From: Mytilus galloprovincialis
Lineage: Eukaryota; Mollusca; Bivalvia; Mytilida; Mytilidae
DNA: 64,000 nt
Direction of reading: 5' to 3'
Assembly (NCBI RefSeq): GCF_965363235.1
Contig: NC_134841.1
Coordinates: 62,889,078-62,953,077 of the forward strand
A program made the position numbers and the translations under genes. Position 1 is the first letter of the stretch; each line of letters starts with the position of its first letter. Below the pieces are notes generated by a model. That model worked only from the letters and a program-made list of their open reading frames with translations, had not been told where the DNA came from and did not search any database. Shown piece by piece: positions 1 through 64,000 of the stretch.

Positions 1-628
1 TCTAAAAGGGCACCTATAGTATGCTGCAGAAAACAACAAAGTATCAGGTATTATACCAGTTCAATAATCACTATATGGAACAGACATGACAGAAGTTGTA
101 TTTTAACAATAAGGCATATTTCGAAATTATTTTGCCTGTTCTTGATGTTGGTTGGAAGTTATTTGGTATCATTTAAATAGGTTTTTTTTAGTGCACAACG
201 AAGGGCTCCTAAATTAGGAGTTTTAAAAATATCACAGGTGGAACAGGAGATAATATATTGATGCAATTATGCATTGCATACATTGCAAAAGGTATAAACA
301 GTAACCTATAGAAGGAGGATTATAAATACAAGAAGGAAAACAGGAAGTACATGCATACTGTACAGTACATAAACAAATGGATAACATGTGGACATTTTCA
401 TTTTGTATTTAATATCCTAGTGTTTGTTTAATCTCAAATCCATTAATTTGCAGTAAACAATCATTAACAGAGGTGCTAAAACTGCCAAGGGCAAGGTATT
501 TAACTTTATCCCATTGTCAGTTAATAGAATGTTACACAATCAGGTAACAATTTTAATGGAAATGCCAATGGGCATGAAAATTATGAAATTTTATTTTTGT
601 TAAGGCTTCTATTAAAGGCATTTTGGAG

Positions 629-723
629 ACAATGGCATCATCCAAAGAAGTGAAAAAAGGCATGGCGTCATTTATTAAAAAGTAAAAAAGGGCATGGCGT
701 CATTTGAAAATGGCATGGTGTCT
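629..723. repeat. Short tandem repeat, about 3-4 units
   Basis: Degenerate units built on aaaggcatggcgtcattt recur in the intron upstream of the first visible exon (around 655, 690 and 710, with a weaker one near 630). Confidence 0.5.
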
Positions 724-810
724 ATCCATGCTTAACATGCTTGGGGGGAAACTCTATTGTCAAATTTGTCATTCCATGTTTTTGACTCTAGCATGTTCAA
801 TTATTTTCAG

Positions 811-1012
811 GTGGCATTACATATACCTGGTGCTTATAATCTGACATTGCATTTACCTATAGTGATAGGAACCGTGCCCTTTCGACAAGGACCAACTAGA
901 TACACAAGTACCAGGTTCTTCAATGAAACATTTACAGACTACCAAAACAGGACAACATTACCTGTACCTCCACCTTATAGAGAAACTATCACACCTCCCC
1001 CACCGTTTGATG
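811..1012 (+). CDS. ARRDC-like exon: end of arrestin fold and first PPxY
   Basis: Acceptor ttattttcag precedes 811 and donor gtaagt follows 1012. It encodes the final beta strands of the arrestin C domain and the PPPY motif, ending within a Pro-rich run. It leaves one base over, completed by the next exon to give Asp before PPTY. Confidence 0.8.
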
Positions 1013-3153
1013 GTAAGTTGACCTCAAGTTTTGAAGATTGAAAACCATTATATTGTAACAAACCTAGGGTTACTATAAAAACTGTTTAACTCATTGAGTC
1101 GTTCAGGAGGAATGGAATCTGCTTTAAAACTCAACAGCAGCGTGAAGAAACACTAATATTTTATACATAACAATAGTATTTATTTCAGTCGTATTTTGAC
1201 TCGGTTCTTCTTTCAATATAATAAACATCAAATACACATTCATCTTTCAACAAATAAAACAATAAATCAGGTGGTCAATATAAATTGTAGTTGACAGCTC
1301 AAAGACTTGATTTAGAAATGACATGTTGTTCTACATGTACAGGCTCCTATTTATGTCTTTTGACACTTACTATGACGTAAGAGTAAACATCAAATCATCC
1401 AATCAAAAGCAACGTTTCTTACGTCTTTCGGCTAGAAACGTTCAAGAAGACAATCAGATTTCGTTATTATTAAATAAAGAAACAATATTAAGTTGTCCTC
1501 ACTTTGTCCTTCTTGTCCGAATTATGTTTAAAAGCGTATGAAACTAAAAGGACATTTCTACATAATGCTATTTTTAAACGGACAATAAATTCCTTTCTCG
1601 ATACGGCGTATGAACTTGGGTGTAATTTACAACACCTTACACATTAAATATAATGCTTAAATGAGATCAATGAAAACCCTGTTCTATCATAAATAAAGAC
1701 AATGTTAATGAAAGGGGAGACACAAACATAATAAATACGCAATTTATCTGCATTGATAAAGTGTTAACTTAAACAAATAATAATATGAGATCGTAAAGTG
1801 AAAGTACAAAACGGTGTCATGGCAGATGTAAACATGTTGAATCTCACGACGATATTTGTCAAAAATAACTCACTATATGACGGGATAATCAAAGTATTTC
1901 ATAGGTAAACATTACCAAGATATACATATAAAACTGACCCTTATCGCTTGCAGAGTACAAATAGTTTAAATCATGAGTATGAAAATCAATGCATTTATCA
2001 GTGTTTGTGCACACCCGAGAAGTTGACCACCCGGCAATATTCAAATAAATATATGTCATAAACAATAAATAATACGTTAAATAATAACAATTATAAGTCC
2101 AGATTTGTCACAATATCTTGTATGTTTGATGGTATGCATGTACTGACATCTTCATGGACAACTTCTAATGTCCAAAATTTGTAAGTTACAGTATAAACTT
2201 AAATATGATAGTGTTAATTTATGGATAGCTTGATGAAATTGTAGGAATTTGTGGAAAGTAAATAACAATTAGATTATAACATTTTTATGCCCCACCTACG
2301 ATAGAAGAGGGGCATTATGTTTTCTGGTCTGTGGGTTCGTTGTTTGTTCGTCCTTTCGTCTGTCCATTCGTCTGTCCGTTCGTCTGGCTTCATGTTAAAG
2401 TTTTTAGTCAAGGTAGTTTTTGATGAAGTTGAAGTCCAATCAACTTGAAACTTAGTACACATGTTCCCCATGATATGATCTTTCTAATTTTATAATTCCA
2501 AAGTTTTGACCCCAATTTCATGATCCACTGAACATTGAAAATGATAGTGCGAGTGGGGCATCCATGTACTATGAACACATTCTTGTTTCGTCCATACTCT
2601 GATTGTCAACATATAAATATAGTACTATAAATCATTTGCTTGTACCAATTCTCATGAAAATTGAACACAACATTAGGATTAAAAGATGCCTTTCAATTGT
2701 AACACCTATATTATTTTGATTGATAGAAGGACACATTTGTAAAAGAAATCAGTGAATGAAGACTCGATTTAGATTTTGAAAAATTTGAAATTTGTATTCC
2801 AAAGTCTTAGGACAGTCATATTTGACACTATTAATATGCCTCCGATATCCTTATGCAAGTTTTCAAATGAGCTATTTTGTTTAACTTCAAATTTGATGTC
2901 TTCTCAGTATCACAGTATGAACAGTGTCAAATTACACAAAATGGGTGTACCATAGTATTCTCTTTTGGCAGCTGCTTGTTTTATAAGTGATCAATCCTCT
3001 TGTTAGCCCTCTATTAAAGTTAAAATACTATTACTTCTTAACCCTTTCCCTTCTGAAGTCTGAAAGTATATATATACCCTGCTGACAAGGTTGGTCATTC
3101 ATAGGATTATAATTCAGATAAAAAAACTGAATTGATAGATCAGTATTAATAAA

Positions 3154-3184
<31 letters not shown>

Positions 3185-4339
3185 TATACACCTATGCCTG
3201 TTTATGGTAACCTTACAAACACATTGTTGTTAGACTCTTTTGTCATATATTGTTAAAATTTCAGGTTGTTCCACTATAAATTTATTTTGCTTGCTGTAAT
3301 TTTGTAACAACTTAACCCTTAAACCTAACATACTTCCATAATATGATAATTGCATTAAAATTTATTATTTTTTCAGATCCACCAACTTATCATGAGAGTG
3401 TAGGTGGTGCTGTTAGATTGGACGATGAAGATGACGATGATGATGAAAATACATGTAATATGGGAGACCTAACATATACACCTATGTATAACTATGTATA
3501 TAATTATAGACCACCACCTACTTACACTGAGGTATTGAAATTTACTTAGATATATAAAAAAAAATCCTTTGCAATAATAAAAAAATGTAAAATAATATGG
3601 AAATTCACCATTTGAAGTTCTGTTGTGATAATTTGTCTAATGGAACTTGAGTATAATGTGGAGATATGGACTGGACTGGTATTTCGGTAATAAGGCTGTT
3701 TGGAAATGTTGGGGATTTTGAAAAATTCCCGCATATCAGCTGGAGACATTGTTTATTCTGTCAACAATTAATATAGGCATGAACTCATTTGAGAAAAATA
3801 AAGTTACCAGTGAATTTTGAACAGATATATGATGTTAAGGAGGGGTATTTGCGAAAAATACCAGTCGAGAGAATGTTAAATTTCACGAGCCTTAAGGCAA
3901 GGGAAATTCAGCAAATACCCCTCAAGAGCATGCTATATCTGTTTAATTACACCGAAAGTTAACATACAAAAGGCATTGATGATTGTGACGTTACAAGTGT
4001 CCAGTTGGATAGAGTATTTTTTGGCAAATACCATGACAGAGAGGTTAAAAAAGGCATATCCTTACAGAAGGTGTAATTATTAGTATAACACTTAGAATAC
4101 ACTGAAAAAAATTAGGATGTCATAAAAAAAAATTGTATTGTCATGCGAGAGACACATGGCCTTGGGATGTGTTTTTCAATTTGATCGGATTGTTATCGCT
4201 TTGACACATTCACTGTTTCCATTTTACAATTCTATAGATTATAGCTACAAAGTGTCCTTTTTACTATTTTCAGGAGGACCCTCATCCAATTAGTTTATGT
4301 GATGTACCCAGAAGGTTGCCTCGGAACATTGATCGGTGA
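811..4339 (+). CDS. Arrestin-domain-containing (ARRDC-like) protein, last three exons, 5' partial
   Basis: Three coding exons join in frame: 811-1012, 3377-3531 and 4274-4339 (stop TGA 4337-4339), each with AG acceptor and GT donor and matching phases (1, 0). The joined peptide starts in the last strands of an arrestin C-terminal domain (NLTLHLPIVIGTVPF), followed by a proline-rich tail with three PPxY motifs (PPPY, PPTY, PPTY) and an acidic DDEDDDDDEN run. Alpha-arrestins of the ARRDC family use such PPxY motifs to bind WW domains of NEDD4-type ubiquitin ligases and act as adaptors for membrane-protein ubiquitination and sorting (family knowledge). The N-terminal arrestin domain and start codon lie upstream of the window. 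Which ARRDC member it is cannot be told from this tail; two PPxY motifs are common in vertebrate members, here there are three. Confidence 0.85.
2286..2588. repeat. Dispersed bivalve repeat, 'gccccacctacgatag' type
   Basis: It starts with a short hairpin (tgcccc ... ggggca), continues through a cttcatgttaaagttttt segment and ends near gtggggcatccatgta ... attcttgttt. I recognise this as a very common bivalve interspersed repeat, probably non-autonomous. It sits in an ARRDC intron. The 65-codon reading frame inside it is not a gene. Confidence 0.6.
3153..3184. repeat. Homopolymer C tract followed by A tract
   Basis: About 20 Cs followed by about 9 As, in an intron. Simple sequence, likely length-variable. 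Confidence 0.8.
3377..3531 (+). CDS. ARRDC-like exon: PPxY tail
   Basis: Acceptor tttttcag and donor gtattg. It encodes PPTYHE, a strongly acidic patch and a second PPTY (PPPTYTE). The split codon at the 5' junction gives Asp in phase with the previous exon. Confidence 0.8.
3821..3942. repeat. Fold-back element, about 120 bp
   Basis: The ends are imperfect inverted repeats: acagatatatgatgttaagg then aggggtatttgc on the left, gcaaatacccct then tatatctgt on the right. Reads as a small palindromic MITE in the last ARRDC intron. Confidence 0.55.
4274..4339 (+). CDS. ARRDC-like terminal coding exon
   Basis: Acceptor ttactattttcag; 21 codons (EDPHPISLCDVP... to NIDR) and a TGA stop. Phase 0 agrees with the preceding exon. 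The short basic end is not a motif I recognise. Confidence 0.75.
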   Translation, partial: EDPHPISLCDVPRRLPRNIDR

Positions 4340-5355
4340 TGACAAATATTTCAGTTATTTATCAGCAGTGCCTGTTTATATTTTGTATTAAATGGCAGTT
4401 TTGATATCAGCCAAAGAAAAGGGGGAATGTCAACCTTAAAGACTTCAGCTGGAAAGAAGTGGAAATATTTGTTCAGGTCTCAGGATGTTTGCCTAATTGT
4501 TGTCAGAATTTTACATTGTGGACAGAGCTCATACTGTTTTCTTGTAAAAAATATGTCACACATAGAAATTACAATCGTAATGTCAACCATTGTTTATGTA
4601 GTATGTGTTTGTTTAATGGAATGACTAAACCACTGTAAACCCACCAGTCAACTTAATTTATATTATGTAATGGGTTGTTGTACTTATATTGGTAGATTTT
4701 GTTTATAGAGTAAACTATTTTATCATTCAAGCTTAAAATTACAATTAATATTCTAGGAGAGATACTATTCTATTCAACTTTTTTAATTTGAAACATTTTG
4801 TAGCAGGATGAGACATACCAATCTCACAATCTGTTTTTTGAAGTTATCGACATTTAGGTTCAATAAATTTATCAAATCTGATGGCAATTTTATTAAAGTT
4901 GGATAGAATCTGGTTTGTTTTTTTATGGCAAAAATACCATGTTGAATGGCAGTTAATGGGACCATTTCAGAGTCTTTTTTTTACGTAATATGTAATAAAA
5001 CTAAACCACTGTTCCATAGTCTTTAAACCGATGGAAATATTATATAGGAATTATCTTAGTTTTTTTTGGTAGAGTTTTTTTTTTCTGACATAAAAGGAAT
5101 ACGTTTTCCACAATGAATTAATCTTATACTTGAAATTACAAATAATGCAGATTAATACTGATTTTGTAAGACATCATATACTTGATGATGCCCTTAAATA
5201 ATGACTTTGATAGTAGACTGTGCTAAGGTAATTGTATTACCTTAAACTCAAGTGATTTAGATAATGTTGTACAATATATTGTGGCAACTTTATATTTGAT
5301 GTTTTAATATTATTAAGGGTACACTTGTAAGAAGAAGTACACGAGAGCTGAAGTC

Positions 5356-5641
5356 AATGTTATTATTACCAATGTTATTTCAACTGATCGGGCGGAGCTT
5401 ATGTTTTAATTTGAATAAGGACAGTCGATTTGAAGATGTGTGTGATAAGAATGATTGCCGTTATAATTATTTCTGATTTCTAATCACCTTTCACTGTCAT
5501 GAAAGGAATTTACAAAACAATGACTGGACTTCATTGATGAGTTTATCCTAAAACACCTATCTATAGATAGACTGGTTTATTGTGAGCGAATCGGTTAAAC
5601 TCTGCCCAGTCAAGTGAAATAAATCGAGTAATAGAATGTTG
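5356..5641. repeat. MITE-like element, 'actgatcgggcgg' family, copy 1
   Basis: Imperfect terminal inverted repeats about 35 bp long: atttcaactgatcgggcgg at the left, the complement of ctgcccagtcaagtgaaat at the right. A second copy is at 31276-31588. Confidence 0.6.
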
Positions 5642-5926
5642 GTTGCTGTAAACAATCTAGTATGACGAAATTAATTGATTAATTTCCTGTGTAGATATTG
5701 CAGTAGGTGAATGTATTAATTATAACAACAAAATATTCAACATCTTAAAAAGAAAACCAAACTTTTGTACATGTTGTAATAGCTTTCTACAAATCATAAT
5801 ATACTTATATTGAATTATTGGTGTGAATAAAAGCATCACATTAATTTATGAATGTAAATTTTTCGAAATTCACACCTACTTATATTTGTCAAAGGTGCTG
5901 TTTGTCCAGTGATAATTTATGCCAAT

Positions 5927-6158
5927 ATACCGTATAGCAGATTATTTTTGCGGGTGTAAAATTTCACGATTTTCATTGAATAAGGTATAAGAAGTACTAT
6001 GGCGCTTATTATTTTGGCGGATTATTTTGACGGATTCAAAACTTTTATAAATACCTTTGCATGTACAAATTTAATTTTGCAGAATTTATTTTGGCGACTT
6101 TGTTCTATCAGTGAAAATAAGCAAAAATTTACACCCGGTGAAAATAACCGCTATATGA
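5927..6158. repeat. MITE-like element with 'ccgtatagcggattatttt' ends
   Basis: Left end accgtatagcagattattt followed by gcgggtgtaaaattt; right end aaaatttacaccc followed by gaaaataaccgctatatg. These are inverted copies. The 122-codon open frame that crosses it (5999-6367) has no protein character and is not called a gene. Confidence 0.6.
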
Positions 6159-6159
6159 T

Positions 6160-7784
6160 ATATGTGTTGTTAGAAATGATGTATGATGGTGTTATAGATT
6201 ATAGATTTGTGTTACTGAATACTGCCATATTTGATGTTGTTAAATGCTTTGAATTTGGTGAAGAAACCCTACTACTTACCAATGAGAAATTTAAATTTGA
6301 ATACCTGCATGAAGCTTTCATAAAAATTTATATCTTAAATTGGTCATTGTGTGCCAAGGTGACATAAAGTAGTCAACAATTAAATAGAATTTATTCTGTT
6401 CAAGATACTGAGGTTTATAGTGTATTCTGTAAACAATTAGTGTTTTACTAATGGTAAAATCTCTGATTTATCAGGAGCTAGCTATAAAATGTAATGTTTT
6501 TTAAACCAAAAGTGTCTAGAACACCCCTACCTTTTCAATTAGGACAGTTCATTTTAAGGTAGTTGCCTTGATAAGCCAGTTTTAATATCCATGCAAGAAA
6601 TTGATTAGCACTTTCAGGGTCAAGGCTAAAAATCTTTAAAGGTATCATATGGCAGGATATATATGCTACACTTATTCTATTAAAAGATTTTTATTTAAAA
6701 ACAAAGTACAGAAATGGTATTTATTGTAAGTGGACAACTCTTATATGTATGATGTAAAAATTCTTTTTGATTATGACATAAATATTATTTTTAGATATGT
6801 TTTGCTCTTTCATATTTCTTGTCTGAAATCATATGTATCTTGCCAACAACATTTTTATCTCATAAATAAATTATTGTTTAAAGTAGAAGCCTAGTTGTTT
6901 GAAAGAAATTCTAATGTGTAGTTCCCTGTATTAAGCATTTTATCAGCAATCAAAAAATCTTTGAGGGTAAAAAAAGAGAATTATTTCCAAATAACCAGTT
7001 TATAAAAGACTAGGTTTAATAAAGCCAATATTTTATCAAAATGTAAAATGTATTTTAAGTGTTTTCTGTATAATTGATATTGTTAATATCTATTTCTATG
7101 GTGTCTTAAGTTGTAAGTGAGGTTAAGAAATGTATAAATATTGTAGCTTCCATATTAGACATCAAACCATTATAATTATGATACATGGTGTTACGTTTAA
7201 GTTTACATTCAATGTATAGAAATTGTGGCTTAATAGCCAAAGGATAAAGCTTTATATATAGCTTACCACATGTTGTGTATATGTGTACAAAAACTACAAA
7301 TATTGGTCACAAATTTGAGTGGACATGTTTTACCATATTTTATACACAAACATTTCTTAATCCATTATTTATTTACTATATGTGTGCAAATAATACCTTA
7401 TTGAAAGCTATAGACCAAAACTCAACCATTTATGCCAGTTCTTGACCTATGTTTCATAGATTTTGACAATAATGTCACTGATTTATATAATTGCTTTCAA
7501 AATTGATGTTGTATGCAAGAACCAGCAATAAGTTAGACATTTTAGAAAATATTACTGAATTGAGATTATGAACTTATTTGCTTTATATCATGTTTGTTGT
7601 AAACTACAAAATTGATGTATTTCTAAAGTCATTTAAATTTTAAAAAAAATGATTAATAAATGAACCTTACAACATATTCATTATAATTATAAAACTGTGA
7701 TAAAAGTAGGCATTACTGGATTTAATTAAAGATTTGTATTTATTGACAGTGGCATGTACTTAAAAGTAGTGAGGCATTTTCATA
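6160..7784. other. AT-rich intergenic DNA, nothing recognised
   Basis: No splice-consistent coding segment, RNA gene or clear repeat was seen. AATAAA hexamers are present but carry little weight at this base composition. Confidence 0.4.
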
Positions 7785-7997
7785 CTACTGTAATTTCAGG
7801 AATTATTGCAAGCATATATTATTGTGATTTTGTCAATTTAGACTTAAATGGGATTATAATTTTTACGATTTTGAGAAAAATCCTGTTAAATTCATAAAAA
7901 ATATTTCAAAATGCCAGTTTAAATTATTGTGTTTACAACTCTGTCGCATTTTTCGCATAATTAAAAACCTCGCAATAATTTCTGAATTTACAGTATA
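7785..7997. repeat. MITE-like element, 'actgtaaattcagaaattattgcg' family, copy 1
   Basis: Left end actgtaatttcaggaattat, right end cgcaataatttctgaatttacagt, which are inverted copies. A split copy of the same family is at 31181-31678. Confidence 0.6.
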
Positions 7998-8370
7998 TGA
8001 AGCTTTGTGACAACATCCTATTGGATATGTTTATTTTACTAACAGAAAAACAGCAACTGTTTTAAAATGTAGTCCTGTTATCAAGAATATTTTTTTTTTT
8101 TTATTCAATATACATTGTATCATATTTTTTGTCAAAACAACTGCATTCTTTCCTTTAATATCTGTATGTGTATATGATATTTACTTACGAGTGATTAAAA
8201 GAAATTCACTTCATGTTTGTGGCGTACATTATATAAGTAAACATGCATGACTGTTGTATGGTGTATTTTAAGTAAATCACATAAAATGAAGATATATATT
8301 CATATAGCCCTTCTTTCAAGTGTACAGTCATGAATCTTTATCGGTTATTTCATGCTGAAAAATCATGCTT

Positions 8371-8674
8371 TAACCCTTTCCTCCATTGATTTTATTTTTT
8401 TGCATACTTGATTCGCATAAGGATTTTTCAATAAAATGCTAAAAATATGCTTTAAAGTATTAATCCATTGCAAAAAACAAATATTTCATCAAATAAATTA
8501 AAGTCGGATATTCCTACGATATTACTTTTCATATAGGATACAAATTTTATTAAGACTACTGCAGACACTTTGTAGTCAAAGCGTTTCAACTGAGGTACTA
8601 CACAGACGTCAAAAGGCGTCATTATGGAGTAAAGGGGGTGGCGTCAAAAGGTGTCACTATGGAGGAAAGGGTTA
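8371..8674. repeat. MITE with 'aaccctttcctcc' terminal inverted repeats
   Basis: Perfect 13-bp inverted ends (aaccctttcctcc / ggaggaaagggtt) with flanking TTAA-like bases. The interior carries a short direct repeat, gcgtcaaaaggcgtca. Confidence 0.65.
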
Positions 8675-9564
8675 AGTAGAAGTATTTGAAACCTAGCTTG
8701 TAAATTAGTTTTTGGCCAGTAATTGATTTTTGTCAATGCAAATGACCTAAATCGAATGTTTATTTAACTTGTAAATTTTTAGAATTCATTTATAGAAAAA
8801 AAACCTAAATAAACCCAATTGCACAATGGTAATTAAAAACAAAAAATAACCATCTCATTACCAAAGAATATGTGAAAATGGAATGAAAAGTCTAAAATTG
8901 ATGACAGCCTGCATCATTCACCATTAAAAAACATAAGTTTCTTATCAAGTATTTCTAAACTGTTTTTACTAGTTTGTAAATTATACATCCATGATTTTCC
9001 AAAAGGTACCCTTTTTTAAGTGACTGTGGTCATATGAATATTTAATATATCTGTTTCTATCCTGAAATATTCTCTTTTCAATAGTACTTAAACAAATTGA
9101 ATGAAAAGACTGCCTGGTATTAAATTGAAAATAAGAATTGTTCTTTGAAGTGATTTGTTAGTCCCCTATACCAGAATCAGTATACAAATAATATTTTCCA
9201 TAATAAGTTACTGTTTTAGCCATAAGTTTTTAATTCAAGTTCTTTTTAATCCCCTTAGCAAAAGTACTTATTAAAGAAATGTGGAAAGCTATTATAGCTG
9301 AGAGGAAACACAAATTTATTTATTTTTTATTAAGTTTGATTTGTTAATTTATTTTAAGTCCTTTATTTTAGTGATAATTAGTGCAATCTTTATATTTGTT
9401 GACTGTTATAGAATAACTAGTGATATTTTAAAGTATTTATGTTTCTCTTGTAGTTACTGATACATAGTTAATCATTAATGACATGCATAATGAAATCCAT
9501 TATAAAATGATCTCATATTTTTTTTTTATATGAATGAGAAATTTAATGAATGACTTATTTACAG

Positions 9565-11139
9565 TGACTTGACTGATAGTGTTGCTATCCAACAATTGCA
9601 ATTCATTCAAAATTTTGACCAAATTGCAATTTGTTTTATTAAACCAAATTGTTCAACTGGTCAGAAATTTGAACAAATTGTTCAGTCAAAATGTGAAAGT
9701 GCAAGGTGATAAAATAAATCATACTTACAATCCTATAAGACTTTAACTCCACTGTGTTGATGTTAATTTTAAATTAGTTCATCAATCTGTATAGTTATAT
9801 ATAGCTATTACCATACTAAAGGTGAATTGTTTTATTTGTAATTGCTATAAAAATGTCCAAACTAAGCTTTTATATAGTTTTTCTTTCAAAATGTATTCTA
9901 TATTCATAAGAATCACACAGTATATGAATAAAAACATCATATTCAGTAAAATAATTTGTAAAATTGCAATATATTTGTAGGAAGGGGAGATAATCTTTTT
10001 TGGTTTCAAAAAGTCTTTATTCAAAAGAATAGTATTTTAGGTTATTTCCCAAAGGAAACTTATCAATAGCATATTGTTATTTCACATATAGTTTACTGAA
10101 TATATGATGTATTATTTTAAATGATATATGATTCTTATAAATATAAAATCCTTTTCGAAAGAAAAACTATATAAAAGCTTAGTTTGGACATTTTTATAGC
10201 AATTCAAAATAAAAAAGTTGACCTTTAGTATGGTAATGGCTATAATATAACATAATTATACCAATTGCAACTCATTCAAAATTTTGACCAAATTGCAATT
10301 TGTTTTATTAATCCAAATTGTTCAGCTGGTCAAAAATTTGAACAAATTGTTCAGTCAAAATGTGAAAGTGCAAGGTGATAAAATAAAATATACTTACAAT
10401 CCTATAAGCCTTTAACTCCACTGTATTGATATATTATATCATATATGTTATATTATAGCCATTACCATACTAAAGGTCAACTATTTTATTTTGAATTGCT
10501 ATAAAAATGTCCAAACTAAGCTTTTATATAGTTTTTCTTTCGAAAAGGATTTTATATTTATAAGAATCATATATCATTTAAAATAATACATCATATATTC
10601 AGTAAACTATATGTGAAATAACAATATGCTATTGATAAGTTTCCTTGGGAAAATAACCTAAAATACTATTCTTTTGAATAAAGACTTTTTGAAACCAAAA
10701 AAGATTATCTCCCCTTCCTACAAATGTATTGCAATTTTACAAATTATTTTACTGAATATGATGTTTTTATTCATATACTGTGTGATTCTTATGAATATAG
10801 AATACATTTTGAAAGAAAAACTATATAAAAGCTTAGTTTGGACATTTTTATAGCAATTACAAATAAAACAGTTCACCTTTAGTATGGTAATAGCTATATA
10901 TAACTATACAGATTGATAAACTAATTTAAAAATAAACATCAACACAGTGGAGTTAAAGTCTTATAGGATTGTAAGTATGATTTATTTTATCACCTTGCAC
11001 TTTCACATTTTGACTGAACAATTTGTTCAAATTTCTGACCAGTTGAACAATTTGGTTTAATAAAACAAATTGCAATTTGGTCAAAATTTTGAATGAATTG
11101 CAATTGTTGGATAGCAACACTATCAGTCAAGTCACTGTA
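9565..11139. repeat. Large near-perfect inverted repeat (fold-back), arms about 680 bp
   Basis: 9565-10246 is the reverse complement of 10458-11139 with only a handful of differences by eye. The 211-bp spacer (10247-10457) holds a third, direct-orientation copy of the outer 130-190 bp. Each arm contains an outer segment (9565-9795) and an inner element (9800-10246) that itself has about 115-bp terminal inverted repeats, so the order is A, M, A, M-inverted, A-inverted. The short reading frame in segment A occurs in all three copies. It could be a recent natural palindrome or an assembly/read-chimera artefact. Confidence 0.85.
9800..10246. repeat. TIR element M inside left palindrome arm
   Basis: Ends: tatagctattaccatactaaa on the left and its inverse tttagtatggtaatggctata on the right. 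The inverted repeats run through actaagcttttatatagttt and its complement. The inverted twin is at 10458-10904. Confidence 0.7.
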
Positions 11140-11206
11140 AAAAAATCGTACCAGCAAAACCATACTGGAAAATGTCATTCAAGTTTTGAAATCAAATTGT
11201 AGTTAT

Positions 11207-11486
11207 TAAGGTGGTACTTAACACTACAAGGAGATAACTCTGTAAAATCAGCTAAACGTTTTAATTACGTTGTGTTGTTAAGGGAATATTAAGCTTCTCA
11301 GTGATCAAAATAAGTGTTTGTCAAACTGCTATATAACCAGTGTAATTTTTCTGATAAAATACTTGGTTCAATTTTTTTTTATATTTTTATATTTTTGTTA
11401 AAGTGTCAAAGTAAATACTTTGTTAAAATTTCATGAAAATTAAATGAGCCAAATTAATTTTAGTGAAAGTGTTAGGTACCACCTTA
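11207..11486. repeat. MITE with 'aaggtggtacttaacact' ends
   Basis: Left ttaaggtggtacttaacact, right agtgttaggtaccaccttaa: near-perfect inverted repeats flanked by TTA/TAA. Internal sequence is AT-rich and non-coding. Confidence 0.7.
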
Positions 11487-11596
11487 ATGTGTTTTTTTTT
11501 TGTAATTTGTGAGCCAGTTTGATTCATTATTTTCATTTATTTCTCAAATATTACACAACATAGTGCTAATTAGATCTTGTTATATAATTTGCTGTT

Positions 11597-11754
11597 TCAG
11601 AATATAATGAATTCTGGGTAATATTTTAATAAAAGCATAACCAAATTGTGATTGGTTTACATGTTGTAAACAATGGAAATTCAACCAATGGCCTAACGTT
11701 ATTTTTATTTTGGTGTACAAACAGTGAGATTACCCAAAGTCCTTTTGATTCTGA
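11597..11754. repeat. Short palindromic MITE, copy 1
   Basis: 158 bp with about 26-bp imperfect inverted ends (tcagaat ... gggtaat / attaccc ... attctga). A 5'-truncated direct copy lies at 13440-13587, directly abutting the end of the 12151-13438 repeat. Confidence 0.6.
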
Positions 11755-11929
11755 AAAGGCCAGTTACTGTGGAATAATCTGTATTCAAATGTAACATTAC
11801 AATGATAAAAATTATCCTTGTTTTTATTCACTAAATGAACTTAAAAAAAAAATGAAACTGGAAATGATTATAGACAAATCAGTTTTCATTCTTTTAGTCT
11901 CCATTATTATTTTTCTATATATAAAGTGC

Positions 11930-12138
11930 TGTGAATTCATTATTATTCATTGGATATCAATTTTCGTGGGTTTTGTAGGTACAGTTGAACCACAAATATA
12001 AATGTTCAACAAATTACACATTTTCTATAGGTTTTCTACGAAGAGATTGGCTAAACCTTGAAGTCAGATATCTAAAAAATGAAAGTTTTCATCAATTCAC
12101 GAAAAATTGATGCCAACGAAAATAAATGAAGCTACAGT
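11930..12138. repeat. MITE-like element, 'ttcattattattcattgga' type
   Basis: Left ctgtgaattcattattattc, right gaaaataaatgaagctacag. I recognise the internal ttttcgtgggttttgtaggt ... segment as a common bivalve short repeat. Confidence 0.55.
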
Positions 12139-12150
12139 AGATCATTTTTA

Positions 12151-13438
12151 TTAGCTCACCTGGCTCAAAGGGCCAAGTGAGCTTTTCCCATCACTTTGCA
12201 TCCGGCGTCCGGCGTCCGTCGTCGTCCGTCATCGTTAACTTTTACAAAAATCTTCTCCTCTGAAACTACTGGGCCAAATTTTACCAAACTTGGCCACAAT
12301 CATCATTGGGGTATCTAGTTTAAAAAATGTGTCCGGTGACCCGGCCAACCAACCAAGATGGCCGCCATGGCTAAAAATAGAACATAGGGGTAAAATGCAG
12401 TTTTTGGCTTATAACTCAAAAACCAAAGCATTTAGAGCAAATCTGACATGGGGTAAAATTGTTTATCAGGTTAAGATCTATCTGTCCTGAAATTTTCAGA
12501 TGAATCAGACAACCTGTTGTTGGGTTGCTGCCACTGAATTGGTAATTTTAAGGAAATTTTGCTGTTTTTGGTTATTATCTTGAATATTATTATAGATAGA
12601 GATAAACTGTAAACAGCAATAATGTTCAGCAAAGTAAGATTTACAAATAAGTCAACATGACCGAAATGGTCAGTTTACCCCTTTAGGAGTTATTGCCCTT
12701 TATAGTCAATTTTTAACCATTTTTCGTAAATCTTAGTAATCTTTTACAAAAATCTTCTTCTCTGAAACTACTGGGCCAAATTAAACCAAACTTGACCACA
12801 ATCATCATTGGGGTATCTGTGTGGCGTGACCCGGCCAACCAACCAAGAAGGCCGCCACAGCTAAAAATAAAACATAGGGGTAAAATTCAGTTTTTGGCTT
12901 ATAACTCAAAAATCAAAGCATTTAGAGCAAATCTGACAGTGGTAAAATTGATTATCAGGTCAAGATCTATCTGCCCTGAAATTTTCAGATGAATCGGACA
13001 ACCTGTTGTTGGGTTGCTGCCCCTGAATTGGTAATTTTAAGAAATATTTTGCTGTTTTTGGTTATTATCTTGAATATTATTATAGATAGAGATAAACTGT
13101 AAAAAGCAATAAATGTCGGCAAAGTAAGATCTACAAATAAGTCAACATGACCAAAATGGTCAGTTGATCCCTTTAGGAGTTATTGCCCTGTATAGTCAAT
13201 TTTTAACCATTTTTCGTAAATCTTAGTAATCTTTTACAAAAATCTTCTCCTCTGAAACTACTGGGCAAAGTTCATTATAGATAGAGATAATTGTAAGCAG
13301 CAAGAATATTCAGTAAAGTAAGATGTACAAACACATCACCATCACCAAAACACAATTTTGTCATGAATCCATCTGCGTCCTTTGTTTAATATTCACATAG
13401 ACCAAGGTGAGCGACACAGGCTCTTTAGAGCCTCTAGT
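12151..13438. repeat. 1.29 kb dispersed repeat, 'gctcacctgg' family, copy 1
   Basis: It starts with a hairpin (agctcacctggc ... gccaagtgagct) and ends with a hairpin (aggctctttagagcct) followed by CTAG. Inside are two full and one partial copy of a roughly 500-bp module, each beginning cttttacaaaaatcttct (12239, 12741, 13231). The second copy in this window is at 22214-23498. The terminal hairpin plus CTAG recalls Helitron-type ends, but no Rep/helicase is present and copy 2 lacks CTAG, so the class is unresolved. The short open frames at 12290 and 12792 are the same module repeated, not genes. Confidence 0.75.
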
Positions 13439-13439
13439 T

Positions 13440-13587
13440 TTGAATTCTGGGTAATATTTTTAAAAGCATAACCAAAAGGTTGTGATTGGTTTACATGTTG
13501 TAAACAATGGAAATCCAACCAATGGCCTGACGTTATTTTTATTTTGGTGTACTAACAGTGAGATTACCCAAAGTCCTTTTGATTCTG
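13440..13587. repeat. Short palindromic MITE, copy 2, 5'-truncated
   Basis: Direct copy of 11609-11754 with the first dozen bases missing. It abuts the end of the 1.29 kb repeat. Confidence 0.6.
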
Positions 13588-13899
13588 AAAAGGGCTATAG
13601 TTTTGACTTAATTTTCTAATTTTTATTATGAATCTCACAATTGGAATCTCATCTAGACAGCTCCAACCAAAACTTACTTACTTTATATAAGTTGTTAATA
13701 ATTTTTTCATTTTAATCCATGATAAATTGAATTTAATGTTGTAATATATAAGAATAATGTATGTTGTCATGTTGTGTCTCATGGACAAAAAGCATGATTT
13801 TTATGCTAAATAAAAGAAGTGATTTATCATGTTTTCCTTGTATAACTATCAGATGGTTCCTCAATAGATTTTCTGCAATTGATCTCCTCTGTCCTGTCT

Positions 13900-14140
13900 G
13901 TTAAAAGCTTTGATCGCTTGTAGTACCATAGCATGCTCACGGTTGGGAATTTTGATCTCATGCCAGGTGAAACTAAAGACTGGAAACTTGGAATTTGCTG
14001 CATCTCAGTTAAGCACTTGTCACTGTGAGAAAAAGCAGACTGGTTGGCATATTTTGTCCAGGTAGGGCTATATGTCTTCTTGTGTATTGTAACATTGTGA
14101 ATTAGTACACAATGTAGTAGGTTAAAAATCTTACTGAATT
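13900..14140 (+). repeat. Old tRNA-derived SINE copy
   Basis: Around 13938 it carries a decayed B-box-like segment. The body (aaactaaagact, aatttgctgc, aagcactt, agactggttggc, ttttgtccaggtagggct, gtcttcttgtg) matches a bivalve SINE body that I recognise. A related fragment is at 59975-60080. Confidence 0.45.
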
Positions 14141-14539
14141 TGACAGTTTGGTATAAAGCAGATCATTAAAACATGTTCTCTTTTTTAATGTGCATTTGAT
14201 GTTCCACTGGACAGGTTGTTTAACAGTCATATTCATCCATCCACTACATTAGATAAAAAAAAATAGTAATTAATAAATTTTAAAAAATTTGACAATACTT
14301 TTGCTAAGATACTTTTTGTTCTGACTGATATTTATTTTGTTTTTTGAAGGTACGGGTGAGAGTTGTTTTTTAAGAAACATGTGTCTTGACAGAGGACAAC
14401 TTTGATACTTTTTTTAAACTTTCAAATAAACCTGTCTATTATGAATTATGTCATCCACTACAAAAGAAAAAAATCAGATTAGACCTTCTATGAAATTTGC
14501 TAGAAAATCTTTATTTATCAGACATAAACAAATATGACA

Positions 14540-14605
14540 TGAAATGTACATGGTCTTCTATGGGTTCTCGGCTTCTTCCTGTAAAAGCGATGCCACAATA
14601 CAATG
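14540..14605. repeat. SINE-body fragment
   Basis: ggcttcttcctgtaaaagcg ... acaatacaatgag resembles the segment at 60031-60075 (ctgcttcttccgtaaaagta ... acaacagtacaatga). Short and weak. Confidence 0.3.
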
Positions 14606-15354
14606 AGAGGCATTCAACACCAACAATACAAAATATAAAATATGATTTGTTCCCTCTTTAACTAAATAGCTCTTGTCTTCATTGATGATTACGCATGAAA
14701 ATAAAAGTCTAACCATTCAAACTTTTTTTTTTTCTTGACTGACAGGAGGCATTACAATGGTATTGCTTTCCTGGGACAATGACAGTCTACAATTTAAAAG
14801 TGTTCTGCTCCAGTTAATTTCTTGTGATAAATCAATAGTATTTTATCCTAAGTTGCATAACTAGCGATTTCATATCAGTTTAACAACTGCTTCGAAGCCC
14901 TGCCCTAGGGCAATGTTCACTGACTGAATAATTTTGCAATTTTAATGTAAAGTTTTCTGCTGAAGTTAGTTTAATAGGAACTTCTTTTAATAGATCAATA
15001 ATATCTTTTTATAAAGTTTTATTACTATCAGTTCACTAACTTGATGAATGACAAGAATTGAAATCAATCTAATGACTTGGGTAATTCTTGAAGTATTCAT
15101 GTCCAAACAGATTGTATAATGTCAGCAATGCACCCCAATATGGCCAACTTTATATTTAAGGAAAGGATTTCGTGAAATGCAATCCTAAAAATCCTAATGC
15201 TACTGACTTGATTTAATTTTCTTCGACATTTTATACTGAAAACAGAATATTGCAACGAGGTGAAATTTCTATAGATCCTTACCCGACAATTTCAAACGAT
15301 TTATTAATGATGTATACTAAACTGAGATATTCCAGGAACAATAAAAACTCATCA

Positions 15355-15445
15355 TAGATACCAGGATTGAAATTTTATATCTACTCCAGATGCGCGTTTC
15401 GTCTGCAAAAGACCCATAAGTGATGCTCGAATCCAAAAATTTTAC
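15355..15445 (-). repeat. Hammerhead-type repeat fragment, minus strand
   Basis: On the minus strand: gattcgagcatcactt, then gacgaaacgcgc, then the variant cleavage side atctgg. The GAAAC element and both flanks of the ribozyme remain, but the CUGAUGA box is changed, so it is a decayed copy. Confidence 0.6.
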
Positions 15446-17774
15446 TGGTACATATTTTTATAAAACTTTTCTCAAGAAAACCATTATATTAAGTAAACGG
15501 CACGTGACAAATGTATAGTTATGAACAAAAGAATATAAAGACTCCAATTTGAAATAAACAATTTGCTTAAATGTGATCAATTAATGAGAATTTGATATTA
15601 AATTTTAAGTTCACATTGGAAATTAAAAGCAATCTTCATTCGTCAGTGCCGACAAGTAAATTGATTATTCCCGTTTCTCTGATTCTTTGGCAATTTGACC
15701 CTTACTGGAACCATTGTTTAACAGAACTTAATAAACGTGTGGTTGTCGATGATATCAGTATATGATCGGCTGAATTTAAAGGACAACTTTATCAGTTCTC
15801 TGGTTGAATAAAGATGTGCTGATGGGTTTTGATAAAATTGTCAACTTTATACATGTATAAACTTTTACTAGGCGGTAATAATTCGACCTTCGAAAATTGA
15901 AGTTCAAGTAGTTTACTATTGCAGATGATAATCTCGTATATACCAACGAATTAAATTAACACTTCACATTTATTCCTATTTGTCTTCAAAGCTTTGGATA
16001 TTGGCTCACTGCCTATTTGTATACCGGATTTGTAAATATGGAAAACCGTTTTTTTTTTTCATTTTCAATGCAATGAAGTTGTTCGTTATTTTTAACACCA
16101 TTCTTTACAGAATTAAAAATACATATGTTAATATATTCTTATGCTATTTTACATATATCTATATATCTAATTGGATTCTTTACAAATTATTCAAAATGTC
16201 ATTTAAAAATAATTCGTTTTCAGCGATACATCCTGGATCTTTGTAAAGTACTTTTCGCAATAAAGCTAACATCAAGACATGGGCCAGGATTTGAAATTTT
16301 GTCAACTGTTTTCGTATTTGTTGATATTTTATATTACTTGTAGGTAATTTCAAAAGTCATCATCCTATTTTAAATAAAAAGGTAAAATCATATTATTATA
16401 CTTTTGGTACAATGTCACTTCTTATAAAAGGATTATTAGAGTCCAATATCACTAACAACGAAAAAACCCCGGATACTGCAATTGCAAACTGTAAGTATGT
16501 AATCTAACAGAGTGTTGTCATTGCTTATTCCAAATATTCCAAAAGATTAATTTCAAACTTTTAAAACGTTTTACAAAAGCAGATGTTTTTAAACATCTTG
16601 ATTTTCTAATGAGTTCAATGACCCAATTCATAGGTGAAATGGTCTTACTTCTTGATGCGGATTTCACAATAATTGAAAAACAGCTACAACCAAGAAAATC
16701 AAAACAAAAATTTTCAAACATACGTCTTTCATGTTCACCTATGCATTCAAGTCAGATGAGCAGTTGAAGGTGTAGGGTACATGTCAAGGGGTCAGTAACA
16801 CCCCCCCCCCCAAAAAAAAACCAACAAACGAACAAACTCTATGACATCTGGAACTAAGCATACTGTTTTCATAATAGACAGTATCGGTATCATATGTTAA
16901 GCGCTAAATCGAACGAATCCTGACAAAAAATACCCCTGCATCTCATTCCCCAAAGGACATAAACATTCAGAAACAAAGCAAATATATTTATTGACAAGGC
17001 TTTAGAGCAGTTCAGTCCCATGCAAATGTATTTTTTTTTTATCTCAATCTTTGTCTATTTTCCCTATCATGGATGTAAAAAAAAGAGAACTCCCTGAGAA
17101 ATGAAGTAATTAGTTTGCTGTATGTGTGCTTAAATGTATTGATTCCCTTCCAACTTATCAAATTGACTGACAGTTAATAATTTACATCAAACTCATATGA
17201 AACACATTATTGAATTCTACTTTATCACTCTTATTCATTAGATAAATACTCGGTTTAGTTAAATGGTTGTCAATGCATATGTATAATTACGTCAAGTCAA
17301 CAGATAATAATTTTTAAATTTTATATCCGGGTAAAATACATGGTATACTTATATCATTAAGCCGTTTAGATCAATTTTAGTAAACTTATCTTTTGATAGC
17401 CTGTATTCGAAATTGAGCCGAGGACTTGAATTAGACTGGATTTTCTATTTGATACGTTTTTCAGTTTAGTTCATATATCTTGAATATTGCGTCCACACTT
17501 GCCCCAACAAAAAGATATGTTCGAACGTTATGCAAATTTCAATGTAATTAACGATTGTTAGAAGCCGAAAAATTTATTTATCATAGCAAAATAAATAATT
17601 TTTATTAGCATTAGTAAAATAAAACAATCTCAGGTTTATTTACCATGTTTAAAAAGTATCAGATTCATAAATCGTTTTGCTAAACCCCATTGTATGTTTT
17701 TTTGTTAAATTTTTATGTATCTCTGCAAATAAAATATCTGTGTGTTTGTTTCCATGAAGTTGTTGCTCATTCTG

Positions 17775-19125
17775 TTTCATGAAGTAGAAGGTCACTCTGT
17801 TTCATGAAGTAGAAGGTCACTTTGTTTCATGAAGTAGAAGGTCACTCTGTTTCATGAAGTAGAAGGTCACTTTGTTTCATGAAGTAGAAGGTCACTCTGT
17901 TTCATGAAGTAGAAGGTCACTTTGTTTCACGAAGTAGAAGGTCACTTTGTTTCATGAAGTAGAAGGTCACTTTGTTTCATGAAGTAGAAGATCACTCTGT
18001 TTCATGAAGTAGAAGGTCACTTTGTTTCATGAAGTAGAAGGTCACTCTGTTTCATGAAGTAGAAGGTCACTTTGTTTCATGAAGTAGAAGGTCACTCTGT
18101 TTCATGAAGTAGAAGGTCACTTTGTTTCATGAAGTAGAAGGTCACTCTGTTTCATGAAGTAGAAGGTCACTTTGTTTCATGAAGTAGAAGGTCACTTTGT
18201 TTCATGAAATAGAAGGTTTCTTTGTTTCATGAAGTATAAGGTCACTTTGTTTCATGAAATAGAAGGTTACTCTGTTTCATGAAGTAGAAGGTCACTTTGT
18301 TTCATGAAATAGAAGGTTACTTTGTTTCATGAAGTAGAAGGTCACTTTGTTTCATGAAATAGAAGGTTACTTTGTTTCATGAAATAGAAGGTTACTTTGT
18401 TTCATGAAGTAGAAGGTCACTCTGTTTCATGAAGTAGAAGGTCACTTTGTTTCATGAAGTAGAAGGTCACTCTGTTTCATGAAGTAGAAGGTCACTTTGT
18501 TTCATGAAGTAGAAGGTCACTCTGTTTCATGAAGTAGAAGGTCACTTTGTTTCATGAAGTAGAAGGTCACTCTGTTTCATGAAGTAGAAGGTCACTTTGT
18601 TTCATGAAGTAGAAGGTCACTTTGTTTCATGAAATAGAAGGTTTCTTTGTTTCATGAAGTATAAGGTCACTTTGTTTCATGAAATAAAATGGTTACTCTG
18701 TTTCATGAAGTAGAAGGTCACTTTGTTTCATGAAATAGAAGGTTACTTTGTTTCATGAAGTAGAAGGTCACTTTGTTTCATGAAATAGAAGGTTACTTTG
18801 TTTCATGAAATAGAAGGTTACTTTGTTTCATGAAGTAGAAGGTCACTTTGTTTCATGAAGTAGAAGGTCACTCTGTTTCATGAAGTAGAAGGTCACTTTG
18901 TTTCATGAAATAGAAGGTTACTTTGTTTCATGAAGTAGAAGGTCACTTTGTTTCATGAAATAGAAGGTTACTTTGTTTCATGAAATAGAAGGTTACTTTG
19001 TTTCATGAAGTAGAAGGTCACTTTGTTTCATGAAGTAGAAGGTCACTTTGTTTCATGAAGTAGAAGGTCACTTTGTTTCATGAAATAGAAGGTTACTTTG
19101 TTTCATAAATTTGTTGATCATTATG
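17775..19125 (+). repeat. 25-bp minisatellite, 54 units
   Basis: Unit TTTCATGAAGTAGAAGGTCA + CTYTG. 1351 bp equals 54 units plus one inserted base near 18685; a degenerate unit also lies at each edge. Two unit types (ctctg / tttg) alternate in many places, giving a 50-bp dimer. A rarer variant pair (aggtttc then gaagtataagg) recurs exactly 425 bp (17 units) apart at 18206 and 18631, so the array grew partly by duplicating a 17-unit block. It ends about 950 bp before the gene A TATA box. Confidence 0.95.
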
Positions 19126-20074
19126 TTTCATGAAACAACGATGAGCTTTTTGTCATTAAGTTAACAATGACAAATACTATTATAAGAGGCGGAGATGTAA
19201 ACACATATAATGTTTTTACGAGATACCTTGACTATGTACTTTTTGAAATATTTTAGTGTGCACGCTTGCATAGAAAAGGGTTTTTTCCCAAATAAACTAT
19301 ATCGAAACCCCGGATCGACTGCTGATAGGATAGATAGTAGCAATATGTAGTTTTATAAGACATTGAGTTAAATTCATATGAGCTTTTCCGATAAAAAATC
19401 AATCTGCTTGTTGGCTTTCTATTGAAAAATATCTATAAGATGGGCAACTTAGATATAACAGAAAAACAAAGAATATATGTAGATATGTTAAGATTTTAAA
19501 TGAATCTATCATCAGGATAATAAATTCTGATATAAATTTAGTTCTGTACTATAACACAAATGGTTTATGTATTCAGAAAGAATTTTAGACTGTGGCATGT
19601 TTACTAATTATTTTTTAGAAGTAATGTATATTATTGTTCGACGTAATTTAATTGATTTTATTGTAAAATAGGTGTGTAACGTATGAACGTTAACTGTGAC
19701 GTATGAACGTTAACTAATGATCATGTGATATCTTCACTGTAATGCTGCAGAAATTGAAAAATGAGTAGATATAACTATGCAATGGAAAATATTAAACGTA
19801 AAACAGCTTGAAGAGTAAACAAGAATCTGTATGCGTAAATATCATGTATGATTAATAGTGCATATGCATTTATTCCTTTTTGTATAAAGCCTTTTAAATA
19901 TTAATATAAGTATATGCATTTCATAATTTATGAAATCAAAAACTGCAATTTATTTCGGTAGCAGGGTATTATCAACAAATTAATTAAACAGGGTGTCACC
20001 TAAAATATACAAGGAAGTCATCAATGATTTTTTAATTACTGTATTGGTGCTTGGGTTTTCTTGTTGTTGCAGTT

Positions 20075-20082
20075 TATAAATA
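20075..20082 (+). promoter_or_regulatory. TATA box of peroxidase gene A
   Basis: TATAAATA, 92 bp before the ATG. It lies in a block conserved with gene B (gcagtttataaataaataag and ccaaacggttctacataaaa). Further upstream, aaacagggtgtcacc is shared at about 19987 and 49406, so it is a candidate shared control element. Confidence 0.6.
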
Positions 20083-20166
20083 AATAAGTATAAATTTGGC
20101 CGCGGTATAAATTTTTGTGAATTTCAAAATAGTTTTTAAAACGGTCCAAACGGTTCTACATAAAAC

Positions 20167-20177
20167 ATGAATATGTG
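20167..20177 (+). CDS. Gene A exon 1 (start, 11 nt)
   Basis: Encodes MNM and two bases of Trp; donor gtaagt. This start is chosen because gene B has an 11-nt first exon in the same place (MFTW), and because joining to exon 2 gives a good signal peptide ([19 protein letters not shown]). Confidence 0.8.
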
Positions 20178-23100
20178 GTAAGTCCTGTCTGATGTTTTAA
20201 ATTATAATTAAGATTATTATAATTATTATTACTCCTATTTCTTTTAATTATTTTGTATTAATGATCAGAAAATTTGTTGTTTTAAAAAAACAAGAAAGCA
20301 AACGAAAACAAATACAAAACAAAGGCAAATGTGTTTACAGAATTAATCTCAAGTAAAATACAAAACACAAATCAACAAAATACAGAAAATAAATAAAAAA
20401 GTGCAAAAACTAAGGTATTGATGATGTATTTGTAAATTCATATAAATGGATTTATATTTCAATTGGACCTTCAATGAATATGCAATATCTTAGAGGGTTG
20501 ATTCTTCACTTTGTTTTTGTCTGGTTCAACAACATTTGCTATCCACCTTTTAAGCATTCTTGATTAAGTTATATTCAGTTAACTTCAAAATGAATGAAGC
20601 ACTATTTAGAAATTAATCGGTCCCTTTTTTAATTTCAAACACTTTGTTCACCGAAGATTTCGCTTATCTTTATGTGATGACTACTTAGCAATCATTATAA
20701 TACAGAAAAATAAGCAATTGCTACAGTAACCTAAACATTACAAAATTTCGTTTATAGATATTTCAAGATAGAAAACAGTGATATTTGTAATAGAGATATG
20801 CCACCTAAACAAACTTCAAGCAATACATAATTATGTATATATATTTTTTTCAAAATAACATATTAACGTTGTTCAAACTATAGGTTTAGTTATCGGACTT
20901 TTCATAGTTTCATTGGTTTCGCAGTAAATAAAGATTAATTCACAATTCTATTACAAATTTTGCAGGAAATCCGTTTGTTTTACCATTCTAATCTTAAAAT
21001 TATCCTATGGAAACATACTGAATGAGACACATGGCATGCTGGACGCAATGACTGTTGGTCCTGTGAGACACTTCTTACAAAAAACTACGACATTTGAACC
21101 AATTGAAGTACCATCTCTTTCTATAATCAGGCAACTTAAGATAGAGTCGGAAAATGATCACAAACACAAATTGAACGACAATTTAGAGGCTAAAGAAAGA
21201 GGTAAGTCCTTATATATAAAAAGTGCGTTTAAGTCATTTTAACAAAACAGATATATTAACTCCACAGCATAGTTATTCTGAACTCAGCCTTTGGTACTTA
21301 CGATCGTGTCTATAAAAAAAATGATAACAACAAGTTATAAATGTCAAAAGTCCGAAGCACTTTACTGGATTTAGCGCATAGTGATGGCAGTGAATCAAAA
21401 GCACATAATAAACATATGCATAGCCGAAAAGCTATTAAGTCAGGTGTTTGTAACAATAATTTACTTAAAACCTTTTCTTTATTCTTTCTCAGACACAAAT
21501 ATTGAGTTTGAACAGTAGCAATACAATTAAAAATATGACGTCGCATATCTTTCGATGACAATGATCGTAAATGGTAGTGCTATCCATAAAAACGTCTTAG
21601 TCTTTTGAACAATTTGATTATTAATGGTATCATCTTAACATTGTAGAAACATCTTTGAATGTTGTATTTATCGATACAAAATTTTATTTTTAGGCATCGA
21701 CACCCCCGATGGTAATCTAACTTCAATGTTTGGACCACATCTTATCACAAATATGGAATCAGTTTTGATACATGAACAAGGGTTTATTTATGAAGACATT
21801 GTGTATCGTGCGCTAGAATACGCCACAGAAGATTTCTCATTCACAACAAGTCACCAAACATCGGCATTTACGACTTCAACTGAGATGGATTCAACAAGTA
21901 TGTTGACAGACACAACGGAAACTACAACTGACATGGGTCCAACAAGTATGTTGACAGACACAACAGAAATATCAACAACGCCAGGAACCACCGTTAGACA
22001 AACAATGCAATTAAAAAAGCGACGAAAGAAGCGAAGTATCAAAAAGATATTGTAAGTGTCAAACCTATATCAAAATACAAATAATATTTATTTTCACTAA
22101 CTTCAAAGTGTGAATTTTCTACTTACGGAAAAGATTACCTTAGCTGTATTTGGCAAATTTCTCTTATCCTCAACGCTCTTCAACTTCGTACTATATTTGG
22201 CATTTTTAACTTTTTAGTTAACCAGGCCAAAAGGGCCAAGTGAGCTTTTTTCATCACTTGGCGTCCGTCGTCGTCGTCCGTCGTCGTCTGTCAACTTTTA
22301 CAAAAATCTTCTCCTCGGAAACTACTGGGCCAAATTTAACCAAACTTGGCCAAAATCATCATTGGGGTATCTAGTTTAAATATTGTGTCCGGTGACCCGG
22401 CCGGCCAATCAAGATGGCCGACATGGCTAAAAATAGAACATAGGGATAAAATGTAGATTGCAGCTTTCAACTCTGAAACCAAAGCATTTAGAGCAAATCT
22501 GACATGGGGTAAAATTGTTTATCAGGTCAATTTCTATCTGCCCTGAAATTGTCAGATGAATCAGAGAACCCGTTGTTGGGTTGCTGCCCCTAAATTGGTA
22601 ATTTTAAGGAAATTTTTACGTTTTTGGTTATTATCTTAAATATTATTATATATAGAGATAAACTGTAAACAACAATAATGTTCAGCAAAGTAAGATCTAC
22701 AAATAAGTCAACTTGACCAAAATGGTCAGTTGACCATTGAAGAGTCATTGCCCTTATAGTCAATTTTTAACATTTTTTTGTAAATTTTTAAAAAAATTTA
22801 ACCTTTTACAAAAATCTTCTCCTCTGAAGATTCTAAGACAAATTTAACCAAACTTGTCCACAATCATCATTAGGGTATGTTGTTTAAAAAATATGTACGA
22901 TGACCCGGCCTGTGAACCAAGATGGCCGACATGGGTAAAAATAGTACATACGGTAAAATGCAGTTTTTGGCATATAAAAGCAAAGCATTCAGAGCAAATC
23001 TGACATGGAGTAAAATTGTTTATCAGGTCATGATTTATCTGCGCTGAAATTTTCAGACCAATCGGGCAACTTGTTTTGGAATGCTGCCCCTGAATTGGTA

Positions 23101-26100
23101 ATTTCAAGAATTTTTTGCAGCTTTTGGTTATTATTATAGATAGAGATAAACTATAAATTGCAATAATATACAGCAAAGTAAGAGCTACAAATAAGTCAAC
23201 TTGACCAAAGTGGTCAATTGAAACCCTTAAGAGTTTTTGTCCTTTGTAGTCAATTTTTTACAATTTTCATAAATTTTGTAAATTTTTGTAAATTTTTACA
23301 AAACATTTTCCACTGTCACTTCTAGGCCGATTTCATTATAGATACAGATAATTGTAAGCAGCAAGATTGTTCAATAAAGTAAGATCTACAAACACATCAC
23401 CAACACCAAAGCACAATTTGTCATGAATCCATCTGTGTCCTTTGTTTAATATGCAGAAAGACCACGGTGAACGACACAGGCTCTTTAGAGCCCCAAGTTT
23501 TATTCGAGCTTCACCGATGAGTCCTCTGTAGACCAAACGTGCGTCTGGCGCAAATACAAAATTCTAATCCTGGTATATCTGATGAGTTTATTTATCGCAA
23601 TGTCTTTAGCATAATATGTACCCGGACTTTTCTTTCTATGTAGTAGCTTCAGGTTCTGAATGAGAAAATAATAAGAATAGGACATTGAGTCCAGAGTTAA
23701 AAAATAAGTCATGAAACATTTTTTGTTTGCCTGTTTATTGTGTCTTTATTCTTTTTGTTAGCATTTTTTTGTACTCGGTGTCGATCTGATGAGTAAAACC
23801 GTTTTCAAAATAGTTAATTTCTCTAATTTGAATATGAAATATTTAAGGATTTTTCTTTATACCAAACCTTCATCATTTTCTCATATTTCATTATGAGATA
23901 AAATTGATACTGTTTTGATCAATATTAATATAAGAATATGTAGCTTAATTTCTTAAAATATTTTTTGAATTGTTGGAAAATAAATCTTCGTACATTTGCA
24001 AAAAACAAATATTCAATTATACCAATAAAACATTCTATTTTTTATAGAGCTAAATGATAATTTCAAACAGGGGACTTTTTGTAGAAAAAAATTTGACCAT
24101 AGAAAAATCATTCTGTGAACTTTTCTAAACGACATTGAATTCATAACAGTGGTTGGATTAGTACCTAGGGAAAAACCTGAAGCCTTTAATTCTGGAATTC
24201 TACGGTTGCTGTTTAACATATTGTTTGTGGGTAATTATTTTGTATATAAATTTCCGTTTGAATTGTTTCACATCATGTCATGTTGTGATCTTTTGTATCT
24301 GACCAACCGGTATGACTTTTTTTATTTGTTGAAGGTCATACAGATACCTCAAGTCATATCGTTGGTGGACAGTTGGCAAAATATCACATTTTATTTATAA
24401 AAGTACCCTTTCTCAAGTACTAATACACTAAATTTGTACTACTGAACAAAATGATTTCATGTCAGCAACTTTTTCTATTCAAAGTCATTTGACGGATTTG
24501 ACGAATAAATTTGATTTTTTAAAAATTATTTCAATTTCGTTTTAATAATTTACGCAAAGATTTTTCTAACAAATCGCCAAATAGAGTTGTCTACAAAAGG
24601 AAAATACGTCCTTTCTCGTTTTTTTCAATAAACTTTATTGTAGGTCAGAAACAGACAGAAAACAAATAGACCAGTTCATCTCAAACCTCCCAGACGCTAG
24701 CCTTTTAGATCTTCCATGCCCATTCAATACTACAGTATGTAATGAAACTGCAAAATACAGGACTATTGATGGATCCTGCAATAACTTGGAACATCCGTAT
24801 TGGGGGAAATCATTTACTCCATTTGACAGATTTATAAAAGCCGAGTATCAGGATGGTAAGTAATATCTTAAATTTCCTGTATCATCACGATGGGAAGCTT
24901 TAAGCTTCATACGATATTCATGCCATTTTTTAAAATCATTACCTAAAAAAAATCGGTTCTGATTAGTTGTCTTACGATGTGCCTATAGTATATTGGCTTG
25001 AATTATGACACTCACTGGAAAGAGAATATATCAAATACGGAAAATTAGGAATGAAATAACAGTACGGGTATTCAAGACTCAATCAACAATTTCTGTTGAT
25101 ATTGACGTAAAATATGATACGGCGAACCATTAGGAACATTTTAAGAAAGGTAAAACCTTTCACTTTTATAGCTTTGAAATAAAGCAATCTTTGCTTTATC
25201 TTAAATTTTATTGGGATACATTACTAAAGGAGAGTAATGATGATGCATTTTTCAGACGCATATACACGAAGTTAAAAGGAACCAACACTAAAGAGAGAAA
25301 ACTGAATGGGCTTTTTGTCAAAATAACTTTCAAATGTTTTAAGAGACACCTTAACTTAATTATTTAAAAACAGTTTCCTCCCTTGAAATAATATTAAAGA
25401 CAAATACTAGAGCATGTTGTCTAGTAATACACAAAAGCAAAACCCCGCAACTTCAGTAAACAAATCTAATACATTGTTTCAACTTCTTAATTGTTTATTT
25501 TAATATGTCTTGTATCTGTTTAGATATTAATAATAATAAAACAAGTTAAACCCTTTCAAAAGGCACGGAGTTCTTCGCATTATCACCAGTTGCGTCAACA
25601 TTAACAGTAATTGTTTATCAGGTTTTGAATACAAGTACGGTGAATTTATTTCATATTCAGCATTTAATATCTTCTCCTGTCCGGGACATGTGACTATGTT
25701 CACATATAGCTGTCAAATCATGGAATTATATGCGTTTACAATACAAGTTAGAGGTTAAGCTAGCTATAAAACCATATTTAATCCATCATTTTTTTCTTAT
25801 AAAGTAATGCCAGTACCAATTCAGGATATAACAGTTGTTTTTCCATTCATTAGATGTGTTTGAGCTTTTGAGTTGCCATTTTTAAATAAGACTTTCCGTT
25901 TTGTATTCTCCTTGGCGTTCGATATTTTTGTTATTTTACTTTTTGCTAACTCTTTGTCACATGAATGCCAAGATAATTGTAGACACACAAAAAGAAACAT
26001 ATCAGAACCGATATTTGTTAAGTAATGATTTTAAGAAGGCGTTTGAATTTCATGCAACTCATAGATTCAAACTGTAATAAGAAGTAAATACGACCATCCA

Positions 26101-29100
26101 GAATTTTTAAACAAAACCACAAACAAACCCAAACTGATTTTGGTTAATGTTTGAAACATTTAAAATATGTAATTTGAGTACATAGATGTTTCCCTTTTAA
26201 GTAAAATAAGTGAAAAAATTAATGGTAGTACTAAAATGATAAAAAGGTGTATAAGGTGTACTTCATTGAGTCAATTACCCTACAAAATAAAACCAAGTAT
26301 ACTTTGCTATCTGGTTATAAATACGAACACTATAAAAAAAAACTAACGATACCTATTGCATTGCCTCAGATGCGCATTAAGACAAATAGTGTGTCTTCAG
26401 TAATACAAGAGTCCAGAATGATTGAAAGTCTAAAGTGTAGTACAGTCCCTGACATAATAAGCAGTCTGGGTAAAGCATGACTTGGTGCAACGTCAAAATA
26501 TATGTTTCGACAGGATTGAGTACTATGATAAATTTGAAAATAAGACCAATGTTAGTACAAATAAGGTCAATGTCAACATTTGTTTTACAAATATAAAAAT
26601 ATGAAAATCATTATCACTATTTTATCAATTTTATTCTCAAAGAACATAAAGGAAACCCACATTGCAATGACTTTGTCGACCAAGTTAACAAACAATATAT
26701 TTAATAAGATCGTATCCATGAATGATTTACGTTTAACATGTCTAGATACCTAATGACAGCAACGACTTACATGAGTACTAATATAGAATTATATCAACTC
26801 TTATAACAAACAGAACAATGCATACCCGGACAGGGGATAGTATTTTTTATATGCAGTAGATGTGAAAACCAGGTTTACATAGCACTTTCGATACATAGAC
26901 ATTTATAGGAATCATACAGAAAAAAACATTTAAAATATATAAGAATATGATAGCCAATTCAAAAATATGCATCATGATCAATTTTTCTTTATAGCATCAC
27001 ACTCACCAAGAATATTTAGCAAACTGACCGGAACTGCATTAGAGGGGCCACGTGAGATTAGTAACTTTGTACACACCACAAGTACACTTGCCGATATTGA
27101 TCCAGCAATTAGCTTCTATATGATGACATTTGGGCAGTTCCTAGATCACGATATTACAAAAACAGCTTTAGCAAAAGGTAGTAACATTGTAATTTGCCGT
27201 AACAATTTATGAAACGATCTCTCAGTATTACACAAGAAAAATTACATGATGATTTACGACTAAAAGACCGATTTTACTTTTCCTATATTAAATTTTCCTT
27301 TTTTGAACGGATATGTTCCTCAAGCACCGTCTTACGGTGTTTATGCTTGGTTGATATGCTCGTGTCTGTAGTGATTTTTGGATTTTATTGAGAGTTATCT
27401 GTGTATTACTCATAAATAATTAAATCAGGGATTTCGTTACCAAAATTACTTAGATAACTCTTAACTAAATTCTTCAATAGATACAAAGATGGTGTCTGTA
27501 ATTTTGGATGTACCTGTAGGAAATTTATTTCAAACTGATAAAACAAATTCTGATTTTACGGTAATGTTGTAAACCGAGCCAGAAATTTACATATGATCTG
27601 GTTAAACTCATCAATTCTTCTTCCAAAAGGTTGCCTATTCAGCACTGTAATCAAATATTTGGATATTGTATTTATTTGTATACATATTGATTTTGTTATC
27701 AGTAAATTAAAAGCATCACCAAATATCGCACATATTAATTTCCACGGTACTACAATCTATCGATATGATTAGTTTGGCTTTGCACAAGATCATGTTTTCC
27801 TCGGACATCATTTTCTTCAGCTTATATGTTTCATATGCATCGTCCTGTTTTTATCTTCAATGTAAGAAGTGTCCTAACTATAAACTTGTTTCTTTTAAAG
27901 TCTTTAAGATTGGCACTTAGAAATTCTCTCTGGAAGATTATGAATCATTTCCAACGAAGAAGTTAAAAAATTTGTATATTTCTAAAAAAAACTACGATGT
28001 ATATGTCGCTGAATATTGTTAACAAAAATGTAAGTGAAAGTGGTGATAATGCAACAAACGTGTCTATTTTTCAAATTTTACTGCGCGAGGTCAAAGTCCT
28101 TTTTCCTTTACATATAGACATAAATTGAAAGAAGTATGCCGCTATGTTTTCATGGTGTTTGGTGATCTTTTGAACATTTAAATACCAAGTTACTGGCTTA
28201 TCGTTAAAACAATTATCTAATAAGAATTTAACTGACAAATAGGGGTTTGAAAATATTTTCTTGCACTTATGATCGATTATTTTTCTTTAACATTGAATAT
28301 GCAGTTTTAGATAAAACACATAAAAATATAAGGAACTTCATTTTTGTCTACGCATACTGAATTCGTTTTGATGTCTATGTAATAAAACAAAAATCAAATA
28401 AGTATTGAAAAATGCATATAATTTAAGTTTGATATATAAGCCAATTACATTAGAGAATTAATGAGTTTGTTTGGTCACTCGTTGAATGATCATCTATATT
28501 TCTATTCTTAGAAAACCATTTTTAATTTATATTTTTTTTATAGCTTATTCATTTCATTATTTCATAATATAGGTAAAAGAGGGTGTGGTATGAGTACCAA
28601 TGAGATAACTCTCCAACCAAGTCACACCGAACAAAAGGCTATAAAGGGCCCCAAGATGACTAGGATAAAACCATTCGGACGGGAAAACAAACGGTCTAAT
28701 CTCTATAAAAACTGAGAAACGATTAACATTTATGAACCACATCAAGAAATGATAACCACTAAACATTAGGTTCCAGAAGCAAACAAAGAAGTCTTGTTGT
28801 CTGTTCTGTTGTCGGATTGTTGTCCCTTTGACACATTCTAGATTTCCATTCTCAATTTTAAATGCAGCGGGTAAAAACGTTTTGATAGTTACCAATCTTC
28901 ACCCTTACCTGAAACAACAGTGTAATATAAACATAGAAAGACACACTATTTAATATCAACTGAAGTGGATTAACTTAATCAAAAGACATATGAACACAAG
29001 CGAACACACTCTGATTGAATAAATTTGATACATGAAACAATGTAAATTCAAAATCAATAAAATGTGGGATATATCCTATTTATCTTTGAGATAAACTCAT

Positions 29101-32100
29101 CTAATGATAAAGGTATTACATACATTGAAGAAAGTTCTAATAACACTTTCTTGTTTTCAATTACAGGAGCCTATCCTTTTAATTTAGACTGTTGTAATCC
29201 TATTAGGTAAGTGTTCAGACACTCATAATGACAAAATGTTAAACACGGGTAAGCTTAATTTATATAGAAATACTTATATCTCATTCAGTCTTGAGAAAAA
29301 AATATATAAAATTACCTACATAAATCGCATATTCCAATAAATAATCACCGGCGAATCAGTTGATGGTGTAAGGGAATGGTTTTTATCTCGCCTTGACGAA
29401 GTAAAGAATGCGAGACATATGTATGCTGTTTCCGGCGTCGGTAAGTTTGTGAATAGATCTAGTTTATGGTGAACCACAAATGGTAGGTCAATGATGTTGT
29501 GTATGCAGTTGTATGAGCATTGACACATCTGATTGCCATGAAGATTTTTTGGCCCTGCCCCTCCATCCTGGTCGATTGACTTAAAAAGCTTTTGTTTGGT
29601 TTACATGTAATTTGAGATAAGGTCAGTTCATGGAGAACCACTAGTGGAAGGCAGACGATATTTGGTATGTAATTGTATAAGCTTTGGTATATCTCATTTC
29701 CACAGAGATTATTTGGCTCCAACACCTTAGCCGTGGTCTATTAACCTTCTAAATTTTTGCTTAGTTTAAATGTAATACTATTACTTTCTGATTAGATCAG
29801 TTGATAGGGATCCACAAGTAGTAGGTAAATGATATTTGGTATGCAGTTGTATAATAATAAACACATCTCATTTCCATGAAAAATATTTTCCAGTCCCCAT
29901 TAGTCATGGTCAATTGACTTTGAAACATGATCTCAGTTTATATGTAGTAGTTTGTGATTATATTGATTTCAGATGTACTGCTAGTGTTAAGATATTTGGT
30001 GTGCAAATGAATATGCCTTTTCTAGTTTTATTTCCTTGGAGATTATAAAGGGCTACCCTCATCATGGTTCATTGACTTTGAACTTTTACATAGTTTACAA
30101 GTTAATGTTTGTGTTTAAGTTTGTTTAAATGAACGACTTATTGATTAGTCAATGGTATTTAGTATGCAGTGTGAACATTGGCACATATAATTTACATAGA
30201 TATTGATCAGCTATGAATCTTTAGTCATGATTCGTTGACTTTGAATATTTTCATAACTTACATGTTATAGTATTGCTATTCCAATTGCAATATTTGCCTG
30301 ATTAAAATTACAAAAAAGGCAAGACAGATCTCTGTGATAACAGCTTACTAAAGAAATTTGCATCATTTCAATACTATTAGTTTACCTGTTAATCTTTCGA
30401 AGAAGAAGAAAAAAACGAAATAAATTTGTAGAAGATTCTACAAAATAGTCTTGAAAGTAATCATTATAACCATCATGCATTGTAGACCCAACAATTCAGA
30501 TTGTTTTACGTTCACTATACCTGGTGACGACCCTTACCATCGGAATATACTAGGAACTAATAGGAGATGCATGAATTTTGTTCGATCTGTAGCGGCATGT
30601 GACCTTGGTTGCAATTTAGGTAAGTTTCTAAATTAATTTTAATCCGGAATATTAACCCACGAGAGGGGAAATATATATTTTAGAACTGATACATACATAC
30701 ATATATATCGAATAACATTCTAACGCCAAGCAACAATCGCTTTTTGATTGTGACTTCATTTGTTTTTAATTGTGATGTCAAAGTGTAAGGGAACCTGTGT
30801 AATGGTGGACACATTTGCATACAAGAGTAAATACGTCTATTGAACTTCCAAAAATGTAAGAAAGCTTTTAAAATATTTACAGCCGGATATAAAAAAAATG
30901 GCTTGACACCTTATCATCTTAGTAATTCATCCAATAATGATGTTTCCTGATGTAAACAATAAATCTAGATCTGTCTTCAAATACTCATTGGCTAATAAGC
31001 AACACTCTCTACAAATGTTTTTTCAAAATTTGTTTTCTTTCAAAGGGTATAAATTCCTAAAAAAAAACATGTAAACAGGCTTACAGAACAAATCAACAGT
31101 AATAAACGTGTCCCAAATCTGTCAATACTATGACATCATACTCCCTACCAATCAACATTTTTTTTTAAATTAACATTCCACTGTAAATTCAGAAACTATT
31201 GCGTAAGTTATTATTCCGATTTTTGAAGAATAGACAAAAAATGCGAAATTTATTATTGCGAAGTTAGACATATCTACATACATATATAACTAATGTTATC
31301 TCAACTGATCGGGCGGAACATATGTTTTAATCTGCATATGGGCAGTCTATTTGAATATGTGTGGGATAAGGTTGATTGTCGTTATAATTATTATTGAATT
31401 CTAATCACCTATCAGTTTTATCAAACGCATATACAAAAGAACTGAATATATGAATAGGACGAATAACTAGACACTTCATTGAAAAGTTTATCCCAAAACG
31501 CCTGTCTATAGATTGACTCGTCTTAATTAAGCGAACTTCTTAAACCCCGCCCAGTCAAGTGAGATAAATCTAGTTATATATGTATGAAGTTTTAAAATGC
31601 GAGTTCTTATTTTAGCGAAACTAACCAAGCTGCATTATTCGTATTTATAGAAACCTCGCAAATTTCTGAATTTACAGTTTTCGTTAAAATTGTCAACAAC
31701 AGTAATACACAGTACGCTGTAACACCTGTCATCACTACAAATAACAAATCCTTTTGAACATTTGTCAACAATGGCAAACTTTTAATCAACCGTGCTAGTA
31801 AATTTGGAGCCCTTTATAGCTTGTTGTTCGGTGTGAGCCAATGCTCCGTGTTGAAGGCCGTGCATTGATTTATAATGGTTTACTTTTATAAATTGTTATT
31901 TGGATGGAGAGTTGTCTCATTAGCACTCACACCACATCTTCCTATATCTAATTAGCAATCCCTCGATGCTTGCTTCAGTATTCATCGACTTCCAATTTAA
32001 TCATAAGCCTGGTCCTTTGATAACTATCAAAAGCTCTTTTTTAGCCTGAGAAGGAGATATTGTACTTCAACATTTCTACACATAGGGAGTTTAAAAAAAA

Positions 32101-35100
32101 GTTACATCGAGCAAAACAGTCATTGAAGACTAAATAATGAAAAAGTGATTACAGAGAAAATTCCTACTTAGAAGTACTATCTTAAAACTAGTAGTGACTG
32201 ACTATACATGTCTATATTGCAGGTTATCGGGAGCAGATTAATGAACTGACACATTATATCGATGGTTCTGGTGTATATGGTTCTACTGTTGAAGAATTAA
32301 ATGCATTAAAAGACCCTACTGATAATGGTAAAGTATAATTAACTTTAAAACATACAGATTTATTTTTAAAGCATTTTTAAGCGGCGTATATAATGCATTT
32401 GAGAAACAGAGATTTCTTAGAATAGTGTTACCCTAGCGAACAGTGTACGAACCGCACAAAAAATGACATAGTACACACGACAAGACACATAGTAGACCTT
32501 TTATAATTAAATTACGGTAGTAAATATTCTGTAAATCATTCCGTTTCCGTTTGTAAATAACTGTCTGTCAAACTTCATTATACACCTTTGATTATGTTTT
32601 ATCTTGTCCTGTTGGTATTTTTTTACTAACTTGAGTGCCATCATTATTAGTATTTTGTTTTCAACCAGGGATTATAGTAACAACAAGTCCCCTTGAGGAA
32701 GTATTCAGATTTTTCTAAATCTTTTATCCATGCTGAAATAAATTTTAAGATGACATGTGTGTCTTTCGCCATCTTGGATTGTAAATAACTGAGAACGTAA
32801 GTTAGCAAAATTTGATGCAGGAATGCCGATTACTAATATGAATTTTCATTTTAAATAACACATGTATAAGATTATAACTTATGAATATTAATATTTTTAC
32901 AGGTTTAGATTTTTGCTTCATTTTTAATGTTTAAACATTACGCACAATGTTGGTGACGTTTTCAGATTTCACGTACCCGACACTTAAAAAGGCCTTAAAC
33001 AAGAAAAAATATAGGAAAGATCAAGTGTTATTATGTGTAAAAAACATTTTAAGCACTACAAAAATTAAGTTACAGATAATTTATCGGTTTTTATTCAGTT
33101 TTGTCAATCTGTTTACCTAATCCTAACAAGAAAAATCTTGTATTTTTCGTGTAGACGGGTAACATCATAATGATGTTCTTTGAGTATTCCTTCTTTTTTC
33201 GGGTACTTATAGGTATGTAAAATATAATATTGCTACACCATTGGGAAGAGGAGCGTAAGGGCTTTTGGGTGACATGTGTCTAAAAGTTAAATAACGCAAT
33301 TTTTGGACCGAGTAGGCGTTGAAAGAAGTCATTTTTGATTGTAGACACCAAGAAAAGATATCACTCCCTTAAGGCACAACAGTTTAGAATGCATTTATAG
33401 CGAGAATATTATATTCTCAAATTGACGATAGCGCATATCCTTTTGTAAAACAAGTTTGGAAAATTCTATGAAAGCAAAGAAATCTAATGTAAATGAGCGA
33501 ATCCCGTAAAAACATCGACATCATTTCCAAAAACCTAGCCTAAAGTACACTGTCACAACAACGTTTTAAAAACTTTTTATAAAAAGAAATTATCAACATT
33601 GATTAAAAATGTGCAAAACTTTTCATTTAGTCAGAAAATATAACATGCCTCCTATTTTATTACATCTGAACGGCATTTATTCGGACAATTATCTCATTTA
33701 TATAGCATTAAACAAAAAAATATTGAGCATAAGAACCTTAGAGGTCGCCCGTCACAAAAAAAAAATAACCAATGTTTTACGTTAGTAATTCCGGTGTTGG
33801 TTATAGAAAACAACAAAAAATAATGTGTTTTGCATTTTAGATCGGAGGATAAAGCCAACATGATAAATTCCAAATAAAAAAAAAATATTCGATGCTTTAA
33901 ATAATATTTTTATCGATTAGTATCGAATATCGATGCATTGAAAGAGTGTCTACCAAAATGTCACCATGAAAGCGTTTTCAATTTTTCTTAGAATTATTAA
34001 GGACAAGTTGTTACTAATCTTCAAAAAAGAGTAAAAACAACATAAATGTTTCGAAAAACATCTCTATAAAGTCAAATTCCTAAGTAAGGTAAGTAGGGGA
34101 CAGAGTTTGGTGTTTTCTCACATAATTTGTTCATTCGTTCAACTCGTTAAATATTGCTGTTTGATTTTTTAAAAAAACATAATGAGCAAAAATACTTTAC
34201 CGATGTTTACTAGGTATGTACCGTAAGACGATACATATACGTGTACTTATGTTAATTAAGAAACGTGAAATAAAATATATGGCAACGTTTGGAATGAATC
34301 ATTTATGGTGATTTTTTTTGTAATTTGAATGTCACTTGTTGCAGATATATAAAAAAAATCTCCGAATTTGATTCATTGCTGTTGTGCCGAAGTTTGCGTT
34401 AATTCCTAAAACGATCATTATTCTAATTGATACGAATATTATTCAAGTCATATTTAAATTTCCTCTTTGGTCTCCGGAAGATTTGTGTAAATATGTTACG
34501 TTTGTTATCCCTTTTTCGTCGGTGATCTTCTATCAGAATTTCTCAGTAAAGCTAGCATTAGAAAGGATAAGAAATAATATCAACGGGGTATAGAAATTTG
34601 GTTATCTGTGTTTTCTTCCGACCGGCAGTACAACCCTTACCAACGAGGGGGAGTCACTATATCTTTGTGGAATTTGTAAATATCCTCCTTTCCCATTGCT
34701 TTTCCAATTTTCTGGCTCTAGATCCAAGTCGACCAATATTGAATGACCTATCTACAGTACTTGTTTTTGATTTTTCTCGTTCAAAATATGCGTGAAAAAT
34801 TTTCTTTTCAGCAAAAAATAATCAATCAATCTAGTTAATAAGTAACTGTTTGCAATACAACGTTAATTGATGCGTGCATCTTCATAAGTTTATTTTTTGA
34901 GGATGCTGTTTAGAATTCACTTCAACATGTATAGACCATTTCAATAATTACAGTCTATGTTTGAGGATGCAATAGTGTATCTGATATGAAACATTTTTGT
35001 GATTACAGGAATGATGTTAGTTTCGACAGATGATAAGCTGCCTCTTGATAACTCTGATACTCTTAGTTGTACAACGGATGCAGATAAAACATGTTTTAGA

Positions 35101-38100
35101 GCAGGTAGGTTTTAATCAGGGATCTACAGATTTTAATTTTCATTGGAGTCCGGTATTTTTGTTGTTTTACATTTTAGTATTTTAACGAAAAATACGTTTG
35201 TATGCATGTCCCAAGGACATCAGAACTGATCTTAAATTTCGCAACACATGTGTACAATTTAAGTACCATTCTGTACAAGAATTCGGCAATGAGTTGAAAA
35301 TCATTTTTTTTTTCAATTTGGTCATTATTGCATTCAAACATATTCAATACACATAGAAAACAACTTAAAAGCTTTATAAAGTTATACTGAAGCATCTGTC
35401 ACTTAGATTAAAAAAAATATTAAAATTTTACCGCCATTTTTCCATAGTGCTTTTCAACAAAATTTAGCCTATCTATATCTTTAAAAGGCAAACTTTACAA
35501 ACACTTTGACATTATTTATACCCATATTATTAGACGCGAGGAAGTACTTAAAATTGTGAAGGATCAGAGAAATACGAAAAATGGCCTCTTGTAACCAGGA
35601 ATCAATAGTTTTAAGGAATTATAAAAAATTGTATGTTTTGTATATAAATGAGTTTTGGGGATCACCTAAGAATCATAGAAAGAATTTAGTACGTAGGAGA
35701 TGGTTGGACTGGAATCGTGAGATTTGGTTCAAACCCAATCATTTCTTTAAAAGAGCATGCAGGACGATGTCAGTCAATCGACAATGTATTCAATAGGAAT
35801 AGTCAAAATAAAGCTTGTTTTCAAAAGTATAAACGGATATGGATTTTTTTTGTAGACATATACCTCAAAGTTCTGTGCATTTTTTTATTCGACTTTCGAA
35901 TGTTTTCAAAACAATTGGATGAGTACGAAAGACATTGCGTCTATATAGTATATGTTTGCTTTCGAAGATTTTAACATAAGGTTATATGTCGTACATGTAC
36001 AGTCAATCACTATGTTCGAACAGTATTTTTAATTAAAGCTTTTTTTATATTTAAATAATTCAGTTTTCACAACGTATAATATACTCTCCAGTGCATTATA
36101 TCCTATAGTCGGATATGTTTGTTGTTGCGTGAGTTTGTATTTTGTTTTGTTCCCTATTTTACTTTTTCTTTTTTGGTGATATTCCTTTTCCATTTATTAC
36201 GGTGTGCATATTCAGTTTCATTTTAATCATGAATACCCTTCATCGATCCTGTCGATACTATGTACTGATATACTAGTATTGCACAAGGTCATTTAAGGTA
36301 CTGATACCGAATTTCGAGGAATATTTAAAAATGAAAGACCTAATCAAATGGCAAAATCAAATGCTCAAGTACAATTAATTTTCTCTGACTACTAAATACT
36401 TCATTAAACGTAATTCCGTTGTATGTTTACTCATTAATTATTTACTCTAGGAACATATGTTTTATCTTTTAATGAAATGTAATTTAAACTACAGCTTTCA
36501 GTTACTACACATACCCATTAATCGGTACTTTGAGTTTTTAAATTATTTGTTTAGTGCCTTGTGACATCTTGATACATAAAGAGAATGCAAATCTGTTTTT
36601 ACAGTTTGTGTTTCACTACCTCCCAATGCTATGGTAAGGTCGAACGCTAACAATTATGTTTAACTACGGTCTATTCTTATTAAGTTTGTTCTAAGTTGTA
36701 ATTCAGCTGTTGTCGGTCGATAAGTGATGCAGGTCACATTTGTTTTCATGTATTTTCTATGTTTCATTTTCAGCATATGAAAAGAAGTCCATCGAAATGG
36801 GAATTGAAATTAAGTCCTAAGATTCATTATTTGTTATCAATGCTCTGTATAGCGGGAATTTCTCGCTACATTGAAGACCTGTTGGTGACCTTCTGCTGTT
36901 GTTTTTTTCTATGGTCGGGTTGTTGTCTCTTTGGCACATTCCCCATTTCCATTCTCAATTTTATCAAGGCAATAAAAACAAATAATTATAAAACTACAAG
37001 TTTAATTTTGCATTCGGCATTCTGCGTGCAATTTTATTTTGAATTTATAGAATAAAATGTATAATGCAAAGGTAAATTTTCTTTTATTTTCTAATCTAAA
37101 GTTATCATTTCTGTATTGATATTTTTGGTGGAGTATTTCTGGTTAAATCCAAGAACATAGAACCTGATCGCGTACCAGAAAACAATTATATTGAGAAAAA
37201 TAAAATACTGTTTCCTGTAGCTTTTAAAAATATGTTTTCTCTACGATACAGGTGATGTGAGGGCCAATACACAACCCGCTCTCAGTTCCCTACACACCAT
37301 TTGGGTCAGAGAACACAATCGAATCGCCCAGCATTTCAAAAATAGTCCAGAATGTTATAACTGGACTGGACAACAAATTTTCGAGGAAACTAGACGCTAC
37401 GTTGCGGCTGAAATTCAACATATAACCTATAATGAATTTTTACCCAAACTGTTAAGTGAAGAAATCCGTGAACAATTTGGTTTGGTACCATTATGTGATG
37501 GACATTTCACTGACTATGACCCAACCGTGCGGCCAATGATCCGGAATTCATTTTCAACGGCAGCATATAGAATGGGACATAGTTTAATAAAGGATAACTT
37601 TACCTTTCCCAGCAATGATTTTGATCTTCACGTGCATTTGAACAAACCTGATTTATTATACGAACCGAGTGGAATAGAACGTTGTATGCGAGGTATGTAT
37701 GAAACGAAAGCACAATCAATTGACGAGAAGATGACGAGAGAAGTCACTTGGAAACTGTTTGAAACTATAGCAGGAAATGGCGGGGATTTGGCAGCTTTCA
37801 ACATTCAGCGAGGTCGAGATCATGGACTTCCGTCATATACTACGTGGCTACATTGGTGCACAAATAAAACAGTACAAAATGAGAACTTTAACGCTGGTGA
37901 AGAAGGGGGTCTTTTTTATCACAGTGCGGCAGCCGCGGCAAAGCTGGGCAGAGCTTATGCGTAAGTAACCCAAACATGTGTAGTTATAAAAGTATGAAAA
38001 CTAAAAAAACAAAACAAAAAACAAGCCTTATAAGGGTATCAATTGTAAAGTTTTGTATTTAAATAGAAAAAAATATGTCGAACACACACAATTTGTACAA

Positions 38101-39877
38101 TAAGTTATAAAAAGTGAAAACAAAAACGTTATTACTCTCATGCGTCATAATCGATTTACCTTCACCAAGAACGTTTAAAGCCGAATATTTGAAATCCATG
38201 AAAGGAAAATGACCTAAATAGTTGAAGAACTATATATCAAAGAGGACCTGAAAAATAGACATTTTTTCCTAATATCAATTTTGCCTGATAGAGTAACAAA
38301 GTTTTATAAGATGCTAAACATTATACCTTAGTGTAAGCTCCAATCAAATAACTGCAGACTTAGCTCTGTTGGCTTTGGATTTTGAAGATTTTGTAGTTTG
38401 TCATACCAAAGTTATGGGTAATTTAAGTTTTTTTTTCAAAATACTTTTCACCTTTGAGCATCTTCATGCAAGCTTTTCTACAAAGCCATTTCATTTGACT
38501 GTCTACCACTTTTTCATTGATATCATATCTTCTTTTTGTTGTTAACAATGAACAACCAACATATGCATATACATATATATATATATGACCTCATCTTATA
38601 GGTACACTTGTGATATAGAATTGTTTCCTGGAGGTATATCGGAAGAACCCTTGCCAGGCAGCAGATTAGGACCAACATTTACATGTATTCTAGCTTTACA
38701 GTTTAGAGCCCTTAAATATGGCGATAGATTCTTCTATGAGGGGAATACTCCACTAAATCCACATCCATTTACACCACAAGAACTTGAAGGTTTCCGTCCA
38801 ATAACAATGGCAAAGATAATATGTGCAAATACAAATATTGAACAGATACCACGAGATGTGTTTTTAGAACCTTCAGAAAGGTTAGTTCGTCTATCGTGTT
38901 TGTGCTTACAAATAACATACAAGACGGCCTCCCAAATCAATCATAAAACTGAACAAACAAACAGACAAACATACAAAGAAAAAATACGCACACAGTACAG
39001 CTCAAGTAATTTTGATCTCGTTATGACGTTCCTTAAATTTGAAATTATCAAGTATTACTATTCAAGCAATGATCATTCTCTTTTTTTTCGGTATAAAAAT
39101 CAATCTTTTTGCAAACATATTGATAAGTCTGAGTCGTTCTTTTAAACTAGGCTTCCAAATTTGGGATCAATCACAAGCATATAGCAAATTAGAGAGTAAA
39201 ATTACAAAAAACCCCGAATTTCCAGAAAGCTCAAACACATTAAACGAATTGATAACAATTGTCATACTCCAGACTTGGTTCAGACATTTTCTGATGTAAA
39301 AAAAGTTTAATCTGCTTTTATAGCTAGCTAAATATCTCACTAGTATGACAGTCGCATAAAATTTAATTATGTTGATAACAATGTTAAAAAAACCAGGCAT
39401 AATAAGAAAAAAGTAAACAAACGTGGTACAGCAGTCACCTTGGCGTTATAATTTTAATCACTATAAACACAACCAAATATGCCAACAACAAAAACAAACA
39501 CGACACACGTTAATGCATAAATTTACTATTAATAACACAATGACAGATGTATAAGAAAGGAGCAACGTCAAATAGATATTATTTAGTAAATTTCTTTATT
39601 TAGAAATCAGTAACTTTTCATATATATTTTCAGTAATCCGTTAGTGAATTGCTCGGATCTTCCAGATATCTGTTTCCCTAAAAATGGTGGATGGAGCGAT
39701 TGGAAAGATAGTTGTTGTAGTAACTGTTGTACCAGACAACAATACAGATCATGTGATAATCCTCCACCCAATGAATGTGGGAAACCATGTGAAGGATACG
39801 ATTTCAGATACAAAAGCACGTGCCACTATGGCGGCGGCTGTTGTCACTACGGTGGTGATCACCACGACGGCCATTAG
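20167..39877 (+). CDS. Secreted animal heme peroxidase with C-terminal TSP1-like module (gene A), complete, 12 exons
   Basis: Exons: 20167-20177, 20966-21201, 21694-22051, 24644-24855, 26995-27177, 29167-29206, 30486-30619, 32223-32327, 35009-35104, 37252-37960, 38602-38880, 39634-39877. All introns are GT-AG and phases agree; the joined CDS is 2607 nt (868 residues). Order: signal peptide (1-19), propeptide, Ser/Thr-rich linker (about 137-185), basic site KKRRKKR|S (cleavage after R196), peroxidase domain (about 205-785), TSP1-like module (806-850), His/Gly/Cys tail. Seen by alignment to the family: distal Gln320, Asp323, His324 in GQFLDHD; calcium loop T401-Y403-D405-S407; distal Arg462; proximal His568 (YRMGHSLI); Asn642 ([10 protein letters not shown]). 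Such enzymes use hydrogen peroxide to oxidise halides or phenols outside the cell. The Glu that ester-links heme in mammalian enzymes is Thr465 here. The closest family type is peroxidasin/peroxinectin-like, but there are no Ig or LRR domains. Confidence 0.92.
20966..21201 (+). CDS. Gene A exon 2: signal peptide and propeptide
   Basis: Residues 4-83. 236 nt, the same length as in gene B. Encodes the hydrophobic core of the signal peptide and a charged propeptide with the shared FGP/VGPVRH and VPSL-II-LKI motifs. I know no domain here. Confidence 0.85.
21694..22051 (+). CDS. Gene A exon 3: propeptide, Ser/Thr linker, dibasic site
   Basis: Residues 83-202. [13 protein letters not shown] is shared with gene B. 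The mucin-like linker contains an internal duplication (TSMLTDTTE twice, 54 nt apart). The exon ends in [13 protein letters not shown], a furin-type site. It is 78 nt longer than the gene B exon, and this is where the paralogues differ most. Confidence 0.85.
22118..23592 (+). repeat. Hammerhead-type repeat split by a 1.29 kb insertion
   Basis: The left half, 22118-22213 (agattaccttagctgtattt ... catttttaactttt), and right half, 23499-23592 (attcgagcttcaccgatgag ... gtgcgtctggcg), read as one unit when the intervening 22214-23498 is removed. The ribozyme core is decayed (CCGAUGA, CAAA). Lies in intron 3 of gene A. Confidence 0.7.
22214..23498. repeat. 1.29 kb dispersed repeat, 'gctcacctgg' family, copy 2
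   Basis: Same modules as 12151-13438, with module starts near 22280, 22802 and 23296, and the same terminal hairpin (ggctctttagagcc). Inserted in a hammerhead-type repeat within intron 3, so younger than its host. More diverged than copy 1. Confidence 0.75.
24644..24855 (+). CDS. Gene A exon 4: start of peroxidase domain
   Basis: Residues 202-273. Holds [17 protein letters not shown], the diagnostic N-terminal signature of animal heme peroxidases. 212 nt, as in gene B. Confidence 0.9.
26995..27177 (+). CDS. Gene A exon 5: distal heme site
   Basis: Residues 273-334. [10 protein letters not shown] and [14 protein letters not shown]: distal Gln320, heme-linking Asp323, distal His324, Ca-binding Asp325. 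The usual Trp before GQ is Phe. 183 nt against 180 in gene B. Confidence 0.9.
28560..28870. repeat. Dispersed repeat, 'ggtgtggtatgagtgcc' family
   Basis: In intron 5 of gene A. Starts agggtgtggtatgagtacca, contains ctataaagggccccaagatg, and ends tttccattctcaattt. Other pieces: 31795-31955 and 36850-36965 (inverted), 44395-44525, 53150-53290, 54585-54735, 62755-62875. Confidence 0.6.
29167..29206 (+). CDS. Gene A exon 6 (40 nt)
   Basis: Residues 334-347, [14 protein letters not shown], with vicinal cysteines. Same length and phases as gene B 58655-58694. Confidence 0.8.
29380..30300 (+). repeat. Degenerate tandem repeat, about five units of 165-175 bp
   Basis: In intron 6. Each unit carries a version of ccacaagtagtaggtaaatg, tatttggtatgcagttgta, cacatctcatttccatg and catggtcaattgactttga. 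Unit phases fall near 29467, 29632, 29807, 29970 and 30131. Confidence 0.65.
30486..30619 (+). CDS. Gene A exon 7
   Basis: Residues 347-392: [25 protein letters not shown]. Matches the family segment with two conserved Cys and the FxRS motif. One extra Cys (VAACDLGC) is Ser in gene B. Confidence 0.88.
31181..31678. repeat. MITE of the 'actgtaaattcag' family split by another MITE
   Basis: Left end at 31181 (cactgtaaattcagaaac), right end near 31677 (tttctgaatttacagt). The middle, 31276-31588, is an 'actgatcgggcgg' family copy with its own inverted ends (atacatatataact / agttatatatgtat). Intron 7 of gene A. Confidence 0.6.
31276..31588. repeat. MITE-like element, 'actgatcgggcgg' family, copy 2
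   Basis: Matches 5356-5641 over its length, including tctcaactgatcgggcgg and cgcccagtcaagtgaga. Nested in the MITE above. Confidence 0.6.
31795..31955 (-). repeat. Dispersed repeat, 'ggtgtggtatgagtgcc' family, inverted copy
   Basis: Contains gagccctttatagcttgttg, tgtgagccaatgctccgtgt and ggagagttgtctcattagca, the complement of the family 5' part. Confidence 0.6.
32223..32327 (+). CDS. Gene A exon 8: calcium loop
   Basis: Residues 392-427: [15 protein letters not shown]. By family alignment T401, Y403, D405 and S407 bind calcium. Differs from gene B by only about six bases in 105. Confidence 0.9.
32328..35008 (+). other. Intron 8 of gene A, nothing recognised
   Basis: 2.7 kb of AT-rich sequence with no match to the repeat families seen elsewhere in the window. 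Open frames at 34384 and 34598 lack splice or protein support. Confidence 0.4.
35009..35104 (+). CDS. Gene A exon 9
   Basis: Residues 427-459: [15 protein letters not shown] ... CFRAG. Leads into the GDVR catalytic Arg motif across the splice site. 96 nt against 93 in gene B. Confidence 0.87.
35105..37251 (+). other. Intron 9 of gene A with repeat fragments
   Basis: Holds a fragment of the 'ctcaaacacatcaaacgaa' repeat (about 36290-36375) and an inverted tail of the 'tgagtgcc' repeat (about 36760-36985). The open frames at 35581 and 35717 show no recognisable domain. Confidence 0.45.
37252..37960 (+). CDS. Gene A exon 10: catalytic core
   Basis: Residues 459-695. [20 protein letters not shown] then EHNR; proximal His568; Asn642 in [12 protein letters not shown]. 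709 nt, the same as gene B, about 84-85 percent identical in protein by eye. Confidence 0.93.
38602..38880 (+). CDS. Gene A exon 11: end of peroxidase domain
   Basis: Residues 695-788: [28 protein letters not shown] and the terminal IICANT ... DVFLEPS, all typical for the domain end. 279 nt, as in gene B. Confidence 0.92.
39130..39420. repeat. Dispersed repeat, 'ctcaaacacatcaaacgaa' family, in intron 11
   Basis: Shares gctcaaacacattaaacgaa, attgtcatactccagacttg, ttttatagctagctaaat and ctagtatgacagtcgcat with 46730-47080. Further pieces: 43020-43190 (inverted) and 60325-60520. Confidence 0.6.
39634..39877 (+). CDS. Gene A exon 12: TSP1-like module and His/Gly/Cys tail
   Basis: Residues 788-868, stop [18 protein letters not shown] ... 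[17 protein letters not shown] matches the thrombospondin type 1 pattern (WxxW, CxxC region, RxC, GKPCEG) with doubled cysteines. The protein ends [18 protein letters not shown], a possible metal-binding tail. Confidence 0.85.
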
Positions 39878-40239
39878 ATTCTTCATCAAGTAAACAGTAG
39901 AATGAGATAAACCTTCTAAAAATGTATCGTAAAGTTAAACACTTGATCTTTTGTTAATTTTATTTTGATCTTTTGTTAGTTTTAATCAGTTTTTTTTTGT
40001 CAACTATAAGTTTATGATTTTAAATGAGTAATGCTAAAATGTCACAATTTGTGGATGTGATGCTTTAAAAGTATCAAAATACTGAAATCATTTGGGTATC
40101 TACAACAGGCAGAGCTGACCATTGACAATTGTATCTGTTTTATTTAAACCCTATCTTTTAACTTTTCAATCGTTTAGTCAAGAACGAAAGTGACAAACAT
40201 TATTTTAGGAACACGTGTTGTTTGCAAGGAAATGTAACT

Positions 40240-40575
40240 TGGGAATTCTAATTTCCCGGGGGTATCACCAGCCCAGTAGTAAGCACTTCTGTGTTGACAT
40301 GAATAATCGTTGATATTGTCATAACTATAAATTAACTGTTTACAAAACTTTACATGTTTTGAATACTAAGGCTTTTCTACCTCAGGAATAGATTACCTTA
40401 GCTGTATTAAGCAAAACATTTAGCATATTTTGGTACGCAATGCTCTTCAATTTCGTACCTTATTTGGGCATTTGAACTTCTTTTTGTTCGAGCGACACTG
40501 ATGTCTTTTGTAGACGAAACGCGTGTCATGCGAAAATACAATATTACAATCCTAGTATTTATGATGGGTTTATTT
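40240..40575 (+). repeat. Hammerhead-type repeat unit
   Basis: Starts cccgggggtatcaccagccc, passes through gattaccttagctgtatt and ttcaatttcgtacctt to the ribozyme region at 40491-40533 (cactgatg, gtagacgaaacgcg). Two bases are missing from the CUGAUGA/stem II junction, so it is probably inactive. Lies 360 bp past the gene A stop, so it may be in its 3' UTR. Confidence 0.65.
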
Positions 40576-41001
40576 TCTTGTTAGGTTTATTAGATTGTGA
40601 CCTGACAGATTTATTTGAAACAGACAGAAAGATATGACAGAAACCCTAAAAAATGTTTAACTATGAAGAGTAACTTGTTGAGTGAAAAGGTGTTCCGTTT
40701 TTTGATTAAAAGAATGATACTTAATTAATTTGAGTAATTATATGTCAGTCTTAATGTTTCAGAATTTTATATAAGTCAAATTGTATGTTTAAGTCTTAAC
40801 CTTATTTCATAGTGCTTAATATACTAATTTATGTAACATACCGTTTACTTTTGTGATGTGTCAAAAGAGGGACGAAAGATACCAGAGGGACATTATTTTT
40901 TTTCTTTTTGAATGCTTAGTAATTTTATAACAATTCTGTAGCTTTCGTGTAACAGTATATTTAGTTTCTTTTTAGGAATATTACTTAACCAGCGATTTAA
41001 A

Positions 41002-41007
41002 AATAAA
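41002..41007 (+). terminator. Candidate polyadenylation signal of gene A
   Basis: AATAAA in aaaataaaatc, 1.1 kb past the stop. It is the first exact hexamer I noticed downstream; weak evidence at this AT content. Confidence 0.25.
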
Positions 41008-41944
41008 ATCAACTGTCTCAATTATGAAACTGTAATTTGATTTTTTTATGTCACTTTGGAGAAAAGATGATAATGATAATTATTCATTGACTTTCATTGT
41101 TACGGTGTACAGTCAGTATACATTGTAAGATACAAGAACTCCAACTAGTTTCTTTAAAACGACCGAGATCAAGTCCTTTTCTGGTTTAATTAATGTTGTT
41201 CAATCTTATTTTTCTTTGTAGTGTTCTGCGGACTGTTTGTCTTTACTCTATATGTTTTTTTTAAGTCCTTAGTATTTATTATCAACTTTCAGACACATAA
41301 AGTGTTACAAAAAAGGATTCATGAACAAATTGTCGGTTGTTCAACAAAACAGTGGTCAGCATTGCATGCATGTTCAGGTTGATGACAAATCAACAATCAA
41401 TTCATTAGGTTATGTACTATAGTAATTGCCATCCGGGACGAACGTTAGTGAAAGTTTTACTGCCAACTGAAAATGAGGGTAAACTAGATAGAAGAGATAA
41501 TTGGTGCCTTGCGACATTCCACATACGGACCTCTTACAAGTTGTTGCACGTGTAGTTATTGCCAAAAGAGAGTTATATACTCTTTACACAAGGCATCAAA
41601 TTTAATGTCCCCATTCTGACTGGAGAAAGCTGATTATTGTACTTCTCAAACATACCATCGGACGCCCTGTTTTGCATGTTTTATTACCCGTCGGAAGCTA
41701 AATTCCTCTGAGTTATAGCAACAAAAACTTAATATTCATAATGATTGTAGTCCATACATTCTATATATTGATGAATAGCCAGTATTCTATATTGAAATGA
41801 ACTGCATTATAAGAGATTCATATTTATCAATATTATAGTAAATGTTTTATAGTTTATATAGATGAGTCTGTTTGATCAGATAAATGTATATAAGTAGAGA
41901 GATTTGGTTAAAAGTAATGAGACATATAAAGGTAACAGTAGTAT

Positions 41945-42290
41945 ACTGCTGTCATAAATCGATTGAAAGAAAACAAATCCGGGTTGTAAACTAAATCGAG
42001 GTTAAAACATCAACCATAAGTTGAGATAAGGAACAACAGTGCAACAAAAACAAAACCATTACATATACAGAAACGAACAATTTGATAGCTACTGCCATAT
42101 TCCTGACTTGGTACAGAACATTTCAAGAAAACATGGTGGGTTGAACTTGGTTTTATGGCTAGCTAAATCTCTCAAACGTCAACATACGTCAAAACGAACT
42201 ATTTGATAACAACTGTCATACTCCTGACTTGGTACTTGATTTTACGAAAAACAAATATGGCAGACACGAATCAACGACAACAACTGAAGT
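41945..42290. repeat. Dispersed repeat, 'aaatccgggttacaaact' family
   Basis: Has ataaatcgattgaaagaaaa, aaatccgggttgtaaactaa, cctgacttggtacagaacat and atggtgggttgaacttggtt. Other copies: 43500-43845, 51555-51860 (inverted), and 53340-53588 with 55140-55175 (inverted, split). Confidence 0.6.
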
Positions 42291-42459
42291 ACAGGCTCGT
42301 AACTTGCACAAGCACATAAAGAGTATGGTAATGTAAAACAGAATTGTGATCGGACAACCATTCCCCTAACCTGGTTTATATTTAAATGATAGTTAATGTA
42401 CAAATTCTGACAATTTTTTCTGCCTATCTTGATTCTGTTTTCGTGTCATAGACTAGATT

Positions 42460-42640
42460 AAGTCACCTGAATTTGTCTAAACTTTTAGGAATATTTGGTC
42501 CTCAATGCACATCATCTTCTTACTGTAGTTGGCCACTTTAACATTTTTTTATTCGAGCGTCACTGATGAGTCATTTGCAGACGAAACGCGCGCCGGCGCA
42601 AATATAAGATTTCAATTCTTGTATTTAGGATGAGTATATT
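42460..42640 (+). repeat. Hammerhead-type repeat, plus strand copy
   Basis: Ribozyme region 42557-42600: gcgtcactgatgagtcattt, then gcagacgaaacgcg, then cgccggcgc. CUGAUGA, stem II (GUC/GAC) and GAAA are intact; the cleavage site GUC is altered to CC. It faces the minus-strand copy at 42825-42980. Confidence 0.7.
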
Positions 42641-42824
42641 TATATAATGCTGGTTTTGAAGTTATCATTGAAGAAGTATGTAAACCTTGTCATGAGCTTG
42701 TTTGACTTGAAATATATATGTATATCCCGATTGGCTACAATTAAAATTTAAATATGCCGCTTGGCTAAATTACAACTCAAATATAACGCTTTGCTAGATG
42801 ACACTAGTTTTCGAGGTTTGTGTA

Positions 42825-42980
42825 ATGTATCAAACTGCCGTATACGCTATACACTTATACGCCAGACGCGCGTTTCGTCTACAAAAGACTCATCAATGAC
42901 GCTCGAATCAAAAATGTTTAAAAGGCAAAATGAAGTACGAAATTGAAGAGCATTGAGGACCGAAAATTCTTTAAAATAAC
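42825..42980 (-). repeat. Hammerhead-type repeat, minus strand copy, one core base off consensus
   Basis: Ribozyme region 42859-42902, minus strand: stem I GCGUCA/UGGCGU, stem II GUC/GAC, GAAA, stem III around CGCGCG, cleavage triplet GUC. The only core change is UUGAUGA for CUGAUGA. Confidence 0.7.
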
Positions 42981-43499
42981 TGATTACAATGTGAGTTTTT
43001 TTGTGCTTCTTTTTTACAAATTTGTTGTAGTGATTAGATTGAAGAACAGTGTTGACTGGTGTAACCCCTATTTTTGACATTTTTACGTATTATGCTTTTT
43101 TGTTTTGTTCACACAACGTTGTCAATATAATGGAATTTGATGCGACTGTCATACAAGTGAGAGGTTTAGGAAAATTGACAAATGCACACAAAGAATCAAT
43201 GTTACTATTTGGAAGACTAATAAAAAGTGTATGCCCAGTCAAGATATTTTGCGGTATATTACTGTTGCCTTATTTATATATTAAATGGTCTATGCTCGGT
43301 TGACTTTCCGAATAAGAACATAACTAGATATTCAAGTTACAAATGATGCATATCTGTGTAAACCTTAATGTGAAGAAACTATTTATGAATTGTTTTAGTT
43401 GAAATTGCCGTATGGGGTTGTTCTAAAATTAATTCAACTTACAATGTACAAAGAAATATAACTCAAATTTAAAATATGGTTTTGCCTAATAAAATAGGT

Positions 43500-43845
43500 T
43501 ACCGCTGTTCGAAATTCATAAATCGATTAGAAAAAAACAAATCCGGGTAACAAACTAAAACTGGGGGAAAACACATCAAATATAAGAGGAGAACTACGAC
43601 ACAACAGAACCACTAAAATATAACACAAACAAAAACGAACTATAATATAATAATGGCCATTTTCCTCAATTGGTAAAGGATATTTTCAGAAAAAAATGGT
43701 GTGTTGAGCCTGGTTTTTTCGACTATCCAAACATCGCCCTTTTGTCGCAATGTTAAATATAACACTAAAGTCAACATTACATGACAGGACTACAGTACAA
43801 ATAAATGCAAGAACATTCAGGAAAAAGAAATACACACATAAACAT
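43500..43845. repeat. Dispersed repeat, 'aaatccgggttacaaact' family
   Basis: Contains ataaatcgattag, caaatccgggtaacaaacta, aaaatggtgtgttgagcctg and tgttaaatataacactaaag. The 175-codon frame from 43750 runs over this repeat and the next segment and is not credible as a gene. Confidence 0.55.
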
Positions 43846-44164
43846 TACAATATGACTTTTCGGCATGCTAATAATGTTCAATTGCTAAATACAATGCAAA
43901 GTTTAATTTTATGTTCCCATGTTCCACGAAACGAACGCAATACTTACAAATGGAGCAGAAATCCTACTGAATTTACACAGATAAAAAGAAAAGACATCAC
44001 GAAAACTTCTTTAGTTTCACGTTCAGATTTATTGTTAACGCCTTGTCACTCAATAACCTTCATTTCAGTGGGTGTTTTCATCTCATATATTCCACTGAAT
44101 TTGATATTAACGATGCAACTTAGATTGGCACTTTACAAGTGTTACTGTCGCCGTGACTTAGTTG

Positions 44165-44390
44165 TTCACTGCAACAATGTGTCCGACTTTCAACTGATGA
44201 GAGCCATATGTTTTCACGGTCTTAGTCGTCTGATCTGTCAATTTTATCGATTGTGTCATATTCCCTTGACATTCTGACTGATTTGCATTGAAAGTGATGC
44301 ATGCATAACAGCAGAAGCTAAACCTGTCAACATCACAGGTTTGTTTCTCTGTTAATGCGATCCTAGGGTAGTTTTCCCATCTTGCATAAC
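44165..44390 (-). pseudogene. Possible exon fragment of an unknown Cys-rich extracellular protein
   Basis: On the minus strand an open frame reads CYARWENYPRIAL, CDVDRFSFCCYACITF, SECQGNMTQSIKL and GSHQLKVGHIVAVNN, then stop. The cysteine spacing and composition look protein-like rather than random. The 3' side runs on as non-coding DNA; the 5' side is cut by a dispersed repeat (44395-44525). I do not recognise the family, and no partner exon was found. It may be a relic of a gene or part of a repeat. Confidence 0.25.
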
Positions 44391-45395
44391 ATTGAGAATA
44401 GAAATGAGGAAAGTGGCAAAGAGACAACAACCCGACTTAAGAGCAGAAAATAGTCGAAGACCGCCAATGTGTCTTCATCACATCGCGAAAGGCCCGCTGG
44501 CCGCTGAAAAATGTAAACTAGTGTAACGATAACGTACGTCATACTCAGCTAAAAAAATATAGATATACCAAATTAAAAAAAAAACACACAAGACTAACAA
44601 AGGTCAGAGGTTCTTGACTTTGGACAGGTTCTTACTGCGTATAGTATATTCAAAATGGATTTAAATTATTCGAACAAACGATAACTACTGTTGTCTTTCA
44701 TTAGCTGTGCTTCTAGTAAAAATTGAAATAACTTTGACCTAATCAATTATTCATCAAAAACTGCCCTAAGCAAACAATGGGAAATGGTATTGAAGTGTGC
44801 TCATTTTGAAATTAAAATAGATATTTCCATTGAGAAAAAGATATCCACGAAAAAAAATATTGAAAATATATTCATAGAGGCTTTGTTGCAACTGATCAAT
44901 AACATAATTGCTCATTTCGAATGGAATCTCGAACAAGTTAAGATATTCTGTATATTTTTAAATGTTGAATATAAATACCTTCTTAATTGCACTTTAACGA
45001 ATTATTACATTACATCCTCAGTAGATTCATTATTATTATTTGTCTGCAAAGCTTTTGATATTGGCCCGTTGCCTATACTTATGCCGGATTTGTATACATA
45101 CACTATTTCCCATTATTTTTTAAGCATATGACGTTTTCTTATACTTTGATTATCATTATTTACAGATGTAAAAATATGAATAATAATATATATATATATA
45201 TATATGTTAAGGAAGCGATGAATTAATTCACGAGTAATTTTTTAATGGATTAAGTGATATATTTTAACACGTTTCTTTACAAAATACATTAAAATGTTTT
45301 TAGAAAATATCAGTCACATCCTGGAACTTTAAATAAGTACCAAAATAAATCTTCCACGAAGACATAGGACCTCAGCAGGGTGTAGTAAATTTTTG

Positions 45396-45560
45396 TTCAA
45401 TTCAATTCAATTCAATTCAAATGTTTATTGCCATAAAACTACATATTTATAGTGTGTGACACAACATAACAAAATGAAAATAAAAAATAACAACAAGATC
45501 ATTAATATACACAATAAAATATGCATAATCTTATTCTTAATTCTAAAATGCAATTAAAAA
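45396..45560 (-). repeat. LINE/SINE-type 3' tail with pentanucleotide repeat
   Basis: On the minus strand: ttttatggcaataaacattt followed by (gaatt)n to 45396. An AATAAA followed by a short tandem tail is typical of bivalve non-LTR element ends. No reverse transcriptase was recognised next to it. Confidence 0.45.
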
Positions 45561-46729
45561 CTCTTACAGTTTTGATACGATATCCCTATTTATATAATGG
45601 TAAACTGCGCAGCACCAACGAAGAAAAAACGAACCGATAATGCAAAAGCAAGCTGTTACTGAAATCTCTAACATATTGCCGTCATTGATAATTTCAAATT
45701 TACCCAGGATTTGAAAAGTTTTTAAATACTTTTATAGCGTTATAAAGATTCCATCTTTATCAATTATTTGTTCCTCTAACAAACAAAATGAGTTATATAG
45801 CAGGCTTTGTCTACTAGACCGCTTGATAGAAACATAGTGCTTTATATTTGAAACGAAACCGCTTTTTTTATAATTAAATTTGTTCTCGTTCTTCTCCTTT
45901 CATCGATGTAAAATACAGGACAGGAATACTTACTTTTTATATATATGCTTAAATGCTATGAAATTTGTACTCTTACCAAATAAATTAATGGACAGTTTTT
46001 GATTTTCATCAAAAATCAATTTAAATGAAACAAATTACTGCAGTCTGCTTTGTCACCCTCATTCGTTATAAATTACTCGATTTATTCAAATGATGGGCAA
46101 TTATTTATATATATAATTGCATCAAGAAAATACATCATTCATTTTTAATTTTATATCCGGGAAACGTTCATTCAAAGGTACAAATCTCATTGTGCCATTT
46201 AAGCCAATAGAAGGAAATGAAGAAAATAATGTATCGCTAAATTTCATACAGAATGAACGAATCACTACCTATCATTTATTCCACCTTAAATGTTTTAGAA
46301 AACATGATCTCTATGAAAAATACAGATTCTTTAAATATTAAAAAGGATCTTAATCAATTCAGCGAAAGACTTCACTCACTGACCAATTTTGCATTCAATT
46401 AATTTTCTGTGTTTAGAACGCAACTGATTAGTCTTTTAACGATGAAACGCACAAAACTATAAGCACAGTAACGTTATAAAGTTACTTCACTCGTATTGTT
46501 TAAGATCATTCCAAACAATGTGGAGACCATGTAATAATATTTCTGTTGAATTGTGTTCTTGCATGTCTACTTTTGATGCTTAATTTTATTTTATTGATTT
46601 ACTTAACCTTTCCATGTATTCAAATTTGGTCGGCCATGTTTTTTTTGCTAAATTAAAATGTTAAAAGTAATCAAAGTTACATAAAAAGTAAAAACACAAA
46701 AATACTGAACTCCGAGGAAAATTCGAAAA

Positions 46730-47080
46730 GGAAAATCAAAAATCAAAAGGCAAAATCAAAAGTCCAAGCACATCAAACGAATGGATAACAACTGTCATAT
46801 TCCTGACTTGGTACAGGCATTTTCTAATGTAGAAAATGGTGGATTGAACCTGGTTTTATAGCTAGCTAAACCTCTCACTTGTATGACAGTCGCATCAAAT
46901 TCCATTACATTGTCAACGATGCATGAACAAAACAAACATACTCAAAGAGTAAAAATGTCAAAAATAGGGGTACAACAGTCAATATTGTGTTATCATCTTA
47001 ATATCACTACATAAACAACAAATGTAACAAAGTAGCACAAAAAGGCATACATCAAATTTAACATTCTCATTTTGCTTTTC
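46730..47080. repeat. Dispersed repeat, 'ctcaaacacatcaaacgaa' family
   Basis: Best preserved copy: agcacatcaaacgaatggat, ctgacttggtacaggcattt, ggttttatagctagctaaac, cacttgtatgacagtcgcat, aaaataggggtacaacagtc. Confidence 0.65.
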
Positions 47081-47082
47081 TT

Positions 47083-47760
47083 ATACGGCTGAATTTATCT
47101 ATGTAAAGTCTACCATAAATGATAGAAGGTTTTCATTACTGGTGTAAAATTGCGCGTTTGAAATTCGCACAGGTAGACATAAAAATAATTTTGTCGTATG
47201 ACGGCATACATAAATGCAGACTCACGTAAAGTAGATATAACAAAAAACAGACTTACAGTAAAAATAATAAATAAAATAATGGTGTGGTTCAAAGTATGAC
47301 GGGATACATAAGTACAGTTTCACGTCAAATACGGCTGAATTTATCTATGTAAAGTCTACCCATAAATGATAGAAGGTTTTCATTACTGGTGTAAAATTGC
47401 GCGTTTGAAATTCGCACAGGTAGACATACAAATAATTTTGTCGTATGACGGCATACATAAATGCAGACTCACGTAAAGTAGATATAACAAAAACCAGATT
47501 TAACAGTAAAAGTAATAATAATAAATAAAACAATGGTGTGGTTCAAAGTATGACGGGATACATAAGTACAGTTTCACGTCAAATGTATATCATAAAAAAC
47601 AGACTAAACAGAAAAAGTAGTCTTATTGAATAAAATAGTTTTGTCATTCATAGTATGTCAAGATCCTTAAGTAAAAGTAATATCAATAAATGAAATAATT
47701 TTGCCGTTCAAAGTATGTGGTTTTACATAACCACAGAGTCACTTCAAATGAATATCTAGA
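47083..47760. repeat. 246-bp tandem duplication plus degenerate subunits
   Basis: 47083-47328 and 47329-47582 are about 95 percent identical. Each holds two related subunits (gtatgacggcatacataaat, gtatgacgggatacataagt), and two more decayed subunits follow to 47760. Two near-identical 60-codon minus-strand frames are a by-product. Confidence 0.8.
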
Positions 47761-48311
47761 AAAAGTTACATGAAAGAACTCAGAAATCACAGCACAACTG
47801 GAAAATACACATATACCCCTACATCATCCACAAAAAATAAAGATTTTAGAAAAACCCAAATCCGTCGTTCTCTTCTTTTGGTACTTTCTTTAGAATGTTC
47901 ACTAAAATAAGATTAGAAAATCAATGTGAGTACGGATGATATCATTATTCAAAGAATTTTTAAATTGATAAGTTTATTCAAAGGATCGATAATTTTACAA
48001 GGAAAGTATTTACATTTACAGACATATCCCATTAGATTTCTACAGAAACAACCAAACTTCCGAACCAAATCTACAATGAGCGAAGGTTATAAATTATTGT
48101 TGGTAACGACATTCTTCTATTGATGATTTACCAGTAATGTACATATCACGTTTATTATAATACATAACGTCACTACACCATGGGCAGAGCGAACGAGTTC
48201 GGATAAACACTGTAAAAAGTAGCCGAAGAAACGTCATCGTCTTATAAAAAGAATATTAACCAGGAACGAAAAATCGTATCTTTTTGTCGTGATTTTTAGT
48301 ATTGAGTTTAC

Positions 48312-48690
48312 ATGGGATTTACACATATTTTGGACTCGGGCAGCACTGAAGAGACGTTAAATGTTGAAATGCGCATCTGGTGCGAAAAAAAAAATGTTAC
48401 GGGCTATGTAATTACTACCACTGGGTCGATGCCTCTGCTGATAGTCCCCGAGGGGATCACCAGCTCAGTACTTCGGTACTGGCATGAAAATACGGATTTT
48501 CAAAGTTAAGAAATATATCTCCTTCATGCAAAGCTGTGATTTCTTGGCCAGCTTTGGCCATATTTTTTGTCCTTTTTTGTTTATTGCTCTTCATAGTTCT
48601 AAGAAAGCTTTCGAGTTTAAATATGTTGGCCTCGAGTATCACTGAATTTGATTGTCAAATGCGCACCTGGTGCCGAAAAATATGGTTATT
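48312..48690 (+). repeat. Dimeric hammerhead-type repeat, subfamily 2
   Basis: Two ribozyme regions about 295 bp apart (48340-48386 and about 48635-48680) flank a body (tgggtcgatgcctctgctga, ccccgaggggatcaccagct, cttcggtactggcatgaa). This is the dimer layout expected of retrozyme-like repeats. The first ribozyme keeps the full consensus core; the second is decayed. Confidence 0.7.
48340..48386 (+). ncRNA. Predicted type I hammerhead ribozyme
   Basis: Stem I GCAGCA/UGGUGC (5 of 6 pairs); CUGAAGA (position 7 of this box is known to tolerate any base); stem II GAC/GUU; GAAA; short stem III UG/CA closed by a CG loop; cleavage triplet AUC. All essential positions of the hammerhead consensus are present. 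Activity is inferred. Minimal stem III hammerheads often cleave best as dimers. Confidence 0.55.
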
Positions 48691-49481
48691 CCTTTGGGTA
48701 ATTTTCGACAGCATAACTCGAGATTTTTTTACGATTTAAAGAAAAAAAAATATCAACTAGATCTTGGTACATTTTGTTGGATTTATCGATTAAATGTTAT
48801 GCAGACTATTTTTTTATATTTACTTAAAACAAAACAGGAACAAATCTGATATTAATGGGGTGAAATTGGTACCTATAGGAATATCTACAACCTGTCGATA
48901 ATCTTCATTGCCTGCACAATAATAATTGTTGTAAAGTAGAAATGTTGCATCAGTATCTATTTCATCACACTTTAAATAAGTATATCTAGCATATTTACCG
49001 TTTTCATTACAGAAAAAGCTTGATTGAACATTATAGATATGCTATACTAAAGTTTGAAGTAAGAAGCTGCGTATCTTAATCATAATGTTGCAGTAATGGC
49101 ATATTGTATGCTTTTTTTAGATATAAAACTATTCGAGGAACACAAATGTATGTAAAATGAAAAGTTAAGGATAAAAGAAAACTATCGTCCGTAATGTTAC
49201 AGTTAACGACCATTAATGCAGTTCTGACTTCAAAGGTTTAATATTTTTTTTTATAATTACGTGTGCATTTATCCCTTTTTGAAATATGACTTTAAATATA
49301 CTTATATATGAATTTAATAACTAAGGAACTCAAAACTAAATTAGTAATAGGGTATAATCAGTAGTTGATGAACCAATGAATTGGTTCTTAGACAAGTGAC
49401 TTAAACAGGGTGTCACCCGAACCTTTCAAGAATGCATTAATTAATTTGGTGCTGCCTGAGATATTTCCTGACGTTGCAGTT

Positions 49482-49489
49482 TATAAATA
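49482..49489 (+). promoter_or_regulatory. TATA box of peroxidase gene B
   Basis: TATAAATA, 90 bp before the ATG, in the block shared with gene A (20071-20166). The shared flank extends about 300 bp upstream. Confidence 0.6.
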
Positions 49490-49571
49490 AATAAGTATAA
49501 ATTTGGTCGCAGTTTATTTTTCTTGAATATCAAAATAGTGTTTAAAGGGTCCAAACGGTTCTACATAAAAC

Positions 49572-49582
49572 ATGTTCACGTG
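49572..49582 (+). CDS. Gene B exon 1 (start, 11 nt)
   Basis: Encodes MFT and two bases of Trp, donor gtaagt. Same length and context as gene A exon 1. Confidence 0.8.
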
Positions 49583-52500
49583 GTAAGTTCTGTTTTTTTA
49601 GAGGTTTTAAATGATATTAATATCAAGATCATTATGATTTTTTATAAGAAGTTTTATTAATTTTCTGACTGATTTGTTGTTCTGAAAGGGTGCTTGATTC
49701 AAAGGGATCTTCTTTTCTTTGGGTATTTTATTAGGGTTTTTGAGTGTACAATTGTAAACATCAAAAGATAATTGATTTTAACTTTTCTGCAAAAAAAATA
49801 TGAAAAAAATGAAAAAAATAAAAAAAATAAAGAAAATACGTCAAATCAAAAAGCAAAACTAAGAAGGAGCAAACAAAATATAATGAGAAAAAATATGTAT
49901 GTACAATTTTGATTTTTAGCTTGAACTTCTCACGAATATAGAGTTTCTTAGTGAATTATATAAAATAGTTGTGCAATATCTGGTTTAAACAATTAAATAT
50001 AAGTACATCATGTGCCTAAGAATACCTTTTCAAACTGATTGCCAAATAATTGGGATATCAGCTATTAAGAATAAGGTCCTTTTTTAATACTGTAAATTCC
50101 GAATTGATTGCGAGGGATTATGATTGCGAATTATTCAACTGGGTGAGCAACACGGAAGGGAATGACAACAAAAATTTGTAAAACATCTGAGCGTCTTTAA
50201 AAAAAAAGCAAGCCCTTTCTTATTCTTGCAATTTTTTTTATTTGGAAAATAAAATTTGTACGCCTGCCATTGTTTATACAAAATAGATTTTCATGAAAAT
50301 GAGCTTCTTGTGATATTTTATGTGGAAACGACCGAATATGGCTATTTCAAACTTTCATGTTCAAAATTTCTGTTGAACTTGTAGTCTTTCAGATTGTTAA
50401 TCAGTTTTCATTTTAGTATTTTATTATGTTAAAAGTTCCTTTACATTATGTCTACAAAGGTGGTTTCTGACCAAATTAAGTGTTTAGTGTACAATAAAAG
50501 TAATAAAAACATACAGATTAAAGATGATATTGTAAGACATTTACAAAATCGTTGTACACATTAAAAAAAGTTTTTTGAGGGCATGTTTGCTTTCAAAACG
50601 TCAAATGGAATTTTATATAAAAACATGAAAATTAAAAGGAAAACAGTAGACAATAAAGAATGGGAAATTAAGACGTTTGACATTATTATGTGAAGTAGGA
50701 GGTGACCAAATGAACACACCAGACGACTTTCAATACCCTCAAATCAACGGAACTAAATAAATGCGAACTAATCGAAACCGAGGCTGAACTCAGTTGCTCC
50801 GAGACGGCAAGCAGTATGAACTTTAATGGTGACGCCTATTGATGGCAACCGATAATTTTGCATTTGGTCGCCCAAATATCAGAGCGATCAATCACTTCTT
50901 TATACATATAACGTACAATTTACTTATATTTTTGACATATCCAAAATTTACAGAACTTAGAAACACCGTTATATTAGTGCAATAATATTTTCTATCTTTA
51001 TTTAAAAGAAAGAAAATATAAATAAAAGTTTTAATTCGGGAGTTATCACTAATCTTAAATTCTATCCTAATTCTATCTTATTTTTGGGAAATCGTTTTAG
51101 AAATTCAAATGTGACGCCACTTTGTCCGTTGAACTGGCTTTGGCTAACTCGGTTGTGTATTTTTATGTGCTGGTATTTAGGGTTGTTTTATGTAATGTAT
51201 CCGTTTTTATTCTGTAGTTAGTCACCACTCCGAAGGTATCATGTAAATCTATTACATAGTCATTTTATAAATTTTACTGTTTGCAAAAGTATGAATTATT
51301 CTAAATAATAAGAATGTTCTTATCCCAGGCAGAAAACCATATCCGTATTGGTCACAATTATCTGGAAATTTTGTACTTGTTTTGGCTTTGAAACTTTTTT
51401 CATCTGAGCGTCACTGATAAGTTTTGTGTGGACGTAGCACACGTCTGGCGTATCAAATTTTAATCCTTATACCTTTTGTTAGCTATTAGTCGTGTGTTTC
51501 TCTGTCCAATATGTTCTCAAATTTATTTGTATTGTAGTCCTGTCATGTAATGTTGTCATTTTAATGTTATATTTAACATTGCCATTAAAGCGGGAGGTTT
51601 TGCATGCCACAAAACCAGGTTAAACCCACCATCTTTTTCTTAAAATGTCCTGTACCAAGTCAGGTAAAATGGCCATTGTTATATTATAGTTCGTTTCTGT
51701 GTGCGTTACATTTTAATGTTGTGTTGTTTCTGTTGTGTCTTAAATCTCTTATATTTGATGCGTTTTTCTCAGTTTTAGTTTGTAACCCGGATTTGTTTTT
51801 TTCTCAATGGATTTATGCATTTCGAACTACTGTTACCTTTATTATTTTTTTTCTTAAACCCAGTATTACAGTAAATCTGATTTGTTATAAATATGTTTAT
51901 GGTTTTTTATTAAGATGTTCAATGTGTTACTAAATGTAGTAATGTGAATTTGCTCTTTTTATCTATATTTTATGAGCACAGAGTAACAGTTGTACACTGG
52001 ATTGACGCTGAGATATATCCCTAAAAACATCTTGCTCCTAAAAGAAATGTTGCTTATGTTTACTTCTTTGTGACATTTGAAGGTTGAAAAAACAAAATAT
52101 CAAGTATAAATACACATATATTATTGGGGAGAAAAGTAATGCAAATAGTTTAATAAAACTCAGACTTCACGGGAACAATCTATTTCTTGCAGCAAACTTA
52201 TCGTTTTAAGTAATTTCAAAAAAATAAGTTTATTTTATATTTCTATCAAAAATGTTTGTAGGAAATCCGTTTTCATGACCATTCTTGCACTTACTTTATC
52301 CGATGGAATAATATTGGATGAGAAAGATGGCATCCGGAGAACAGTGACATTTGGTCCGGTCAGACACTCATTGCAAGACCCAACGAAATTTGTGCCATTA
52401 AAAGTACCATCTCTTGATATAATCGAGTTACTTAAAATAGATTCAGAAAATGAGCAGAACTTAATAATGGAAGGGAATTTAGATGCCAGAAAAAGAGGTA

Positions 52501-55500
52501 AATTTATATTCTAGTACTTAAACTTCTTTCGACTGTATAAAAGAATCGTGGTGAAGCCTCAACTAAACAGTAACCTACCGAAACAATAAACTCAAATTTG
52601 TTTGTTTGTCTTTTGTCAATTTCGATGTTGTTTTTTGTGCTAATACATATAGTACCGACTTTAAGAGTTTGCTCTAAAGTTGTTCTGTTTCACTATTGTC
52701 CAAGGTTGAAGAGAAGTACATGTGTTTATTTAGTTGATTACATCTACGTCATTTTGTCTCTGGTGGATAGTTGTCTCATTTGTAATCCTACCACATCTTT
52801 TAATTTTCATATCAACAATATTGCATTCTTTAAACAGCTGTATTAAGCAAAGATTCTGTAGCCCAGGGTTTGCCATTGGTCAGTCAAAATAGCTGTTTTT
52901 CTCTTTTAATTTTTTTTATGGGACATTTCGTTTCCTCGGGACCTTTTTGAGCTACCTATATGGTATGAGTTTTTGTTATTTTTAAATACCGTATTGTGAG
53001 GTGTAAGTAGTTGTCCTCTTTTTATTTTGTTGAATCTCATATCATATCCCCATATTTTAACTAATCAAAGAATGCAGTTAAACATCTGTGTGTCTACATT
53101 TCTGTAAGTCAAAAACGATTTTTCGTCAAAAACAAATATAGTAGTAAAATTAAAAGATGATTGCCAATGAGAAAACAATCCACCAGAGACCAAAATGAAG
53201 TATATGATAGTAACTATGTAGATTGCAATATGACCTTCAACATTAGCAAATCAAAATCGCAAAGAAAGCGATAACATGCCCCGACATTACTAAATATAAA
53301 ACTGTTCAAAACATAAAACTGACGTCCTGATTACCAAAAAACAACAAACTTGTAAGTTTTAATCGGGTTCAACCCACCATTTTTTCTTTAAAATAGCAAG
53401 TCAGGAAAATTGCAGTTTTTATCAAGTAGTTCGTTCTATGTATGTTGCATTGGAGTTTTTTTTTTCGTGCACTTCAGCGTTACTATTGTTCCGTTGGTTT
53501 TCTCTTATAGTTGATGTTTTTCCCTCGGTTTCAGTTTGTAACCCGGGTTTGTTTACTCTCAATCGATTTATGACTTTTGAACAGCGGTGAGGGGGGCAAG
53601 GGGGGTCCCAATAACAGCAAAACAGCAAATTGATGTTGGCTTATAACAGATAACAAGGAATTAAAATGGACAAAACAGATAACAGTAAATGAAATATTAA
53701 AATAAGTCAGTTCCTGGACTGATTGAAAGATTAAGTCTCCATCTTATGAAAATCAAGCACAATCCCTCCAGTTGCTGAATGGTTCCATTAATTGTAACTC
53801 ATAACAATACAGAAACAGGTCTGCAATTAGTGGTGCACAGTTAGTACCCATTGGAATTCTGATATTTTGACGTTACATATATTGAAACTGCATAGCAGAC
53901 AAACATGAATGATATTTTGTAAAAAATTTAAGGGCAGTTATGGTATCAAAGCAGGTCCAATTGACATAGTTCTTTTGTTTGTTATTACTAAAAAATGACC
54001 TGAAAGAGTTTGAATGTGTATATTTGCATTCTGATTTTTTTTAAATGCACGTTCAATGCATGAGGTGTGTGGTATTTTTCTTAATAAGACTATGACCACA
54101 GAGGTATATAGGGTAGAAAAATCAAAAGCACCAATTATAAGCATGCAATTTATCAAGTACTTTGAACTAATTTTGAAACTCCAAAAGTAATTTATTCCAC
54201 CATTTTCAAAGGCTATATTTAAACAATTTATTATCAGTTTTTTTAGTGAACTGGTAAGTAGAATACATAGTAAAGTAGTGGAACAATGGCTTGAAAACGA
54301 ACTAAATCTTTGTTTGTAATGAGTTATGTGCAGCTTCAGAACCCAGGACATGGTTGGAACTTTTATTGTACAATGTATTTGGTTCTGTTTTGAAAAGAAT
54401 CATAGATCTGAGTCTGTGTACTTTATTATATGGTTGTAAGGACCTATTCCTTAATTGACATCCTCATCAGATATCCCTGGTCATATATTTCCTTTTTGTC
54501 ATATTAAGAATTGTTCGAATTTAATGTGTACGTACGGGAAACGAGGAACAATATCCCCATACAAAAAAAAAATACTATATAGATATAGGAAGATGTGGTA
54601 TGAGTGCCAATGAAACAACTTTCCATCCAAATAACAATTTATAAAAGTAAACCATTGTACATGTAGGTCAAAATACAGCTTTCAACACGGAGCCTTGGCT
54701 CACACTGAATAGCAAGCTACATGGTCATAAAAAAATGGATTTTATTACAAAGGATAATCATAAGATATACTGGAGATGCTGGACCTAACCGTTAATAATA
54801 ATATGTTTATGTGATGATCTGTGATGGGTATATGTTTATGAAATCTTTCACCGAATACGGGACCACCATATTACTAGTGGTAGACCCTAATGTTCAATAA
54901 TCTTCAATTTTTACCGAATATTGGCTGTCAAAACAAATGCTAACATTCCAATTTTCAATAACAGTTAACAGCAAATACATTATCACAATAACAGATAACA
55001 AAAAACCTAATAGTCCAATAACAGCTAACAATGAATAAGACAATAACAGCTAACAGCAAATATATTTTCAGAATAACAGATAACAAAGAATCAAATTGCC
55101 CCATAACAGCATAACAGTTAAACCCCTTGCCCACCCCTCAGCGGTATACTACTTTTGCCTTTATTGGGCTGCATTTAAAATGTCTTTGTTTATCTCTGAA
55201 GAGTCCACAACTTAGTATGAACTTTGTAATTATTCAAATTACTACTAGTAATAATTATTTCATAATCAATTTTTAAAAAGTCTTTGCACAATAGTTGCTA
55301 CTGCTGGGTTCAGAAATCTTTACTGAATAGTTATTGATGAAATAATATGTCCATACAATATAAATGCAAACATGATAAACAAACGATATGAAACCATCTC
55401 ATTTTTTTAGGCATCGATACACCTGACGGTAACATGACTTCAATGTTTGGAGCACATCTTATTACACAAAAAGAATCAGTTGTTATATACAAACAAGGAT

Positions 55501-58500
55501 TTTTCTATGGTGACATTGTGCATCGTGCGATAGAATATGCAAAAGGAGAATACGATCTTTCCACTAGACAACCAGTAACAACGACTACAGCTAGATCTGA
55601 AAAAGAAATGGCAACAACTCCTACGCAAAGTACCATCCCAACAACGGAGGAAAGATTACAACGAGTCAAACGAAGTACAACAGTATTATTGTAAGTGTTA
55701 AAATTATCAAATGACAAACTACCATTTGTGTTTATTTAATGGATTTCTGAATTAGAAACCGACGAATTTAAATCAGTGTTTTACCATCAATATAATTATA
55801 TTTTAATATGTGAAACCTCTAATCTAAAGAATCATCTTGACTGTCATCTTGTCCGTCCGTTCGTCCAACATATGTTTTCGTCACACTTTTCTCAGGTACA
55901 GGTCATTGACTGATTGATTGATTGTTGATTGATTAACGTCGTATCAGAACAAGCAGGCTGTATTTCGGCGAAGGTACTTCATATTTGGTCAGCCAATTGA
56001 CAGGAATGGGTTGTAAAGTGCGAGTTTTATCGTAAATTCATCACTGTAGTACAATGTTTCCCCTGTTTTCCTAGGTGACTAAAAGATTCAGTGCCAAATA
56101 TAAATTTTTTGGAATTAATTCGCTTTAAATAATTTGGAAGAACTTAACAATATTTTCAACACAAAATATATCCTAAATACTTCCAAGCAGTAAGCCTTCT
56201 AAACCCGATATGGGAGTACAAAATTTTAAGCATGGTATTTACAATTAGTTTAGTTGCAACCCTTCGGTCGATGTCACTGCTGGTTGAGTTTTCTCCCCGA
56301 GGGAACCACCAACCCGGAAGTCAGTACGAAATACTAAGAAGTAGATTAACTTCGCTATGTATGGTAAAACCTTTCAGAATTTAGGTCCTTTATGCTTTTC
56401 AACTTCGTAATAGTAACGTTTTTAATTCGAATGTCATTAATGAGTTTTTTTGTAGAAGAAATACACGTCTCGAGTACAAAATTTTAAACCAGGTATCTAT
56501 GATGAGCTTACTTTGTCAGCAATTTGATAGAAATGAGTTGTATTGTGTGGACGCTTTTCTGATCTTTGAAACATCTTCGTCTTGTTTTCTGAAACTTTGA
56601 ATAACGAGGCCTTAGTACGACAACGCATGCAACTACTTGTTAAGGTGGTTAACGGTAACGAATATTACTGTTCATATATACGGTTTTTTTGTGTTGATGT
56701 CTGCGCAAACAATGTTTTAACTTTTAAATTTTTTACTTATTTTTTTTTGCGTCAAAACCTCATTAGCTACAATATACACTGTGACGAACTCCTTAGAACA
56801 CTTGACCAACGAAACAAATTTAAATAAAAACAAAACTTTTTTTTCCATTTGTCCAGTTACGTCTTTTCCTCCAGATATTTGCTAGTGCGGCATTAAGCAA
56901 CCAACAATCAATCAATCCTCCAGATATTTAAATAAAATTTTAACCAAAATTTTGCGTTTCAGTGAGCATAAAAATACGAAAGTGCTTATGCAGGGCATGC
57001 TGTCCTATGAGCTAGAGAGTCATATTCTTCTTGCCTTTTATTTTGATATCTTTTCAATTATTGAAATAAAGAAAATAATTACGGTAACGAACTAAACCAA
57101 AAGAGATCATTTAGCAAAATGCCCCTCTTGTTCTCTACACAGACAGTAGAATGTTTAAACCGGTTCTTTATAGCATAAATCTAATTTCATTTTTGCAGGT
57201 CAGAAACAGACAGGGCACAGATAGATCGGTTCATATCAGAACTCCCAGACCCAAGCTTCATCAAACTTCCTTGTTCTTTCGGTGATATTGAATGTGATGC
57301 ATCTGCGAAATATCGGACTATTGATGGGTCATGTAATAATCTGGACCATCCGCATTGGGGGAAATCGTTCACTCCGTTTGACAGATTCCTAAAACCAGAA
57401 TATGCTGATGGTACACAACATTTTGTATGCTCTTTTTTCCATCAAATAGTTTCTATTTTTTAGAATTCCAATCCTTTTGGAAAAAAATGCTAATTGATGG
57501 TAGTAATGGTGTTGTATTGTTGATTAAAGATACAAAAATTCAAAAGAAAGCAAGCAAAAACTGAAACATCATGAATTATCCGTTTAATTTAGCATATCAT
57601 TTACAACGCAATTATAAAAATAAAATCAGTATCTTTAAATACAAAAAAAAAAAAAAAAAAACCACCAACAAACAAACCAAAAAAAAACTATGTAAGACAA
57701 ATCAATCGACCAACCGGCCTTGCAATTTATTGAAACTATATCGAAGAGCACTAATGAAATGAATCAATGAATTGAGCCTAATACATTTCTGATCACAAAC
57801 AGAACATATCATCATGAACGCATTCATGGCAAGAGGATAATCCTTTTAAAATTCATGTGAAACTACAGTATCCCTTATACATAAGACAGAAAGCTAACAT
57901 GGGTTCCATGTCGTAAAAAAAATATGTAAAAATAAGAATACGACTGCAAATTCAAAAATATAGATCCCGTTCATTTTTTTTTGTAGGAGTACAAGAACCA
58001 AGAAAATTTGGAAAACTGAATGTACCATTAGAGGGTCCACGTGAAATAAGTAACTTTGTTCACACAACAAGTACCATGGCTGACCTTGATCCACCAATAA
58101 GCTCCTATATGATGACATTTGGGCAATTCCTGGACCATGATATAACAAAAACAGCTTTATCAAAAGGTATAACATTATGAATTGTCTAAACAGTAACTTT
58201 AGCTATCATTAAAGCCGATCTGTTTCGTCGACATAAGGCTCATCAGTGGCGTGCAAATCTTAACAGTCAACACCAAAGTCAAAGAGCAATGCACATTTTT
58301 AAAAGATGCAAATAACTGCATGCTATTTTAGGTGTCAATAAACCTCGACAAGGATACATAACTGGTTTCAATTTGCACATTTTAATAACATGTGCTAACT
58401 GTGATATGTACACAGAGGTCATAATTCGGGATTAATCTTTATTTGTTGGGGCGAGCTGAAATGATATGTGGTAAGCATCCATGACTCACAATAAAAAACA

Positions 58501-61500
58501 CATAAAAAGCAAAGAAACAGCGCTTTTATTGCTGTTCTTTACCTCAATGTCACAACAAGCACTCAAACATAATTTACTTTTTATAGTCTTTAATTTCATG
58601 CTACGAACTGTCAATTGAATTCTAATGAAAACTTGTTTATTCTTTCAATTACAGGATCATATCCTTTTAATTTGGACTGTTGTAACTTTAAAAGGTAAGT
58701 GTTGAGACTCACCCACAATATTAGTAAGTGGTTCTACAGGGGTAATCATTCATTAATTAGAAATACTTGTCTCTCTATCTTCGATTTATGAAACAAAATA
58801 TCATAAACAACCCCTTATTAATTAAAAAAAAAAAAACCAAGGAGGATACTATTTCAGATATGAAGAACTTCATATCACAGATATAATTCAAAATTCACAA
58901 TATGTCTTTGATTTTAAAGACTTAAATCTAGATTTGAAAGCAAATGTCTGTTTTAACCATTTTGCAGCTTTATTTAAACCACAAAAATGACACTCACACA
59001 CCGTGCTTTTTTTCCCAAATAACTACATGTACGTAGTTCTTTAGATTTAACACAATTTCAATGTCCTTTTTACCGTATTATATGTTAATATCTTTACATG
59101 ATATTTTTGAAAATTGGGAAATGATTCTTAAATATTGTATGTTTTCCTGTTTGAACTTAAACAAACAACAACATTTCATCAAACATTCACGGGTTTTTGG
59201 ATAAAACTAACTTGAATAATACTGTATTGAAGACAACAGAATCCCAGGAATCCAGATTGTTTCACGTTCACTATACCTGGTGATGATCCTTACCATCGGG
59301 ATACACTCAGAAACAATAGGAGATGCATGAATTTTGTCAGGTCTCAAGCGGCATCTGACCTTGGTTGTAATTTTGGTAAGTTTGTAGATTTTGTATTAAT
59401 CTTGCAAAATAAGACATATATACAGCAGTATGGTATCTTTATTTCATAAAGATTGTCCATAAATGCATTTGACCATTCGTTTGGTCATTAAGCCTTTAAC
59501 GTTCTACTTATTCACACATTTCTAGCTTTCAATATAGATTTAACGTTTTTGATTGAGGTAAATCCAGAAAAGGGCATCGGACGCATCAATTTTTTGTTTG
59601 TTTTTTTCATTAAACATATTTTTCCATAATCATTTTCGTATCATTGATCTAAGACAAAAAATCATAAATACATACACCAATGTATTGTAGTTTCAAATTT
59701 GCTATGTCTATTTGTACAGATTCGTTTAATTACTGCATTGAACAGTTCTATAAGAGAAATACAGGTTCTGAAAAGTCTTTAAAACGGAGACAAAAGGCTG
59801 AAAAAATTTTAATTTTACTAAACATTTTGTTATAATTTTAGCATCATGTATGTGTTTATTGAGATATGAAATTTGAAACAACCTTTTATGATGTAAATAA
59901 TCTATTTAGATTTTATTTCAGATCATACGTCTAGAATAAATGTATTGAGTCTATTGAAAAACTTGAATGGGAGGTCGTGCATGGGTTTGAACCCCGTCTC
60001 TGTCAAACCAAAGACTTTCGGAATTGTAATTGCTGCTTCTTCCGTAAAAGTAGCATACAACAGTACAATGAATTCTTGATAATTGAAGTCTAGATATTTT
60101 TAATAACTTTTAAAATAATGCGGAGATTATTCGGATAGTATATAAATATTCGTAGTGACTGACCGGGCATACTGATTTCTGGATATTTCAGGTTATCGGG
60201 AACAGTTTAATGAACTGACACATTATATCGATGGTTCTGGTGTATATGGTTCTACTGTTGCAGAGTTAAATGCATTGAAAGACCCTACTGATAATGGTAA
60301 AGTATGAATAAACTGTAAAATAAAACAAAAATCCCGAACTCCACGGAAAACTGAAAACTAAAAGTCCTTTATCAAATGTCAAAATAAAAAGCTCAAACAC
60401 ATGAAACAATCATGGTACAAATGTTTAAATAAACCTGGTATTATATCTAACTCTTACTTTCATGGCAGTCGAAAAATGTTCCATTAAATTGACAACAATG
60501 AATCGTGTGTGAACAAAGGGTTCAGTGTACTCTATGCGAAATATCTGGACTACATATTTGAACAGTCGTACATAATTCCTAAACCAGTAACATCCAAGTT
60601 TCGAATTTTAATGTGGTAACAAATAATACCATATAATCTAATAGTACTAATAGTTCCGCTTCATCAATGGAATTGGTAACTTTAACCTTTGTAAAAGTCT
60701 TAGATTACAAAACAAAAATTAAGGTAATATTCGGAAAAGATTTAAAGGAGAAAAATTTCTCTTCAAAGTTGAACTTGACCAATGAATGGATTTGAGCAAG
60801 TAGTGGACTTCTCTAAATCTATAAACTTAAAAATGTGTTCTTTATACACCAGGTTCTAAAGTAATTTATCTTTACTTACTTTATATGAAGCATTTTTCTG
60901 ATTACAGGAATGATGTTGGTTTCGTCGGATGATAAGTTGCCGCTTAACTTCGATGATCCTAGTTGTACCTCGGATACGAATAATGCATGCTTTAAAGCAG
61001 GTACTTATAAGTTTTATACCGGAAAATACACTTTATGTCCAAATGAAGGGCCTTAGTGGCCAAATGGTCTACATAAATCGGGTACAGTCACCACTAGCCA
61101 TAGTTCGAACTTCGACTTAAACATTTTTTTTCTAAAATAAACAGTATTATATCAATTTTTTGTTTGTTATAATTGGAACACTGCTATTATAAATGAGACA
61201 ATAGTACCTAAATATAATTGTATCAAACATACAGCTTTTAATTGTGTTTTCATCTTGCAAGTCATAGGAAGGTCATCATGATCCATGTCCCAAAGTATTT
61301 AGTGTAAACTTCAGCGTTCCATTTTTATATTCACCATTTTAAGTGTGCACATGTACTGTAATGTACTGCTATAGATATATGCAGGTGAGTAATTTCGAAC
61401 TAGTAAGTCGCTTCTGCAAATACTGTAATTTATTTATCTAGTTGACATACGATCCATAAGTATTATAAAAGTAACACACATTATGATAATCACAGAGCAT

Positions 61501-63933
61501 CAACAAGACAATTGGTAAGAATACTTGACAATGAAAATAGTATATGGGAATGGCCATTAAGAAAGATTATAATCAATAACTAATAATTAAAAAGTAAAGG
61601 CAGACAAAGATGATGAAGTTTATATTTAGAAATATTATAGTACATTTTTATTAGAAAACGAAAAATAGCCATAATTTGAAGGGGGAATACATAGAAAAGA
61701 AATTATAGATTAAGTTATAAGGTTTTTTTTAAGGAAATCATCATTTGACTCTGTTGGAAAATCAATTTAAATAATTCATAAAAAATGCATTCCTTATTTA
61801 ACAAGGTCGGTATTATTATATGTTTAAGTCTAGAGGGCATTGCATAATATCAAGCTAGAATATAAAAATAATTTAAACAAAACAAAAACAAATCTCTTTA
61901 GCATTTAAAACTGTTTTACACAGGTGATGTGAGGGCAAATACACAACCCGCCCTCAGTTCCCTTCACACTATCTGGGTCAGAGAACACAACCGAATTGCT
62001 CAGCATTTCAAAAATAGTCCCGAATGTTACAACTGGACTGGACAACAAATTTTCGAGGAAACTAGACGCTACGTAGCGGCTGAAATTCAACACGTCACCT
62101 ATAATGAATTTTTACCCAAACTACTAAGTGAAGAAATCCGTAAACAGTTTGGTTTGGTACCATTATGGGATGGGCATTTCACTGATTATGACTCAACCGT
62201 GCGGCCAATGATCCGAAATTCATTTTCATCGGCAGCATATAGAATGGGACATAGTCTTATAAGGGATAAGTTTGCCTTTCCCAACACTGATTTTGATCTT
62301 CACGTGCATTTGAACAAACCTGATTTATTATACGAACCGAGTGGAATAGAACGTTGTACACGAGGTATGTATGAAAATCCAGGACAAAAAATTGACGAGA
62401 AGATGACGAGAGAAATCACTTGGAAACTGTTTGAAACAGTAGCAGGTGATGGTGGAGATTTGGCGGCTTTCAATATTCAGCGAGGTCGTGATCATGGACT
62501 TCCGCCATATACTACATGGCTACACTGGTGCACAGGAAAAACAGTCGATGCTGACAATTTTACCCCAGGTGTAGAAGGGGGTCTTTTTCATCATGGTGCA
62601 GAGGCCGCGGAAAAAATGAGAAAGGCTTATGCGTAAGTATACCACCGGAAGTAAAAGGCTGATTACGACGGACTCAATGAAATATCCACCGTTGATTACT
62701 TTATTCAAATAACAAAATAATCTTTTTGAACATAACTATTGTGGTCAAGATCAAATCAACAATGAAATTGAGAATGGAATGGGGAAAATGTCAAAGAGAC
62801 AACCTGACCAAAGAGCAGACGACTTCATTATGCCACCAATGGGCCTTCAACGAGCGAGAATAATACTAGTATACAAACACACGCGCAAAGGAAGTTTAAT
62901 AAAGTATACCTTATGAAACTTTTTGTGCAATTGCTATTATCATATTCATAATACTACCTATATGCAAATTCCTATTCTTCAATCCAATTAAACAGAGTTT
63001 GAGACGTTGAGTTATGTTTTTATATAAATGTGTTTCTTTGGTTATAAAAATGCAATTTTTGAAATTGAAATTATTCACCATTGTTTATACACTTGATATC
63101 ATATATTTATATAATTGTTCCCCTCTACAATATTTTATTATCGACTCCTAGGAGTCGATATTAAGAATTGAACGATGGACCGTTAGTGCGTGAATTTGTC
63201 TTGCTACCTGATTGGTAGATATTACGAGACGTGAATAATCAAAGTTTATTGATTGGTTAGGACAATCCAAACCTAGTAAATGACCTTTAATCCCGTAGAG
63301 TATCGGATTTGTCCTTTCTATTTTAGCAATTAGATTTTGCCTGGTCATTAATCATGCATATTCATGATATTGGTACACAGGTCACTTTTATCTATAAATA
63401 GTCGAATCTTCTGGAGTTTCGTAAACAACAACGTTAAATAATATATACTACTTCATAACGTGTGACCTCACGTGTGTGGTAAAATTTGTTGATTGATGCA
63501 CGTGGCTATTCTAGTAAATGAATTAATCTACAAAGCGAGAGCACTTTCCATTTTCCTCAGCTAAGAGTCGACTAGCCCTTTTTGAAAGGCTAATGCTTGT
63601 ATGTGTACATTATAATCAACAACCAGAAATTATGCATAAAGACTTTCTTTGTAGGTATACTTGTGATATAGATTTGTTTCCTGGAGGGATATCAGAAGAA
63701 CCCTTGCCAGGTAGCAGATTAGGGCCAACATTCACATGTATTCTAGCTTTACAGTTTAAAGCCCTTAAATATGGCGATAGATTCTTCTATGAGGGTAATA
63801 CACCACTAAATCCACATCCATTTACACCACAAGAACTTGAAGGTTTCCGTCCAATATCAATGGCAAAGATAATCTGTGAAAATACAGATATAGAACAGAT
63901 ACCACAAGATGTATTTTTAGAACCTTCATTGAG
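49572..63933 (+). CDS. Secreted animal heme peroxidase, tandem paralogue (gene B), 3' partial
   Basis: Exons: 49572-49582, 52262-52497, 55411-55690, 57199-57410, 57987-58166, 58655-58694, 59248-59375, 60192-60296, 60908-61000, 61924-62632, 63655-63933; the last exon is beyond the window. Phases match gene A throughout; six of the eleven lengths are identical for exons 1, 2, 4, 6, 8 and 10, and exon 11 also agrees. About 757 residues are visible. Signal peptide starts [19 protein letters not shown]; furin-type site QRVKR|S after R170; distal Gln293, Asp296, His297; distal Arg432; proximal His538; Asn612. Thr435 replaces the heme-linking Glu, as in gene A. Exon 7 has two usable acceptors (59248 or 59233), both in frame. 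Function as for gene A; whether a TSP1-like end is present is not visible. Confidence 0.9.
51320..51490 (+). repeat. Hammerhead-type repeat, decayed
   Basis: Ribozyme region 51408-51452: stem I GCGUCA/UGGCGU is perfect, but the box is CUGAUAA and GAAA is lost. Intron 1 of gene B. Confidence 0.6.
51555..51860 (-). repeat. Dispersed repeat, 'aaatccgggttacaaact' family, inverted copy
   Basis: Has ggttaaacccaccatctttt, ctgtaccaagtcaggtaaaa, agtttgtaacccggatttgt and ctcaatggatttatgcattt. The 109-codon frame at 51604 runs over this repeat and is not a gene. Confidence 0.6.
52262..52497 (+). CDS. Gene B exon 2: signal peptide and propeptide
   Basis: 236 nt, acceptor tgtttgtag, donor gtaaat. Shares FGPVRH, VPSLDII and LLKI with gene A. 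Confidence 0.87.
53589..55139. mobile_element. 1551-bp element with G-rich TIRs and 6-bp target duplication
   Basis: Ends: gaggggggcaagggg on the left, complement of ccccttgcccacccctc on the right. Target duplication agcggt at 53583-53588 and 55140-55145. Next to both ends are direct repeats of an ataacag-taacag motif. The interior carries a Penelope-like reverse transcriptase fragment (minus strand) and a 'tgagtgcc' repeat copy (54585-54735). No transposase is visible, so it is non-autonomous. The superfamily is not determined. Confidence 0.6.
53755..54360 (-). pseudogene. Broken Penelope-like reverse transcriptase fragment
   Basis: Minus-strand motifs typical of Penelope-like RTs: [43 protein letters not shown], and [20 protein letters not shown]. 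Only the finger/palm part remains and it has several breaks. It lies inside the TIR element above. Penelope-like elements are known to carry hammerhead ribozymes, which may connect it to the ribozyme repeats nearby. Confidence 0.6.
55411..55690 (+). CDS. Gene B exon 3: propeptide, Thr-rich linker, furin-type site
   Basis: 280 nt. [14 protein letters not shown] start; shorter Thr-rich linker without the gene A internal repeat; ends [11 protein letters not shown]. Confidence 0.87.
56250..56525 (+). repeat. Hammerhead-type repeat unit, decayed
   Basis: Body cttcggtcgatgtcactgct, ccccgagggaaccaccaacc, ttcaacttcgtaatag; ribozyme region 56431-56476 with UUAAUGA in place of CUGAUGA. Intron 3 of gene B. 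Confidence 0.6.
57199..57410 (+). CDS. Gene B exon 4: start of peroxidase domain
   Basis: 212 nt. [17 protein letters not shown]. Donor gtacac departs from the gtaagt consensus used by the gene A counterpart. Confidence 0.88.
57987..58166 (+). CDS. Gene B exon 5: distal heme site
   Basis: 180 nt. [14 protein letters not shown], distal Gln/Asp/His intact. The first 14 residues differ from gene A and fit the family better ([10 protein letters not shown]). Confidence 0.9.
58210..58260 (-). repeat. Truncated hammerhead-type repeat
   Basis: Minus strand gccactgatgagccttatgt then cgacgaaac: core boxes present, stem III and the cleavage side missing. Intron 5 of gene B. Confidence 0.5.
58655..58694 (+). 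CDS. Gene B exon 6 (40 nt)
   Basis: [14 protein letters not shown], same phases as gene A. Confidence 0.8.
59248..59375 (+). CDS. Gene B exon 7 (5' edge ambiguous)
   Basis: Starting at 59248 (acceptor cccag|g) gives RNPDCFTF; starting at 59233 gives five extra residues. Both keep frame. The polypyrimidine tract is poor for either, so the edge needs transcript data. Then [17 protein letters not shown]. Confidence 0.75.
59965..60085 (+). repeat. tRNA-derived SINE fragment
   Basis: gggaggtcgtgcatgggttt followed by gaaccccg (B-box-like), then accaaagactttcggaattg and ctgcttcttccgtaaaagta. Intron 7 of gene B. Confidence 0.45.
60192..60296 (+). CDS. Gene B exon 8: calcium loop
   Basis: 105 nt, [15 protein letters not shown] intact, nearly identical to gene A. 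Confidence 0.9.
60325..60520. repeat. Dispersed repeat, 'ctcaaacacatcaaacgaa' family, partial
   Basis: cgaactccacggaaaactga, agctcaaacacatgaaacaa, catggcagtcgaaaaatgtt. Intron 8 of gene B. Confidence 0.5.
60908..61000 (+). CDS. Gene B exon 9
   Basis: 93 nt: [15 protein letters not shown] ... CFKAG. One codon shorter than gene A. Confidence 0.87.
61045..61140 (+). repeat. tRNA-like SINE head
   Basis: gccttagtggccaaatggtc (A-box-like) and ccatagttcgaacttcg (B-box-like) 36 bp apart, followed by a T-rich stretch. It lacks a full tRNA fold. Intron 9 of gene B. Confidence 0.4.
61924..62632 (+). CDS. Gene B exon 10: catalytic core
   Basis: 709 nt. [46 protein letters not shown]. Same length as gene A. 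Confidence 0.93.
62755..62875 (-). repeat. Dispersed repeat, 'tgagtgcc' family, tail
   Basis: aaattgagaatggaatgggg, tcaaagagacaacctgacca, agcagacgacttcattatgc. Intron 10 of gene B. Confidence 0.5.
63139..63575. repeat. Unidentified insert with a 22-bp perfect palindrome
   Basis: A perfect palindrome centred on CTCCTAGGAG spans 63139-63160; agagtcgact recurs near 63564 at the far side. The segment is absent from the matching gene A intron. Inside is tctataaatagtcgaatctt, a TATA-like box next to GAAnnTTC heat-shock-like half-sites. The element type is unknown. Confidence 0.4.
63655..63933 (+). CDS. Gene B exon 11: end of peroxidase domain
   Basis: 279 nt, acceptor ctttgtag, donor gtaagt; protein almost identical to gene A exon 11. 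The last exon is not in the window. Confidence 0.92.
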
Positions 63934-64000
63934 GTAAGTTAGTCTTTACTGTTTGCATCTAAAACAGCATGGAACCCTTAGCCAAAAATAAACAAAAACA

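Follow-up and report, generated by a model that had tools for sequence, protein, structure and literature searches.

Genes A and B, two tandem animal-type heme peroxidase genes of Mytilus galloprovincialis, both code for Thr in the place of the Glu that forms an ester bond to heme, and they represent one of several states in a family that has changed repeatedly at both heme anchors. The heme of the superfamily is described as tied by conserved Asp and Glu esters (PMC4420034), with the Glu bonding the methyl of heme ring A (PMC10679500). Our preferred reading, to which we give a probability of about 0.58, is that A and B are working peroxidases with the heme on a single Asp ester, a shifted redox potential, and poor oxidation of bromide and chloride. 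We infer the working enzyme, the single ester, the redox shift, and the substrate from the residues that the genes code for. The window, meaning the whole stretch of 64,000 nucleotides that was analyzed, corresponds to C4:62889078-62953077 of a 1.38-Gb genome, and positions without a contig name refer to it.

Gene structure and the heme-ester Glu position

The exons and key codons that we assigned to both genes, all on the forward strand, are as follows.

24644..24854 (ends approximate), +, gene A, first peroxidase-domain exon (PF03098 positions 1-33, E 3.8e-11)
27132..27152, +, gene A, distal motif GQFLDHD, with the ester Asp codon at 27144-27146 (PF03098 match of the exon, E 4e-07)
32223..32327 (ends approximate), +, gene A, calcium-loop exon, LTHYIDGS (block conserved between A and B, translation)
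35009..35104, +, gene A, exon preceding the motif exon, ending in CFRAG (translation)
37252..37960, +, gene A, central exon with distal Arg, Thr, proximal His, and Asn (PF03098, E 1.2e-67)
37269..37271, +, gene A, Thr codon ACA in the place of the heme-ester Glu (direct reading, HMMER alignment)
38602..38883 (end approximate), +, gene A, C-terminal peroxidase exon (PF03098 positions 448-530, E 3.5e-25)
58121..58141, +, gene B, distal motif GQFLDHD, with the ester Asp codon at 58133-58135 (direct reading)
61924..62632, +, gene B, central exon (PF03098, E 2.7e-66; splice sites read)
61941..61943, +, gene B, Thr codon ACA in the place of the heme-ester Glu (direct reading, R-A-N-T-Q as in A)
63655..63935 (end approximate), +, gene B, C-terminal peroxidase exon (block conserved between A and B, translation; PF03098 match at C4:62952739-62952993)

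Together, the exons of gene A cover positions 1-33, 42-89, 214-423, and 448-530 of the PF03098 profile, and its central exon is bounded by splice sites that read directly as ag/GTGATG and GC/gtaagt. From 37260 onward, this exon reads AGG GCC AAT ACA CAA, that is, R-A-N-T-Q. In the HMMER alignments DVRANTQP pairs with DTRSSEMP of myeloperoxidase (MPO; 1cxp_C) and with DTRSTETP of eosinophil peroxidase (EPO; 8ogi_B) with zero gaps, so the Thr occupies the ester-Glu position, and the first-pass annotation, which had proposed Thr for Glu in both genes, is confirmed on this point. The residue after the Thr is Gln in both genes, and the Met of the third heme link of MPO is thus also missing. An alignment artifact was ruled out, as the stretch from the distal Arg to the Thr site aligns without a gap. 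Sequencing error was judged unlikely, because the Thr is common to two loci that lie 24.7 kb apart and differ at 33 of 236 residues.

Upstream of the peroxidase domain of gene A, a Thr/Ser-rich stretch (21693-22050) leads into a basic run, KKRRKKRS, that resembles a proprotein convertase site; a Pfam scan of 21693-21943 gave no matches. As for a long peroxidasin, the two upstream exons of A and the one upstream exon of B that were scanned gave no Pfam match at E<=1, and hence neither leucine-rich repeats nor immunoglobulin domains, with no 5' gene end having been found.

Retained residues and selection

The other catalytic residues, including the ester Asp, had been said to remain, and they do. 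Both genes code for GQFLDHD, in agreement with the distal motif X-G-Q-X-X-D-H-D-X given for the superfamily (PMC4420034), and for the proximal RMGHSL (His) and NIQRGRDH (Asn), so that distal Gln-Asp-His-Asp, distal Arg, and proximal His and Asn are all kept. In the calcium loop both genes have LTHYIDGS, compared with LTSFVDAS in chordate enzymes as reported in PMC3533774, and the loop is therefore kept with changes. By the An_peroxidase (PF03098) profile and the fold family, A and B belong to the peroxidase-cyclooxygenase superfamily, with an exception on the ester Glu, as the X-R-X-X-E-X motif called typical of the superfamily in PMC4420034 is replaced by R-A-N-T-Q.

All 33 differences between the central exons of A and B fall in the last 180 residues and none in the first 56, which make up the motif region. 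The exon has a dN of 0.078 and a dS of 0.317 (NG86), for a dN/dS of about 0.24, and is under purifying selection. To judge from their residues, both genes look catalytic.

Heme anchors across the mussel paralogs

(i) Glu position. A PF03098 search of the genome gave at least 89 exon matches, with 81 of 309 candidates scored. Beside A and B, we took 46 further loci, selected because their matches extend to the part of the profile that ends with the motif, and 41 of these 48 (39 plus A and B) contain a G(D/E)xR motif and form the readable set. Left out were L047-L050 and L052-L053, which have no GDxR motif, and the DUOX-like L051, which has Glu. We take L051 (GNPRGFE) to be a dual oxidase and L047-L050 are presumably COX-like.

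The ester-Glu column of the 41 genes contains Glu in 21, Val in 8, Gln in 4, Asp in 2, Ile in 2, Thr in 2, His in 1, and Asn in 1. Glu is therefore missing from 20 genes (20 of 42 if L051 is counted), with a non-acidic residue in 18; the Asp found in two of the paralogs might still form an ester. Thr occurs in A and B only, but the idea that this pair is special in losing Glu did not survive the survey, as 18 further paralogs lack it and the nearest kin of A and B have Val or Gln there. The mammalian enzymes are too narrow a yardstick for these two genes. The proximal His was seen in 16 of the 20 genes without Glu, the exon ending before it in the other 4 (5 exons in the 41-gene table stop short of the His), so every gene without Glu in which this can be read retains its proximal ligand.

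(ii) Asp position. Distal and motif exons were paired by strand and distance, with a largest gap of about 30 kb (L090 with L018). The Asp position could be assigned for 25 of the 41 genes (A, B, and 22 others by letters, L046 by pattern match only), the distal exons of the other 16 being outside the count. The combinations at the Asp and Glu positions are as follows.

Asp and Glu: 11 of 25 (L009, L013, L016, L018-L025)
Asp and a non-acidic partner: 8 of 25 (A, B, L015, L017, L029, L044, L045, L046)
Asp and Asp: 1 of 25 (L012)
Thr and Glu: 1 of 25 (L014/L089, C5:29179132-29189344, with GQFLTHD and RHSE)
Glu and His: 1 of 25 (L043)
Neither ester residue: 3 of 25 (L010 and L011, Ser and Gln; L034, Ile and Val)

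L014 would be a natural Glu-only type like DdPoxA, the peroxinectin A of Dictyostelium. The neighbors L010/L100 and L011/L098 (C14:52.73-52.78 Mb), which carry Ser at one ester position and Gln at the other but retain the proximal His, are candidate peroxidases without covalent heme.

Three more distal exons, L094, L095 (GLVIFHD), and L104 (GLLVAFD), are outside the 25. L095 lies near L053 (C11:83.87 Mb) and L104 near L052 (C11:84.31 Mb); both pairs lack GDxR and the distal Gln-Asp-His and are possibly non-catalytic paralogs.

Phylogeny and bacterial homologs

Trees were built on about 200 columns with the Glu column masked, from 50 rows and from a 45-row set without short or long-branched rows. 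Both recover a clade of A, B, and L015 (Val), then L010 and L011 (Gln), with supports of 98/98 (50 rows) and 98/99 (45 rows). All five genes of the clade lack Glu, and by parsimony the Glu had probably already been lost in the ancestor that A and B shared with their Val and Gln sister genes. On both trees, parsimony requires a minimum of 7 switches between Glu and non-Glu, and for Asp versus non-Asp at least 3 on the rows used, counts that are blind to gain versus loss and come from trees with several weakly supported deeper forks.

Glu is present at the site in all 18 bacterial loci, or 13 of 13 distinct genes once overlaps are removed, a small sample drawn from a single scan that used the exon of gene A as query, plus additional matches from six of the genomes it hit; Glu is thus probably ancestral. 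The Asp position is less constant in bacteria as well: 9 of the 13 genes have Asp and 2 have Thr (L112/L124/L129 and L115), while a pattern search did not find the motif in L119 and L128.

In the planctomycete domains L112/L124/L129 (G001:C75:10021-11619), L115, and L116 (compare G002:C23:93546-95147), the order is swapped, with the Arg-Glu motif first and the distal GQLLTHD or GQFIDHD about 400 residues later. L112, L124, and L116 have the proximal His and Asn motifs between the two, in one open frame. These domains look like a circularly permuted animal-type peroxidase.

Heme attachment in genes A and B

With a single Asp ester, the distal Asp of A and B would bond the methyl on heme pyrrole ring C, and the ring A methyl would be left free, since Thr, followed by Gln, stands where the Glu would react. 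The heme would be less bent, the Fe(III)/Fe(II) potential more negative, and bromide and chloride poorly oxidized, with H2O2 reduction and the oxidation of phenols, iodide, or thiocyanate retained.

According to PMC5437232, the Glu ester of MPO is only partly formed and is judged less important for activity, so its loss may matter little and a large effect is not assured. A rather unlikely alternative to the single-ester reading goes further and treats the Glu ester as dispensable, its loss reflecting nearly neutral drift at a position where change is tolerated, and A and B behaving as ordinary peroxidases. Seven kinds of non-Glu residue over 20 of the 41 paralogs, the repeated changes on the trees, and the partial Glu ester in crystals of MPO and lactoperoxidase (LPO) (PMC10679500, PMC5377774) are all consistent with drift, but the motif region of A and B has stayed identical while the rest of the exon diverged, and Glu is kept in all 13 bacterial genes and in the MPO and EPO chains.

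We regard as still less probable that the Asp alone is unreactive and the heme of A and B is held by no covalent bond at all. L010 and L011, and also L034, have lost both ester residues with the proximal His kept, and because the first two, which have Ser at the Asp position too, belong to the clade of A and B, members of that clade may be able to do without a covalent bond to heme, and A and B would not have to form one. Against this, A, B, and L015 have all retained the Asp, and in the MPO and LPO crystals it is the Asp ester that is fully formed (PMC5377774). In the EPO crystal both esters are fully formed (PMC10679500), but the title of a reference listed in PMC9138014 describes the Asp ester of human EPO as forming only in part in vivo, so the Asp cannot always be counted on as the firm link.

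It is very improbable that A and B, tandem duplicates under purifying selection, are in decay or have lost catalytic function, as the loss of a heme-linking residue would by itself fit decay but nothing else was found that does, and the low dN/dS and the full set of distal and proximal residues speak against it. The heme links known at this place are made by carboxylates or thioethers, we know of no Thr ether link to heme and of no such bond for the Val and Gln that the sister genes carry, and an ether between the Thr and an oxidized ring A methyl, for which the hydroxyl has only its position where the Glu carboxylate would sit, is the least credible explanation of all.

Implications for the family

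The family-wide change at both anchors is a more interesting result than the A and B pair alone, and it can be tested. We speculate, with some reserve, that the working peroxidases of a single mussel genome form a natural series (both esters, Asp only, Glu only, and neither) that arose by repeated independent changes, and that covalent heme could be an evolvable dial, set lower in enzymes whose role shifted from the production of hypohalous acids to the coupling of phenols (DOPA and tyrosine) in byssus or shell. If so, covalent heme attachment would not be a fixed trait of the superfamily, and the natural Asp-only, Glu-only, and neither variants would be ready material on the role of each ester, beside point mutants. 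As a guess, the series may also bear on how peroxidases of mussels came to act on phenolic glue and shell proteins.

Foot transcripts of Mytilisepta virgata are reported as enriched for the peroxidase domain (PMC5549309), and in Limnoperna fortunei the 16 foot proteins listed by name include byssal peroxidase-like ones (PMC5911496). For some members of the family, the coupling of phenols is therefore a reasonable guess at the substrate. The Limnoperna proteins are named for their AN_PEROXIDASE domain, with one table row so marked in PMC5911496, and resemble A and B in that domain assignment. We found no account of the ester residues of bivalve peroxidases in the mollusc and mussel literature covered, most subscription journals being outside its scope.

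Comparison with known systems

The mammalian enzymes MPO, EPO, and LPO share with A and B the domain family, the distal and proximal residues, and a comparable calcium loop. They differ in having two esters, to which MPO adds a sulfonium link through the Met after the Glu, where A and B have Thr-Gln.

Peroxidasins are described in PMC3533774 as keeping the Glu, except for short nematode ones. These have a peroxidase domain but none of the further peroxidasin modules, which were also not seen in the upstream exons of A and B that were scanned, and like A and B they are reported to miss the ester Glu. In addition, however, they are said to have lost the distal Gln and the ester Asp, both kept in A and B, and their activity is given as unclear (PMC3533774).

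The closest characterized case is DdPoxA (PDB 6erc), presented in PMC5787809 as the first characterized one-ester enzyme and called unique in 2017 in this respect among the members studied. It belongs to the same superfamily, is naturally one-ester, and keeps the other catalytic residues. Its E'0 is -0.276 V, versus -0.183 V for LPO, and it oxidizes iodide and thiocyanate fast, bromide poorly, and chloride not at all (PMC5787809). One ester is the natural prediction for A and B, and the suggestion that a one-ester heme would shift spectral and redox properties agrees with DdPoxA, where both are shifted; the pair may also, as was suggested, have different substrates. The two cases are mirror images, DdPoxA keeping the Glu with Ile at the Asp position (PMC5787809) and A and B keeping the Asp with Thr at the Glu position, and since DdPoxA lacks the other ester, its figures may not transfer. 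Within the mussel genome, L014, with Thr and Glu, is a nearer parallel to DdPoxA than A and B are.
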